Source of the DNA: Bryopsis sp. KO-2023
Lineage: Eukaryota > Chlorophyta > Ulvophyceae > Bryopsidales > Bryopsidaceae
Assembly: GCA_030272585.1 (NCBI GenBank)
Contig: BSYQ01000001.1
Location: forward strand, 1,860,001-1,924,000
Reading direction: 5' to 3'
Length of the DNA stretch: 64,000 nt
Part shown: piece by piece, positions 1 to 64,000 of the stretch
How the letters are laid out: each line of letters starts with the position of its first letter
How positions within the stretch are numbered: the first letter of the stretch is position 1
Translations under genes and position numbers: made by a program
Notes under the pieces: model-generated
The model's input: the letters and a program-made list of their open reading frames with translations, nothing else
The model's database searches: none
Told to the model about the DNA's origin: nothing

Positions 1-1580
1 TTCTTGTTGGATTTTTGAGATCAGTTGATGATGTGGAGAAGCATCTTGCTGTCGAGGTGCTTACAGTTTTGGCGGACAGGTGTCCATTGCATCAGCCTGA
101 GGTGGTCACTGAGGGCGCCGTTTCAGTTTTGGCTGAAATGCTGAACGACGCGGAACCCACTGCCTGCATGGCTGCTTACAATGTCCTGTCGAAATTGGCG
201 AACAGTGAAATGTCTGCAGTAGTTGGGTCGATGGCGTCCATCAGTGCACCAATCCTCCTGAAAACGCTGGAGGGGCCCAACCCTGCTCACAGCAAGGAGG
301 CTGCTGCCAGAGTCGTTGATTCGATCGCATCGACTGCGGAAGGAAAGGAGGTGCTTCTTAACCATGGGGGGATGCCCCTACTTATGAAGGTAATCCACAG
401 CAGCCCAATCGCAAAATTCAGCAGAAATATATTGTCTATATATGTATATACTGTCTTCAAAAAGGAAACCTTGGAAATCTGAGCGCAGTGAATGAAATCA
501 GTTGTTGGGCCTGTCAGAGATTGCAGAGGGTATTTCTTTTTTTTCTGGAATTCAAGTGTGTGTTTGGGGGCATTGCAGGTGATGGAAAATGGTGAAACAT
601 ATGAAATCAAAAAGATGGCTGGAAACGCAGTGACGAAGCTGGCCAAGAAGGACCAAAAAGCCCATGTGAATCTGGCTGGATCAGGGGCTTTCGGCACTTT
701 GGTGCAGTTGTTACAGTCAGCCAGTTCGCGCAGGAGAACGGAAGTGTTGCAACACGACGTGAGTTGATACAGAAGTGGGATTTGTGTGTTTGTGTGGAAT
801 TGAGTTTTACAAGAAAGAATGTCAGACAAGCTGGGCACCACGAAAGTGCCCGCGCGACTTTTGGCTGTGTGTGTGTGTGTTTTCTCTGCTCCAGCCCGAA
901 AATTATGATTTGACCGGGTGGATAGTGAGCTGAAATGTACGTGCAATGTTGGACAGGCCCCTGGAGACCTCGAAGATCAACCGCTTGATGCGCAATCTCG
1001 GTCCGTGGGATCTTTGCAAGCGTTGCAACACCTCCAAGCTTCGACTGCTGGTCAAAGACAAGGTGGAAGTTTCAAGACCTTCCACAACACGATGGCCCCG
1101 ACGTTGTTGTCCCAGTCGCCGCTCCCTGTTGTGCCAGAGTCGGCCGCCGAGGAGAGCGACTGCGAGGGCTCCATTTCCTGGGAAGGTTCGGAGCCTCGTC
1201 GCAGTTTGGACGATACCGCCAGCCATGGCAGTGGGGGCATGAGTGCCCTCCCTACGCACGTGACGACTCCGCTGCCAGCATCATCGGCAGCGTCGAGGCT
1301 GCGTGCTCTGCCTGGTTTGGCTGGCATCAGTGCAGCACTGGAGAATGCCCAGGGCCAAGCAAGCTCAGCAAATTCCACCGAGTCGAATGACAGCGAATCT
1401 GGGGAGAAGGTGAAAGGGTTGGTAGACATCCTGCGAATGGGGAGCGGGTCAGGAAGAGAGCAGGCCGCCGCAAGACTTCGCAGCCTGGCTCAGGGGGACA
1501 AATTAACGAAACTCGAGCTGGTTAAGGCGGGGGCCGTACCGCTCATGGTGGAGCTCCTTCAATCAAAATCTTTCCATTAA
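1..1580 (+). CDS. Armadillo-repeat protein, 5' end missing
   Basis: The gene is partial: the reading frame is open from the window edge, so the true start lies to the left. Proposed exons are 3-389, 579-758 and 957-1580, all joined in phase 0 with gt...ag introns. Exons 1 and 2 carry helical repeats typical of plant ARM proteins (VVTEGAVSVLAEMLND, GGMPLLMK, VMENGETYEIKKMAGNAV). Exon 3 opens with a Ser/Ala-rich low-complexity stretch and returns to an ARM-like segment (GLVDILRMGSGSGREQAAAR, VKAGAVPLMVELLQ) before the stop. ARM repeats form a superhelical protein-binding scaffold, so the partner and pathway cannot be read from sequence. The intron 2 acceptor is the weakest part; a separate mini-exon near 895 is possible. 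The repeat class is clear, the function unknown. Confidence 0.7.
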
Positions 1581-4500
1581 TGCGCCTGTTTAATTTTGCG
1601 CTGATCGAATTTTTGCATCTCGTGCAGACGATCGATGCCTGTTGCCCGAGACGATATAAAATCAAAAAAAAAAAAGAAGAAGAAGAACTAGTGTAACCTT
1701 GCAATTTGATAGTGGAGGTTTCGGAGGGTGAGGGGGGTGGGGGTTGGGCAGGGAGGGCTGGGTTTTGATTTTTGGGAATGAGGGGTTGGGAGGGGGGTTG
1801 GGGGGGGAAAAAAAGGTTTGGGGGTGAGAAAAGAAAAGAAAAAAAAATGTGGGGTTGGGGAAGGGTGCCAGTTCTGAAGGTGCATCGGAGTAATCCTTGC
1901 GCCTGGAACTTTCAACCTGGGGTGCTTTTCTTTGGAATAAGACTCAATTGCTCGAGTCTTGGGCGGTCCTGGGCCGTCGATGCGGTGTCTGTGATTGAAA
2001 AGAAAGAACACTCCTGGAATAAGTGAGGAGAGACAGGGCTGGTTGCCCGATTTATCGCAATATAGTGTCTGGTATTTACACACAAGTGGCAGGACTTTGG
2101 AGATAAAAGCTGCTTTTGAATTGAAAGAGCCTTTTCAACCCTGCGACCCTGTTTTTAATGATGCAAGCAAACGAACTGGGGTTTTTGGGGGCCTTCATCA
2201 AGGGGGAGTGGTTGTTTAATTAAAACAGAAAACAAAAAGGGGGCAAAAAAAAAAAGAAAAAGAGGACGAACAACAAAACATTGTGGGTGATTTTGGGGGG
2301 AAAAGGGGAGGGGGGAAAATGTGGGAAAGGCCGGGGATCGAGGTTGCTGCCAGCGTTGAGGGCCACATGTGCTCGAAAAAAAAGGAAAAAAAAAAGAAGG
2401 GAAAAAAAAAGAAAAAAAAAGAGAGAGAGACAGAGAGAAATTTTACAACAAAAAGAGGGTCAAACTGATGGCACGGTTTTTTCTAGAATGCAAAAGCGTG
2501 GAAGAGAATTTTCTTGTAAATTATTTTTGAGATTAGCGTTCGACACGCCCGGCAAGGGATCGGAGTTGTTGCAGATTTCTTAACCCCGAATATTAGTTTT
2601 ACCAAAAAAAAAAGAAGAGGGGAAAAAAAAGTGAGAGGTCGTATTTTGGCCAAGTGCAGATCAAAGAGAGGAAAAAGGGTCAAAAGAGCAACTGAATTAA
2701 AGAAGCAGAAAAAAAAAAGAAGAAAAGAAAAAAAAAGAGAGAGAGAGCATATGTCTTTCGTCGTTGGCTTTTATGAGTATTGTGGTTGGGGGGCAAAAGA
2801 AGAGGAGAAGAAAAAAAAAAAGGAAAGAGAGGGTGTGGAACGTATTGCTTGTGGTGTTTTTTTTTTGTTTTTGTTTTATGTTTTTTTTTTCTTAAATGAG
2901 GCTGGCGGGCGCGCAGCATGGAAAAAAAGGATTGTGCAGGTATGGCTCTTTGTTTTTGTGCCCTGTTTGTGCCGCTTGTTATGATATTGCAATTGTAACG
3001 AAAAGAAGGAAGAGGGGGTGAATCTAGTACGCTTGGGGGTTTCTCTCGTTTCTCTATTTTGGGAGGGAGTGGGGGGTTTGGGAGTGTTCAATACAAAAAA
3101 GGGGGGGGTTTGGGGGCAGACACCAAAAAAAAAATTGCACAGAAATTGGAGGGCAAAAAAAAAAAAGAGGGGGGAGATCGGTATTTTGGATTGTTTGAGA
3201 AAAAAAGAAAGGAAGAAGCGAAAAGAGAAAAGTAACAAGTTGGATGGAAACGGAAAAGGAATTTGTTGTGTGGATGGAGAAAGGGGGGGTGGGGCGGAGG
3301 GGTTGTGGAAGTGGGAAATGATGGGTTTGATAAAAAAGTATCTGGGGATGATATTGTTGTTTTAAATTTGACCTTGCGTTACCTCAATGTGCCCAGTGGG
3401 AGGGGTGCCTTTTTATTTGTGAATGAAGGTTTGCCAAGGTTTTCCTGAGAGCAGTAGAGACACCAAAGAAAAGAGAATTCTAATGCGTTTTTTTTTTTTT
3501 TTTTAAATACAGTAGAGACTGGATCACAGAGAAGCACAGCAACAAAAAAAAAAAAATAGAGGAAAAAAAGAGGGCAAAAGATAAGGCGAAAACCGAACCA
3601 GAGATTTTTCTAGCAATATTTTTTTTTCTTTCAATTTTTGATTTGGCACGCCTCATTGCATGGGGGTGCGTTCCGTTTTGTAGATCTGTTGGGGTAATTT
3701 AGGGGACCTTTTTTTTTTCATCTTTTTTCTTTTTTAAAGAGAGAGATCAATTTACCATGGATGGCCGACTTTTGTTGGGAACAAACCAAAAAAAGAGAAG
3801 AAAAAAAGATAGCCATGGCCTCCACCTTTTTTTTTTTAAGAAGGGGGGACAAAGAAGAGGAAAAAAAAAAGGAGAGTACGAGAAAATCATTGAGAGATTC
3901 AGAGCGACTTTTTCGATTTCAACTGTTTGAAAGGAAGGGGGAAGGGAAAAAAAAAAGAAAAAGGAGGAAAAAAAAAAAGGAAAGAAAAGAAGAAAATTAG
4001 CTTTTGCCAAAAGAAATGCTCCCAGTCGAAAGATTGAAAAAAAAAAAAACGAAAAAAAGAAAACCCAAAAAAAAAAAACACCGGTGAGCTTTTGAAAAAC
4101 AGAAAGAAACGATTTTCTCTTGGTTTCATTTTTCTTTTTTTGATAATTCTTTTCTTTTCTTTTTTTTTTTTTTTTTTGGAATCGGAAAACTATTCTAGGC
4201 TGACATCAAGCAACTTAGACAGTAGTTCATGGATGCAAACGGTGGAATTATAATTTCAGTGCTGTATCAGTGTGGGAAGGACTCTCCCTTTGATCTAACA
4301 TCTGGGACCTTGCCGGCGAACGAGTTGGGAGTGTAAAACAAACTGTGGTTTTGATGGGTTCTTTCTGGAATATTGCTGGTGTATTGTTAAACTTTTTTTT
4401 TACATTTTATTTTATCAATTTTTTTGGGTGATGATGATGAACTGTGCTGGTGGGTGTCGATGTTGTGAATGAAAAAAAAAATCTGCGCCACGCAGTTCCC

Positions 4501-4929
4501 TGATGTATCTTGGCCGCTTTTCCTTTTCGAGTTGTGTGTGTGTGTGTGGAAAGTCGGTTTTTTACAGACTCATTTTCCAATGATTCAAGTGCTCAAATCA
4601 GAACCTCCCCCAATTCCAGCGTCACCCATTTTGCAAGAAAGAAAGACGAAAATGTCGACGGGGCACCACATTTTCTTGCAAAGCGAGAATTGATTGGGCC
4701 GTGCAGGGGCGATTGCGTAAGCGGATATGGCCACGTGAATCCCCGATATGAAAAGTGCACCGCTGAAAGCACGAGCGGGCTGACTTTTACCACGGCAGCA
4801 GTCTTTTCTGTGCCAAAGGGCAAGCGGGATAGGAACGCCAGAAAGCGACCTTTTGGAACGCTCGTTTAGGAAAGGGTGGCACTTTTGCCGACCTTTATTC
4901 TGGCGTCGCCCACTCTTAACGAGAGGACT
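1581..4929. other. Gene-free, purine- and homopolymer-rich interval
   Basis: No supportable gene is seen in these 3.3 kb. The + strand is strongly purine-rich from about 1660 to 4100, with many runs of 8-15 A, G-rich blocks near 1730-1850 and 3050-3300, and some T runs. Short open frames here are Lys/Arg- or Phe-rich artefacts of the homopolymers. The last few hundred bases are balanced in composition and probably hold the 5' leader of the Dof gene. Confidence 0.7.
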
Positions 4930-7775
4930 ATGGAAAGCCGCGCTGAGAACGGGGTGAGTGGTGGAGGGGTGTTGTGCCACCTCCCAGGTGAGCGTATCGA
5001 AAGTGATACGGAAAGCGTCTTTATTTTTCTTTTTAACGGAAGAGTGAGGCCTTTTTATATTTCGGTGTCCAGGACAACCCTGCAGCCGCCGGTTGGACCC
5101 CTCACGAGATATTACGGGAGCCTGGTGGGCCTGATGGGGCACCTGCATCGGAAAGCTCATCCGGCGAGTGCGCTTCGGGGGAAGGAAAAGGTTCCGAAGT
5201 GCACGACATCGAGCAATCCGCTCTGGACCGGCAGGAAAGCGGAGAGGAGAAGCGAGGTAGAAAGCGCGAGTGGGAAAACGATGGTGGACAACTCACCAAC
5301 GGAGATAAAAAGGCTGCTCGAGGGACTCAGCGAGTCAAGCTCCCCCGGCCGGAGGGAGGAGTGAGCTGCCCTCGCTGTGGCAGCGACGACACCAAGTTTT
5401 GTTACTACAACAATTACAACATAAAGCAGCCACGCTATTTCTGCAAGGTGCGGAAAAGCGCAGGGTTTTTCTCACCATAAAATACGATTATTTACCGTGC
5501 TTTTATTCACGGTGTTGTTTTCGCTCTTTTTTTTTTTTGGACGACGACACGTACGTCAAGATAAAGTTGCTTTTTCCCGTACCTTTTTTTTTTTCTGAGG
5601 GATTTCTATTTTTGTCCCTTGTTTTTTTGTACTTGCAGACTTGCCAAAGGTACTGGACAGTGGGAGGGACCCTGAGAAATGTGCCCATAGGGTCGGGCAG
5701 GCGAAAAAGCAAAACTCCAACTGGCAAAGAGCAAGAAAAATCGGTGCTGTCTGGCCTGGAGGGTGTCCCACCCCATCCTGGACTCAGCATTTTCCGAAAC
5801 GCTCTGGACCCCTTGTTCGCTTACGGTGGAATGGTGTCTGGGAAAGGTCACCCTCTTGCACCAGCCTTTCCTTTCCCTTGTGTGCCGATAGACTCCACTG
5901 TGCCTGCCTTGGTCCAGGCCGGGGCTGTGCAGCAAGCCACCATAGGAACCGACCTCCTCCCCAACCACAACCAAGGGCTAAAAGTGGAGCTCGAGGAGGG
6001 GGCTCAACCGCCCTTGTCTATGTGTTTGGATAAGGCCACCACCAGCGAGGTTCACTCGGATAGAAACGCTCTGGAAAAGGCTGGGGGAATCGCAGAGGAT
6101 GGGAGCGTTGATGGTCGCAGGCTTAAAATGAAAACTGCATCCAAGGGTGCTGTGAAGGCGGTTGTGGGTGGGGCTAATTTCCAGCAATACAGACCTGCTG
6201 TCAGCTCATCAAGTGCCCCTAGGAGCCCATCAGCTCAAGCCCCTACATCACAAGCTCCAGATTTAGCACAACTGACCAACGCTTGGATGAACGGACCTTG
6301 GCAACTCATGAATCAAAATCCTCAACAAGCTGCAGACACCAGACGAGGAACGGCTGTGGGCCATGTCTCCCAGGTTCCTTCGAATTCAATGCCCGTTGGC
6401 TACAAAGGTCAGGGGGAAAAGGATCAATCAATTGCAAATCCAACCGGAAATGGCGAGACTGATTGGTTCAGTCTGGCGGCTGCAGCTGCCGTCAATCAGC
6501 AGATGGCTGCCGTGATGGCAGCCGCCGGTGCAATTGGGGTGAACGCTGCGAATGCGGCAATGGGAGGAAATCCTACGACAGCAGCCTCCGGGACATCTCC
6601 AGAGTTCCTTTTGCTTGCACAGCAAGCTCAGACGGCTCAGGCCGCCCAGATCCAGGCTCATGTCCAAGCCCAGGCCCAGGCGCAAGCCCAAGTGCAAGCC
6701 CAGGCTCAAGCCCAGGCACAAGCTCAGGCGCAGGCTCAGGCGCAGGCACAGGCTCAAGCCCAGGCCCAAGCTCAGGCGCAGGCTCAGGCAGTGCATGCCC
6801 AAGTGCAAGCTCAGGCTCATGTACAGGAGCAAGCCGTTCAAGCGGCACAGGCTGCACAAGCAACATTGAGAATGCAAGCTGCCATAGCCGGTCACAACCA
6901 TCTCCCCTATTGGCCAGGAATGTGGAATCCTTACGGATATTGGGCTGCTGCATCAGCCAGGTGGGGATTGTATTCAGATGTAGCCAAACAAGAAAACAAG
7001 CATCGCTAAACAAATCTCTGGTGGAACTGTATGAGGGACAGCAAGAAATTGACACGATTGTGAGCGAGGATTCTATTTTCAGCCAACAGTCGGGTTCTTT
7101 TGGTGATTCAGGGGCAATTGGAATAACATGGAACCTACTGGAGGCCCTTCTGGGAGTGGAGGGACATACACAACAAGTGCTGATGCCCAGTCCATGCAGA
7201 TAACCCAGGGCAGCCCACTCACTCCACGCATCCCAACTGCACAAACAGCCCAGGTGCAACAAGCTAGCCCGACTTCAGCTAGGCCCAGCCACCCTCAAAC
7301 AGCTGCCCCTGCAAACAGTCAAGTTGTGCATCCTTCCCAGTCATTGTCATTTAACAATCCCAACACCCCTGCAACGAACGCAGCACCAACAACCACGGTC
7401 CAGAAGGTTTCTGTGGCTCCGAGTGGGACTTCCACAACAGCGTTATCTCAAAATCAAGTCTGCACCAATGGATTGAGTGTTCCGGGGGCAGGTTTGATGG
7501 GGGTGAATCCGTGGATGCAGGTGCCTGGGTTTGGCATGGGATGGGGAAGTGGTACTGCCAATGCAAGCATGCCTGCCCCGTTCAATGGCTGGATGGGGGC
7601 CATGGCGATGGGTGCGTTTCCTCCCCAGATGAATTCCCAAATGGCAGCTCTTCAATCTGCAGTGTTCCCTCAGCTGAGCCAAGTGGTTCAGGGGATGAAT
7701 GGTGGTGCAAACAATGATGATAGTGTCCAGTCAGGTAATAGAGGCGGGACGGCAGGAAATTTGGACCATGAGTAA
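4930..7775 (+). CDS. Dof-type zinc-finger transcription factor
   Basis: Plant-lineage nuclear DNA-binding protein that in this family recognises AAAG-core sites. Exons are 4930-4953, 5073-5447, 5639-6960 and 7112-7775; phases match at every junction and give 794 aa. The Dof domain spans about residues 107-158: [18 protein letters not shown], then QPRYFCK, joined across intron 2 to [18 protein letters not shown] and SGRRKSK, so all four zinc-ligand cysteines (CX2C...CX2C) are present. The rest is low-complexity activation-type sequence: an Ala/Gln region, a Gln-Ala repeat at about residues 472-518, and a Thr/Pro/Gly/Met-rich tail (FGMGWGSG). Green algae usually have few Dof genes, often CDF-like; membership of that subgroup is inference. 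The start is the first ATG in frame, followed by only eight codons before intron 1. Dof identity is near certain. Confidence 0.95.
6653..6830 (+). repeat. Coding hexanucleotide-type Gln-Ala repeat
   Basis: An imperfect tandem array of CAG/CAA + GCN codon pairs encodes an alternating Gln-Ala stretch (with a few Val and His) inside the Dof gene. Synonymous interruptions (CAG/CAA, GCT/GCC/GCG/GCA) show it is not a freshly expanded pure microsatellite. Confidence 0.9.
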
Positions 7776-9399
7776 CCCTTGTGCAATCGCTTTTCGTCCG
7801 CAAGCCCCCCGAAAGGAGTTTGAGAAACTGTTGGGGGGAAGAGTGACAATGCACTAGGGATATCTATGTTTGAAGTTGAGCAGTGGTGGATTAGGAATGC
7901 TGTCGCAGGGTTTCTTTCTCGATTTTACCTTTGTTTTTTCACAAGTCTTAGGTGATTTGAGTTGTTTTCGAGGGAAAAGGAGAAGAAAAGTGGTGCATCA
8001 AAAAATTCTCTTTTTCTTCTTTGGGAAAGGGAAGGAAAAGGAAAGCGGTGCATCAATTTTTGTTTTTTTTCCTTTTGGGCTTTTTTGATCTGCGAAGGGA
8101 GAGAGTGCTGAATTTTTTGTTTTTTCTTTTGTGTTTGTGTTGGTAGCAGTCTAGAGAGTATGGAAGTGGATTTGGGAGAAGATTTGAGAGTGTTTTCCTT
8201 TTTGGGGTTCTGGGGAGGGGGGGGTTGAAATGAGGTTAATTTCTTGGTGTAGCAAAAATGGTGTATTATGGTGATTTCTTTTTTTCACTTCTTTGTTTTT
8301 CTTTTGCTGTGGATGGGTAGGGGAGTGTAAGAATTTTGGAAGTTTAGGGAGAATTTTTGGGAAGAGTGCATTATTTTCTTGGAGGTATTTTTTAAATGTG
8401 CATTTTACGTGCAGCTTTTGCAGTTTTGATAACTCAGTATGGGGAAATAGGCACCTGCTGCTTGATATAAAATGTACAGAAATGGCACACAAGGACACCT
8501 TCGATTGAAAAATGCATATGGATGCTGAGAAACACTGAGAAACAAAAATGCGAATACTCCGCCCTACATTGAAATACAAACTCTAAAAGAAGTGGTGATA
8601 TGTTTGATCAGTCAGCAGGAATGGACAGACCAGTCCTATGTTGGAGTTCTGTATGTATGGCAGTTTTCTCTAAATGTTGATTCTTACATCCCATGCTGAT
8701 CTAATTTCCCTTGTTCATCCGCTTAAGAAAACCATCCCTGTGGTGATTTCCTTCTAAACATTCATTCAAATATACTAAGAAATTGATCCCCCCCTCCTAT
8801 ATCTTCTGTTTGAAACTTTTTTTATCCCTTTGTATTTTGGCCAAACCATTTCCTCACCTCTTGTGAGGAACCTCTAACATCCTCCCAAATTGTAATTGAA
8901 GACAAATAACACTCAATCTAATCATCTGTTATTTCCCTTTTATAATTCTGACCCTGACCCCCCTCCAAAAAAAAAAACCTTCATCATAAACCAAACATTT
9001 TGTTTTTCTTCCCTCAGCCACTGCCATCCTTTTTTTTTGAAAAATTCTTGTTCTTAACAGTAAAGACCCTTTCTTCCTCTTTCGATCCTGTTAAGAATGC
9101 TTCAGGGTGGCTGAACTGAAACGAAACTGCTGGTCACCATCCTTCAAGGGTAACTGGATTTTCTTCAGGTTTCCCCGACACTCGAACAGTTTCAGCCTTT
9201 TTTCGGTCCAGGGAAGCCTCTTCCCAGCTCGCTTAGAGCCGATGGCGGTGGAATGGTACCCACATGGAATAGAAGTCGCAAACGCAAACAAACGGCGGAA
9301 CTGGCGGCGCCAACGACAATGAACGGAATTATAGGGCATCGCAACAAAAGCAGACCTCAACTAGGACATCGATTGATGATCGTCGCGGTCCAAGCTCGT
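7776..9399. other. Intergenic interval downstream of the Dof gene
   Basis: This holds the probable Dof 3' untranslated region, then T-rich and mixed AT-rich sequence, up to the convergent minus-strand gene ending at 9400. Open frames are short and overlap on both strands without recognisable domains. No RNA gene or repeat element was recognised. Confidence 0.6.
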
Positions 9400-10038
9400 T
9401 CATTTTGTTCTCCTTCGCTTTTCCCGCTTTTGCTCCTCAGGTGCTTCGACATCCTCAATCGTCCTCTTCCTCTCGAACCTAATCAATTCCGAATTCGTAT
9501 ACTTCATTCGTCCCTCAGGAAATCGCCGCTTCACGCTCGTTCTGCCACTTGATTCCGTCGAATCCGAGGGAGCTCCGTATAACAGGTTCTTGATATCCTC
9601 GTTCCCCAACAGTTCAATTAGTCTTCGCGTCCTCTCCCCAATAGCTCCGTCGTTGATGAAGGAAAGGTCGAGTTTAGGAACAATCTCAGGTTTTCTCCGT
9701 TCATTCATGCGCGCTTCACCGGAAGGCAGATTGTAGTCTTCGAGCAGTTCGAACTCGAAGGCTACCTTCCAATCGCCACCACGACGAAAATGAATGAAAT
9801 CGTCCCTATTCCGCGGTCGATCCGTGACAGGCCCCTCCACCCCGGGTCGAACAAACCCCCCACCATCACCGGCCTGCTGAATCGAGGAGAAGACGGGTCG
9901 CTCGGGTTGTTGGAATCTCTCGAAAGTGTTTTCCTTCGACCCACCGAACTTGTCTCCCCTTAAGCTCCACGTCCCCGTCGGCGGCGGATGGAATTCCTTC
10001 TTCACCACGCGACTTTCTTTCTTTCCACTGCCTCCCAT
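9400..10038 (-). CDS. Small basic protein, unknown function
   Basis: Intronless minus-strand frame of 212 aa starting at the ATG at 10038 (MGGSGKKESRVVKKEF). A longer in-frame extension to 10197 exists, but this ATG begins the hydrophilic sequence. The protein is charged and largely disordered at the N-terminus, with a central conserved-looking segment (DFIHFRRGGDWKVAFEFELL, then KPEIVPKLDLSFINDGAIG and TRRLIELLGNEDIKNLLYG). The C-terminus is very basic (FERKRTIEDVEAPEEQKREK, RRRTK) and resembles a bipartite nuclear localisation signal. No family was recognised. A nuclear RNA- or chromatin-associated role is only a guess from the charge pattern. Confidence 0.6.
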   Translation of the reverse strand: MGGSGKKESRVVKKEFHPPPTGTWSLRGDKFGGSKENTFERFQQPERPVFSSIQQAGDGGGFVRPGVEGPVTDRPRNRDDFIHFRRGGDWKVAFEFELLEDYNLPSGEARMNERRKPEIVPKLDLSFINDGAIGERTRRLIELLGNEDIKNLLYGAPSDSTESSGRTSVKRRFPEGRMKYTNSELIRFERKRTIEDVEAPEEQKREKRRRTK

Positions 10039-11132
10039 TGTAACGCTCCACTCAAATACTCGGTCAGAAAAAACTTGCTTCAGACACTTAGTTGTCCAGA
10101 AAACAGAACGAGTGAAAGGCGATAAGGATTGCACTGAATTTATCGGCAATTGGTGATGGAGGAAATCGATTCGATTTACATAATTTTCGCTCAGCACTCT
10201 GGTACCTCAAACATGGTACTACCATACCAAAACGCAATTGAACATGGTGATCTGCTGAGAAATTCTACTTGATGGGGGGGTGGTTTTTTCCTCCTGCCAG
10301 ACTCTGTCCAAAGGCACCCTTAACCCACCCTTAAATGGAAACACTTGACTCTGCCGTTTGGTTGCTGTAAGTGTGGGGGGTGGTCGAAATTCTCGCGTGC
10401 AGGGTACCTAAACCCAGAGGTGCCCCATTGATCGGGGGAGCCAGGTTAGCATAAAACTCATATATTTTCACTGGCTCTTTTTCAAGCACCCAGGGAGAAA
10501 AGTTTGAAGTCCGAGAGGTTTCCAAGTGAGTATTCAGGTTCGCTCAAGGATTTCTGGGCAAAGCTGTCACAAGTTTTTGCTACCAACTTGGAAAGGATTC
10601 ATCTAACCACCCCATGAGGCAGGAATTATCACAAAGGTTAGGGGTCTGTAGGTTTCTGGATATAGGTGAGTGCCAGCCAGAACGAGATGCTGTTGGAACA
10701 AAATGAAGTGAATTGTGGTGTGGCAAAAATCTATTCCTAATGGGATAGCATGCAGGCCACCACAAAAAGAATAAAAAAAAGGCAGTATGGACAGCCAGCA
10801 ACAGGATTGGTCACCCACACAAGTTCCACATTTTTTTCCTTCATTTCGGAATCTTCCAAACATATTTATGTCTGGAAAATTGCGTTATAAAGCAATGACT
10901 GGATCAGCGCACTGGCCACCAACTTCTACCCAAACAGTGCACAATGCAGACAGCACTCGAGGAAAAACACACAATCAACTGGCCATCCGACCAAAAACAA
11001 TCCATGACATTCGCCTATGACAAACCCCCTCTCCCCCCCTCCCCCAAAACTCCCCTTGCGTTCTTGCCCATCAATTTAAACCCATGTTGCCCAACTACTG
11101 TACAAGAATCTGCCGATCCAATGGAAAGATTT
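10039..11132. other. Intergenic interval
   Basis: This lies between the start of the basic unknown protein (read leftwards) and the 3' end of VPS37. It holds only short overlapping frames on both strands with no recognisable domain, plus a few homopolymers. Part should be the 5' flank of the 9400-10038 gene and part the VPS37 3' untranslated region. Confidence 0.6.
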
Positions 11133-13005
11133 TCACATGTGGAGTTGAGTTGCAGCTTGTGCCTTCAGTTCCCGGGTGTAAAACTCCATTCGCATTTTGC
11201 AATAGTCCCGAGCAAAATCTTCCAATTCCACTTCACCATTCCTGAATTTGTCATCCAGCTTCTCGGACTCGTCGTCCACCTAACATAGGTCAAAAACACA
11301 GCTTTTCGAAGGTGCGCTCTGCTGTCCCTCATTATTTCACGATGCTTTTAGCTGAAAAACGCACCTCTTTCCCAGACTCCTGCAAGGAATTGATGAGGGC
11401 AGGAATGCTGATTTTCCCAGCGATCGACATATGCTTGGCCACCTTTTCCTCGAAGTCTTTTCTTGCATAGGCATACTCGGACGACTTTATAATGGCAATC
11501 TGGTTGATGAGCTCGTTGATTTCCCCCTCACGAGAAAGATTCGCTTTTGCAGCAGCCTCGTTTCTTTTCCTGACCTCTTCGTTCATCTTTTCGGGCTAAC
11601 TCACACACACCACACCACCCCTCCCACTCAAAAAACGGACCCGGCCATTCGTTTCAATCTGCCTGAGATAATATTTCTATGAATTTGGGGGAAAATCTGC
11701 AAGGATCAACACCCGGAAAAAAAGGCAAGGAAAACGAAAGACGAGGGGGCAAAAGCAATGCATAGCGTGTTTACCTGTAAAGTCTGCACGACACGTTCAA
11801 ACAGCTGCTTGTATGCACCAGTATCCACAATGCATGTCCCTAAATCCTCATTGGAATACCCTTCCAATATGTTGGCAATTTCCCCGACCCCACCAGCCGC
11901 AGGACCCCCACCAGGTGCTGGCTGCCCTGCTTAAACACACCAGAGGGGGGTAACCCCCCCAAAAAAAACCTAACTAAACAATAAACAGACAGCCACGGTG
12001 ATGGACGAGCAACATCAAGGTGAAGTCAGTCCAACTGGAAAATGCCAAACGAAGCATAAAAATTCCAATCATTAAATTCCAATCAACTACAGCTGGAGAA
12101 ATCAGCACATTGGCTCCATTAAAGACAAGAGTTGATGTGGCAGCAACAATCACCTGGGGTCGGATTTTGGCCAACAAGGAGAGCTTGAGCATCTGCTGCG
12201 ACTTTTTTCAATGTCAGTCCAGGGTGCCAGTGATTGAGCGATTGGAGCTGAACGCGCCTGTTTGAGTCCACATGTTGATGGGGAAAATCTTGAGACACCA
12301 CGATCACGGGGGGCACCTGTAAAGACGAAATACTCCACACAATCAATTCTGGACATTGCCATGCTGATGAAGGTTTCGTTCAGAGCAAAATCCCCGAATC
12401 TCACCAAGGGGAAAAAACCGTGCTGTCTTCTTTTTGGATGGTGTTTTTTAGTTACTTTTTTTCTTTGACCCAAAAATTCTCCAAGAGTTGGAGTCTTAGC
12501 TTTTCTGAAAGGTGCGGCAGATCATTCTCGTTCGATATTCAACGAAAATCTATCGATCGCAATAAAAATTGGGCTTTTCCTTACGTCAGGGAATCGTGGA
12601 GGGAGGCTGATTTGCAGGCCGATAACTCTGCCATCTCTCAATTGAACTGGCAACTCGAAAAGATTCCTGTACCAAAATAATAATGCAGAAGTTAAGTCAC
12701 CAGCTGAGCAACCCTTGAAGGCCACATGGTTTAATGCATATGGAAAATGGAGAATCCTGTATGACTGGCAAAGCCAGCTTTCTTGCCTGTCTGCATTGAT
12801 ACATCTGGCTGCAGGGATTTCCTTCAGAAACTCGGCCACTTGATGAGCTGCCCTCTGACTGATCGAAAGAAGGGGAACCACGAGTTCAAATATCCGTACA
12901 GGACTTGATCAAGTGCAGCACAAAAACCACGAATCTGCTTCGACACGCGACTTACTCAGGGACTCGTGCCGGATACTCGCCGTAGCGAACAGAAGGGTAA
13001 GACAT
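11133..13005 (-). CDS. VPS37: ESCRT-I subunit VPS37 with N-terminal UEV-like domain
   Basis: Component of the ESCRT-I complex that sorts ubiquitinated cargo at endosomes. Minus-strand exons: 13005-12956, 12858-12787, 12666-12585, 12316-12154, 11929-11775, 11595-11365 and 11279-11133. Phases agree throughout, giving 299 aa. Residues about 20-120 resemble the catalytically dead UEV fold of VPS37A (LPVQLRDGRVIGLQISLPPR, then VPPVIVVSQDFPHQHVDSN and LQSLNHWHPGL). A Gly/Pro linker follows. Residues about 140-295 form the helical Mod(r) domain (ANLSREGEINELINQIAIIK; DDESEKLDDKFRNGEVELED; YCKMRMEFYTREL). Exon 2 seems to end with a GC donor (AG|GCAAGA), because splicing there restores the UEV alignment; reading through would instead add an unrelated segment. 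It shares a roughly 250 bp intergenic region with mL59 on the other strand. Confidence 0.88.
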
Positions 13006-13255
13006 CAACTTCTGCGTTCGAAACAGAGCAAAAGCTTTTTTTTTTGTTTCAGTTTCGCAAGCTTCTTCTTCTCCGTGCAAGTGGTGTTGTTTTTTTTAAT
13101 CCAGAGGTGAAACACAGATCGGTTTGGCGAAATGACTAAGAGGAGCAACAGGCTTATTTTCCTCAAGAGTCCAGTCACCCCTCACCAACGTATCGTTGGG
13201 TTGCGTGCCGTCAGCAAGCCAAAAGCTTACGGCTTCCCCTCCTCGATATTTTGCT
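13006..13255. promoter_or_regulatory. Shared divergent 5' region, VPS37 / mL59
   Basis: Only 250 bp separate the two divergent start codons, so both promoters and leaders must lie here or overlap. A short T-rich tract occurs near 13035 and 13090. No TATA box stands out. Confidence 0.5.
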
Positions 13256-14476
13256 ATGTCAATTTCGCGAGCGGCGAAAATCCTTGAGCAGTTGGGAGAG
13301 GCCGCGTTCAAGCCATATCAAGTGAACGGAATCTGGCGAAAGGCCAGACTATCGGCTCGCCAGGCGGCAAAACTCCGTAAAGAGCACCTCGTCGCTGGCA
13401 AGTGAGTGTTGCCTAGCGGTGGAAAGGATTTTTTTCGGACGTCATCCACAGCTTCCATCTACCGCATCGATTTTCAGTTTGTCTTGAGCTTTCCAATTAA
13501 CAAAAATGTCCCAGCAGTATTTGTAGAGCTTGAAGAGGTGTGTTGTTTTTCCTTTTGAATTGGTAGGGAGTGGCCTTTTGAGAGTGTGTGGCCAGGGATT
13601 AAGAAAAACAACAAACCTCCACGCCAGCCCAAGGGGCATAAATGGGAAGCTGAGAAGCTTGAGAGGTGCATTGTTTACATCCACCTGCTGCATGATATCG
13701 AAAAAAAGCAAGCACTCCATATTGATTTTGAAAAAGTGGAGAAAGGAGGGGTATTTTGGCTCCGGCTTTTCTTCGGAATTTGAAAACATTCTGTGCTTAA
13801 CCCAACAAGTCTGACAAAATAATAAATAATCCAACACTTTTTTTGGCGACCCCCTAAAACTTGTGTCAAGTGATGGGAAATATTTCAAAAAAATTAGCAG
13901 CGCTTGCAGATTAAATGTATACATACATATGCATTTTTTCTTTTTTTTTTAATTATTTTAAACAATGCCAAAAGGAAGAGAGCAGCCCGTTCACAGAAAT
14001 GTATTATTTGCTGACTCAGGAGAAAACCACCGTATCATCACAATGTCCATATCTATTTTTATATTTTATACACATAATTGTGGTATATTTGGAGGGAAGA
14101 TCGACGTGAGTGTGGATTAATGAAACAGGCAGAAGCGGATTGAAGAGCAAATGAAACAGATGCCAAAACGCGTTGCTGAGTACAGAGTGAGTCAGCTGAG
14201 TTTTTTCTTGTCAAAATCCTTTCTCCGAGGCGTGCACATTTATACATAACATATTTTGATGAGACTCTCTTTTCTTGTCTGACATGAAGTGTGGTAAAGG
14301 CACGTCAGATTATGTAATGGCGATTATGTAATGGTGGTGGGGTTTTTAGAGCAAGAACTTGAATTCTTACGGTTGCTTTGTAGGAGTCGAAGAAGATCAA
14401 AGACGTGTCGCTGTTGGATATGCTTACCCTCCTCCCAAGCCAGATTCGATTTAAGTACATGGGAAAGAAGATTTGA
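13256..14476 (+). CDS. mL59: Mitochondrial large ribosomal subunit protein mL59 (MRPL25 type)
   Basis: Small basic protein assigned to the mitochondrial large ribosomal subunit. Exons are 13256-13401, 13567-13665, 14129-14186 and 14384-14476, phase-consistent, encoding 131 aa. Family-like features are SARQAAKLRKEHLVAGKEWP in the first half, a central PKGHKWE motif matching the PKGHKHE signature of the yeast protein, the helix RQKRIEEQMKQMPKRVAEYR, and a C-terminus ESKKIKDVSLLDMLTLLPSQ. Each exon is short and none is convincing alone; joined, they give a continuous family-length protein. Assignment rests on the PKGHK motif and overall layout. It lies head-to-head with VPS37 and only 81 bp upstream of the next gene on the same strand. 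Confidence 0.75.
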
Positions 14477-14557
14477 AAGTTGTATTTTTCCACTTTTATT
14501 TAAAAAAATATATCGAAACTGTGGGGAGCGTAACCGAAAAAGAAAAAGAGGGTCGAA

Positions 14558-17181
14558 ATGGCAAACCGTAAGCAAGAGATCATCGGAGTTTTGGATGGAT
14601 TAGGTAACCGATTGCACATAGAGCGAGTGAAAGCTCAGGCTAGAATGAAGGATGGGTTGGAGGAGGGGGAATGGAGGGACGATCACCAATTGATGCAGCT
14701 TCTGTATTCAGGGGTGGAGGAGCTGTTGGTGTCGGATGAAGCAGAAAAATTATTGGGAGGGTTGTTGGCCAGTGTCGTTTCATTGGAATTCTTGGACACT
14801 CAATACAGTTTGGTAGACCTCGCAGTTGCAACATGCAGGCGTTGTCTGGAGCATGAGGATGTGCGTGTGAGGATGGCTGTTGGGGAAACTTTTGGGGCGC
14901 TAGCGTTGCGGTGTGGTGTGAAGGTGGGTTTGTAGAGAGTTTGGGTGGTGGTTGCTGATGAATATCAAGGGTGTCCGGAGAAGAAATGCTGTGGAAATCA
15001 TGGGGGGAGGAATCCAACACTCTTTCAAAGGGCTCACTCTTTCGCTGATGAGCGAAATAAACAAATCGCAATTGCGTAGAGTGTTTCTTGGACGAAATCA
15101 TTTCCACCAAGCAAAAGGGAGCTTGCTTGATGGTGTTTCGACAGCAAAATAAGTCATCTTTTTCCATCATGGAATGCATACGCAAAAAAAAGTCAAATTG
15201 CTCACATCAAATGCGATTGCATCAGATCCATATGCGTTTTCCCTCAGCAATTCTGTTCTTGTTTTATTTTGCCTTGATCAGATTTATGAAGAGGTGGGGT
15301 GGTTCATTCTGGAAAGCATACGTAAAAATTTCGATCGGGATGAAGATGAGGAGGGGACGCCGAAGGAGCCCCCTGTGGAAGATAGCGCAGGGTTGCTGGA
15401 AAGTCTCTTGGAATCGTCATATAAGCCGGTGAAGCCTGGGACAGGGGATGTCAGACATGGAACCGAGGGGTGGAAATGCTTGGAGACTTCGTTCAGAGCC
15501 CTGACAAAAATCATGGAAGGTTGTGGGGCTGCGTTTCGTCCACACCTCGATGAGGATCTGATCAACCTTGTTTTTGAAGGGACGCTTCACCTGAACAGAT
15601 TTGTTCGAGAGATTTCGTACTTTGGAATCGGGATGGTATGCACATTGTTGGGGACGGATGGTGTCAAGGACGTTGGAAGTGAAGTGGCGATCAAGCTGGC
15701 CAAAGGCCTCGCAGATGATTGGAGCCAGGTATGCACGAAGAATTGGACTAGTCTATGCACTGGTGTTTTGTGGGCTGGGCATAATCACAAAAGGTGAAGC
15801 CTCAAGGGAGGTATTGTTCTGTTTTCAAGTGCATCCATGTGGATGCATTTGAAAACCCTGATTTTCGGGGGTTGACTGTTGGATTTTCTTGATGCGAGAC
15901 CACAGGCAGTCGTCCTGCTTACTTAAGTTATATTCACGCACTAATTCCACATCATTTCGTTGAAAGGTTCGGTACGTAGCGTCCAAGTCCACTCGCATCT
16001 TCATGGGGTTGATCGCTGAAGACACCAGGGAGGAGCTTTATCCCCACATCCTCCCTCAGATGTGCCTCAATCGATACTATGTTGCGGAGGGTGTCAAGCT
16101 GTTCTCTCAGGAAACCTGGCAAATCGTTCTTGGACAGGAAGGGAGGATGTGGGTGGGAAAACTGGCTCCCTACTTCATTGAATTCTACACCAGGCAATGT
16201 GCTGCCAACAATCATGCTGTGAGGGAGGCTGCATGTGCATGCATAGCAGAATTGATGACCAAAGTGGAGTCCACAGCCATTCAAGAGTTCGTCCCTCGAC
16301 TGCTGGCATCATTGATCAACTGTTTCAAGGATGCAAGCTGGCCTGTGAGGGATGCTGCATGTCAGGCATGTGGGCGGTGTGTTCTTGCTTTTCCCGAAGA
16401 GTCTCGTCCTGTCATGGACGAGCTGTATGGGTTGTGGTTTGCCCACCTGTGGGACAACATAGGTTCAGTCAGGGAAGACTCAGCAGTGGCATTGGGGAAT
16501 GTGATTCGAGCGTACAGGGAAGAAGCTCTGGAGCGAATTCTGCCCGTCCTGAGGGATTTGATCATGAAAGCGCAAGATCAACCGAAAGACTCCACCAGGT
16601 TCTCGAACATGGAAAACGTCACGCAGTTTGGGGTGGCTGCCATGAGGATTCGGGCTGACGACGACAAGGTCCACACAGACCAGCAGATGTTTTCTTGTGG
16701 ATCGTTGGCTCCGAAGCTTGCGAGGGGTGGTGGGTGTATGGACCATGGGTTTAAGCGGGAGAGGGAGGCCTGGGAAGCTTCCGATGGAGCGGTGTATCTT
16801 GTCCGCGAACTGTCGTGCGTGGATTCGAACGCATGTGTGGAATTTCTGCCAAATTTGGCAGATCTTGCGAGGATCGATGGGTTTTTGCATGCACACAATT
16901 TGCATGAGACGGTGTGGAAGGTGGTGCCGGAAATCGCCAAAAACATGGGGAAAAGAGCTTTCAAGTCTCACCTGGAGTTGTTTCTGAATCCCATGTTTGT
17001 GTCGGTGAAGTGTGGGCACCAGCTGGAGGGGGCAGCAGCAGGCCGGGCAATAGGAATGATTAGAGATTATCTGGGAGTGAACATTTTCAAAGGCAGGCTG
17101 GAGGATCATCAAAAGATGATTTTGGAAAGCAACATGAATGTACCTCCTGAAAGAGGGATGCTTGGTGCAGGAGGCATGTGA
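14558..17181 (+). CDS. HEAT/ARM-repeat protein, conserved, importin-like fold
   Basis: Exons 14558-14923, 15282-15728 and 15967-17181, all phase 0, encode 675 aa of tandem helical repeats. Conserved-looking blocks include NHAVREAACACIAELMTKV, FVPRLLASLINCFKDASWPV followed by RDAACQACG, and SVREDSAVALGNVIRAYREE. These paired-helix repeats resemble those of importins and other HEAT solenoids and point to a protein-protein scaffold. I recognise the repeat class and recall similar single-copy proteins in plants and protists, but not a named function. The start ATG lies at the head of the first helix-rich exon, with no upstream in-frame alternative. Intron 2 contains a near-perfect hairpin, reported separately. 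Confidence 0.8.
15821..15856. repeat. Near-perfect inverted repeat in intron 2 of the HEAT gene
   Basis: Arms of 17 bases at 15821-15837 and 15840-15856 are reverse complements with one mismatch and a two-base centre. A transcript would fold into a tight hairpin. It lies wholly within the proposed intron 15729-15966. Confidence 0.85.
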
Positions 17182-18495
17182 GGGTTTGGGTTTTTTTTTA
17201 GTCATTAATACCTTGGTGTGTGTTCTTTAGAAAGTAAACTGGGGGAAGGTAAAGTGCAGGGGTTGCTTTTTTTGTTACTGTGGGGCGTTTTGAGTTCCAA
17301 TTCCTGGCATCCTGTTGAAGAGCAAGAATGTGTGCATGTTTTTCACAGCTTCAGGTGAATTGTTGTATCCCCATGCTGGATGTCAGCATCACTTTTTTGT
17401 GGTGGAGTGAAGATCACACACCTCCATTCAAAACACTGATGGACACTTTGATCCAGTTTGCCTCACCCCACTCGCCTGTTTTCTGCAGTGAAGGAATGTT
17501 CAAACCCGCAACAGGAATCTGATAGATAACAAGAATCAAATTATAGTGCCTTTCAACAATCCCTAAACAACATTACGACAGATATCGAACCAAATTAGGA
17601 TGGGATTCCTTCCTAAACAACTTTATTTGATTCTTTCTGTTTTTTCTGTGGGAGAGAGTAAGAGTTTTGGTAGTCCAAGGAGAAACTGTGGGAAGGGATC
17701 ATTTTCCTGCAGGCCGTGCGTGTCGCAGCTTTCTCTTTTGTAGTATTGTTCTGTGAACGTGGGAAACGGCCGTGGTGATGGAAATTATTAATGGAATAAA
17801 AGGAAGGGTAAATGAACAATTGGGTTCAGATGGAAGCATTGAGTGACGGTTAGGCTGTCGAAACGGGGCGCCAGTTTCTGGCGGGAACGATATATGGTTT
17901 GGTTCGGGAAGAAAACACCACTCTGTGTAAAGAAGTGTCAACTCCCGAAGTTGGTCAGTGGAGTCCCCCACTTCTTTCCAGTTTGGCAAGAAACTTAGCA
18001 GTCCAGATGATGGGCTCTTCTAAGACGCATTTGGTTTTCCATTTCTTTAACTCCAAGAAAAATTGGAGTGATTTGATACCTTCTGCACGTTTTAAAATCA
18101 CAACACATTTGAAAAAAAGAAAAAGAAAAGAGGGTGCCACAACACACTCCACCTACTCAAAATAATACTCACAACCAAATTGCACCTCTTTCACAGTTCC
18201 CCTTCCCCCCCCCCCCCAATCCCCCCCTTGAAAAATGCAGTTTTCTTTACTGAATGTAGTGCTTTTGTACCTGTCTTGCATCAAAAGACGACGCACCCTC
18301 ACCCCCACAAAAACCATCCTATGCAATGTAGCATTTCTGTTTCTCCTGTCTTTTCCATCGACTTTCCATATGATCCAGTTTGACCCCTCCCCCCCTCCCG
18401 GTAATGGATACCTCATCTAAGAAAACACCCACACCCGCACAAACATTGGGTTTCCCCCCTTCTTTTGAAGCAATAATAACAATTAATACATCTCT
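17182..18495. other. Convergent intergenic interval
   Basis: This lies between the stop of the HEAT gene (+) and the stop of the PSR1-like gene (-), so it should hold two 3' untranslated regions. It contains a C-rich tract near 18205-18230 and 18388-18400 on the + strand, i.e. G-rich on the PSR1 sense strand. No gene was seen. Confidence 0.6.
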
Positions 18496-21273
18496 CTATC
18501 CGTCGCCCCCTACATTTCCACCCGTTCCGGACTTGTTCTTTCCATCCGGTTCCTCCACGACATCAACTTCAGCAGCTGAAATTTCCCTTTTCTTTTCACC
18601 GGGTGCCTGCCCCTCGCCACCCGGAGCATCATTTTTTGGGTCCCTCTGCTGCTGCTGGTCCTGTTCAGATGCTGGAGCCAGTTGGTCAGATTTGCTGGGG
18701 CCTTGCCTAGCTGACACACCATGCAAGTAGTCTGACGCATCGCTTGCATGAGTTTCCTCTTTACAGGCCACCCCATTTCCTTCCAAAGACCTGCTCATCA
18801 ATGGAACGGGTGCCAGCAAACTGCCTGAGGGGGATGCGGTGGCGTTGCCACTGGATGCCGCCCCTCCTGGGCCAGTCAGTTGGGACCACGAAGCCAGTTG
18901 GGGCCACTTGTGGTGCAATCCTTCTTGTTCAACCAGACTCGTGATGTACCGGGCATGCGCCTCCAAACTTAATTGGAGCTGACGCTGACACTGCACCACA
19001 CCATACAAACCTGAATTTTCTTCCTTCCTTCAACTTTCAATTAAAACAAGATGCTTCAGTGCTGAAAAAAGTGTCAAAAAAGTGTGGAAAAGTGTGACAA
19101 GGGGGTTTGTCAGTCCATTTATGCGGTGATCACCCATTGTCATTTTTTCCTCACACGTTCATTACAGATAATTTCTCTTAAGCCCAACCCACCACACCAC
19201 ACCATACCTCGAGTTGCTCATGAAGCTGTTTTTGAACTTTCATCTGCAGCAGCAGCGCTTCCTCCAGATTCTTCCTCCTTTTTTCCGACGCGCTGCTGCT
19301 GGCCGTATCCATCATGGCGGCGGGGTCCTCCCTTGCACACTCCTTCCTCTTGCTCCCCACCGTGCCGGACCTCACCCCCCCTCCTTTCTCCACACCCTTT
19401 TCAATGCCGGCCCCATCTTGACCACTCACGCCTGCCTCCGAAACAATATGATCGGGCCCTCGTTTCGTAAGCCGGTACTTCTGCAGATGCGATTTGATGT
19501 GGTATATGGTGAGGTCGTCTATGCCCATTATCTTCAAAATGCCCTTCGGGGTTGCCTTGTCAGGGCCCCCTAAAATATTGACTGCTGCCACGAACATGCT
19601 GTGCAACCTGGGGGTCCACCTCAGTCGCTGCTTCACAGGTTGGGGGTTGGGACCGCCTGATGATGCAGCCAAACTTGATAAATTGGGAACTCGATTTGAA
19701 AAAAAAAAGAAATAAAACAAAATACTCGAGAGCTTTCGGCACCCAGGCAGTCGCTTGCCCCCGTGCCAAAACCAGATGGACATCGAGTTTGTTGAAGCAA
19801 TAAATTCAGCCAAAAGAAAGAAAGGCATTTGTAATATTTGTCAGAGCAGCAATTCCTTTCACTACTCGACAGAGATTCAGGGCGAAAATGCCTGGTCAAA
19901 CCAGAAGCTTTCGGGGAGGAACATGGACGAACGTTTCACCCCCTCTTTTTTTTATTGTCACTAGGGGAATGCACTTTCTTTCTTCTTTCAGCTCTATCAA
20001 CTTCCACAGTCGCCCAGACAAACACAGAAACATGCACCCCCTTTCTGGTTTCACCTGCTCCTTTTTGCGCATAAGCCGGAAGCATCAACCCGTCGGCTGG
20101 ACCTGCACTGGCTAGGTCCGGAATCGTTGATCGGCAGTCTGCCCCGCCGGCATGTGCGAATGCTTGCATCGAGGGCGAAACCCCGCCAAACAAATCTGGA
20201 GTGGTTGAGTAATGGGTCAAATCACCTCCCGCAGGTAGCTGAGGCATTTGCGAACTGGATGCCAAATCCTGAACATCTGCACATCAAATTAAATACAACA
20301 TGACTCAATTATAATTAAACCGAAAGTGGCGGTTTTTCTGCCACTATTTTTTTCTCTCTCTCACTCTCTCACTCTCCAACTCTCATCTAATCTAACTAAA
20401 CCAGCTGGATGTTTTTTCAGCCTGATTTCTTTGGGGTTACAATTATTTATCAGAAAAAAAGGGGCAGAGGGGTGGGGAGTTTTCAGAGATATTATATTTA
20501 GGGTTTTCTCTTGAGTTCGCAGAAAAGGCTGTCAGCAGTGTTTTTAAAGTTTCCCCCCCCCTTCTTTTTGGCCACCCTCTCTCGCCTAAGATTCAACTCC
20601 AAAGCTTCCTCAGCTCACCACTCACACTCTCCTCTCCGTTTCTAAGATCCTTAAAAATTTCACTCTGGAGCCGATGCTAAGGTGCCTACCCAAATCACCA
20701 TCCTTCTTTGACCCCATATCAGAGCGACGAAAAACCTACGCACGAAAACACAGGCAACCGACCTTCGCTCAGGGACGAAGAGCAAGTAGGTGTCACCTCA
20801 TCACAAAAAAACCCACGTGAACATCTGACTAGAACCAAACGAAATATCCCACCCCCCACGCCCCCTCCCCCCTTCAAACTTCGTCTCTACAACCTTAAGC
20901 TGATACTCACGCCCCATCTGTTTCTTTTCCCCACCTGAAAATGCTGGCTGAATGGCCCATCCAGAGCACCGGCCGCTGACCCTAGCTGTAAAACGGACTG
21001 GTTGAAGGCGGACGGGAGCTGCGCGGAGGTGTCGCTCGGCAAGCCCACCATCCCAAAGTTCGGAGGTTGATGGAGCTCCATCGCTTGTGCGCTCTTCTCC
21101 TTTAGCTCCGCATGAGCGCTTTGCTGGACGGAATCTTGATCCCCCATTACGGCTAGCTTATTGTCGTCGAAGTTGACGTCGCTGTCGGGCCAGAACTGCA
21201 ACCAGTCAAGTTCACTCTCCGCAAGGTTCAGGCAGAGGTCGTCCCCACCACCCAAACGCTCGTTCTCATCCAT
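18496..21273 (-). CDS. PSR1: PSR1/PHR1-like MYB-CC (GARP) transcription factor
   Basis: Nuclear regulator of the family that controls phosphate-starvation responses in algae and plants. Minus-strand exons: 21273-20935, 20268-20055, 19656-19208 and 18990-18496; phases agree, 498 aa. The N-terminal 180 residues are acidic and Gln/Ser-rich. The single MYB-like GARP repeat spans about residues 194-250 ([46 protein letters not shown]). The coiled-coil carries the hallmark LHEQLE at about 329-334, continuing across intron 3 as [21 protein letters not shown] Ser/Pro/Glu tail closes the protein. The exon 3 acceptor could instead be at 19689, adding eleven residues ([11 protein letters not shown]) before the MYB repeat. 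A tiny upstream ATG frame precedes the start. Family assignment is secure; the phosphate role is inferred from the family. Confidence 0.93.
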
Positions 21274-23799
21274 GAAGGGGATTCACACGATGAAGGGCAT
21301 AATCGCAGAAAAAAAACTTCGCTGGTCCGACTTAAGAAAGTCGGGAAGCCAACACTTCCGTCAGCGATTGGTGTTTTTTTTTTTTTTCCGGGGGGGGGGT
21401 ACCTGCACGTTTCTGGCCCCGACCGAATTCCCAATTGATGTGAAGGGGATATTCGTCTGGATGGGAAATATGAGGAATCAAATTATGGAACGACAAAAGG
21501 CAAGTACCTTACGTCAGGCGTCGTTGGCAAGCAGTCCGCTTCTCGCAGAGCCCAGAAATCAACTTTAGACCTTTTTTGAACGCGACCTTCCGCATTCCCC
21601 ATCCTGAGTCACGCACAGGCCTTCTGTTCTTCCGATTCCGGTTTTTCCGGTCTTCGTGTCAAAGAGGGGGGCAAGAAGAGAAAAACGTCCCCTGAACGCC
21701 CCTTGGCTGGAAAAGGGTGACCCATCTTGGTCAGCACCCCTCACTTTTTCACGTGAGCCAATTGACAGCCCTGCATGTCGTTCTCTCAGAATTTGTCCAA
21801 GATTGGACAATACCCCCCAGCAGTGTGGGTTTTTTTGGCAGTTTTTTGAGCCAAAAAAGGGCCATAACAAGATGAAATAGCCAAATTTAGGGCCACTTTT
21901 GGGCCAGCTGAATTGATAAAAAAATACACTGCCCCTCCCTTGTTTGAAACAACAGTAGCTTTGCTGCTAATGTACCATCATTCCTTGATGAGGGCCAGCA
22001 ATTGATGCGTTTTTTTGTTTTATTTATGAACTTGGATTGGAGGTGTGGAGATTTCCTTTTTATATCTCCCGAAACTGTTTCGACTCTTGAAGGGTGGTGT
22101 GAAGACAACCTGCCTGTAAATCGAAGCATGTTGGTTTTCAACGAAAACTATGCTGCAGAGCTCTCTGGATTACAGAAAAGTAGTGTCTTCAAATCAGAAA
22201 AAAATAATAATAATAAATAAATAAATGGAATCAAAGGAAACGAAATCTGGGTATGAAGGAGGGGTTCAATGTATTGGCACTGGCATTCCCTGCAAAATGT
22301 TTCATCTTTGTACTTTGGCTGGTTTCCAAATAGAATCAAGTGTCAGGTGGAAAGACGGAATCACTTGTGTCAATAATAACCTCACACTTGCATTTCAATT
22401 TCGATATCATGCGTTGCATGCAGGCACACAAAAATTCCTTTTTAAAAATAGCAACAAAAGGCTGTGGCAAATTAAAAATATAAAAAAGTGTATAAACATT
22501 GTAACATTTCAGAGTGCCAATATTTACAATGACCAAGAATCACGCTGTAAAACGAAAAAAAAAAAAACATAATGCAGCTGTAGTTTCGATACGATGCCAA
22601 AAGCCCTACCTCCGCAACACACTTGCCCTCCAAAAACTCTTTGGGTCTTTTTTCTTTTTTCCATCGTTTTTTTTTTTTCTCTCTCTCTTTCTTTATCTAG
22701 AAAATTAAATATATATATATGCAAAAATATACATATATATAAAAAAAAGAAAAAAGCACATTTTATCCACCCCTCCTTCATTTTATCTTTTTTGTGTTTT
22801 TTTTTTCAACCTTGGATGCTACTTTGCTCCATTTCCCTGCATTCCTCTCACAATCTATATCGACCACTAATCAGCAATGTAAAATAAAAAAGCAAACATA
22901 AGAACTCTCCACCAAAAGATATATATGCACCCACCAAATACCCCTACCGATGCAAGGCGGCACGGTTACAATCCATTATTGTACCCATGACTGCGTTTTT
23001 CTTAATTTTCTGCGTAGCTTTTTCTCCCCCCCCCCAAAAAAAACCCCTCCCCACCCCCCTCCCCAGAAAAACATGACTAAACTTCGGGAAAGGCTTAGCG
23101 ACTACATCAAGAGGGAAGGACACCACCATCACCGCACACTCAACACCTAAATTTCTGTAAAATACCTGCTTGACCTAACCATTCTTTGTTTCTTGTTGAT
23201 TCCAGTTTCTTTTCTTTCTGCCCCATCCATTTTTCCTCCATTTTTTTTTTGGCTTTTTCTTTTTTCTGTAAAGTCCTCCCTCCTGTTCATCTTTTGGTTT
23301 TCCCCGTTTTTTTTTCCGGCTATTTTTTTTTTTTCCTTTTTTTTTTTCTTCGTCCAATGTACAAAAAGTCCCCACTAACCCCTTCCTACCAACCTATCAA
23401 AACATTTCTTTTTTTTCCTTTTTTTTTTTGCTCTCCAGTGAGTGTTGACTTCACCAGACGAAGCTATCAACTGCAAATAGAGATTTCCTATGCTTAGTAA
23501 AAATAAAAAAAGGAAAGTCTTTTTTCTCTCTGTCTGACCAGCAAGTTTCAGCTCCATCAGATAAAGCTGCAACTGCAAATAGAGATTTCTATTCTCAAAA
23601 AAAAAAAGGAAAAAAATACCAGCATTTCTTCTTTGGGTTTCGTTTTTTCTCCCCCCTCTTTTTAATTCCTGGCAATGGAATAGGCTGGCAAAAGAAAGAC
23701 ACGGGAAAGATTTTCAAAAAGAAAAAAAGGGGAAAAAAAAACTAAAGGCAATTTCTTTTCTTTGAGCTTGAAAAATACAGTGGAAAATGAAACGGAGAG
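21274..23799. other. Intergenic interval, pyrimidine-rich on the + strand
   Basis: The left part (21274-21900) should be the 5' flank of PSR1 on the minus strand. From about 22550 to 23740 the + strand is dominated by T and C runs, so the minus strand, which is the sense strand of the GT31 gene ending at 23800, is purine-rich. A 20-base direct repeat occurs at 23468-23487 and 23570-23589. No gene was recognised. Confidence 0.6.
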
Positions 23800-26700
23800 C
23801 TACTCTTCCCCAACCAGTTTAACGTCTGGTTGCGAGTTTCGCCAGTTTCGCCATGACTCCTCATCGTTGACGACAAAATCAGCGCTGGAGCAGTCCACAG
23901 CTTCCTCTTTCCATTTCCCTGATTTTTCAGCCTCGTACAGGAGATAATGAAACTCTGGGGCATCCAGGTCCAGATGCTTGACCTGCAACAGCAAACCAGA
24001 AAGCAAATATTAAAAAAAAACCCACAGGAAACTTCTTAAGAAATTCATTGCCCAAAAATGCTGCCTTGTTTAAACCCTATGGCTGCGAATCCATACAAAT
24101 AGCCGCCACCACCACAGTCCAAAAAGATTCCACCCATTCAGCAGCTACTCGACTGGGAAAACGAGGAGTGCCGCTATTAACACAGTAAGATTTATTACAC
24201 AACGGGATGAAGGAATTTCCTACCAGAGTGTCGGGAGTGCACGTATTCCAAGCAGCCTTGAAAGACAGATGGTTTATGAGGTCAACCCTGCCCCGCAACA
24301 TTGTGCCTATCATCGTGTCTTCCCAAGGCAGGACTCCCCACCAACCCGGTCGCCTGCGTACCCCAAGCAAAAAAAAATCAAAAAATAAACCATGAAAACA
24401 AACTTCACGACACATGAGCAGCAACAAAGTTGAAAAAAAAAAAAAAGAAGACATTGCTTTGAATATTAAATCAAGGAAATTCTGACAAATGCACAGGACA
24501 GCACAATGGAGGTTTCCCCTCCGATGGATCTTACTGGGTGGGATTATTCAAATACTCATCAACTCGACCTGCAAAAAAAAAAAAGCAAGATGAGCACTCA
24601 TGAGCTTGACTAATATTTCATCAAATACATGAGGAAAGAAGTCAAACCGCCTAAAACCTGATCATAATCATAATGTCCATCTGGGCACCCCAGAATGGAA
24701 AAATATGGGATGCATCTGTCTGTTTTTAAATGAGCTGATGGTATGAAGCACATCATACCTAAAACGTATTCAACAAGATCTCTCGAAAGCAAGTAGCCCC
24801 AGCCAAGGTTATATTTCGCTCCAAGAGGTGCAATTTTTTCCGGAAATTCGTCTTGAGAAAGAAACCATCTGAGCAGAAGCAACCAAAAAATATGTTATCG
24901 CCTGACAATACACATTTCCTGACACAGGGTGCAAAAAAAATGAACCACATAAACCGCACATAAGCATTTCATTTGGACTTTGAAAAATTATCAACCGAGA
25001 TCAGTCAACCCTGTACTCATCTAGAATTTCAACGAAATTTTTTCCGAGGCCGGAAGGATGTCCAATTTTTATATATGAACCAAAAAAAGAAAACAGACAA
25101 ACTATGAAACTAGAAATTCAAATACTATTCTTATTAAACAAAGAAAATATTGACTGTGCTCAGACTGTGTTTTTCCGCAAGTTCGAAAAACTCACTTTGA
25201 TTTCCGATTTCGTTCTGGATAGAAGCCTTGGATTTCTCCCTCCCATGCGCCCTGCTGCATCCCTGCATACAAATTTTCCATCCAAGGCAAAGATGGTGGT
25301 TGTACATTTTTCTTCTTCGCTTTTGCTTTTTCTGAAACCACATAACACACAAAGCCGTCACCAGCTGTCCTGTTTTTCAAATAAGTAAATAAACGTTTCA
25401 TTCCAATATTTTGAATTCCAGGGCACCTTTTTTCTGGCCAGCTTGAACTCTGTATCGATGTTTTTTTGTTTTTTTGTTTTGGCACAAGAAGCAATTCGCT
25501 TAATAACCCCTTCACCATCTCCCACCCCCCTCAAAAAAAATAATAATAATATAAATGAATGAATAAATAAATAAACAAAGGCAGAATGAATGATCAGGTT
25601 TTTGTTCGCACCATCCTCAGTTGGAACATAAGATCCATTGGGTATGGATCCAGTATTGATGAGATCAATCAGATTATCTGTTCTAAGATAGCAGTCATCA
25701 TCTATCTTCAACACGTGAGTATATTTACACGGGCTGCATCCACAACACCACACAAAAAAAATTATTAACAAAACGGTTATTCATTTTAGCCACAAGATCT
25801 CATTTCGACAGAAAACATAACGAAAAGGAGCAAAGGATTTGTTTGGTTTTTTTTGGGGGGGGGGGAGGGGACGTACCTATCAATGCCAAATCGCATGATC
25901 TCCAGAACCTTTCTCGGCAATTCCAGGTATGCATCCTACGTTCATCACCAGAAAACCCACCGCCAGTTAAGCAAGTTCAACCACAGCACATTCAGGGTTG
26001 TAACAAAAAAAATCGAACCCCGGGTGCATTTTCACTGGCAGATAGAATTCAGAATGCTACAAATCCTGTTTCTGTTTGAGTCTTTTAATAATAATGATCG
26101 GCACTCACCGGCCCTGGAAGAACCACAATATCTTTGTACGCTGCGGCCTCGCGATTCAAGGAGAGGTATGATTCCTGGAAAGCTTTCGCGGTGGGTGGTT
26201 GAGCAATAAAAAATCGTACATCAATGTTATCTGAATGATTCTCCTCCGCTATCCGCTTCCAAGAGTTCCTGATCGCCTGCCTCTTTGAAAACCCCTAGAA
26301 ACAAGTTTTGACAGACATGCATACATCAGTAAATTTCTACCAGAGCAGCCTGGAAATCAATTTGTCCTTGTCCAATGCTTGATTCGTGAAGCTTTCGCGA
26401 TCAGATCGCCTTGCTGGGTGACTAAGATGTTCAACGCTGGATTTTTGACCTTTCATGCAGCTTCTGGTTATGAGCGCGCGCGCGCGTGTTGTTTTCCATT
26501 TCTTACCCCTGAACCGCAGCACCTCGCAACCACCGCCACGAGAACTCTAATAATACCAGTAGGACACCCTCTCTGCGCACGTGCTTTATCTATTTTCAAC
26601 GCTTCTTTTCTCCCAGCTGCTTCTCTCGACGCCTGATTGATAAACACAAAAGGGGTCCACGGACTCAGTGAAACCAAAAAATACGCTCCCCCGCCGAAAA

Positions 26701-27524
26701 CCAGAACAGGTTCAACGAAATCTTGCTGCAGATAATGCGACGTCGGCCAGGTACTGGGGATTAGTCGTCGAGAAACGATTACGGTTGTGAAGCGAAGAAA
26801 GGCTGACCTTATCAGCTGCATGTCGTTGATAAGCCATCATTAACGCGGCCTGTCTCCTGTTGTATGGACCGACCGGGTGCGCGGGATCGTGATAAACTAC
26901 GCCCGAACTTTGCCAAAGCGACAAGTTCAGAGCAACGTCCGTGGGCACGAACAACCCTGGCGCCATGAACTCGATTGTGTTGGGTTTGACGTTTCTGTTC
27001 AAATACCCGATGCTCTCGACGGTCTCTTCTGGCTCGTGATCTGTCAGGACGCGTGAGCTTTGGCTGAAAATCGCGCGGCTCTCAACGGATCTCAAACCCA
27101 ACTCCCAGGGAGTCGCTTCTTCTTCTGCTTTTCGCGCGGGTCCCGCGTGGTGGGTTGAAAAGAGATCCGACAGCGTATCGAACACCGTGGGCGCGAACCC
27201 CATCACGCCCAGCAGAAATAGACCCACTATGAACCACATGGTTCTCGACGAGACAACTTGGCGGAAGCTCCTTTCCGACCTCGGCGATCCCGACAGACTC
27301 ACTCCATGCCCTTTCTTTTTCTTGTCGCTTGGAACGTCGTCGTTCGAATAGCGTCGTTGCAAAGTGGAAGTGCCGCCCTCTGGATTGAACTGTTCGAAGG
27401 AATAATACACCTCCTCCTCGCCTTTCATGAGGCTTCCGGGCCACGTCTCGTTTCGATACATCCGACCTGAACGTGCGCCGTCCTGGTGTTGTTGCGTGTC
27501 CCGCTTATTTTCGCCCCAGCCCAT
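23800..27524 (-). CDS. GT31-family galactosyltransferase-like type II membrane protein
   Basis: Probable Golgi beta-1,3-glycosyltransferase. Nine minus-strand exons: 27524-26808, 26294-26109, 25935-25877, 25733-25612, 25364-25196, 24868-24759, 24568-24535, 24353-24224 and 23982-23800. All phases agree, total 569 aa. A cytosolic, charged N-terminus precedes one membrane helix at about 95-116 (TMWFIVGLFLLGVMGF). The luminal stem leads into the GT31 fold: KRQAIRNSWKRIAEEN, then VLKIDDDCYLRTDNL with the metal-binding Asp triad at about 332-334, SKWFLSQDEFPEK, NLGWGYLLSRDLVEYVLG, and PGWWGVLPWEDTMIG with the conserved acidic pair. The start is the first ATG in frame; an upstream GTG is ignored. 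Exon 5 is the least certain: an alternative exon near 25430 could replace part of it. Acceptor substrate is unknown. Confidence 0.85.
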
Positions 27525-28877
27525 TTCTAAGCGCTCCACTTTGAAAGAATAGTGACGAAGCCTGTCGAAAGGAACGTTCCTAGAGTCTCAGTCCGATGTG
27601 CCGTTGATAGCTCTGTCGGATGTCGTCTTTTCCCAGGCTCACAGCGGCGATGTTATTTCTTTGTCGCGGTCACTTCGAGTTTCTGGCATCGCGTCCTGTC
27701 GGCGTCCCTCCACAGATATCCTCACACATATCCCAACCACGGGACACACCAACAACCCCCCATATCTGGCATCAGCGTCCCATTGAATCACACCCGCGGC
27801 CCCTCGAAACGTCGCATCGTTTGCTGGCATGTCGGTCTCTTGATTCGATTCCTGCTAACTTCCCACACTTGAAGACACACCCAAGGCGTTCTGGTTTGGT
27901 TTCCGACTTTGATGGGGGGTTCCTATCAATTCTCCAGTGTGTGCGGTGGTGGTAGGCTCGCATCAAATTTTGGGCGGGCCGCTCTACGCAATCAATCACC
28001 CACATGACACGAGCCTAACATCGCTGACGCGCGCGTTGAGGTGCAGCCCTAAACAAAGAGGGGGGTGGTCACAAGAAGACAGAACGGAGGTCGTAAAACA
28101 ACTGTTTCTGAATCGCGACCAGGGATCCACCAAACTTGCCCTGCTCTTGTGACCATGTATGGCCTCTTCTCTATGAACTGATTACGCCGAGACGCAACTA
28201 GACACTAAAACGTTCCCTGCAGTAGCCCAGGGTGCATATGAAACGGAAATCAGCTAATGGTGCAGTTTTAGACGCCGAGGAGTTTTGGTCAAAAAGTATG
28301 TGATTACATATTGTGGTGGGGGTGTTTTGTCTTGCCAGGTATCGGATATGTGGTGAATCACACGGACGAAGTTGCAAAGGCTTGTGGTGAAACCTCCTGT
28401 TGATTGTGTGCTGTGAACGGTTTTTCACTCAACACAAATGATGGGATGCAGAGTCCAGGTCAAAGATTCAACTCCTATCTTGCTGAACCCACGCACAAAG
28501 ACACCAGCCTTCCCACAGTTCATCGAATTCTCTCGTGTTACAATTCAGTCTACAAACAAACACTCTTGCAATGCGCATGGCACTGCGGCTGATGTGATAT
28601 GCGTTCTTTTGCTTGAACAACACTTCACGTTGCAACAGCTCGATGTCGAAGCAGCCTTCAGATATGTGAGGGGATATGATGTGCAACAGGGGGCGGGGGG
28701 CAGTGAAAGATTTTGATTTGCTTGGGTGGATGGATCTTGGTTTGCTGGCCCCCTTCCTTTCCCAAGCAAGCCATTACTCTTCAGCGTGGTACCACGGGAA
28801 AGCCAGAATTAGATGGGGAGCATCTAAGAGCGATTAAATTTGCTTGAGGGTCCATTGCGTTGGATTTCGGTTGAATC
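27525..28877. other. Divergent intergenic region
   Basis: This lies between the GT31 start (-) and the two-RRM protein start (+), so it carries both 5' flanks. The first half is GC-balanced without a convincing gene. A fragment near 28580-28716 resembles retrotransposon reverse transcriptase and is listed separately. Confidence 0.6.
28580..28716 (+). mobile_element. Possible relic of a Ty1/copia reverse transcriptase
   Basis: The + frame reads ADVICVLLLEQHFTLQQLDV followed by EAAF, close to the copia RT pattern in which a hydrophobic helix precedes a H/Q-x-D-V-x-x-A-F block. Only this segment is recognisable; flanking residues and the frame degenerate at once and stop at 28716. If real it is a dead fragment. 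The match is short and could be chance. Confidence 0.35.
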
Positions 28878-29726
28878 ATGTGGTGGTCTCATTTGCAAAA
28901 ACTGTCGCTTGCGAGTTTGGCTGTCAATAACAAGGGTTGGTTGCGCGCTGCCGGTGGCTTCTCCGACAGCCTTCGAAGTGACACCTGGAGCTTGGATAGC
29001 ATCTTTAGATTGTATCGGGGGACCGCTCGCGAAAACTATCGGGGCGAAATGTACGGTGGGGATGGTCAAGGCAGCGGGAGGCGAGTTTATGTTGGCAACC
29101 TGGCTTGGCGCACGTCGTGGCAAGACTTGAAAGACCGCTTCGGTGGGGAAGAAGGAGGGGTCGTTTTCGCAGAGGTTATGCGAACCGACGATGGTCGTTC
29201 CAGGGGCTGGGGAATCGTCGAGTTCAACTCACCAGAGGCCGCGATGCAGGCGATTCAACAGTTCAACGGGATGGAGCTGGAAGGCAGGCCCATAACCGTG
29301 CGAGAAGATCGGCCGGAGCGATTCGGTGGATATGGCGGAGGGGGTGGAGATGATATGGGCAGACGTGGTGGTGGTGGTGGTGGTGGTGGTGGTGGTTATG
29401 GTGGTGGAGGAGGTGACTTTCAACGCGGACCGGGGTACGGGGCGGGACCAGGCCCTGGGCCCAGCGGCTGCAAGGTCATCGTCCATGGTTTACCTTTCCG
29501 GTATTCGTGGAGAGAACTCAAAGACCTGTTCAATGACGCGGTCGGATCTGTCGCGCATGCCGAAGTCGTGATTGATAGGGACGGGCGGAGCAGGGGATGG
29601 GGCGTCGTGCGCTTCCAGGCTCCCCAAGCGGCGCAGAAAGCGATTGAGATCATGGACGGTAAAGACCTGGAGGGCCGCCAGTTAGGGGTGCACTTGGACA
29701 GGTTTGGCGACAAATTCGACTCTTGA
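28878..29726 (+). CDS. Glycine-rich protein with two RRM domains
   Basis: Intronless 282-residue RNA-binding protein. RRM1 is at about 69-144 with RNP2 VYVGNL and RNP1-like SRGWGIVEF; RRM2 is at about 198-274 with VIVHGL and SRGWGVVRF. A Gly-rich linker (about 151-195, GGYGGGGGDDMGRRGGG and following) joins them, giving an SR-like or hnRNP-like layout with a Gly hinge. The residues before RRM1 (MWWSHLQKLSLASLAVNNKG...) are unlike the rest. They may be an organelle targeting peptide, or the true start may be the internal ATG at 29049 (MYGGDGQGSGRRVYVGN), which gives a compact protein. The domain call is firm; the start and cellular location are not. Confidence 0.85.
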   Translation: MWWSHLQKLSLASLAVNNKGWLRAAGGFSDSLRSDTWSLDSIFRLYRGTARENYRGEMYGGDGQGSGRRVYVGNLAWRTSWQDLKDRFGGEEGGVVFAEVMRTDDGRSRGWGIVEFNSPEAAMQAIQQFNGMELEGRPITVREDRPERFGGYGGGGGDDMGRRGGGGGGGGGGYGGGGGDFQRGPGYGAGPGPGPSGCKVIVHGLPFRYSWRELKDLFNDAVGSVAHAEVVIDRDGRSRGWGVVRFQAPQAAQKAIEIMDGKDLEGRQLGVHLDRFGDKFDS

Positions 29727-31317
29727 AGTGACCTTTGGCGAGAAAAAAGACTCCGGGATGCAGCTTCGTGTGGTTTGTCGGTAGGGTGCTGTGTTTTTGA
29801 TGGAGAGTGAGTGAGAAAGCGAAAGAAACAGAGTTAAGTAAAAGAGAAAAAAGAAGAAGACTGAGTTCATCGAAACGATTTTTAAATGGAGGGGTGTCTG
29901 TGCTGCTCCAGTGAAACTGGTTTTGTTTTAGCCTTTTTTTTTTTTTGTGGGGGGTGAGGGGTGAATCATATTTTTCAAACATTTGGAAAAAGAAAAAAGA
30001 ATGGAGTAAAAAAAATGGTTTCTTCAGAAGATATGTTTTGTGTTTTTGTTTTTTTTTCTTGGAAGGAGAAAAAGGGGCCGTCTTGTTTCATCCTTTTTGG
30101 TGTGTTTATTTTTCTTCTTTTTGGGAAAGCATATATATATTTTTTTTGGAGGGAAAAAGAAAAAAAAGAAAAAAGGAATCGATGGATTTTTCTAGACGAA
30201 AAAAAAAAAATCCAAAAATCCACCTGGTGAAAAAAAAGAAAAGTAAAGGGAAAGAATTAGGATGCAGGATTTGTTTGGTTGTATCCCTGCAAAATGGTTT
30301 GTGTTTTGCAGTTATTATATGTGGGTGTTAAAAATCGATTTTTGTGATATTTTTACAACCGTAATGCACAGGGGTTTTTAAAAGCTGAGACGCAGTCACC
30401 AGTTTGGCTTTATTTTGTGCAGTGCTAAAGAAAATATAACGACGAAAAAAGAAAAAAAGAAAAAAAAAACTGAAGAAGGAAAAAAAGAAGAAAAAAACTA
30501 AAGGAAGTTTCAGGGGCGTTTTAAAATATTCAGAAGTCAATGGCTGGGGCTTGAATATGTTTTTCATCGTTCAGGTTTCTGTGGGGTCCGGCCCGAACAC
30601 ATAGGCGATTTTTTTTTTCACTGGGGGGTTGATGTTTCTTGTAAGAACTGGGTGGTGGAAGAACATGGAAAAGAAAAGAAGAAAAGAAACGAACACACCC
30701 AGGATAAGAAGAACACGCTTTTCAACTTTGTTTGGCTTTGTCTTTTTTTTCATTTGCCTGTTTATCAGTGCGTTCACGTTGCAGATTTGCTGGAAGTTTC
30801 ACCTCGGGAAAAATTGGCAGTGGATTGATAAAATCCGGGATAAAGAAATCACAACAGTTTCCCCCAATGCAAAGCGTATGACTTTCAAAATGGTTTGATG
30901 AAAACTTGTTGCTAACCTGAAAACATACAATATTTAAACCAGAAAAATTCAAGAAACAGTCGCCTCCACAATCTTTTCCCCATTATTGTCGTTGTTTGGT
31001 TGATTTTGCATTTCTCCCCAGAAAAGATTGTGGAGGGAAATGGAAAATCGATCGATAAATCACAAAAATGGGGAAAATTACAGCGACACCATCAGAGGCG
31101 GGTTTTCCAGCGGACGCTGATGCAACAGTTACTGTGAGGACAGCAATCCACCGATGTCAGACAAACGTCCAGGCGTTCTTATTCCCCCATTCCTCGTCCA
31201 CAACCAAGTCTCCAGGAATACTGATTTTTTCCGCATCTCTAGGCGAGGGTGCAACTGAAACGTGTTGATTTTTTTTCTTGCCAAGACGGGGTTGGAGGGT
31301 GGTTTCGAGGGAAAAGC
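29727..31317. other. Intergenic interval between the two RRM genes
   Basis: Starts with the 3' flank of the first RRM gene, A- and purine-rich on the + strand (about 29800-30700). A perfect inverted repeat lies at 30963-31036. The last part should be the leader of the second RRM gene. No gene was recognised. Confidence 0.6.
30963..31036. repeat. Perfect 16-bp inverted repeat, 42-bp spacer
   Basis: CCTCCACAATCTTTTC at 30963-30978 is exactly reverse-complemented at 31021-31036. It lies about 280 bp upstream of the start of the three-RRM gene and would form a stem-loop in DNA or RNA. Confidence 0.9.
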
Positions 31318-32433
31318 ATGGAACACAGTAACGTGTACGTGAAAAACCTGCCGCCGGAGGTGGACGACCAGACGCTCTTGACTCTGTTTCAGTCTTACGG
31401 AAGGGTCGATTCATGCAAGGTTATGCAGAGCAGGAGCCCCCAAGCGCGAAATTTCGGTTTCGTGAAGTTTTCAACGGTTGAAGAAGCCAGAATGGCCATA
31501 GAGCAAATGAACGGTGCGACCGTGGCCTCGACGGTGATCGAGGTCCGTTTTGCGGACGCGGATATCGGCAACAAAAAACCGCAAGTGAAGGAGGAAACGG
31601 ACAACTTGTATGTGAAAGGATTTCCCAGCGAATGGAGCGACCAGGACTTGAAGATTTTGTTCGAAAGTTGTGGGAAGGTGGTGGAGTGTCGGGTGCTCCA
31701 GTCGCGAGATCCCGAACGAGGCGGCGTGGGCTTGGTACGGATGTCCGCCGTGGCGGAGGCAACTCTCTCAATTCAAAGCTTCCATAACCGAGCCCCTCCG
31801 GGTGGGTCGATTGTGATGAGTGTTACGTATGCGGACACCAAGGAGGAAAAAGAGCGCAAGATAAGAAAACGAACTCCCGCACCACAACGGTACGACCCGT
31901 ACCAACGGCCGGTGAACGACCCTTTCCAAATTCCGACCTTCCCTGGCGCGGTGGACATGCAGAGGCAAGGTCTCCTCGACCCCCTGGGCTTGGGTTTGGG
32001 AAATTCCGCCATTAATCAGCAAGCCTTTGGAAACGTGGGGCTGGGGGCAGCGAATCTTATGCTGGACGTACCTGGGCAGGGCTTGGGGCTTCCCCCTCCT
32101 CCTAATGGGATGGGGGGAGTAATGGGGGGCTCCCCTCCGGCCAGTTTATACATCAGGAATATCCCCCCGGAGGCGGACAAACTGTACCTGTATGAGAAAT
32201 TTGCTCCGTTTGGAGGGATTCGGAGTGTGAAGGTGTTGGAGGACGAGGCTGGGCAATGCAAGGGTGTGGGTTTCGTAAACTTTTTGGACCAGGAGGCTGC
32301 GCAGCGGGCGATCGAAGCTTTTCACGGAAAGAAGGTGGGGGAGAAAGAGTTGCATGTAAGCTTGCAAACTCAAAGACCCAAGAGGAATGTAAGGACCAAT
32401 GGAGTAGGAACAGGAATGACTGGTACATACTAG
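31318..32433 (+). CDS. RNA-binding protein with three RRM domains
   Basis: Intronless 371-residue protein starting at MEHSNVYVKNLPPEV; an in-frame GC-poor extension upstream has no better ATG. RRM1 is at about 5-80 with RNP2 VYVKNL and RNP1 RNFGFVKF. RRM2, about 96-172, has NLYVKGF, but its RNP1 is degenerate (GGVGLVRM, aromatic residues lost), suggesting weak or no RNA contact. After a Pro/Gly/Met-rich linker, RRM3 at about 276-351 has SLYIRNI and CKGVGFVNF. The arrangement of two adjacent RRMs, a long linker and a C-terminal RRM recalls CELF/Bruno and ELAV proteins, which act in splicing and mRNA stability. Family placement is inference; the RRM calls are secure. Confidence 0.9.
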   Translation: MEHSNVYVKNLPPEVDDQTLLTLFQSYGRVDSCKVMQSRSPQARNFGFVKFSTVEEARMAIEQMNGATVASTVIEVRFADADIGNKKPQVKEETDNLYVKGFPSEWSDQDLKILFESCGKVVECRVLQSRDPERGGVGLVRMSAVAEATLSIQSFHNRAPPGGSIVMSVTYADTKEEKERKIRKRTPAPQRYDPYQRPVNDPFQIPTFPGAVDMQRQGLLDPLGLGLGNSAINQQAFGNVGLGAANLMLDVPGQGLGLPPPPNGMGGVMGGSPPASLYIRNIPPEADKLYLYEKFAPFGGIRSVKVLEDEAGQCKGVGFVNFLDQEAAQRAIEAFHGKKVGEKELHVSLQTQRPKRNVRTNGVGTGMTGTY

Positions 32434-34869
32434 TATATCCACCAAAAAAAAAAAGAAAAAGAAAAAAAAAAGAAGCATCATTTACCAAAGAAAGCAAGGA
32501 AGACGGAAGAAGAAATTTTGAGTACAGAGACAAGACACAAAGAAGAAAGAATAGAAAAAAAAAGGAAAGAAAAAGAAAAAGAAACCTGTTATCTCTTTCA
32601 AATCTGAGGATTTCTGCTATCTCGCGTATGTATGTCTGTCTTTTATTTTCTTTTTTTCTTTTTTTTTTAAACCCCTTATCTATCGTTCTATCTTTCCTCG
32701 ATATTCTTCTCTTTGGCGAATAGTTTCCCTCTGTTAATGGTGGGGTTCAAATTCGACAAGGTGAATTTTATTTTATTTTTTCTTTCAGAATGTAGAAAAA
32801 AAAAGGGAAAGAAAAAAAATGTGACAAGTGACGTGACAAGCAGGAAGTTTAAAAAAAGAAAATTACAAGGGTTGTACTCGATAAAAAAGAAAAGAAAAAA
32901 GAAAGGGATAACTGGACTATTTTCTATACTGGAAAAAAGAAAAAAAAATTCAAGAAAGAAATATTGTGAGCATTTTCCTGTATACATTTAATCCCCGAAC
33001 ACTCGAATATTTTTTAAAACGTGTGGAGGATTATCGATATTTAATTGTATCATTGGGAAAGGTCTTTTATTTTTTTTACCATTTCGTCAATCTTGTTTAA
33101 ATCCCCCGTTGTAGAATTTCTTGCTGAAGATATTACATTATGTAGAAAACTGTGGGAGAGAAGGAAAAACACACAAAAGCAATCGTGATGTCCATTTTCT
33201 TTAATTTTCTTTCCTTTTATTATTTTTAATGAGTAATTCAGCATAGTAGCAGAAAATAGATGAGGACATACATCAGTGTTTGTGGAACAGCAGTCATTCT
33301 GCGTTGTTTTTTTTTTTTGGATAGAAAAAATTTCGGTCACAATTTTCGTTTTCGTGAGGGAAGAAAGATAATGATATAAGGCAAACAAAGAAATGAAAGA
33401 AAGTAATATCGGGTAGTAGAGAGAGAGACAGGTGATAAGCGGTAATTAGGTTTCTTTACTTTTTTCTTTTTTTTTTTTTGAAGTACAGCAGGAAGAAAAA
33501 AAACATGTGTCATTCCAAGTTTTTTGCCATTGTAGATGATCTTTTTACCATTACCGATTCTCAGTGAGTTTACGAAAAAAGGAAAAAGAAAATGAGCTAT
33601 TGCTCCTTTTTTCGGTCTCCCTCGTTTGAATTACTATTTTCTAGGGCCGTATTTTATCGATATTTTATGTTATGGGTTGTATAATATGGTGGATTGTTTA
33701 GAATAGAATAGTATAGTTTAGTTTATGAGGCATGGCTACTTTTTTTTCCCCTTCACTTTGTTTTCGAGGATGAATCCGCTTTCGGAAAGAAAGACAAAAA
33801 AAAAAGAAAACAAGTTCGTAATCATTGAAGAGTACCTCTCAATCGGACAAGGGACATCCAACATAGCTTTATAAATTACGACAGCTGAGGCAAAAGACAT
33901 ATGATGTATGGAGAGGTAGGTAAATTGATGTATGTACAATCCCCCCAGACATACAACTTATCTCGACGGGAGAATTAAAGTTAAACCCCCCTACTTTCAT
34001 CCTGTCGTGATTAACACCCCTGACTGTCACTTTTAAACAAATTAAAAAAATATATATAATATAAGAAAGTGCAACCGTGAAGTCCACATTTCTTAAACCT
34101 GACAGGTGTCCGATTGACCTTTATGTTGTGCTGTTTTTTCCAGGTCTGCACGTCTTGGTCCAACGATTTGATGAGGATTAACTCAGTTGCTGCTGAGACA
34201 CCCCCATTTTTGTGGCTATCGAGGTTGATGATTCTTGAAATGGAGTTGGGTCTTCTTCTTGCTTTGAAGTTGATAAATTGTGGAACACACCACAATTGCT
34301 TCCCCGACATCGATGCTACTCACCACATCCTACACACACACACACACAACTTGATCATCCAACGACCCTGTCTTTGAAAGAATAATCTGCACAACTAAAG
34401 GGTCGCCCACCCACCACAATAACGTCCCGAATGGACAGCAACCAGCTGTGTTTCAACCACCAGCTAGAGAACTTGTGGGATTTCGCCAATGAAGTACATT
34501 GATGAGGCTCATACAATCCTGGAACACCAGCAATCCTCCTTGCGTCAAGCAGGAGCCGACCACATCTTCACCCCCTCCTATTCAAACTTGGGGCATCAAT
34601 ATACTGGCGGAAACACCACCCACCTCGGTCCTTCCCAGCACTCTCGTCCCCCCAAACCTGACAGAAAAAACACTTCAAAATACTGTGATACTTCAAAATC
34701 GATGTATCAGGAACTCTTTGAAAATAGCAGATAATTGTCCCATAATCTGACAATGCTGTCCTGGCAAAAAGAAATTGAGGTCCTTCATTCGCCTTGTGTT
34801 CTCCAGGTATTGTCTTCAAGGGGGCAAGGGATATGAATAGAATCCGTATTAGCTGATGAATTTGGAGCA

Positions 34870-35195
34870 GAGTGGCTCCTCAGCCCACATGTAATCATTG
34901 ATTGATTAGCTCATCAATGCCCAAGGAAAAAATAGTATGGTGCAATCCTTTGTTGTTCTTCCATTAAATTGTCCGTTGTTGTTGTCCGTTGAGACCCAAT
35001 TGAATGAGATTATTTATAGTACAGATCGGATCTTGACAGCAAGGATATAGTCTTCTTCTTGTTGTATCCAGGTCTCTCTGTAAGCTTCGATATGCTGTTT
35101 GTTGTAAGCTTCGATATGCTATTTGTTGTATGGCCGTAGTAACACCGTGTGAATATGAATTCCAAGATACTCTATTGTTGGAAACCCGAAGGTCA
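34870..35195 (-). mobile_element. LTR-like AT-rich block, possible solo LTR
   Basis: On the minus strand the block begins near a TCCAACA-type terminus (35180-35190), contains a 24-bp tandem duplication, then ACTATAAATAATCTC around 35005-35025, which reads like an LTR promoter. On the + strand TGTTGGAA starts near 35178, the common first bases of copia-type LTRs. No internal retroelement domain adjoins it and no second copy is visible in the window. This is a weak call. Confidence 0.25.
35080..35127. repeat. 24-bp tandem direct repeat, two copies
   Basis: Units 35080-35103 and 35104-35127 begin GTAAGCTTCGATATGCT and differ at one base (G versus A after GCT). They are directly abutting, so this is a recent local duplication. 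Confidence 0.92.
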
Positions 35196-35442
35196 ACAGA
35201 CTGATTGGATGATGTCTGAGTTTAGTTATCGGATTCACATTTCCTGTCGATAAGAGGTCAAGATAGTTTTTTGGGGGGGGGTCTCTTGTCAGCTTGCATT
35301 TCTGAGAGTTCGCTCGAGCTGTTTTGCTCGCTTACATTCAACACTATTCAGAACAATTTCCCATAAAACCTAATTCTATCACATCTTTTTGCGCCTCAGC
35401 CTCCCACTGCAGCCCAGCCAATATTGTCTTCATCGGTGTTTC

Positions 35443-37587
35443 TCATGCTGTCCAGTGCTTTGCAAAAGTCTGCGAAACTATCAAAGGAAAAAGAATCGTG
35501 GCATCACCCACGACTTTCACGGGCTGGGCATCCATTCTGATTTTTCCCCATGAGATGGCCTCCTCGGGGTGGGCCCCCGAATCGCTGCCGTCGAACTCTT
35601 GAGCGGTGTTCACAAACACTGCAAAATCCGCTCCATTTCGCATCAAGTTGGCGTTGCAAATGTGATGCTTGGGTACCCCTGCAGAAATCCGCAACAAAAA
35701 TATACCAATCTGAAAACTCCCAGCATTTTTGAAAGTTATGATTGTCAGGAGAAGTTTATCCCTACCCCCCTCGCTATGTTTGGTGGTTTACTGAACACCC
35801 CCAAGAATTTCAATCAAATTTGAAGAACTCGACTTGAGCATGGATCAAATAAACGACGAGAGAATCAAAAAGGTCTTTTCCTTCCCAAATCGAAGACGTG
35901 TAAAAAAAAACAACAGCACTTTTTTTTTGAAAATCTTCCTCTACCTCCGCCAAGGATTATGATTCCAGTTTTCCGAGGAGCTGCCTTCAGCGCTTGGTCG
36001 TTCATTTTTCTGATGTCCTCCACGATATCACAAATGAGGCCAGGGCTCTTGTAGGAATGGAAATAAAGCATGTCCCCGATGGATCCATCCGTGAGGGGCG
36101 GACAGAAAACAGGAATGCCATTTTTGTGCGCCCAATAATAGATCGAATCTGGATCATCGATTTCCTTTCCAAAGCGGTCGATCATCTACCCTCACAGCAA
36201 AACAAACCACACTCCATCAATCCGGACCTCCCCCTGCCCCTCCCAAACAACACTTTCATGTTATAAAAACGTATGTGAAAGAAAGAAAGAAAGAATGAGT
36301 GTTTGATTGACATCAGGCAAACTTGCCCAACGAAGGCCGTCCACAACGAGGTGACTTAGCCCAAGCCCTCGAGAGAAAAACCCCAGCTCAATACATTCAG
36401 TTCCAGAAAACCCTCCACAGTTGCATCCAAGCGAAAACCTACCTTGGAAGGTGTCCAATTCACTCCCTCCTCCCTCTGTTCCTTCAGCATTGCATCGAAT
36501 ATCGGCATTATCCACTCCTCGAACTCACAGTAGTTCTTGTTCGGCACCAGCATGTTTCCTATGCGATTCAGGCCTCTTTTCCGGAGACCCGCCCCTTTCA
36601 ATTTGAAATCCCCCAGAAAGGTGGGCGCCATGCATTTGATCAAATCCTCCTCCACTCCACCAGCAGTCGTCACTAACACATCCACCATTTTGTGTTTCAC
36701 CAAATATCGAATCTGTTCTCGGACGCCGGCAGAAACCAGGTTCGACGTATATCCGAGGAAAATTTTTGCCCTGGTTTGTTCCCGGAAGCCAGGGTCGAGG
36801 TATCGTTCGTCTGTGGATTCAGTGATGGGCTCATCGCTCAATCGCCATTTCAACTGCAGCAATCAAAAATTGGAATTTCTTTCGTTTCAACTCGCCGGAC
36901 ACAAGGTTCAATCACATCAAAAATTTTGAAGCAATTTTTGGAATATTTATCTCAAACTTCAGCTCCGAAACAGAAAATGGTTGGGAATCTTTTGCCACAA
37001 AAACACACACACTCGACCCCTGATGGATGTTTTCAAATTTGTTCACTGCTGGCTTTCTATCTATATATATCCACATCATGAATGCGACAAAAAATCAATT
37101 TTCGGACACATCGATTACGCGATGGACCTGGTGGGATGGAGGCTAGCTATACCTTGAGCTCACCATCCGGTTGATTTCCTGTATGGCCTGGCCTAGGGCA
37201 CTTGCTTGAAACCCAGAATACAGCATAGAGTTCATGAGCCCATCAAGGTCCCTTCCTTTATCAAAGTCATAGCCCTTTATCTTTGGGGTATCCTCGGGAA
37301 GAGTTTCAGACGCCACCAACACTGCCTAGAAACCAACCAGCTGACTCTTGTTTTTCCTTTCACACAAATAAGAGAATATTACTTGAAAAAACACATGTTT
37401 TTAAATACTGAAAAAAATATATACATGTATGTATTTTTTTCGCGCGTTGAGAAGGTTAATGTTTTGCTGTGAAATGTGCAGACGACCTTGAACGAAACGG
37501 AGTGTGTCTTGGAGATGCCCATTTTGAAGGTGTGCTTTTGAAGCGTACCTCTGCAGCGACATCGGGGATGTTGGGCGTGCTTGTCAT
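35443..37587 (-). CDS. DHS: Deoxyhypusine synthase
   Basis: Transfers the aminobutyl group of spermidine to a lysine of eIF5A, the first step of hypusine formation; NAD-dependent and cytosolic. Minus-strand exons 37587-37549, 37325-37164, 36853-36443, 36185-35945 and 35678-35443 join in phase to 362 aa, near the family's usual length. Hallmarks seen: [18 protein letters not shown] at the N-terminus, [93 protein letters not shown] and SWGKI. The Lys of SWGK (about residue 330) corresponds to the catalytic lysine that forms the enzyme-imine intermediate. All active-site motifs are intact, so a working enzyme is expected. Confidence 0.97.
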
Positions 37588-38810
37588 GGAGGGGGACTGG
37601 AGCGGATTCTTTCGCACGGAAGCCGAAGTGCAGGAGAAATGGATATGACGTTCGATTGTGGATTCAAGGGCGGCGGGAGTCAGACGTGGGACGTGGGCAG
37701 TCTGTCAGCGCACCAATGATGGTGCAAGTTTGATGATTCTTGTCTGTGTGATTCTTGCCAACAAAAAAGCATACGATGATGAATGAATGTTTCTGGACTG
37801 ATGGCTGGGGACTGGGGTTTCAAGAAGGAAGAGAAGGGACCACCATACCATACAGCTTTTACATTACAAGTTTTTTTGATTAATTCCTCAGCCACAGACC
37901 GATCACGCCAACGAGAGGTTCAAAAAATGCAGAACTATTACTCGGAAATAAGATATCAAACAGGGAGGTGAAATGCTCTTCCCCCAACCAAACAAAACCC
38001 CTTCAGCTTCCTGGTTCATTGATTTCTTGGTAAAACAAAAACTCAGGGAATTTAATTCTTTGTTTCTACTCTTACAAAAGGTAGCCTGTCACAACCGTAA
38101 TTCCCAAATGATTTCCAAAGGGAGGCCACACTTAGCACTCCACTTCGAACCACTGGATACCTCAACAGATGCAACACCTATACTGTACAAAAAAAACCCA
38201 GCACCATTGAAATCGCCTTGACACTGACCCCACCACACTGGCAAATTGAAACATTCCTAAAACTAAAAACTCAAAACCTGCCACATTCATTTAACTTTTT
38301 CTTTTTGTTTTGTTTTTGCTTTTTTTTCGAACCCCATCCCGTTCCTCTTTCCAAAATTGTCCATCCACAACCCCCCCAACCCTTTTTTTTTTTTGGTTCT
38401 TTTTTTTCCCCTTGCAACATACATTAAGGAATGAAGTGACAAGGGCTTTGCATGAATAAATGAAAAAAACAAACCAACATTAATCCTTGCGAAAGAAGAA
38501 TATTTTTTTTCAACTTAATTCTAAAGCAGGATCAACAAAAAATATCCAAGAATCCCATGATGCATTTTTTTTCTTTCTTTCTTTGTTTCTTTTCTTTTTT
38601 TTTCCCTTTTTTTTCCCTCTTCTTTTTGCCTTTTTTTTCCCTTCTTTTTTCCTCTCCTTGATTCTTATTCCATTGGGTACACATGCTTTAAAAAAAACAG
38701 AAAACAATAAAGGAACACAAAAGCCTGAAAAATAAAAAGCAAAAGAATGAAACACACACACACACACATACGGCCACCCTCCTGATTTTTTTTCTCCCAA
38801 AAAAGAAAGT
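37588..38810. other. Intergenic interval, T-rich on the + strand
   Basis: This lies between the DHS start (-) and the 3' end of the acyl-activating enzyme (-). From about 38280 to 38800 the + strand carries many T runs and a CA repeat (38752-38768). On the sense strand of the acyl-activating enzyme this 3' flank is purine-rich. Short frames only. Confidence 0.65.
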
Positions 38811-41800
38811 CTACCCGAGCTTAGTCATCAGTTTGAAGATCTCTTCCTTGTAAAATTCCATTACTTGCTGCCGTCTGACTTTCATTGTTTGGGTCAGGGT
38901 TCCGGATTCGACGGAAAACGGCTCCTTGCAAATGTGAATTGCAGCGATTCGTAGCTGAGGGATGTAACCCGGACTTTTCTTCTCCAGCTTGCTTATGTCG
39001 TCCCGGACGGCCGATAAAATCGCAGAATCTGAGGGAAAAAAAACCCAAAGAAAATCGAGAAACGCACACAGCAATATACATGTCTTCCTTTCCTTTTAGT
39101 ATTTAACATAGCCATCTTGTTTTTTGCTGGGGGGCATTCAAAACTGGAGGGGGGAAAACCACACCACCACTTCTTTTAACAATATTTTCTTTCAACAGAT
39201 TCAGTTTAGCTTTCTACCACTGAGAAACCCAAACCTTCACACCATGAAAACAACAAAAGGAAAACCACCAACACCACCAATCTTCATGATGTTCGGTCAG
39301 AACAGGAAATAAAAGCAACCCCAAGGGGGAGGGGGGTGTTCCATATAGCATACACACCATCTCCAATCATTGATTCCTCCAAGGCTTCTTCATCCACCAC
39401 CACAAGGGCTCCCAGTTTTCGTTGGTCTTGACCAACAAGCATAACGTTTTTGATCAGTGGACTGGAACCCAGCAAATCCTACGCACACCCCAAAACACAC
39501 ATCCTCAACATGAATTGACACTGCCAAAAAAAACCAACAAAAAAATGTATGTTGTTTTGCCACCTCTACTTGCACTCTCAAAAAGGTCAAAAATCCAGTC
39601 GAAACCCTACTCAACCCCCCCTTCCCGTGGGTTTCTACCAATCTGGGGAAATCATGCATGGGAACGAAGCAAAAACTTCCTCAATATGGTAATTCTGCGT
39701 GCGGACGAAGCAATAATATATGGTAATTGTGGACGGCAGGCAAAATTACCTCGATCGGTTGGGGCTCCACATTCTCCCCATTACTCAGCACGATTACATC
39801 CTTCAGTCGACCAGTCAAAACTATGTTTCCGGCCATGTGACTGCCTGGAACACCTGCTGGACACCTCTTCCCCAAATCCCCTACCAAAAACCAAAAAACC
39901 ACAATCAGCAGCCTAATACCAAAGAATCCCTTCCCCCGTCTTTTTTTTTTTAAAGAAAAAAGAAAGCATTGCAGTCGAAGCCTACCTACTTCCATTAATG
40001 CTCCAGGGGAAACAAAGAAAAAGAAAAAGAAAAAAACACAAGGGGGAAAAAAAGGAGGGGGGGATTGTATTTTTTTTTGTATTTTTTTTTCCCTTTCTTT
40101 TTCCTTCTACCCACCTGTGTTAAACCATCCATGTCCAGCTGCGAATGCCTTTGCAGTTTCCGCTTCATCCTTTTGATAACCTCCCATTACCCCCGGACCC
40201 TTAGCCAAAATCAGCCCGGACTCCCCATCCTCCATTTCCACAAGTCTGTCTGGGAAACCCTCCGGATCAACGATTTTCAAATCGGTTCCTGGAGTGGGTA
40301 GCCCCACACTGCCTCGAACGTTGAGAATTTGCCGTCGGCAAGCCAGCACTGGGGAAGTTTCCGTGAGGCCCCATCCATTCAGTATTGGAACTCCGATGCA
40401 CTCGTAAAAATCCTCCAAATTGGAGGGCAGCGATCCTCCCCCACTTACCACCAGTCCCTTGATGCTCAAGCCACTTCGAATCTTTCTGGAAGTTTCCGCC
40501 CATAAAAAAAACCCAAAAAACAGCCCCCTCAGTTTCATTTCTTTTTGGTCAAAACTCTGCTATCGGTTTTTTGCTTCAACCTGGTTATATTCTGTTGGAC
40601 CGATATTGATGTTCGGCTAAGCAGGTTTTCAAACCCCTCCGTCGTTTGCAGGATATATATTTCTTGGTGAGGGAGAGAGGGAAATAACGAACCTGTGGAC
40701 CAGTGCTGTGGCGAGCTCATGCAACGGGGAGAGGAAATATGAAGCCAGTACTGCAAGTGTCAATGTCAGACTGCTCCGAGGATTGACCGCATGCTCCAAA
40801 GACACCCCATCGATGGTTCGGCGATTTTTGATGTAGGCCATCGAAGCATCCAGCAAAGTCAAAGCTAAAGTTTTGCGAATGAAGGATGCGCTACGAAGCT
40901 GGCGCATGACCTACATGGGAAACAGAAAAAAAAGGATCGTGGTTGGGATATTTTCTTGGAACGGCCTGGCTGCTATCTTTCTTGAACTTCCACGCGATGG
41001 TTTGATTCAAAAAAGAGGAGGGGGGCTTCTTTCTTTCTGTTAAGAAAATGAAAATTGAGTCACCTTTGAGTGCAGCGACTGGAGCACCAAAGGGACGCAG
41101 ATGAAGATATCTGGGGGGTAGGATTGCAAATCCCGCTTCAACGTTTTAACACTGCTGTACACCTGTCGAAAACACACAAAGACTATAATGTACTCACAGC
41201 AAGAAAATCTGCCCGAAAAAGATTTTTGTTTGGTTGTTTCTCCCCCCCCAAGGGCCCCCAGCCCCCCCCCAAAAAAGGGTCGAAGCTATTTTTGGATGGA
41301 CGAAAAGAAAAGCAGAAAAGGGACTCTATTTTGCATCAGGTATTCACCAAAATTCCCAGATCAGCTCAGGGGAAAACTCAAAAAAAAAGGGGGTTGGGTT
41401 ACTCACAAATGATACGCCTTTGCTGAGGACGTGGTAGCCGACGCTTCTTTCGTAGATGTGCCAAGGAGGCAACAAACTCAGCATCTGTTCGCCTTTGGAA
41501 ATTTTCAGAAAGTAATGGAAGCTGTTCACTTGATACATTATGTTGGCATGGGTCAGCATCACTCCTTTGGGTAACCCTGGAATTCAAACACCGTTCAGAA
41601 ACGGCTCTGCAAAACTTGACACGCCCCCAAAAGGAGGGATATTACTGGAATTGGGGGAGAGAGAAAACCCCACGTTGCTGTGAATTCAAATGGACACGCT
41701 GAACACCTGTTTTTCTCAATAGAAAAAGAATGAAAATGAAAAAGGATGAGCTCACCTGAGGTTCCTGACGTGTAAACCAGAGTGGCAGCATCACTGGGGT

Positions 41801-43919
41801 TGCAAATTTTCGCTTGAAATCCTTCCTGCTCCACCGCAGTCCTGCCTCTGTCGATCACTTGAGAATAAGCGAGGAGTGGACAAGGAAAAGTGCTCATCGT
41901 TTCTTCTGAAGGATCTCCCCACAGAACCACCACAAATTTGAATTTCTGCAACACCATCGTATCGCCTCAATTAATGAACATCGACCAAACCCCTCGAAAT
42001 CAAAAACCTCCAACGGCGATTACTACGATGATTTTCACTCGGTGTCTACCAGAATTTGTTACTATTATTTTTTTCCTTTTTTTTTTTGGGGGGGGGGAGG
42101 GGGGGGGGAAATTCAGCAGAATTCCTGACGGGGGCGTCCTTTATTTTTCCGTTAATGTTATGTGTGTGGTCCATAGCTAATATTATGTTTAATAATTATA
42201 ATAATAAACAATTATTACATTTATCATGCCCCCCCCCCAAAAAAAAAGATAGTAATAGTAATAGAAATAATAGTAACAATAAAAAAAAGACAAAATACCC
42301 GGTCACTAAAACATTGACAGTGAAAGACAAGAAACAAAAGAGGTGTAAAACGTTGTACAACACCCACCTGACATTGCGCTCCATACTTCGAAGATTCTTG
42401 GAAAAGTGGGGCTGCTGTTTCGAGAACCTTTGTATTCTGCACTACGAGGCCGATGCTGTCTGAGTTTTCCACAATAAAGTGCATTTCCTCCAAGGATATC
42501 GCGGATCCTCGCACCTGTGGTTTTTCAAAAAAAGGGAAGGGGGTTGAAAAAAACTCATTGGCAAAAAAAGATCAAATCATCGCAGACAGCGTTACGAAAA
42601 AGATATGGAACTTGATTCCGAGATACAGAGGGTACATTTTTTCTTCTTTTTTTTCAAATTTTGATCTGATTTCAAACATCAAAAAGCCTGATGATGGCAG
42701 ATTGAATCACGATGTCCAGTCTTGGCATATGAGCAAGAATCAAAACCAATTAAGAAAAAAAAAACTTCCAAAAAATAAAAACATCAATGCAAATTATCAC
42801 CGCATCGACGGCTCCATTCATCATTATTCCCTGGTCAGCAATCAACCATCGAGAAGAATTTTCCGAGAATAGGCACACCTGCAAAAAACCCACGCCCAGT
42901 CAGACAGAATCTCTTAAGTCTTTCTGTCTGTGGAAAGATATGCAATTTTGCCGTTTGATTTTGGCATGGATGGAGCAATTGGGTCGGTGCTTTTCATTGC
43001 TGTGCTGCAAGTAATTGAACCTGAAAGAAATGACTAATAAATTGACTTGCTGATGCGTAATATCTGGTCGACAGTTTTTTTGCTTCTTGTTACATTACTA
43101 ATCAGGGTCAGCCGGCAGGACGTGTTGTATATTATCGTTTCTTTTTTCACTTTTTTTTTACCTTCTCGCTTTGGCGCAGACCAAGCGACCGCAGCCCCGA
43201 CGCAAACAGTTTCATCTCGTCTGCGAGCTCCCTGCCCAATCACAAGTCCACAGCCGATGATCGAGCAACCTTTCGTATAGTCGTCACACTTTGGACAAGA
43301 CGAGGCGTCGACACAAAGGGCCATTTCGAACTCACCTGTAAGTCAACTTCACTTGCGGGGACGTATGGGGATCCAACAGCGCAACCTGGTCGCCGAATCG
43401 CTCGGCGTTGCTCGGCCAGCTGAACAGCATCACAAAAACACGGGCTCAGAAGATATCCTCCGAGACGTTGCGGCAAGCAAAAACTTTTCCCCAACGCGAG
43501 CAACACGAAAGCAATCTTTTACATGTCGTGAATAAGCTCGAGAGGCTTCCTCTGCTCAAATTTCTCCCCATTCTTCAGAATTTGGATTCTCGGCTCCTCG
43601 CCCGTTTGAGGTTCTGCCTCTACCTGGACGATAAATCACAAACAGCCAGTCGTCAGGACGACTTCCCCAAACACAAGACCACCCGAGCCAAACGAGTGCT
43701 GCATCTCTTCCTCTCGACGCGCCGAGAAATTCGAACCACCTGCGCGCAACGAACTACACTACGTCTTCCAACTCGCGGGTTGCTGCTGTGCGCCGCGAGG
43801 AGCGAATGCGCCCCGCGGCGACGAAACTCGCCTCGACGGAATACAAAGGGACTCTGCGCTGGCTTCGCCCTCGCGCCCAAGCAGGCGTGCGAGAAATCAG
43901 AAAACACGGCCACGGCCAT
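38811..43919 (-). CDS. AAE15: Plastid acyl-activating enzyme (AAE15/16-type acyl-CoA/ACP synthetase)
   Basis: AMP-forming ligase that activates free fatty acids; the plant AAE15/16 branch acts in the chloroplast on acyl-ACP. Fourteen minus-strand exons: 43919-43683, 43623-43523, 43419-43336, 43231-43162, 42878-42801, 42514-42368, 41945-41756, 41576-41407, 41162-41064, 40910-40693, 40485-40115, 39880-39750, 39478-39358 and 39028-38811. Phases agree, 744 aa. The first 79 residues are Arg/Ser/Ala-rich with almost no acids (MAVAVFSDFSHACLGARAKP), a good transit peptide. Then LFSENSSRWLIADQGIMMNG, the P-loop YTSGTSGLPKGVMLTH, LLPPWHIYERSVGY, GWGLTETSPV, GWFNTGDLG, TGRLKDVIVLSNGENVEP and the C-terminal SGTLTQTMKVRR. 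Catalytic motifs are intact. The donor of intron 1 is weak, so the peptide/enzyme junction is approximate. Confidence 0.93.
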
Positions 43920-45080
43920 TGAGGCGCAAATGCCGAGCAGGCTGCCGGGCTATTGAGCCAACCGAAACAAAAACGTCGACCACCAGCAGATTTACTGCTT
44001 TTACTGGTGTAGTGGAACCACTGCTGGGTGTGTGTTGTTGGGTGTGTCGGACCCCCAGTAGAAGGACACGTCGACCAATCTGGCAGAGCGCCGCGCTGTC
44101 TGTCATTTCAACGATGGATAACGACGAAATTCAGCGGATAATGGGATGATTTTTGAGGTGCCCTTTTCTTTCAGCGAGGCCAGCATCAGAGTGACAACCT
44201 CGACGTTGAAATATTCTCGGCCGAACCCGCGCTCGACGCACGGAAGCGTCTCAACGAGGAAAACAAGAAAGGTGAGATACAAATAAAGAGGGAGGGTCTG
44301 CTCGTCCGCGTTCTGCGATTTCTGTCGTTTGCGGAAACTCAAGAGAATCTGTTTTGTTTTTTTGCGGTTTGTCGATCCTCGGAAGGGAAGCTGAACACCG
44401 AATTTCGAGGGTCGAAATTTTGGTTTCGCTGGGTTGGGAATTCATCCTGTGCTGTTTCGCGAAGAAAAACTGTTTCTGGAGCAGTGAGTTTTCTGCTGGC
44501 GATAAGATCTGGGGAACCTCCCTTCCACCGCACCTCTGCGTTGGCAAAGTGAAACCGATCTCGCGTGTACGCATCCAAATACAGCTTTGTGCCTGTGCAG
44601 CATCGAATCAGAGAACTCGGGTTGTTTCAGTTATCGGACACCTCAGCAGTTTCCAGTGTCCTTGGACGACCGCGTATTTACTGTTCGATGTATTGTCTTC
44701 GTCAATTTCTGGACGCCCGTTCCTTCGTAAAAATCGAAAGCTCTTCGAAGCCCTTTTTTTTGAGCAGAATCGCGAAAAGGGAACAGCCATCCTTCCCTAC
44801 ACCGTTTCACGCTCTCGTTGACTTTTTTTTTGCTGGACGCAGCAGGTCTCCTGGCTTCACTCAAAAAGGAAGGAAAAAGACGTTCTTTGAACCCGCGGCC
44901 GAAAAACGTCAAGGCTCGCGCGCCAAGAAATCGAGATTCGTGAGGAAGAGCTAAGCAGACGTCAAAACTACTGAAAAAAAACAGCATCAAACAAAAAAGA
45001 GAGGCCAAAAAAAAAGGAAAGAAAGAAAGAAAGAAAGAATCGGGTCGATATAAATCGCCGGAGGTGTTCGTGGTCTATTC
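43920..45080. other. Region between the acyl-activating enzyme start and the papain-like gene
   Basis: GC-balanced, with many overlapping frames. It contains the 5' flank of the acyl-activating enzyme (-), one doubtful small + gene (listed separately), and a GAAA-type repeat near 45015-45040 followed by ATATAAAT at 45049-45056, about 25 bp before the next start codon. Confidence 0.5.
44114..44972 (+). CDS. Doubtful small gene, unknown product
   Basis: A possible coding segment at about 44176-44271 reads GQHQSDNLDVEIFSAEPALD followed by ARKRLNEENKK and ends at a GT donor. A second segment near 44844-44942 follows a T-rich acceptor and, in matching phase, reads GLLASLKKEGKRRSLNPRPK before a stop. 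An ATG at 44114 (MDNDEIQRIMG) precedes a stop, and only 17 bases between GTGCCC and TTTCAG would have to be removed to join it, which is too short for a normal intron. No family was recognised. The gene may be real with a different first exon, or may be chance. Confidence 0.25.
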
Positions 45081-47042
45081 ATGGAAAGCGCTCTGGAACC
45101 GCGTACAACGACGTCGTTTCGACGCTGCTGCTCGGCCCCGGTGCTGTCTTGGCTGGCTCCACAGGAAGAAGAAGCACCCAACGATGAAAAGAATCTGCAA
45201 GTCTATGTGGTGGCCAGGCCGTTTCAAGAAATGGGGGGTGCCATCATGAAAAGGCTGCCCGAGGAATACAAAGGGTTTGCTGTGCAAATAGGGATATGTC
45301 ATTACCTGACAGTTTTCAAAACCAGGGATGGAAGATATTTTCAATTCGATTTCGGACCTCAGGGGGGGAGGGATGTTCATGCAAACGGCGGCCCGCTGTC
45401 CTGGCTGCTCAGGGAAGAAAACAGTCAGCCGGTGGTCCGGAAAAAGAAAAACAACGTTATGGGGGAAATCAGGGAAGCCATGGTGGGTGCATACGCTTCG
45501 TATATTGATGCATTCCTGTCGTCAAATTTCAATATATCCGCATCCCTTTTTTTTCCAGAATCAGTAACAAAATTTCGACACGAGCAAGTTCTGCAATTTA
45601 TTATTGGATTTATTGATTTGAGTTTGTTAATTTTGCCGGAGCCATCCATTCCAGTTGATACGTTTTCAAAAAACCCACAATCTGGAAGTAATTGAATTAT
45701 TTTGTGCTGCGTGAATTATCCAAATGAGAAGTTAATGGTTGGTTTTTGAAAATGATGTTTGATTCTTCTGTCTGTAGCTGGTGGAGCTCCCAGCAGCTCA
45801 CGTCTACATGGGGGAGTCCAGATTGTCCATTGAGGATATAAGAAACTTCAACGGAATTCAAAGCATGGACTATGAGCTGCACAAACACGATTGTAGGTGG
45901 GTTTCTACTTGATTGGAAAAAAAATAAAAATAATTGCAGTGGAATTCAGATGGGATATTTTTTTTTCTTCCGAATTTACTGGGGCTAAAATTGCGCTAGA
46001 ACATTAACAAAACCCAAAATTACTCAATTAATTCCCAGTGCAAGTGGTTATCGTCAGAATGATATATACTCGCATCCCCCACAGGCACTACGTAAATAAC
46101 CTCGTCCAATACACCACCGGGGTGAACGCAGCATCGGTGAAATTTGTGAAGGAGTACTTCAAAACTCAGGGTGAAAACGCCCCACCCCTCAGCTCCACTG
46201 TCGTGGGACTCCTCCAGAGCATCACCGACGTCTCCAACTGGTCCAGAGTGAAAACTACGGGCAAAGCTACGGTGGCTGCCCTGCTGTACTTGGCGGGTTC
46301 TTCAGCGGTCAGGGCTCGCCCCCCTGCTGTCCCCATTCCTAAACGACCTGTAAAGAGGGCTGCAATGACGGCTTTGGCGTCCGTTGCGGCGTCTTGCCCC
46401 GAGATTCCCATGGTGAAAGGTGCAGCAGCCATTGGGTCGATGGTGACGGAAGGGGCAAAGAAAGTCACTACAGGTAAGAGATTTGTCAGTCAGGGCAACC
46501 ACCAAACGGGTCGGGTTCTTTTTCTCTCTTGTCTGTGTGTCTGTCTGTGTGTTTTTCTTTTTGTTTTCTTTCTCGTTTTCCCGTATTTGGGATGGAATTT
46601 TCCGTCAATTGTGTAATTGTTGAGCCACACCGGATCGATTTTTTGATGCTAATCGAAATCAATATTTGATTATTCCATGGAATGTAATACTCCATTACGA
46701 TATTGTTATGTATCCAATACGACTACATATTATTGTGTAACAATAATATATGAATATCAAAGCAACAATGTGTAACTAACAATGTTGTGTGAGTGGGAAG
46801 CAGGGACGGCATCATTTGTGGAGACTGCCAGCCGGGGTGTGACCAGGTCCATGATTCCTGAACGAGGCAATGCTTTGGCCTTGGCCTCCGCAGTTACCAG
46901 AGGTGCTGCTGGCTTCGTTACAGCACCATTCAGACGAACCCCCGAAAGGGCGGGTGGAAATCCTGCCCGTCTTCCTTGGCTGGGCCGGTCTCGGCGAAAG
47001 CTGACCGGAAATTCCCCCCCTTCAGGATCCGCTGTTTCCTGA
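45081..47042 (+). CDS. Putative permuted papain-fold (LRAT/NlpC-like) protein
   Basis: Exons 45081-45482, 45778-45896, 46085-46473 and 46804-47042 join in phase to 382 aa. Residues about 65-100 read GICHYLTVFKTRDGRYFQFD and about 165-180 read YELHKHDCRHYVNNLVQYTT. A His followed about 100 residues later by a Cys in a helix-start motif (HDCRHYVN) is the order seen in circularly permuted papain-like folds such as LRAT and PPPDE proteins; this is inference from motif order, not a database match. The C-terminal half is Ala/Val/Arg-rich helix without acidic clusters (TALASVAASCPEI, ATSAVTRGAAGF-like runs) and ends in a basic Pro/Ser tail. Enzymatic activity, if any, is unknown. The reading is coherent across four exons, so the gene itself is likely. 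Confidence 0.65.
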
Positions 47043-48793
47043 ATGTATTAGGCAGGGCAAAATTTAACGAAAAAAGAAAAAAGCAAAAAAAGGCGAAATT
47101 TATGAAAAAAAAGCAAAAAAAAGCAAAAAAAAAAAAAAAAAGTGGTGAGGAGCTTTGGTATGTAGAAAAACATCGGAGTCTCTACCAGAGGAAGAAGAAT
47201 TTATAATTGATGTGGACCAAGAAAACTGCAGCTTGAAAAAGCTAATTAACTCGGAAAGAAAGAAAAAAAAACTCATGATGTTTTTTTTTTTTAAATCCCA
47301 TTTTTTTACTCTTTTTTTTTAATCTTTGGGGAGGGGGGGGGAGAAGATGAGTTCCATATATATATACATATTGTGTGTGTGTTTTTCTTGGTTTTTTTTT
47401 GTTTTCCTTTTACAAATTCGAACAAATGGGGCATGACGGTGTCTGGGCATGGGCTATATATTTATTTCAATATGGACCCATGCTCTATAATGGATTGTCT
47501 ATTCTTAATCTGTGATTTCATCCCTGGAAAAAAAATGGGGGACCGTTTCAGTGTTTATTTTTGAACATAAATTTGGGCAAATGTTTCAAAAGAAAAACAC
47601 CACATTGGGTTTTATTTACTTTTTAGTTGATAGACGAAAGGAAAGAAAAAAAAAGAAAGAAGAAAGAAGAAGAAGATATGAAGTGTTACCAGGAAAATCA
47701 GAAGAGGAAAAAAAAACATTCTGGCTTTTTTTTCCGTTTTTTTTTTTTTTTTTTTTTTGTGTGTGTATTGGGAAAGGAGTGCATGTATTTGTACGTACAG
47801 AATATGCATGTGTGGATGTCTGCATTCTTTTTTTCTGATAGGGAGTGGGGGTGGGCTTCCGATTTGGTGTTTTCTTCTTGGAAGAGAATGCATTTTCGAA
47901 GGACCTTTTCTTGCAAATGTCAGTGAGGTGCGCCCTTTGGTTTGTTTAATTCATTGGGTTAAGGGTTATTTTTAGATTGAAAAATGAAAACAAGGGGCCC
48001 AAAAAAGGGGAAAGAAGGGAGGGTAACCTGATTTGATGCCATTGGGGAGGGAGGAAGGGAAAACACCCAACAATATTCTGAAAGAGTGGCTAAGTTATCG
48101 ATCGATTGGCCAAAAGTGGGAAGAAAAGATTTTTTTTATAAAATGAAAAGGGGAGGGAGAAGTAAGAAGGGGAGAATGATGTGTTGGGGGAGGAGAATTT
48201 GCAGGTGAATTTTTAAAGCTGACAGATCCGCTTACAGATGGGGAGTGTGTGTACACTTGTATAACAGTGTCCAGTTTGGGCGAACAGATGAAATGTTAAA
48301 TTATTTCAGTTTCTGGGTTTCATCAATACGTTATGTTGACATGAAAGAGACTGTCTGAAAATAATACTTAAATATTGAAAAGTTCTAGGCCCAAATTGAG
48401 TTGACATTCAATTTATCTGCATGCTGCATCAGTTCAACAAGATAGCCAAGTTGTGAGTTCGGATTTTGTGGAAGAATTTTGTGGCTAGATCGAAAAGCAC
48501 TCGCCAATGCTTGCAGGACAGGAAGTCAAAAATATACATTTACTGTGGTTTATTTGCGATGCAAGCTACTCCCTGTGGGAGATGCTGCAACTGTCGAATC
48601 TACTCAATCTGTCAGCACAATGTTTAGACAACACAAGCTTACACAATACACACAGAATCCATACATTACTGAAATTTTCTTCCCTGCAGCTCAAGACCTG
48701 CAATATCCTTTTGTTTTTCCCTGGCACAAAACACCCAGTGCCCCAAAATTCTCAAAAATGGCCTGATTCACACACAAGGCTCCATTTCTGCTT
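47043..48793. other. Convergent intergenic interval
   Basis: The 3' flank of the papain-like gene (+) is A-rich and purine-rich on the + strand (47050-47290, 47630-47720, 47980-48180), then AT-rich. The final part should be the 3' untranslated region of LHCII (-). No gene was recognised. Confidence 0.65.
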
Positions 48794-50028
48794 TCAGAAG
48801 TAGTTCACTCCGAAGAACTTTGTGGCATAAACGAATCCGTTGTTATTGACTGGATCGGCGAGATGCGTCAGCCAGCAATCGACGGGGCCCTTTCCGGTTT
48901 GCATGGCTTGAGTGAAAAATCCAAACATTGCGAACATCGCCAATCGACCGTTCTTGATCTCCTTCACCTTCAGTTCGGCAAAGGTGTCTGGGTCGTTCGC
49001 CATTCCCATTGGATCGAATGCTCCGCCAGGATACATAGAGTCCTCCCCCAAGGGGCCGCCATTAACTCTGTACGCTTCAGCAAGACCCATCAACACAGCC
49101 TACACCACCAGAAAACAAAACAACTGCTCAGAATTGAAAAACATCTTCTCTACTGAGGGATGGTCAGAGAACAGAAGCTTCTGCTGGGAAAATAGAAACA
49201 AAACAAAATCCAGAAAGGCAGATTCTAAAAACGATCCAGAAATGAAATTCCTGACAGACAGCACAGGTTTGGATTGGTACTTCATTACTCAGCGATCAAA
49301 CGGCACGATCCCAAGGTTCAGAAGTGGGGCGTAGGCTTTCTCATTCTTTCAAGTTTCACATGATTCATGATGTCTGGCCGCCAAAAGGGCGACACGCATC
49401 CGTTACGTATCTCACCTGGATCCACACGATCGCGAGAATCGACTGCGCATGGATGAGCGACGAGTTGCCGAGGTAGTCCAAGCCACCGTCCGAGAACACC
49501 TGTCCTCCGGCCTTGAACCACACAGACTCGCCGAACTCGATGCCAACAAACTTCTCGAGGAGTTCGGGAGTCAGGCAGCCAGCGACGCCCATCATTGCCC
49601 AGCGAGCGTGCATAAGCTCGGCCTCGCGATAGGCAGCGAACGTCTGTGGGTCGCTCGACAAGCCAGCGGAGTCCCAGCCGTAGTCACCAGGGAATTCACC
49701 GGTCAAATAGCCAGGGACTGCTCCCTCGGAGTAAGGTCCGAGCCATTTGGCGCGATCGGGGCCATACCATTCGATAGCGGCCTTGACAGAAACCTGACGA
49801 GACTACACGCAAACACACAGAACGATCTCGACACTGCCCCTGTTCCTATCCAGAGATCAGCGTGTTCTCTTTCGACACGCACAAGTTCAACGAAGCAGAT
49901 AAGATTCGTTTCGATACTCGGACACAAGGGAGCGAGACGAGGGCGTCGATCCAGGGTCGATGCGCTACCTTGGTAGCACCCCTGGTGAGGGGACCAGCGA
50001 AGGTATTGGCAGCAACGCTGAAGGCCAT
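48794..50028 (-). CDS. LHCB: Chlorophyll a/b-binding protein of LHCII, plastid precursor
   Basis: Thylakoid antenna protein that binds chlorophylls a and b and feeds photosystem II. Minus-strand exons 50028-49969, 49802-49416 and 49099-48794, all phase 0, give 250 aa. The first 20 or so residues ([20 protein letters not shown]) are a short transit-type start. WYGPDR at about 32-37 is the LHCII trimerisation motif, marking this as a trimer-forming LHCBM-type protein. The first membrane helix has [20 protein letters not shown] with the Glu/His/Arg chlorophyll and salt-bridge residues. The third has [20 protein letters not shown]. Between them lie [20 protein letters not shown] and the loop [15 protein letters not shown]. 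It is head-to-head with MOCS3, the two start codons being 232 bp apart. Confidence 0.97.
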
Positions 50029-50260
50029 GATTGCAGGACGCACGTGCGTGTGTTTTCCGCTGGAACAATACGCTGAGACGGAAGCAAAGGGCTGTCGGGG
50101 TGCAGGATTCTGGTCGAAGCGTGGATAGCGCTCGAAAAAGAACAGGTCAACGGCGATCGATCGATCACGATCTGCGTGACGTGTACCAAATCTTTTCCAT
50201 CAAACGGGGAAATCGTTTCTCGGACCTGCAACTTCATTTTTGCTTTCGAATCGAATCTCG
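50029..50260. promoter_or_regulatory. Shared divergent 5' region, LHCII / MOCS3
   Basis: Both start codons fall within 232 bp, so light-regulated LHCII and housekeeping MOCS3 promoters must overlap or abut. The tract CGATCGATCGATCACGATC near 50154-50173 is partly palindromic. No element was assigned. Confidence 0.5.
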
Positions 50261-53061
50261 ATGGCGGACGAGCTGGCTCAATTGAGGGAGGAAAATACAC
50301 GGCTGCGAGCGAAAGTGTCGACTTTGGAGCGGCTGGTGGGGAATTCTTTGAAGGAGGAAAAACATGCAGAGAATGGGGGCGATGTTGCTGGTGCGCCCAC
50401 CCCTTGTGTTTTGGACCATGAATTGAGCACCCAACAGATTGAGAGATACAGCCGTCAACTCATTCTGAAAAGCTTTGGACTGGAAGGTGTGTGTGTGTGT
50501 GGTTGCTGAAAGAAGGCCAATTGGATTCAGTTTAACAGGCGCTGGTGTCATGGAATGCGACACAGCCATCATTTCTGTGCGATCCCAGATATATCTGATG
50601 ATCACATATATTTGATGATCAACCCCTTTTCTCTTTTTGTCGATGGACCAAAAAAAAAAACATTGCATTGCCTAAAGATTTGGAATGCATCAGTTTCAAG
50701 AAAAGAAAAGAAGAATGAAAAAGGATAGAAGAATTTTGGAAGGCGATCCTTCCATGAGATGAAACTGGGTTGATATCGTACGAAAGGGGGTGCGTTTTTT
50801 ACCCATTTGTACTGGCGATTTGGTGGCAGCCCAGGTTCGCTTGTGTTCCTCTTCTGTGCTGGTGGTGGGGGCGGGTGGCCTCGGCTCAACCATCGCTCTC
50901 TATCTTGCTTCAGCTGGAATTGGTAGACTGGGAATAGTCGACAAAGACACAGTCGAGATTAGCAACCTACATCGCCAAATCATCCACAGGTGTGAAAAAG
51001 GACACCACACTGTCGATCAGTCGCATTTTTTTAACTTATTTTCCCTCAAAGATGGTGGTTCTATTTCACATATGTGTAATGCATTTTATGGTGTTAATTT
51101 GGTGTTGGTAATCGAAACAGGGAAGCTTTCGTGGATATTCAAAAAGCGGAATCTGCTAGAGCAGCATGTCTTGAACGAAATTCATCGATTAAAGTGAGTA
51201 GCCAGTCCATATGTATCTCGATTCATTGGCCAGCATGAAATAGCTCAGGAAATGGAACAAACCTGAAATCATACTTAGTTTTCAGAGGTGTGGTCCAGGT
51301 AGAGGTTCACAACGATGGCCTGTGGCCTTCCACAGCATTGGATATAATCGAAAAGTATGATGTCGTGGTGGATGCAACAGACAATGCCCCAAGTCGATAT
51401 CTTATCAGGTATTGCCAATACACGTCCTGACCTTTAGTTTCTGGAAGAAAACAAAAAGAAAAAGATGGGAGGGTTGGGGTAAAACTCGGCTTAAACCTTG
51501 GTTTCTGGGAAGTAAGGCCTGTGTTCGTACGATGTTGTTTTGAAAACAAGATTATGATTACTGGCCAAGTGTCAGCAAATAGAACCACAATCGTTTCGTT
51601 GAGGTGTGTTTCTTTCCTTTGCAGCGATGCCTGTGTAGTTGCTAATAAACCCCTGGTTTCTGGAGCTGCGATCGGAACGGATGGGCAGATGACTGTGTAT
51701 AACTACGGGGACGATGGTAAATCGAAACACTTTGGCGCTTTCCCCATTTTCCTGCAAAACTATGTTTTCACTTGCTTGAAAATCTTGAGGCCTCAGTGTC
51801 ACTTTGCTTTATTGTTGTGGAGTGGAGTTGATGCGAGCACATGGTTTGGATAAATATACATATATATAAATATATATTGAAATTGAAATTAGTTTACACA
51901 AGGTCGAAGGCTGAGCGCAGCTCGTTACTGGAAATGCGTTATAGAATGAAAGTACGCAAAATCTTATATGTATGTAAGATGTTGCATAATTTTATTTCCT
52001 TCAGGTCCATGTTATAGGTGTTTATTCCCTGAATGCCCAGTTCCTGCGGCTTGCAGCACTTGCTCAGATGCTGGTGTGCTAGGGCCCGTCCCTGGAGCCA
52101 TCGGGGTCCTACAATCCTTAGAAGCAATTAAGATTATCACACAGGTGAGCTGATTTTGAATAATTCACATAAATCGTACAAAAACGTATTTAAAAAAAAA
52201 GCCCCTAGTTGGATAATCTCGGAAAGAAATTTGCTAGGGACCCCCCCAGTTTCCAAACTAGTTCGGATTTCATATTCCTGGGTGGTGTTTTTGAATGAAC
52301 TTCACTATGTTGAATGTCCAGGTTGGAACCGTTATGAGCAAGAAGCTGCTGATGGTAGATTTTCTCTCATCGAGGTTTCACAATGTGAAGCTCAGGGGAA
52401 AGGCGTCCAGCTGTGTTGCATGTGGCGAAAATCCGACCATCACGAAAGATTCCATAGGAACGTACGATTATTCGGCCTTTACTGGCCAACGGTTTGATGA
52501 TGGCCCAGGAGCTTGCGTGTCTATTTTTTCACCAGAGGATCGTTTGAGTCCGGGAAAGGCTTCGGAGAAGTTGGCAGAGGCCAATGGTGGTGCGCTGGTG
52601 ATAGATGTCAGACCAGAAGCTGAGTTTCGACTAGGTCACTTGCAAGGTGAGTTTCTGTGTCCGTATTAATCGTCGATAGGATAGCATGGGCCCCAGTCCA
52701 TATTTTTCTTTTTTCCCCCACAGTTTCTGGGTGTCCAGAACTTTCACTTGGATATTTTTTTAAGAGCATGTGTTTGATGATGGACAATGTTTTTTTTGCA
52801 GGGTCAATTAATGCTCCGCTTCAGGAGTGGAATTCTGAGTTGCCCAAAATTCTTTCAATGTGTGGTGTTGAAGAAGCCAATGAGCCTCGGTCGGATGGTG
52901 CACCCCCTGCATCATTTGTGCTAGTAGTTTGCAGAAGAGGCAATGATTCACAAATTGCGGTGGAAAGGTTGAGAAAAGCAGGAGTTCCACAAGCGATGGA
53001 TATTGTGGGGGGCCTGACGGCTTGGGCCGACCAGGTCGATCCAAGAATGCCAAAATATTGA
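50261..53061 (+). CDS. MOCS3: MOCS3/UBA4/CNX5 adenylyltransferase-sulfurtransferase
   Basis: Two-domain enzyme that adenylates and then sulfurates the C-terminus of MOCS2A and URM1, for molybdenum cofactor synthesis and tRNA thiolation. Exons: 50261-50486, 50830-50989, 51121-51193, 51299-51408, 51625-51716, 52005-52144, 52322-52646 and 52802-53061; in phase, 461 aa, the family's usual length. An N-terminal coiled coil ([20 protein letters not shown]) leads into the E1-like domain with ATP loop VVGAGGLGS (about 87-95), [13 protein letters not shown] and [15 protein letters not shown]. Zinc cysteines sit in CYRC (223, 226) and CVAC (298, 301). Cys240 in the [11 protein letters not shown] segment is a candidate adenylation-domain cysteine. 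The rhodanese domain ends with active loop CRRGNDSQ, Cys419. Exon 4 could start a few bases earlier; 51299 keeps phase with the best donor. Confidence 0.95.
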
Positions 53062-53623
53062 TTCGTTGTACCACCATGTGGCTGAATTGATGTGTAATTC
53101 CGTTCTTGCGAAACAGTATTCTCATGACTTAATGAAGTGAGTGTTTTGACTGTCATGGGGTTTACATTCGAGTTGTGCGCGCAAAGACATGCACCACGAA
53201 CAAGGCCATGGCGCAAGAAGGACGTGCATTGACGAGAAACCCTAATTTCTGGACAGTCCAAACGAACACCAGCAACATATTCCACAGCCGCAATTGACAA
53301 GCTTCCTACATCAAACGATCAACAACTTTCCACAAGCAATTTCTAAGAATCGGGAATAATAAAGCTGTACATCCATTGCGCAACCACCTCGCTTGTTCTA
53401 GGATTCCTGGTGTAGAAAACCAAACCAAACCTGGTGTAGAAATCAATGTAACATCAAATGGTGTTCTTTGACAATTGTACTGTAAATGCCCACGTGTCAT
53501 CTTGCCCCACAGACCCAGAATATCCCACTTCCAACAAACGGTTGATGAATCTACCAACCTAAGAAATTTCCCCTTCAGGCCCAAAGCATACCACACTGGC
53601 CTCTTAGATTTCAACTGCGAGTC
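53062..53623. other. Intergenic interval between two + strand genes
   Basis: Balanced composition without a gene. It should hold the MOCS3 3' untranslated region and the promoter of the RCC1/p25-alpha-like/TPR gene. Nothing else was recognised. Confidence 0.6.
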
Positions 53624-56600
53624 ATGGAGGCTAACGGTTGCGTCAAGGTCGACCCTCCAAAAGCAACTGGAGGAACACCTCCATCAACACAGTCACACAG
53701 ATCAACCCCACCCAATCCAACCCCCCCAAAACAATCGAAATGGGGAGTGTTAAGAGCGAAAAGGGCAGCCGCCAGGTTCCTGTTGGGTACAAGGAAATCT
53801 GGGACTACCATCGATAACATCCTCTCTGATGGATCGTCTGATCCCCTTGTCGTTGATGAGAAGATAAGTTTTATGTCCATTTGGAAAGTTTTGTCTGGGA
53901 CAGTCCAGCAAAACTGCATCTGGAGACTGGAGGGAAAGGAGAACGATGGCACACACTCCCCAACACGTGGTACAATCCCTGGCGTGAAAGTTTACTCTGG
54001 GCTGAGATTTGTGACTTGCGGAGCTTCACGAGACTTCGGGGCCGCCGCAAGTGTCGATGGAGAGGTTTTCATGTGGGGAAATCTTGATGACGACAGACCG
54101 TCCATGTGGAGCCCTCCCCAGGACCCCAATATCCCCTTGAATCGATACGATGCAAAAATTCCTGACAACGGGCTTGGCACCTACGCGAAAAGTCATGAGA
54201 AGGAATGGATTCCGGTTGTAGATTGGGATGGTGGGGGGCCCTGCCCCGATGGTCTCGACCTTTTTAGACTAGATACGAAGTTTCTTGTGAAAAGCATTGC
54301 TTGTGGCGCCAGACATGCTGTCGGGGCGTTGCAGAATGGTGGTGCGATTTCGTGGGGAGATAACAAACGCAATCAACTTGGGATCCCAGGTGAGGTGCGC
54401 TCTTACGGTCCCTGGCGCAGAATGTCCCTGTTGTTCATTTTGTGCAGTTGCAAATTGTTTTTTTATATTTTGGTTCAGATTGTCGACGAACAAACTCCCC
54501 TGTGGAAATTCCTGCGTTGAGAGGCATTCATATCGACGCTGTATCCGCGGGATCGTACCACAATGCAGTCATTCAAAGTGGAGGCCACACTTGGTCGTGG
54601 GGCCATGGTCAGTACGGACGCTTGGGCCATGACGACCAGATGAGCAGAGGAGAGCCAGCGTTGATAGACCATCTAAAATATGTGTTTATCAAAAAGGTAT
54701 TAAAAAAAATACAAAGCATTCGCTTGTATCGCAGACATGTTCATATCTCCAGCTCAAACCTTGGGACATTGTGGCCAACACAACGTGTTCGTTCTTGACA
54801 GGTCGCGTGCGGCTGTGCTCACACTCTCGCTTTGGCAATGGATGGACGATTGTACAGCTGGGGTTATGGAGACAACGGCGCTCTGGGGCGAGACAGGAGA
54901 ATGGGTGGGTGGAGACCAGGCCAAGTGAACATCGGGCCGTGTTCCCACATCGCAGCTTCAGGGATTTCGATGGCGATCACTAAGGCGGGGGCGCTTTTCA
55001 TTTGGGGGCAGTCGAAGTGGATAGGTCACAATTCAGGAGTGGAGGCTGGAATTCCCACAACCCCCGAGTGGTTGCAAGAAGAAAAGGTGAGAAGAACCCT
55101 CACACTGCTGGATTCTGTCTCGAAAGTTCTCGATACTCAAGTTGAATTCATTTTTGTAGGTCTTGCATGTTGCCTGTGGAATCGAGCACGCCATAGCTTT
55201 GACAGATGATGGTCGAATGTTGATTTGGGGGAATCGCAAACGCTTCCCGCAGGAAGTCGCAAAACTCTTCCCAGTATTTAAATGCGAAGAGACCTTCAGA
55301 GAGGCTTCTGCACAAAAGTGCCCTCAAGCACGCGAGGTACCATTGCACAGGGTTTATTCTCGTTGTTGTTTGAAGCCTCCACAGTATTTGCAGGGCTGAC
55401 AAGGTTGCGTGGTTGGCAGCTCGGCGATATCGCAATGGCAGAGGGGATTGAAGACGTGATGGAAGATCTGATAACAAAAGTAGAACGACAGGAAGGAACA
55501 GGCAGGAACGCCGCCGAACAGCTCAGATGCACCACAAAACTGGGAGAAAAAGACTCGTTTCATTCTCAACGCGTTTCTACCCCAACAACCGAGACATCGC
55601 CAGGGTATTCAGATGCAAACAACGATATGGGGGATCATAGCAGCACACAGCGCCATCCTGGGGAACGCATGGAGCAGAACGATCTAGACCTATCCACCAG
55701 CTCGCCAGTTCTCTCCCAACGCCGAGCCATTGGGCTACATAGAGAGGCCGACGTCGGAATCGCCCGAATACAAGACCAGATTCTTACTGACGTTCAGTGC
55801 GGAGATGCGTCAATATTGCTGCTTTGTGAGAGCAGCATTTACGAACCTCCAAGAGCCGTCATTGAAGATATCCTTCAAAACATATTCTTTGCATATGTGA
55901 AGGCCATTGGTTCAGGGCTTTTATCTTCGAAGAATGAAACAGAAACCCATCCAGCACAACCAGTGGAGATAAGTCTTGCAGGACTGCTCATGTTCTCCCG
56001 CGAAACTGCGATTTTGGACAACAGCCTCAGCCACATTGACATAATCCAAGAGTTCTACAAAACATCTCTCAACTCGTCGCCTGTGAAAACTCCAAGGGGG
56101 ATGAACACCATCAGTGCAAAATCATCAATTCCATTCAATACATTTCTGGATCTCCTTCTCACTTTAATGAAGGAACGATACCCCCACTCCAATGGAGACC
56201 AGGATATCTGCACGAGATTGCTTTGTACAAATCATGTGGCCAAACTTCAAAATCGCCCAACTGACGGGATTAGGTGGATCCTGCAGGAAGCAATGTCTCC
56301 AGATCTTTTACAGGTATCAAGTCGATGTTGATCCCGACATCAGAATTTGATATTAGGCCTCACTGTTTTGTTTCTGATTGTTCCATTCTGTGGCCCTTAA
56401 TTCCGGTGGATTTTGGTATTTTGCTCCTGACCCAATTCCACCAAATCATATCTGGTGGTTCTTTCTTTATTCCACCAGGCTGTTCTCTTTTGGAAAATAC
56501 CACAAAGAACCCTCTGTCAAGCCTTTCGTTCATGTCCATCAAACTGGCTCGTTCATTTCCCAGGTGATTGACTCACCGATGAACACGGATCTGTTGCATC

Positions 56601-59600
56601 AATGCTTTGCCTACCTAGCAGGTGAGGGCGAGAAGGAACCTCAGGATCTGAAGCTACCCCGTCAAGAGATTGTTCAGAGATTGAGGCAGAGGCCCGATGA
56701 TTTCAAAGTCCAAATAGATATTCTCACTTGGTTTTTGAATCAAGCTGGCGTTGTGCCAACCAACCTTCTCCAAATCGTCGAAGAAAAGCAAAGGGTACTG
56801 CGGGTGAAATCGCACCAAGTTAGAGTCATCCAGTTCTTATTGAAGTGTGGAGGGCTCAGGATTCATCGCCCCTGCAGGCGATCGAGGGAGACCTCAGCAA
56901 CCCTGCCAACCTGCCCGTAGAAATACCCTCCTGGTGGATAAACTGTAGCCATGACAGAGCCTACTGGAAGCGAACACAAGCTGAAGATCAAGCTATGAGG
57001 GCCCAACTCCTCAAAAACACAATTCTGGCCAATTATCTATTGAAGGCTTATCAACAGTATCCAGGCATGAAGACAATGGTAGAGGCTACCGCGGACAATT
57101 TTGAGCGAGGGAAAACTGTTCATGCCGCCACTTACACGGAGTTCATAGAGATAATCGCATTTTGCGTCATCCTCAGGGGTCTCAACTTGAAGGAAATGCA
57201 TCCCCCTCGAGTGGATGTTGATAATGGTGAGTGATCAGGTGTATGCCTGAGGCATCTCTGTGTGGAGCTATCCACTGCCCTGTATTCACATCAGGATGGA
57301 TCCTTGCGACTGTTTTTCAATGCTTCTTGTTCAGACGTTCGAGAGAGAGTGAAAACAGTAATGCAGAAGATAATGCGGTGGCACGAACGCACTTTGCACC
57401 CATGGAAATTTTCCAAAAGACAAAGAGGAGACGATGAACTCCAAAAAGAAGTCGACAGAATATTCTCAATATTTTGCTCTCTCGACCCTGTGTCCACCAA
57501 CGCCGGGGTTGACAAGATAATGTTCAGAAAATTTGCAAAAGACTGCAAAATCATCGACAACAGGTAAGCAAGAAACTTTGTGTGTTTGAAAGGATCGAAA
57601 TCGTGTGTGTCTTGCAGGATATTTACCTTTGGGTGGTATGCAGGGTACTGATGGCCAAAGTGGATGTCGTCTTTGAGCAAAGTCAGGAAAGCAGTCCAGA
57701 AGAACCTCAAGAGGCTGTTGAAAGTGAAGCACCCACTGAATGTGGAGGAATCGGAATTTTCTTCGGAAGCAATCCTTCAAATGACAGTGAACATGGGACT
57801 ACTGGGGGTGGTGGCTTATCTGCAGGTTGGGTTTTCATGTCCAAGCGAATTCGATCGCAATACTCGAAGCGAACAGTTCAATCACTTTCGTGTGGTTTTT
57901 GTGCAGGAAGCCCAAGCAGCGGGAGCAAGGGCACCATTCCTCCCAGTCCAGGAAACCGAAAAACCAAGTTGCCACAGGCAAAGAAGCCTCGATCGGTGAA
58001 AGAGTCCAGAGTCGGCCCCCCCAAAGACAAGAAAACACCCGAGCGCAGAAGATCACAACCAAAGCCTCCCGATATGCATGCAATCTCCTCCGCAAAGATA
58101 GCAGCCCAACTTATCAGGAGGAAGGTGTTTTCTAAAACCCATTTGAACAGAAAACAATTTGGTGAGGCCGTCCGACGTCTCGGAATTTTGAAGTTTCCGA
58201 AGGTGACAAGCGCCGATTCCAGCTGGAGGATGCTAGTAGAAAGGCACTTGGCACCAGTTGCGGAACGCAGAGTGGGAAAATTCGACGAGTACCTCCAGAT
58301 TTTGGTGTCTCCTGCAGTAATGGAGACGATCTCACAATGGGAAGCATCCTTGAAATACACGTTCAGGGTGAGCCTCGCTCCAATCAGTTCCACCCGACAC
58401 CTCCCGTTTGGGACAATATCTGACTTGGTAACTGTGCCAGGTCTATTCACGGATGGATGGCGTTATGGGGCACACAAACACATCTACGTCCCAAGTTCTG
58501 CTTGATCAAGCCAACAACACAATGAGCTTCCCAGAGTTTTTGTTCATGTGCGAGGAGAAGAATGTATTACCTGGTCTAGTGAATCGAAGAGAGATCGAAG
58601 AGGTCTTCAGGCTTTCGAATTTTGCTTCGGCAGATGAAAAGGACAAAGACGAAATACAAGTGAGTAACTGCCAATGCTTTTGAGTATCTCCCCGAATATC
58701 AATCTTTCGCACTCTGGTTGAGGAGCAGTTTGCTGAAGTTTGCGTGTGTTTTTCAGGACATGAACTACCCACAATATCTTGACGCTCTGTGCTTGATTGG
58801 TCTTGTCGCATACGGGAAACCACGTTTCAATCAAAACCACATGCTTCCTGGTCAGAAACTCGAGTCCCTCTTTCAGTACTGTGGACTGAAAAGGTCTGCC
58901 AACGTTCGCAGTATCGCCATAAAAAATAACGCCAACAAGATCATCAACCCGTACGATGAGTGGTTTTCTTTATCGTTCGATGAGCCCCCCGCCGAAGAAT
59001 CGTATTCTCTTCCGTTGATTTCTGAATGCGTGGTCCCGCCTGGCACCTGCCCTCCTGAAGTCGGAGCCCTGCTAGAGCAAGCTTTCGAAAGCCACAATGA
59101 ATCCAAGTTTGATGCCGCACTGAGCCTTTATAGAAAAGCACAGAATCTGTGGACCGACGTTGCGAATAAGAAGTGTTTGACGAAGGATGGCAGGCTGCCA
59201 CCCGATCAGAGACTATACTTCGTGATCGCCATGGGCAGCGTCTTGCAGAGCGATGGACAAGACCGAAAAGCTCTATCCATGTACAAGAACTTCGAAGATC
59301 AGGTTCGTTTTCCGCGGAATAGGAATAGGAAACGGCCGTTTGTCGAACACATCTCCTTCCTATTCCTAATTGGAGCGAGACTTCAGAAATTTCTGATAAA
59401 CACTGCTACCGTGCGATTCGTGTTGAACCCGGCCTCGTTTTCTGTTCCTAGAATATGGAGTTTCTGGAAGGACATCCAGACGCTGGGATGCTCCACACTT
59501 GCGTAGGCTCTGTACATTATCATGAAGGAGACTACATGGATGCGTTCAAGAGATACGTCCGAGCAAAAGTCGTCAGGGATGAAGCCCCTCATCTTGGTCC

Positions 59601-60469
59601 ACGGCATGTAGACACGGCTCTTGCGTATCACAACCTAGGTTGCACTTTGGCTCGGCTTGGGAAAGCTACGAAGGCCAAGGCCTTGGTGAAGCATGCACAG
59701 GATGTTTTCACCTCTGCTCTTGATCGCAGCCATCCACGCACCACAATGGCGGCGCTGAATCTTCAAACTATGGAAACGAGATCGTTCAAGGTGTGGAAAA
59801 TGGGGAAGAAAATGTTTCCTGGATATCTGGGCACTTGGCTTGCAGTTATCGAAAGATACCCAAGAAGTAGCCCAGTGCTTCATACCCCAAACTTTTGATT
59901 CATTTTTGTGGAGTGACATGACCAGCCTGTGAACAAACTGGACGTTTGGAGGCTGAAAATTGTGTGTTGGTGCTCTCCAGTCCAAAGGGAAAGGACCGCA
60001 AAAAACCCCCCAAACAATCGCCAATACCAACGCACTGGGGGTCGAGGTTGTGTTGTCCCATCGTGACCGAATCGAAAAAATCACAGACCGGCGAAAATCA
60101 GCCCGCAGAAATAGGCCAGGAAGGAAGGATGTCCTTTGCTCATTTGACGCCACGAAACGCCGATTGTGCAAATGCTCGATGAATATGATGGCGGGTATGA
60201 AAAGAGCCCCATGCGACATCAAGGACCTGTTCGATTCTCTCAAACCAGAGATCGATTCGCGTGCTTTGGGGGGGTGTGAGTGCTACGATTACAAAAAGGC
60301 GCTTGCATTCCAGCTGACAGAAGAAGAAACGGATCCGAAGGGAAAGGGGCATAAATCCGAGAAAATGGCAAAAAGGAAAAAACCATTGCAGCAGCCATCT
60401 CCAGTCAAAACTGCTCTCCCTGAAAGAGAGTTGGGAACCCGTGACACCATAATTTGGCCGTTTTGTTAA
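53624..60469 (+). CDS. Large RCC1-repeat + p25-alpha-like + TPR protein
   Basis: Proposed exons: 53624-54389, 54479-54696, 54802-55086, 55160-55336, 55420-56313, 56564-56803, 56878-57226, 57335-57563, 57644-58367, 58441-58659, 58757-59302, 59452-59790 and 59981-60469, giving 1824 aa. The N-terminal third has RCC1 propeller blades (SIACGARHAVGALQNGGAIS, AGSYHNAVIQSGGHTWSWGH, VACGCAHTLALAMDGRLYSW, VACGIEHAIALTDDGRMLIW). The middle carries repeated helix pairs resembling the tubulin-binding p25-alpha/TPPP fold (FRKFAKDCKIIDNRVLMAKV, HLNRKQFGEAVRRLGIL, MSFPEFLFMCEEKNVLP). The C-terminus has TPR units (GSVHYHEGDYMDAFKRYVRA, VDTALAYHNLGCTLARLG). A ciliary or microtubule role is inference. Exon 9's first part, the intron near 56804 and the last exon are uncertain. 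Two genes cannot be excluded, but no intergenic gap or start separates the parts. Confidence 0.75.
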
Positions 60470-60530
60470 ACTCATCAATTTTGGGTGGCACAATCGTTTG
60501 GCCGTTTTGTTAAACTGCATCAATTTTGGG
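60453..60530. repeat. Direct repeat of about 33 bp, two copies
   Basis: Copies 60453-60485 and 60497-60530 both begin TTTGGCCGTTTTGTTAAACT and differ by one inserted base. The first copy contains the proposed stop codon of the preceding gene. Confidence 0.92.
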
Positions 60531-60972
60531 GTCGAGCCGAGAGTGTCTTGTTTTTACAAGATGTGTTTTTGGAACAAAGACGGTCTGTGCATCAAATCTA
60601 TGCATCCATGAAGTCTAGGTGCTGCTGGGATGGGCATGAGCACCCTTGAAACTCACGATCCTCCCCCCCTTGTCAAGAAATCAGGATCTCGGCGATATTT
60701 TTCTTGGAATCTTGTGAACCATCTGCGTGTGACACATGGCCTCTGTGAGCAAAACCAATAAAGAAAAAAGCAACCAAATCCATGCAGACCAGAAAGTAAC
60801 ATTAATTTTGAATATATATAATGATCAATAGATCAAGCAAGCTTTTTTTAATTTCCACCTCAAGGCCGTGGGCGAAAGAACAGAGCACAAATCAGATGTA
60901 TGGTGAAAAACCGTTTTTTTTGTTTTAAATAGATATATTTTGACCCAAACTTGGGTGGAGGGGAAGACAAAC
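60470..60972. other. Convergent intergenic interval
   Basis: Contains the second copy of the 33-bp direct repeat, then mixed AT-rich sequence between the stops of the RCC1/p25-alpha-like/TPR gene (+) and HIKESHI (-). No gene was recognised. Confidence 0.65.
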
Positions 60973-62247
60973 TCATGACAGATCGAGGAAAGTTAAAAAA
61001 AAAAACCTTTCGAAGCAATTTGCTGGGACGACGACTTTGTCCCCAGCTTGCATCGTTCCGAACGACGTCATGAAATGATACAGATTCTGTGCAACCCGTT
61101 TTGCGAAGTCTTCCTTGGCTCCAAGCCGGTCGGTTTCTTTTTTGGTCAGCTCATCGAGCAGCTCGACCGATACGCCGATCTGGACGCTGCTTTGCACTCC
61201 TGTCGGGATGTGTAGCTGCAATGCACATGAATAGATGTTGGCAACCGATCGGAGACTCCTGTCTTTACTTATTTGTTTGTTTATTTATTTATTTATCTAC
61301 TACTTTTTCTTGAATAGGGTACAAAACTCTGAAAAATCATTCTTTTGATCTAATTGGGACTTTTCTGGGGTGCTTTCTGTTTGTAATGGTCTATCAGAGG
61401 TAGGTTGATGCTTTTTTCCTGTGGAAAATTAATCCATGGGCAATATATATAAATATTCTTATAAATAAATAAATACGTAAAAGAGAATTAAGAAAAGGAA
61501 TCACGACTGCTACACTTTTTTTGCACAGCTAAACTAGAACACCGCTTTTATTCCGAGTGTCGGCCGTCTAAATACATACCTGGACATCTTTTTTTTTTTT
61601 TTCTGTTGCTCCATCGAGGAGCAACGAAATCCTCCCTTCAAAAAAAGAAAACGGTGGGGCACCCCCCCCCCCCCCCCCACCAAACAGAATCGAAACCCAC
61701 ATTTTCTCTTTTATCTGTTTCCAAAAATAGAGTCAAAAGCCAGCATGATTTCTGCACTCAACTCTGCAACAATTGAATTGTGGTGGTGATTCTCATACCT
61801 TGATCAAACCCCACCTGTAGAGGAATAACCTCAGATGGATGTGCACTGCTGACAAAGCCTCTATACCCCCAATCCGAAACCGACCCCGTTTTAACGTACA
61901 GCCCCAGTCCTTTGTCCGGCCCCAAAGAGTCAGGGGCAGTTAGAAAAAGCACAATATCTTTCACCTCGGACAAATTCTGAAATTTGTCACCCACTTCCAA
62001 AACCTTTGCCACATAGACACAACCCCCATCAATGAGAAAATCCCAAGGTTGGGGTTCTTTCCCCCCCAACCCTAGTTGCTTTTTTTTCTTTTGGTTTTTT
62101 TTTTCACAGGCATCAGGTCCAAACTGACGTCTCAAGCGATTTCGTTCGCCCTACCCAATGCGTGGGGTCTACTTGCTGAAATATCTGAGAGGAAATCGCG
62201 GTCGATTGGCCGATGAAACACATCCCAAACGCCGCCTGCGACGCCAT
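60973..62247 (-). CDS. HIKESHI: HIKESHI/OPI10 homologue, HSP70 nuclear import carrier
   Basis: In animals this protein carries HSP70 into the nucleus under heat stress. Minus-strand pieces: exon 1 62247-62155 (MASQAAFGMCFIGQSTAISS, ending VDPTHW), exon 2 about 62060-61815 (FLIDGGCVYVAKVLEVGDKF, SEVKDIVLFLTAP, SDWGYRGFVSSAHPSEVIPL), exon 3 61215-60973 (GVQSSVQIGVSVELLDELTK, then NLYHFMTSFGTMQAGDKVVV). The IGVSVELLD motif and the PTHW...VVFL layout are family signatures. Two problems remain. The acceptor of exon 2 cannot be placed in phase with the exon 1 donor using a normal pyrimidine tract. The C-terminus after NCFERF runs into poly-T-encoded Phe, so a last exon may be missed. The start could also be the ATG at 62322. 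Confidence 0.78.
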
Positions 62248-62947
62248 CGAGAATCCCTGCCCCCGTGACGCTTCCACGAACCAGACTTCAGGGGTAAAAC
62301 CTCCGTTTTTGACGGCGGACATACGTCAATCGCACAGTAAACGTTGGGGGATTTTTGCGATGTGTTCTGTATGTCTGCCTGGCGGCTTGTCTTTTGGTGA
62401 CAGAATCCAACTGAGCCCAGCGCAGGCAGAAATCCCGCGCCACCACCACAGCAAACCAGTGAAAGGCACAACAGTGCTGTCGACAAATTTTCTCCAGCAG
62501 CCCGCAACCCGTTTTAGGAAACCGTGCAAGGTACCTTCGTTTCTGCTCGGTTTGGTGGCGTAGTTTTCCGAGAGATCTCTTTGGGGTTCTGAGATCTGTC
62601 GCCCAGACGAGTTCTGCTCCGTTCGTGGTCGCAGCGACCTCAAAGCTTGTTTGGGATGTTTGGTCTATTGGCTCGTCTTTCCCTGTAGTGCATTGCAATA
62701 CTGTCAATGTTCTGCAGCGTTACACAAATTTTTTCACGGGGTCCGTGTTAGACCACAGCCCGCGTTGTTTGGCTCCGGGGGGGTCCGCTGCAGTTTAGGT
62801 TCCAGGGGGGGTTCTTGTTTCTGTACTTGCTGGGTTTTACAGGCTGCCAGCGTCGTTTCCCCTGCTCTAGAGGGTATATTCTATGAGCATGGCGCCAAAG
62901 TGTTTTTCGCTCCGTCTTACTTGAGAAATCGAAACCCGCGCGCGGAA
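62248..62947. other. Divergent 5' region, HIKESHI / acidic protein
   Basis: About 700 bp between the two start codons. Overlapping minus frames of 100-140 codons occur here (GC-balanced sequence) but show no domain. In the last 75 bases the frame of the downstream gene is already open (reading FAPSYLRNRNPRAE before its ATG), so an upstream exon ending the interval at an acceptor near 62871 is possible. Confidence 0.5.
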
Positions 62948-64000
62948 ATGGTCGAAGTGGACGTCGACGCGCTCGCGGACGTCCGCAAAGACAGCGACGC
63001 GTTCTTCTCCGTCGCAGAGTCGTTGGAGTCCACGGGGTCCAGTGAATATTTCGGAGCTTCTGACTGGGAGGAAACGCGGGCGACTGACGTCGCTGGTGGC
63101 AATGCTGCAGGGACACCGCTCGCGCTCCCCTTGGGAATAGACGATATGGATTCGACCGATATCGTGGAGCCAGAAACCCAGCGCGAAGAAGAGCAAACAG
63201 CGGTGGACGACCCAGAAGCGAAAGCTGCCCCTAAGGAAGCAGGCGCTGTCCAGGCAGACGAGAAAGAGAATGCTGGGCCGCAAGCTTCCCCCGCGGTCGA
63301 TTCTCCGAAGAAAACCCCGACCAGCTCCACAGCGGGCGAAATAGAGGAGGAACCTGCGATGGCGATGCAGGACACTCCTGTCGACGAACGAAAGACGACT
63401 TCCGGGTCGAAATCGCTGTCGAAGAAACTGTCCAAGATACGGTCGTCTTTTGGCAAGAGCGGCAAAAAGGGGAAAGGCGAAGAAAGCCCTCTTGCGGCGG
63501 AGGGTGAGAAACCTCTGTTGAATGAGGGAATCGCTGGTTCTGAGGAGAAGAAGCCAGTCGTCGAGACGCACCCCAAGAAGAAGTCCGCCAGCGTGACGAA
63601 AAGGATCAAAAAGATGCTGTCCAAGGCGGAATCGGGCCAGAAAGAAACTCAGGGAACGGGAGAAACAGGGAAAGAACAGGTTGCATCGGGAGTCTCTTCG
63701 ACAGAAGAGGGTGCGGCTGAAAAAACTTTGGAAGAAACCACAAGTGACGATAAGCAAGAGCAGAGGCAGGAAGAAAAGGGTGTGGAGGGAGAGTTTACTA
63801 ACCCATTAGTCACTGGGGCGGTTGCAGGAGAAGCTGCAGCAGAAACTGCTGCAGCCACGATTTTGCCTGAGGATGTCTCAGAGGCCCCTCAGGATCTCAC
63901 TGCCCCAGAAAATGCTGCAGATTCTGCAGCAGCAGGAGAAGAAAAGATGTCTGAGCAAGCCAGCCAGAAGGTTCCTCCATTGCCGATCGGTCAATCCTTG
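62948..64000 (+). CDS. Acidic Lys/Glu/Ala-rich protein, 3' end missing
   Basis: The frame is open from the ATG at 62948 to the window edge, 351 codons without a stop, so the gene is partial. Composition is low-complexity and charged: an acidic start (MVEVDVDALADVRKDSD), basic patches with evenly spaced Lys/Ser (SKSLSKKLSKIRSSFGKSGK, KKKSASVTKRIKKMLSKAES) and Glu/Ala-rich stretches (GAVAGEAAAETAAATILPED). No folded domain or signal is evident and no family was recognised. The paired motif KKLSKIRSSF / KRIKKMLSKA suggests short amphipathic basic helices that could bind membranes, nucleic acid or calmodulin; this is inference only. The frame stays open upstream of the ATG for about 75 bases, so the true start may lie in an earlier exon. 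Confidence 0.7.
   Translation, partial: MVEVDVDALADVRKDSDAFFSVAESLESTGSSEYFGASDWEETRATDVAGGNAAGTPLALPLGIDDMDSTDIVEPETQREEEQTAVDDPEAKAAPKEAGAVQADEKENAGPQASPAVDSPKKTPTSSTAGEIEEEPAMAMQDTPVDERKTTSGSKSLSKKLSKIRSSFGKSGKKGKGEESPLAAEGEKPLLNEGIAGSEEKKPVVETHPKKKSASVTKRIKKMLSKAESGQKETQGTGETGKEQVASGVSSTEEGAAEKTLEETTSDDKQEQRQEEKGVEGEFTNPLVTGAVAGEAAAETAAATILPEDVSEAPQDLTAPENAADSAAAGEEKMSEQASQKVPPLPIGQSL

Follow-up and report, generated by a model that had tools for sequence, protein, structure and literature searches.

Part of the genome of the green alga Bryopsis sp. KO-2023 raises the question of whether a single gene joins an RCC1 propeller, p25-alpha-like units and tetratricopeptide (TPR) repeats, and of what the product of such a gene would do. 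The locus lies in a window of 64,000 nucleotides, the whole stretch of DNA that was analysed (assembly GCA_030272585.1, contig BSYQ01000001.1, positions 1,860,001 to 1,924,000). A first-pass annotation had described these parts as one phase-consistent chain of 1824 residues, suited to a ciliary or basal-body scaffold. The revised gene model begins at ATG 53624, the sole in-frame ATG within 53540-53760, and reaches a stop at 60469, with AATAAA at 60757. Its 14 exons and 13 GT-AG introns chain openly into a conceptual protein of 1794 aa, which has no internal stops and replaces the earlier length.

53624..60469, + strand: whole gene, defined by GT-AG introns, open frame and codon model
53624-54389, 54479-54696, 54802-55086, 55160-55336, 55420-56313, + strand: exons 1-5 of the gene model
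56564-56794, 56878-57226, 57335-57563, 57644-57825, 57907-58367, + strand: exons 6-10 of the gene model
58441-58659, 58757-59302, 59452-59790, 59981-60469, + strand: exons 11-14 of the gene model

The gene is real in outline. When each exon in turn is excluded from training, codon usage ranks the model frame above the other five in 13 of 14 exons. Agreement of phase between exons is partly a product of construction and is no proof alone, because several junctions had multiple open solutions or were set by eye; open solutions were enumerated at four junctions (9, 5, 39 and 8 combinations), and the remaining junctions were placed by eye. The three intron spans given earlier, 55336-55420, 56803-56878 and 57563-57644, match introns 55337-55419, 56795 or 56804 to 56877, and 57564-57643, the two starts of the second reflecting an ambiguous donor of intron 6. 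Within the genome searched (91 Mb in 28 contigs, the window being on contig C1), a 766-base DNA probe matched itself only, with no second copy, and the p25-TPR part gave 13 matches, six of which belong to the same gene; the top match elsewhere, at 5.4e-4, is to TPR. The locus appears to be a single-copy nuclear gene with no close paralogue.

The propeller is joined to the rest of the protein across intron 4, and it is here that two genes might be recognised instead of one.

55337..55419, + strand: intron 4, the propeller-to-rest junction, 83 bases; read-through hits a stop and the next ATG is at 55435

Two adjacent genes would comprise an RCC1 protein ending in intron 4, where read-through from exon 4 meets the in-frame stop, and a p25-like/TPR protein starting from the ATG at 55435. 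This arrangement is decidedly improbable: it leaves an intergenic gap of about 40 bases, little space for two untranslated regions, and intron 4 is ordinary both in its ends and in its size (83 bases, against 73-250 in the 12 listed introns). A published dinoflagellate protein, as tabulated in its source, also combines RCC1 and p25alpha (PMC10304595). The sequence favours one gene with RCC1, p25-like and TPR parts as the best reading.

The two ends of this single protein are the parts that profile searches recognise most clearly.

53969..55279, + strand: RCC1-type propeller, aa 116-463, by Pfam WD40_RLD and RCC1 and by PDB UVR8
59051..59766, + strand: TPR domain of the TPR_12 type, aa 1436-1624, by Pfam TPR_12 and kinesin light chain 1

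The RCC1 blades reported earlier are borne out by Pfam WD40_RLD (9e-48, 163.8 bits against a cut-off of 150) and by RCC1 (4.4e-32 in four stretches), with six blades counted by eye. From these profiles, the N-terminal part is a member of the RCC1 superfamily with repeats predicted to form a propeller. Among solved structures the best scores are those of UVR8 (1.7e-57) and HERC2 (5.3e-55), followed at a distance by RPGR (2.1e-30), which also ranks under RCC1 itself. The parallel with ciliary RPGR drawn in the first-pass annotation is thus reduced to a shared fold: both proteins carry an RCC1 propeller, placed near the N-terminus, but unlike UVR8, HERC2 and RCC1, RPGR gives a lower score. Orthology with RPGR is not supported, UVR8 and HERC2 scoring far higher among the solved structures. 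The TPR repeats are equally recovered, by Pfam TPR_12 at 1.2e-10 with the whole chain and 4.2e-14 with the C-terminal segment. Repeats of this type are common to kinesin light chain and nephrocystin-3; since the match to the kinesin light chain 1 structure has an E value of 4.8e-4 and TPR_NPHP3 (9e-4) reaches 19.1 bits, far under its cut-off of 100, the likeness is a resemblance of class and implies no orthology. The C-terminal 299 aa gave no pattern match in the viral contigs scanned, and 23 pattern matches with no relatives among them in the bacterial and archaeal genomes scanned.

Between propeller and TPR domain, the first-pass annotation had placed at least three p25-alpha units. Five stretches come into question, of which one has profile support.

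55852..56193, + strand: candidate p25/EF-hand-like unit 1, aa 627-740, the first unit of the earlier annotation, by alignment only
56998..57198, + strand: candidate p25-like unit 2, aa 898-964, the weakest, with a best alignment reached in 11 of 300 shuffles
57433..57690, split by intron 57564-57643, + strand: p25-alpha unit 3, aa 1007-1065, the only Pfam-supported p25 stretch
58077..58337, + strand: candidate EF-hand-like unit 4, aa 1168-1254
58338..58822, + strand: candidate p25-like unit 5, aa 1255-1359, the third unit of the earlier annotation, by in-register alignment with the genome's own TPPP

The profile search of the conceptual protein proposed in the first-pass annotation returns RCC1, TPR and one p25-alpha stretch, but not the other p25 units, and the count of at least three is not upheld: Pfam passes only about 57433-57690. 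In the whole chain this match covers aa 1016-1065 and profile positions 3-53 of 153, at 8.4e-5 and 23.3 bits, barely above the cut-off (22.6); as an isolated segment unit 3 reaches 5.8e-6. Its exon is absent from the eight matches of a whole-genome search with PF05517. For unit 1 (55852-56193), unit 5 (58338-58822) and two more candidates, Pfam lists no p25 at E <= 10, a search in which filters discard most matches above about 0.1. Likewise, no EF-hand family is among the 12 that Pfam lists at E <= 1 when the whole chain is searched. Unit 3 opens with VDRIFSIF at aa 1013, which fits the motif L(V)xxxF(Y)xxF that begins the p25alpha domain of TPPP-like proteins, as described in the available text of PMC10304595; the second strict match, at aa 456, falls in the propeller. 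Units 1, 2 and 5 fit VxxxFxxF only with the last F relaxed to Y. In that form the motif occurs four times in aa 561-1520, a count found in 0 of 1000 shuffles, although the final Y was permitted after the units had been seen and the count with final F only is one. A Rossmann-like motif, GxGxGxxGR, marks the C-terminal part of p25alpha, which some forms lack (PMC3498115, in the portion available); the 1794-aa model contains no GxGxGxxGR, nor its relaxed form without the R.

The genome itself supplies material for comparison, as it encodes a short TPPP gene and EF-hand-plus-p25 genes, likely of the multidomain p25alpha class, at contigs C9 and C1. Unit 1 aligns in register with an own-genome p25 gene at a score reached in 1 of 300 shuffles, and unit 5 with the TPPP at a score reached in 2 of 300. 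When units 1, 2, 4 and 5 were each compared with three known p25 stretches, three of the 12 comparisons stand out (1, 2 and 11 of 300 shuffles). The test covered 28 sequence pairs in all, and in each of the 10 pairs that set candidate units against one another the observed score was equalled by more than 15 of 300 shuffles. A p25 HMM built from six sequences was matched or exceeded by no shuffle of 500 for unit 5 (6.3 bits), by 3 of 500 for unit 4, by 30 of 500 for unit 1 (0.3 bits) and by 51 of 500 for unit 2 (the stretch termed 2b), with no score for stretch 2a; of the controls, TPR was equalled by 206 of 500 shuffles and RCC1 gave no score. The unit 5 matches consist of two short pieces and concern the C-terminal part of the p25 domain only. 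For the whole region without unit 3, the observed full-sequence score was reached by 0 of 400 shuffles, 163 or 164 of which gave any score, and the best-domain score by 0 of 400 with one HMM and 3 of 400 with the other, whose seeds include unit 3. The predicted structure of unit 1 is of low confidence (pLDDT 45.5). The in-register signals are weak and at most suggestive of further p25 units besides unit 3. If the fusion fails to hold up, one partial Pfam match combined with unaided reading will have inflated the number of repeats.

Unit 3 runs into the one exon in which the gene model does not hold its frame.

57676..57825, + strand: stretch in which another frame is favoured, 0.247 against -0.012 bits per codon, with two open splice solutions

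Over the whole of exon 57644-57825, the alternative frame scores 0.197 and the model frame 0.056 bits per codon. In the first codons the frames are indistinguishable, 11 codons of one giving 3.94 bits and 8 codons of the other 2.66 bits. From 57676, the model frame scores -0.012, less than any of the 164 on-frame windows in the remaining exons (minimum -0.008), windows which are favoured by coming from exons that trained the codon model while the tested stretch lay outside the training; the other frame, at 0.247, exceeds all 324 off-frame windows (highest 0.184). Directly beyond the next intron, codon score still tends towards the other frame in 57907-57977 (23 codons, 5.86 against 1.66 bits), and back towards the model frame in 57978-58073. 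From about 57676, the frame assigned to exon 57644-57825 is probably incorrect. A second splice path, with exon starts at 57678 and 57978, gives an open chain of 1759 aa but cuts VDVVF out of the p25 match. Because the other frame is favoured from 57676 and the alternative path drops VDVVF, either the splicing differs from the model or the frame changes within the gene or the assembly. Under either explanation the protein first proposed is probably wrong in 57676-57825, and the claim of a phase-consistent chain is to be narrowed: an open chain with RCC1, p25 and TPR parts exists, but it includes an exon that is probably misframed.

A change of frame near 57676 might reflect genuine damage to the gene or an error in its sequence, the gene then being decayed or misassembled. 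Besides the codon preference of 57676-57825, it would account for the fact that neither open splice path retains both sides of the p25 match, and for the higher p25 score obtained on joining the two frames at the protein level (34.2 bits, up from 27.0), though the match still stops at profile position 58. Yet codon bias is kept in the other 13 exons, the chain is free of stops and the alternative splice path stays open over its full length, and a lesion or error is distinctly unlikely.

The nearest described proteins are the multidomain p25alpha proteins. In the dinoflagellate Cladocopium goreaui, the 1281-aa protein CAI3986388 has two short p25alpha domains and ATS1/RCC1, and thus shares with the present protein the presence of both in one chain (PMC10304595, Table 3 and section 5.4). 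By the same description, on which alone the two are compared, it differs in having DUF1415 and DUF760 and in that TPR is not listed. Tubulin binding of CAI3986388 was deemed likely relevant by Orosz in 2023, in the section available (PMC10304595). Green algal multidomain p25alpha proteins, from Chlamydomonas, Volvox, Micromonas and others, carry one to three short p25alpha domains and often EF-hands, while RCC1 and TPR are not listed for them in the table consulted (Orosz 2012, PMC3498115, Table 3). As characterised in the part of PMC10304595 available, multidomain p25alpha proteins carry two or more p25alpha domains; here one passes Pfam. Short-type TPPP, including Chlamydomonas FAP265, has the same first part of p25alpha with its VxxxFxxF start, going by the accessible passages (PMC5607191; PMC10304595); by comparison, the candidate leaves the C-terminal part unmatched, is missing GxGxGxxGR and embeds the unit in a protein of 1794 aa. 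Within the accessible text of the open-licence literature, the combination of RCC1, p25 and TPR was not found, nor were p25alpha and tetratricopeptide in one protein, their co-mentions concerning different proteins; the p25-alpha entry in the available part of PMC7951837 is without TPR. The spelling p25-alpha and RCC1 are, in the same accessible literature, co-mentioned in different proteins. The earlier statement that no named protein has this order stands for the TPR combination within that literature, but RCC1 with p25alpha was already tabulated, in an entry where TPR is not listed (PMC10304595), which goes part of the way towards the refutation set out with the first-pass annotation. The kind of protein would therefore be a known one, and the addition of TPR is what appears to be new.

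What such a protein would do can be proposed tentatively, at somewhat less than even chances: it may be a large non-enzymatic scaffold with an RCC1 propeller, a partial p25-alpha and TPR, acting on flagellar or basal-body microtubules. The propeller and the TPR domain would bind protein partners, with further degenerate p25/EF-hand-like helix pairs lying between them. Microtubules would be contacted by charge through a basic proline-rich linker following the p25 unit, and not through the p25 core, so that the whole protein may act on the microtubules of the flagellum or basal body.

57909..58073, + strand: basic proline-rich linker, aa 1112-1166, pI 11.75; 57978-58073 is common to both splice models

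The first-pass annotation had argued from the tubulin binding of p25-alpha/TPPP proteins. That binding is carried by two basic disordered tails, but the folded TPPP/p25 core is without microtubule binding, as stated in the portion of PMC4542545 available, which leaves an argument from the p25 core weak. The candidate linker is similar to these tails in basicity (compared with the same portion of PMC4542545); its charge peak is unexceptional, being reproduced in 30 of 500 whole-protein shuffles and equalled by the peak of the C-terminal tail. Published work finds p25alpha incidence to be strongly correlated with the flagellum, its author adding, in the text available, that functional evidence is limited (PMC10304595). 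In Bryopsis sp. KO-2023, a radial spoke protein is matched by four exons at one place in the genome, and the genome thus keeps a motile-cilium gene. The ciliary placement of the candidate is based on this gene and the published correlation, as given in that text (PMC10304595), and the ciliary scaffold is a guess.

The same single gene could serve outside the cilium, as a cytoplasmic or nuclear RCC1/TPR adaptor with a generic EF-hand-like middle, in which the p25 likeness has no tubulin meaning. This is a possible reading, only slightly less probable than the ciliary scaffold; against it, p25alpha incidence tracks the flagellum in the available account (PMC10304595), and the genome has other p25 genes besides the radial spoke protein. 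Returning to the scaffold, its most far-reaching form would be a new ciliary family, with an RCC1 propeller, four or five p25/EF-hand-like pairs, a basic microtubule linker and a TPR dock, conserved in those green-type algae that are ciliated, where it would link cargo or regulators to the microtubules of the flagellum or basal body; so full a version is unlikely. Should the architecture hold in RNA and recur in other ciliated algae, the protein would be a candidate scaffold of the flagellum or basal body that is as yet unstudied, and its make-up would suggest that p25alpha-like units had been redeployed as repeats next to RCC1 and TPR domains. Should it fail, the locus would add one more large algal multidomain protein.

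Several further genes were observed in the window and the genome. At C9:3579438-3587879 (loci L009, L011 and L012), two very similar p25 stretches lie about 7 kb apart, one of them preceded upstream by an EF-hand and another p25 unit; a gene with an EF-hand and two p25 units has likely been duplicated in tandem. The polyubiquitin junctions of Cercozoa, including chlorarachniophytes, carry an inserted residue; no inserted residue is present at the polyubiquitin junctions of the four loci L035-L038, L035 and L037 being one gene, and a cercozoan host is accordingly not favoured. Ten divergent ubiquitin matches (38-66% identity, open frames of 145-355 aa) occur within about 63 kb at C17:134903-198226, perhaps a local family of ubiquitin-like genes. 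The light-harvesting family has 107 exon matches in the genome, which mark a photosynthetic eukaryote. Pairs of light-harvesting matches with identical scores, some oppositely oriented, are found at C9:482708/551333, at C1:10975211/10984518 and among C4:6122760, 6168305 and 6209752, and are possibly recent, partly inverted duplications. In the window, a light-harvesting gene of the green chlorophyll a/b type occupies 48794-49802 on the - strand, its best solved relatives being a 620-aa LHCI-2 chain (two matching stretches) and an Lhcb-a chain. A rhodanese-like exon at 52651-53058 on the + strand (21.9 bits against a Pfam cut-off of 22.2) precedes the RCC1 gene, with about 560 bases between the two. 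Open frames at 28875-29723 and 31243-32430, both on the + strand, contain two and three RRM stretches, respectively, and possibly belong to a single gene for an RNA-binding protein.
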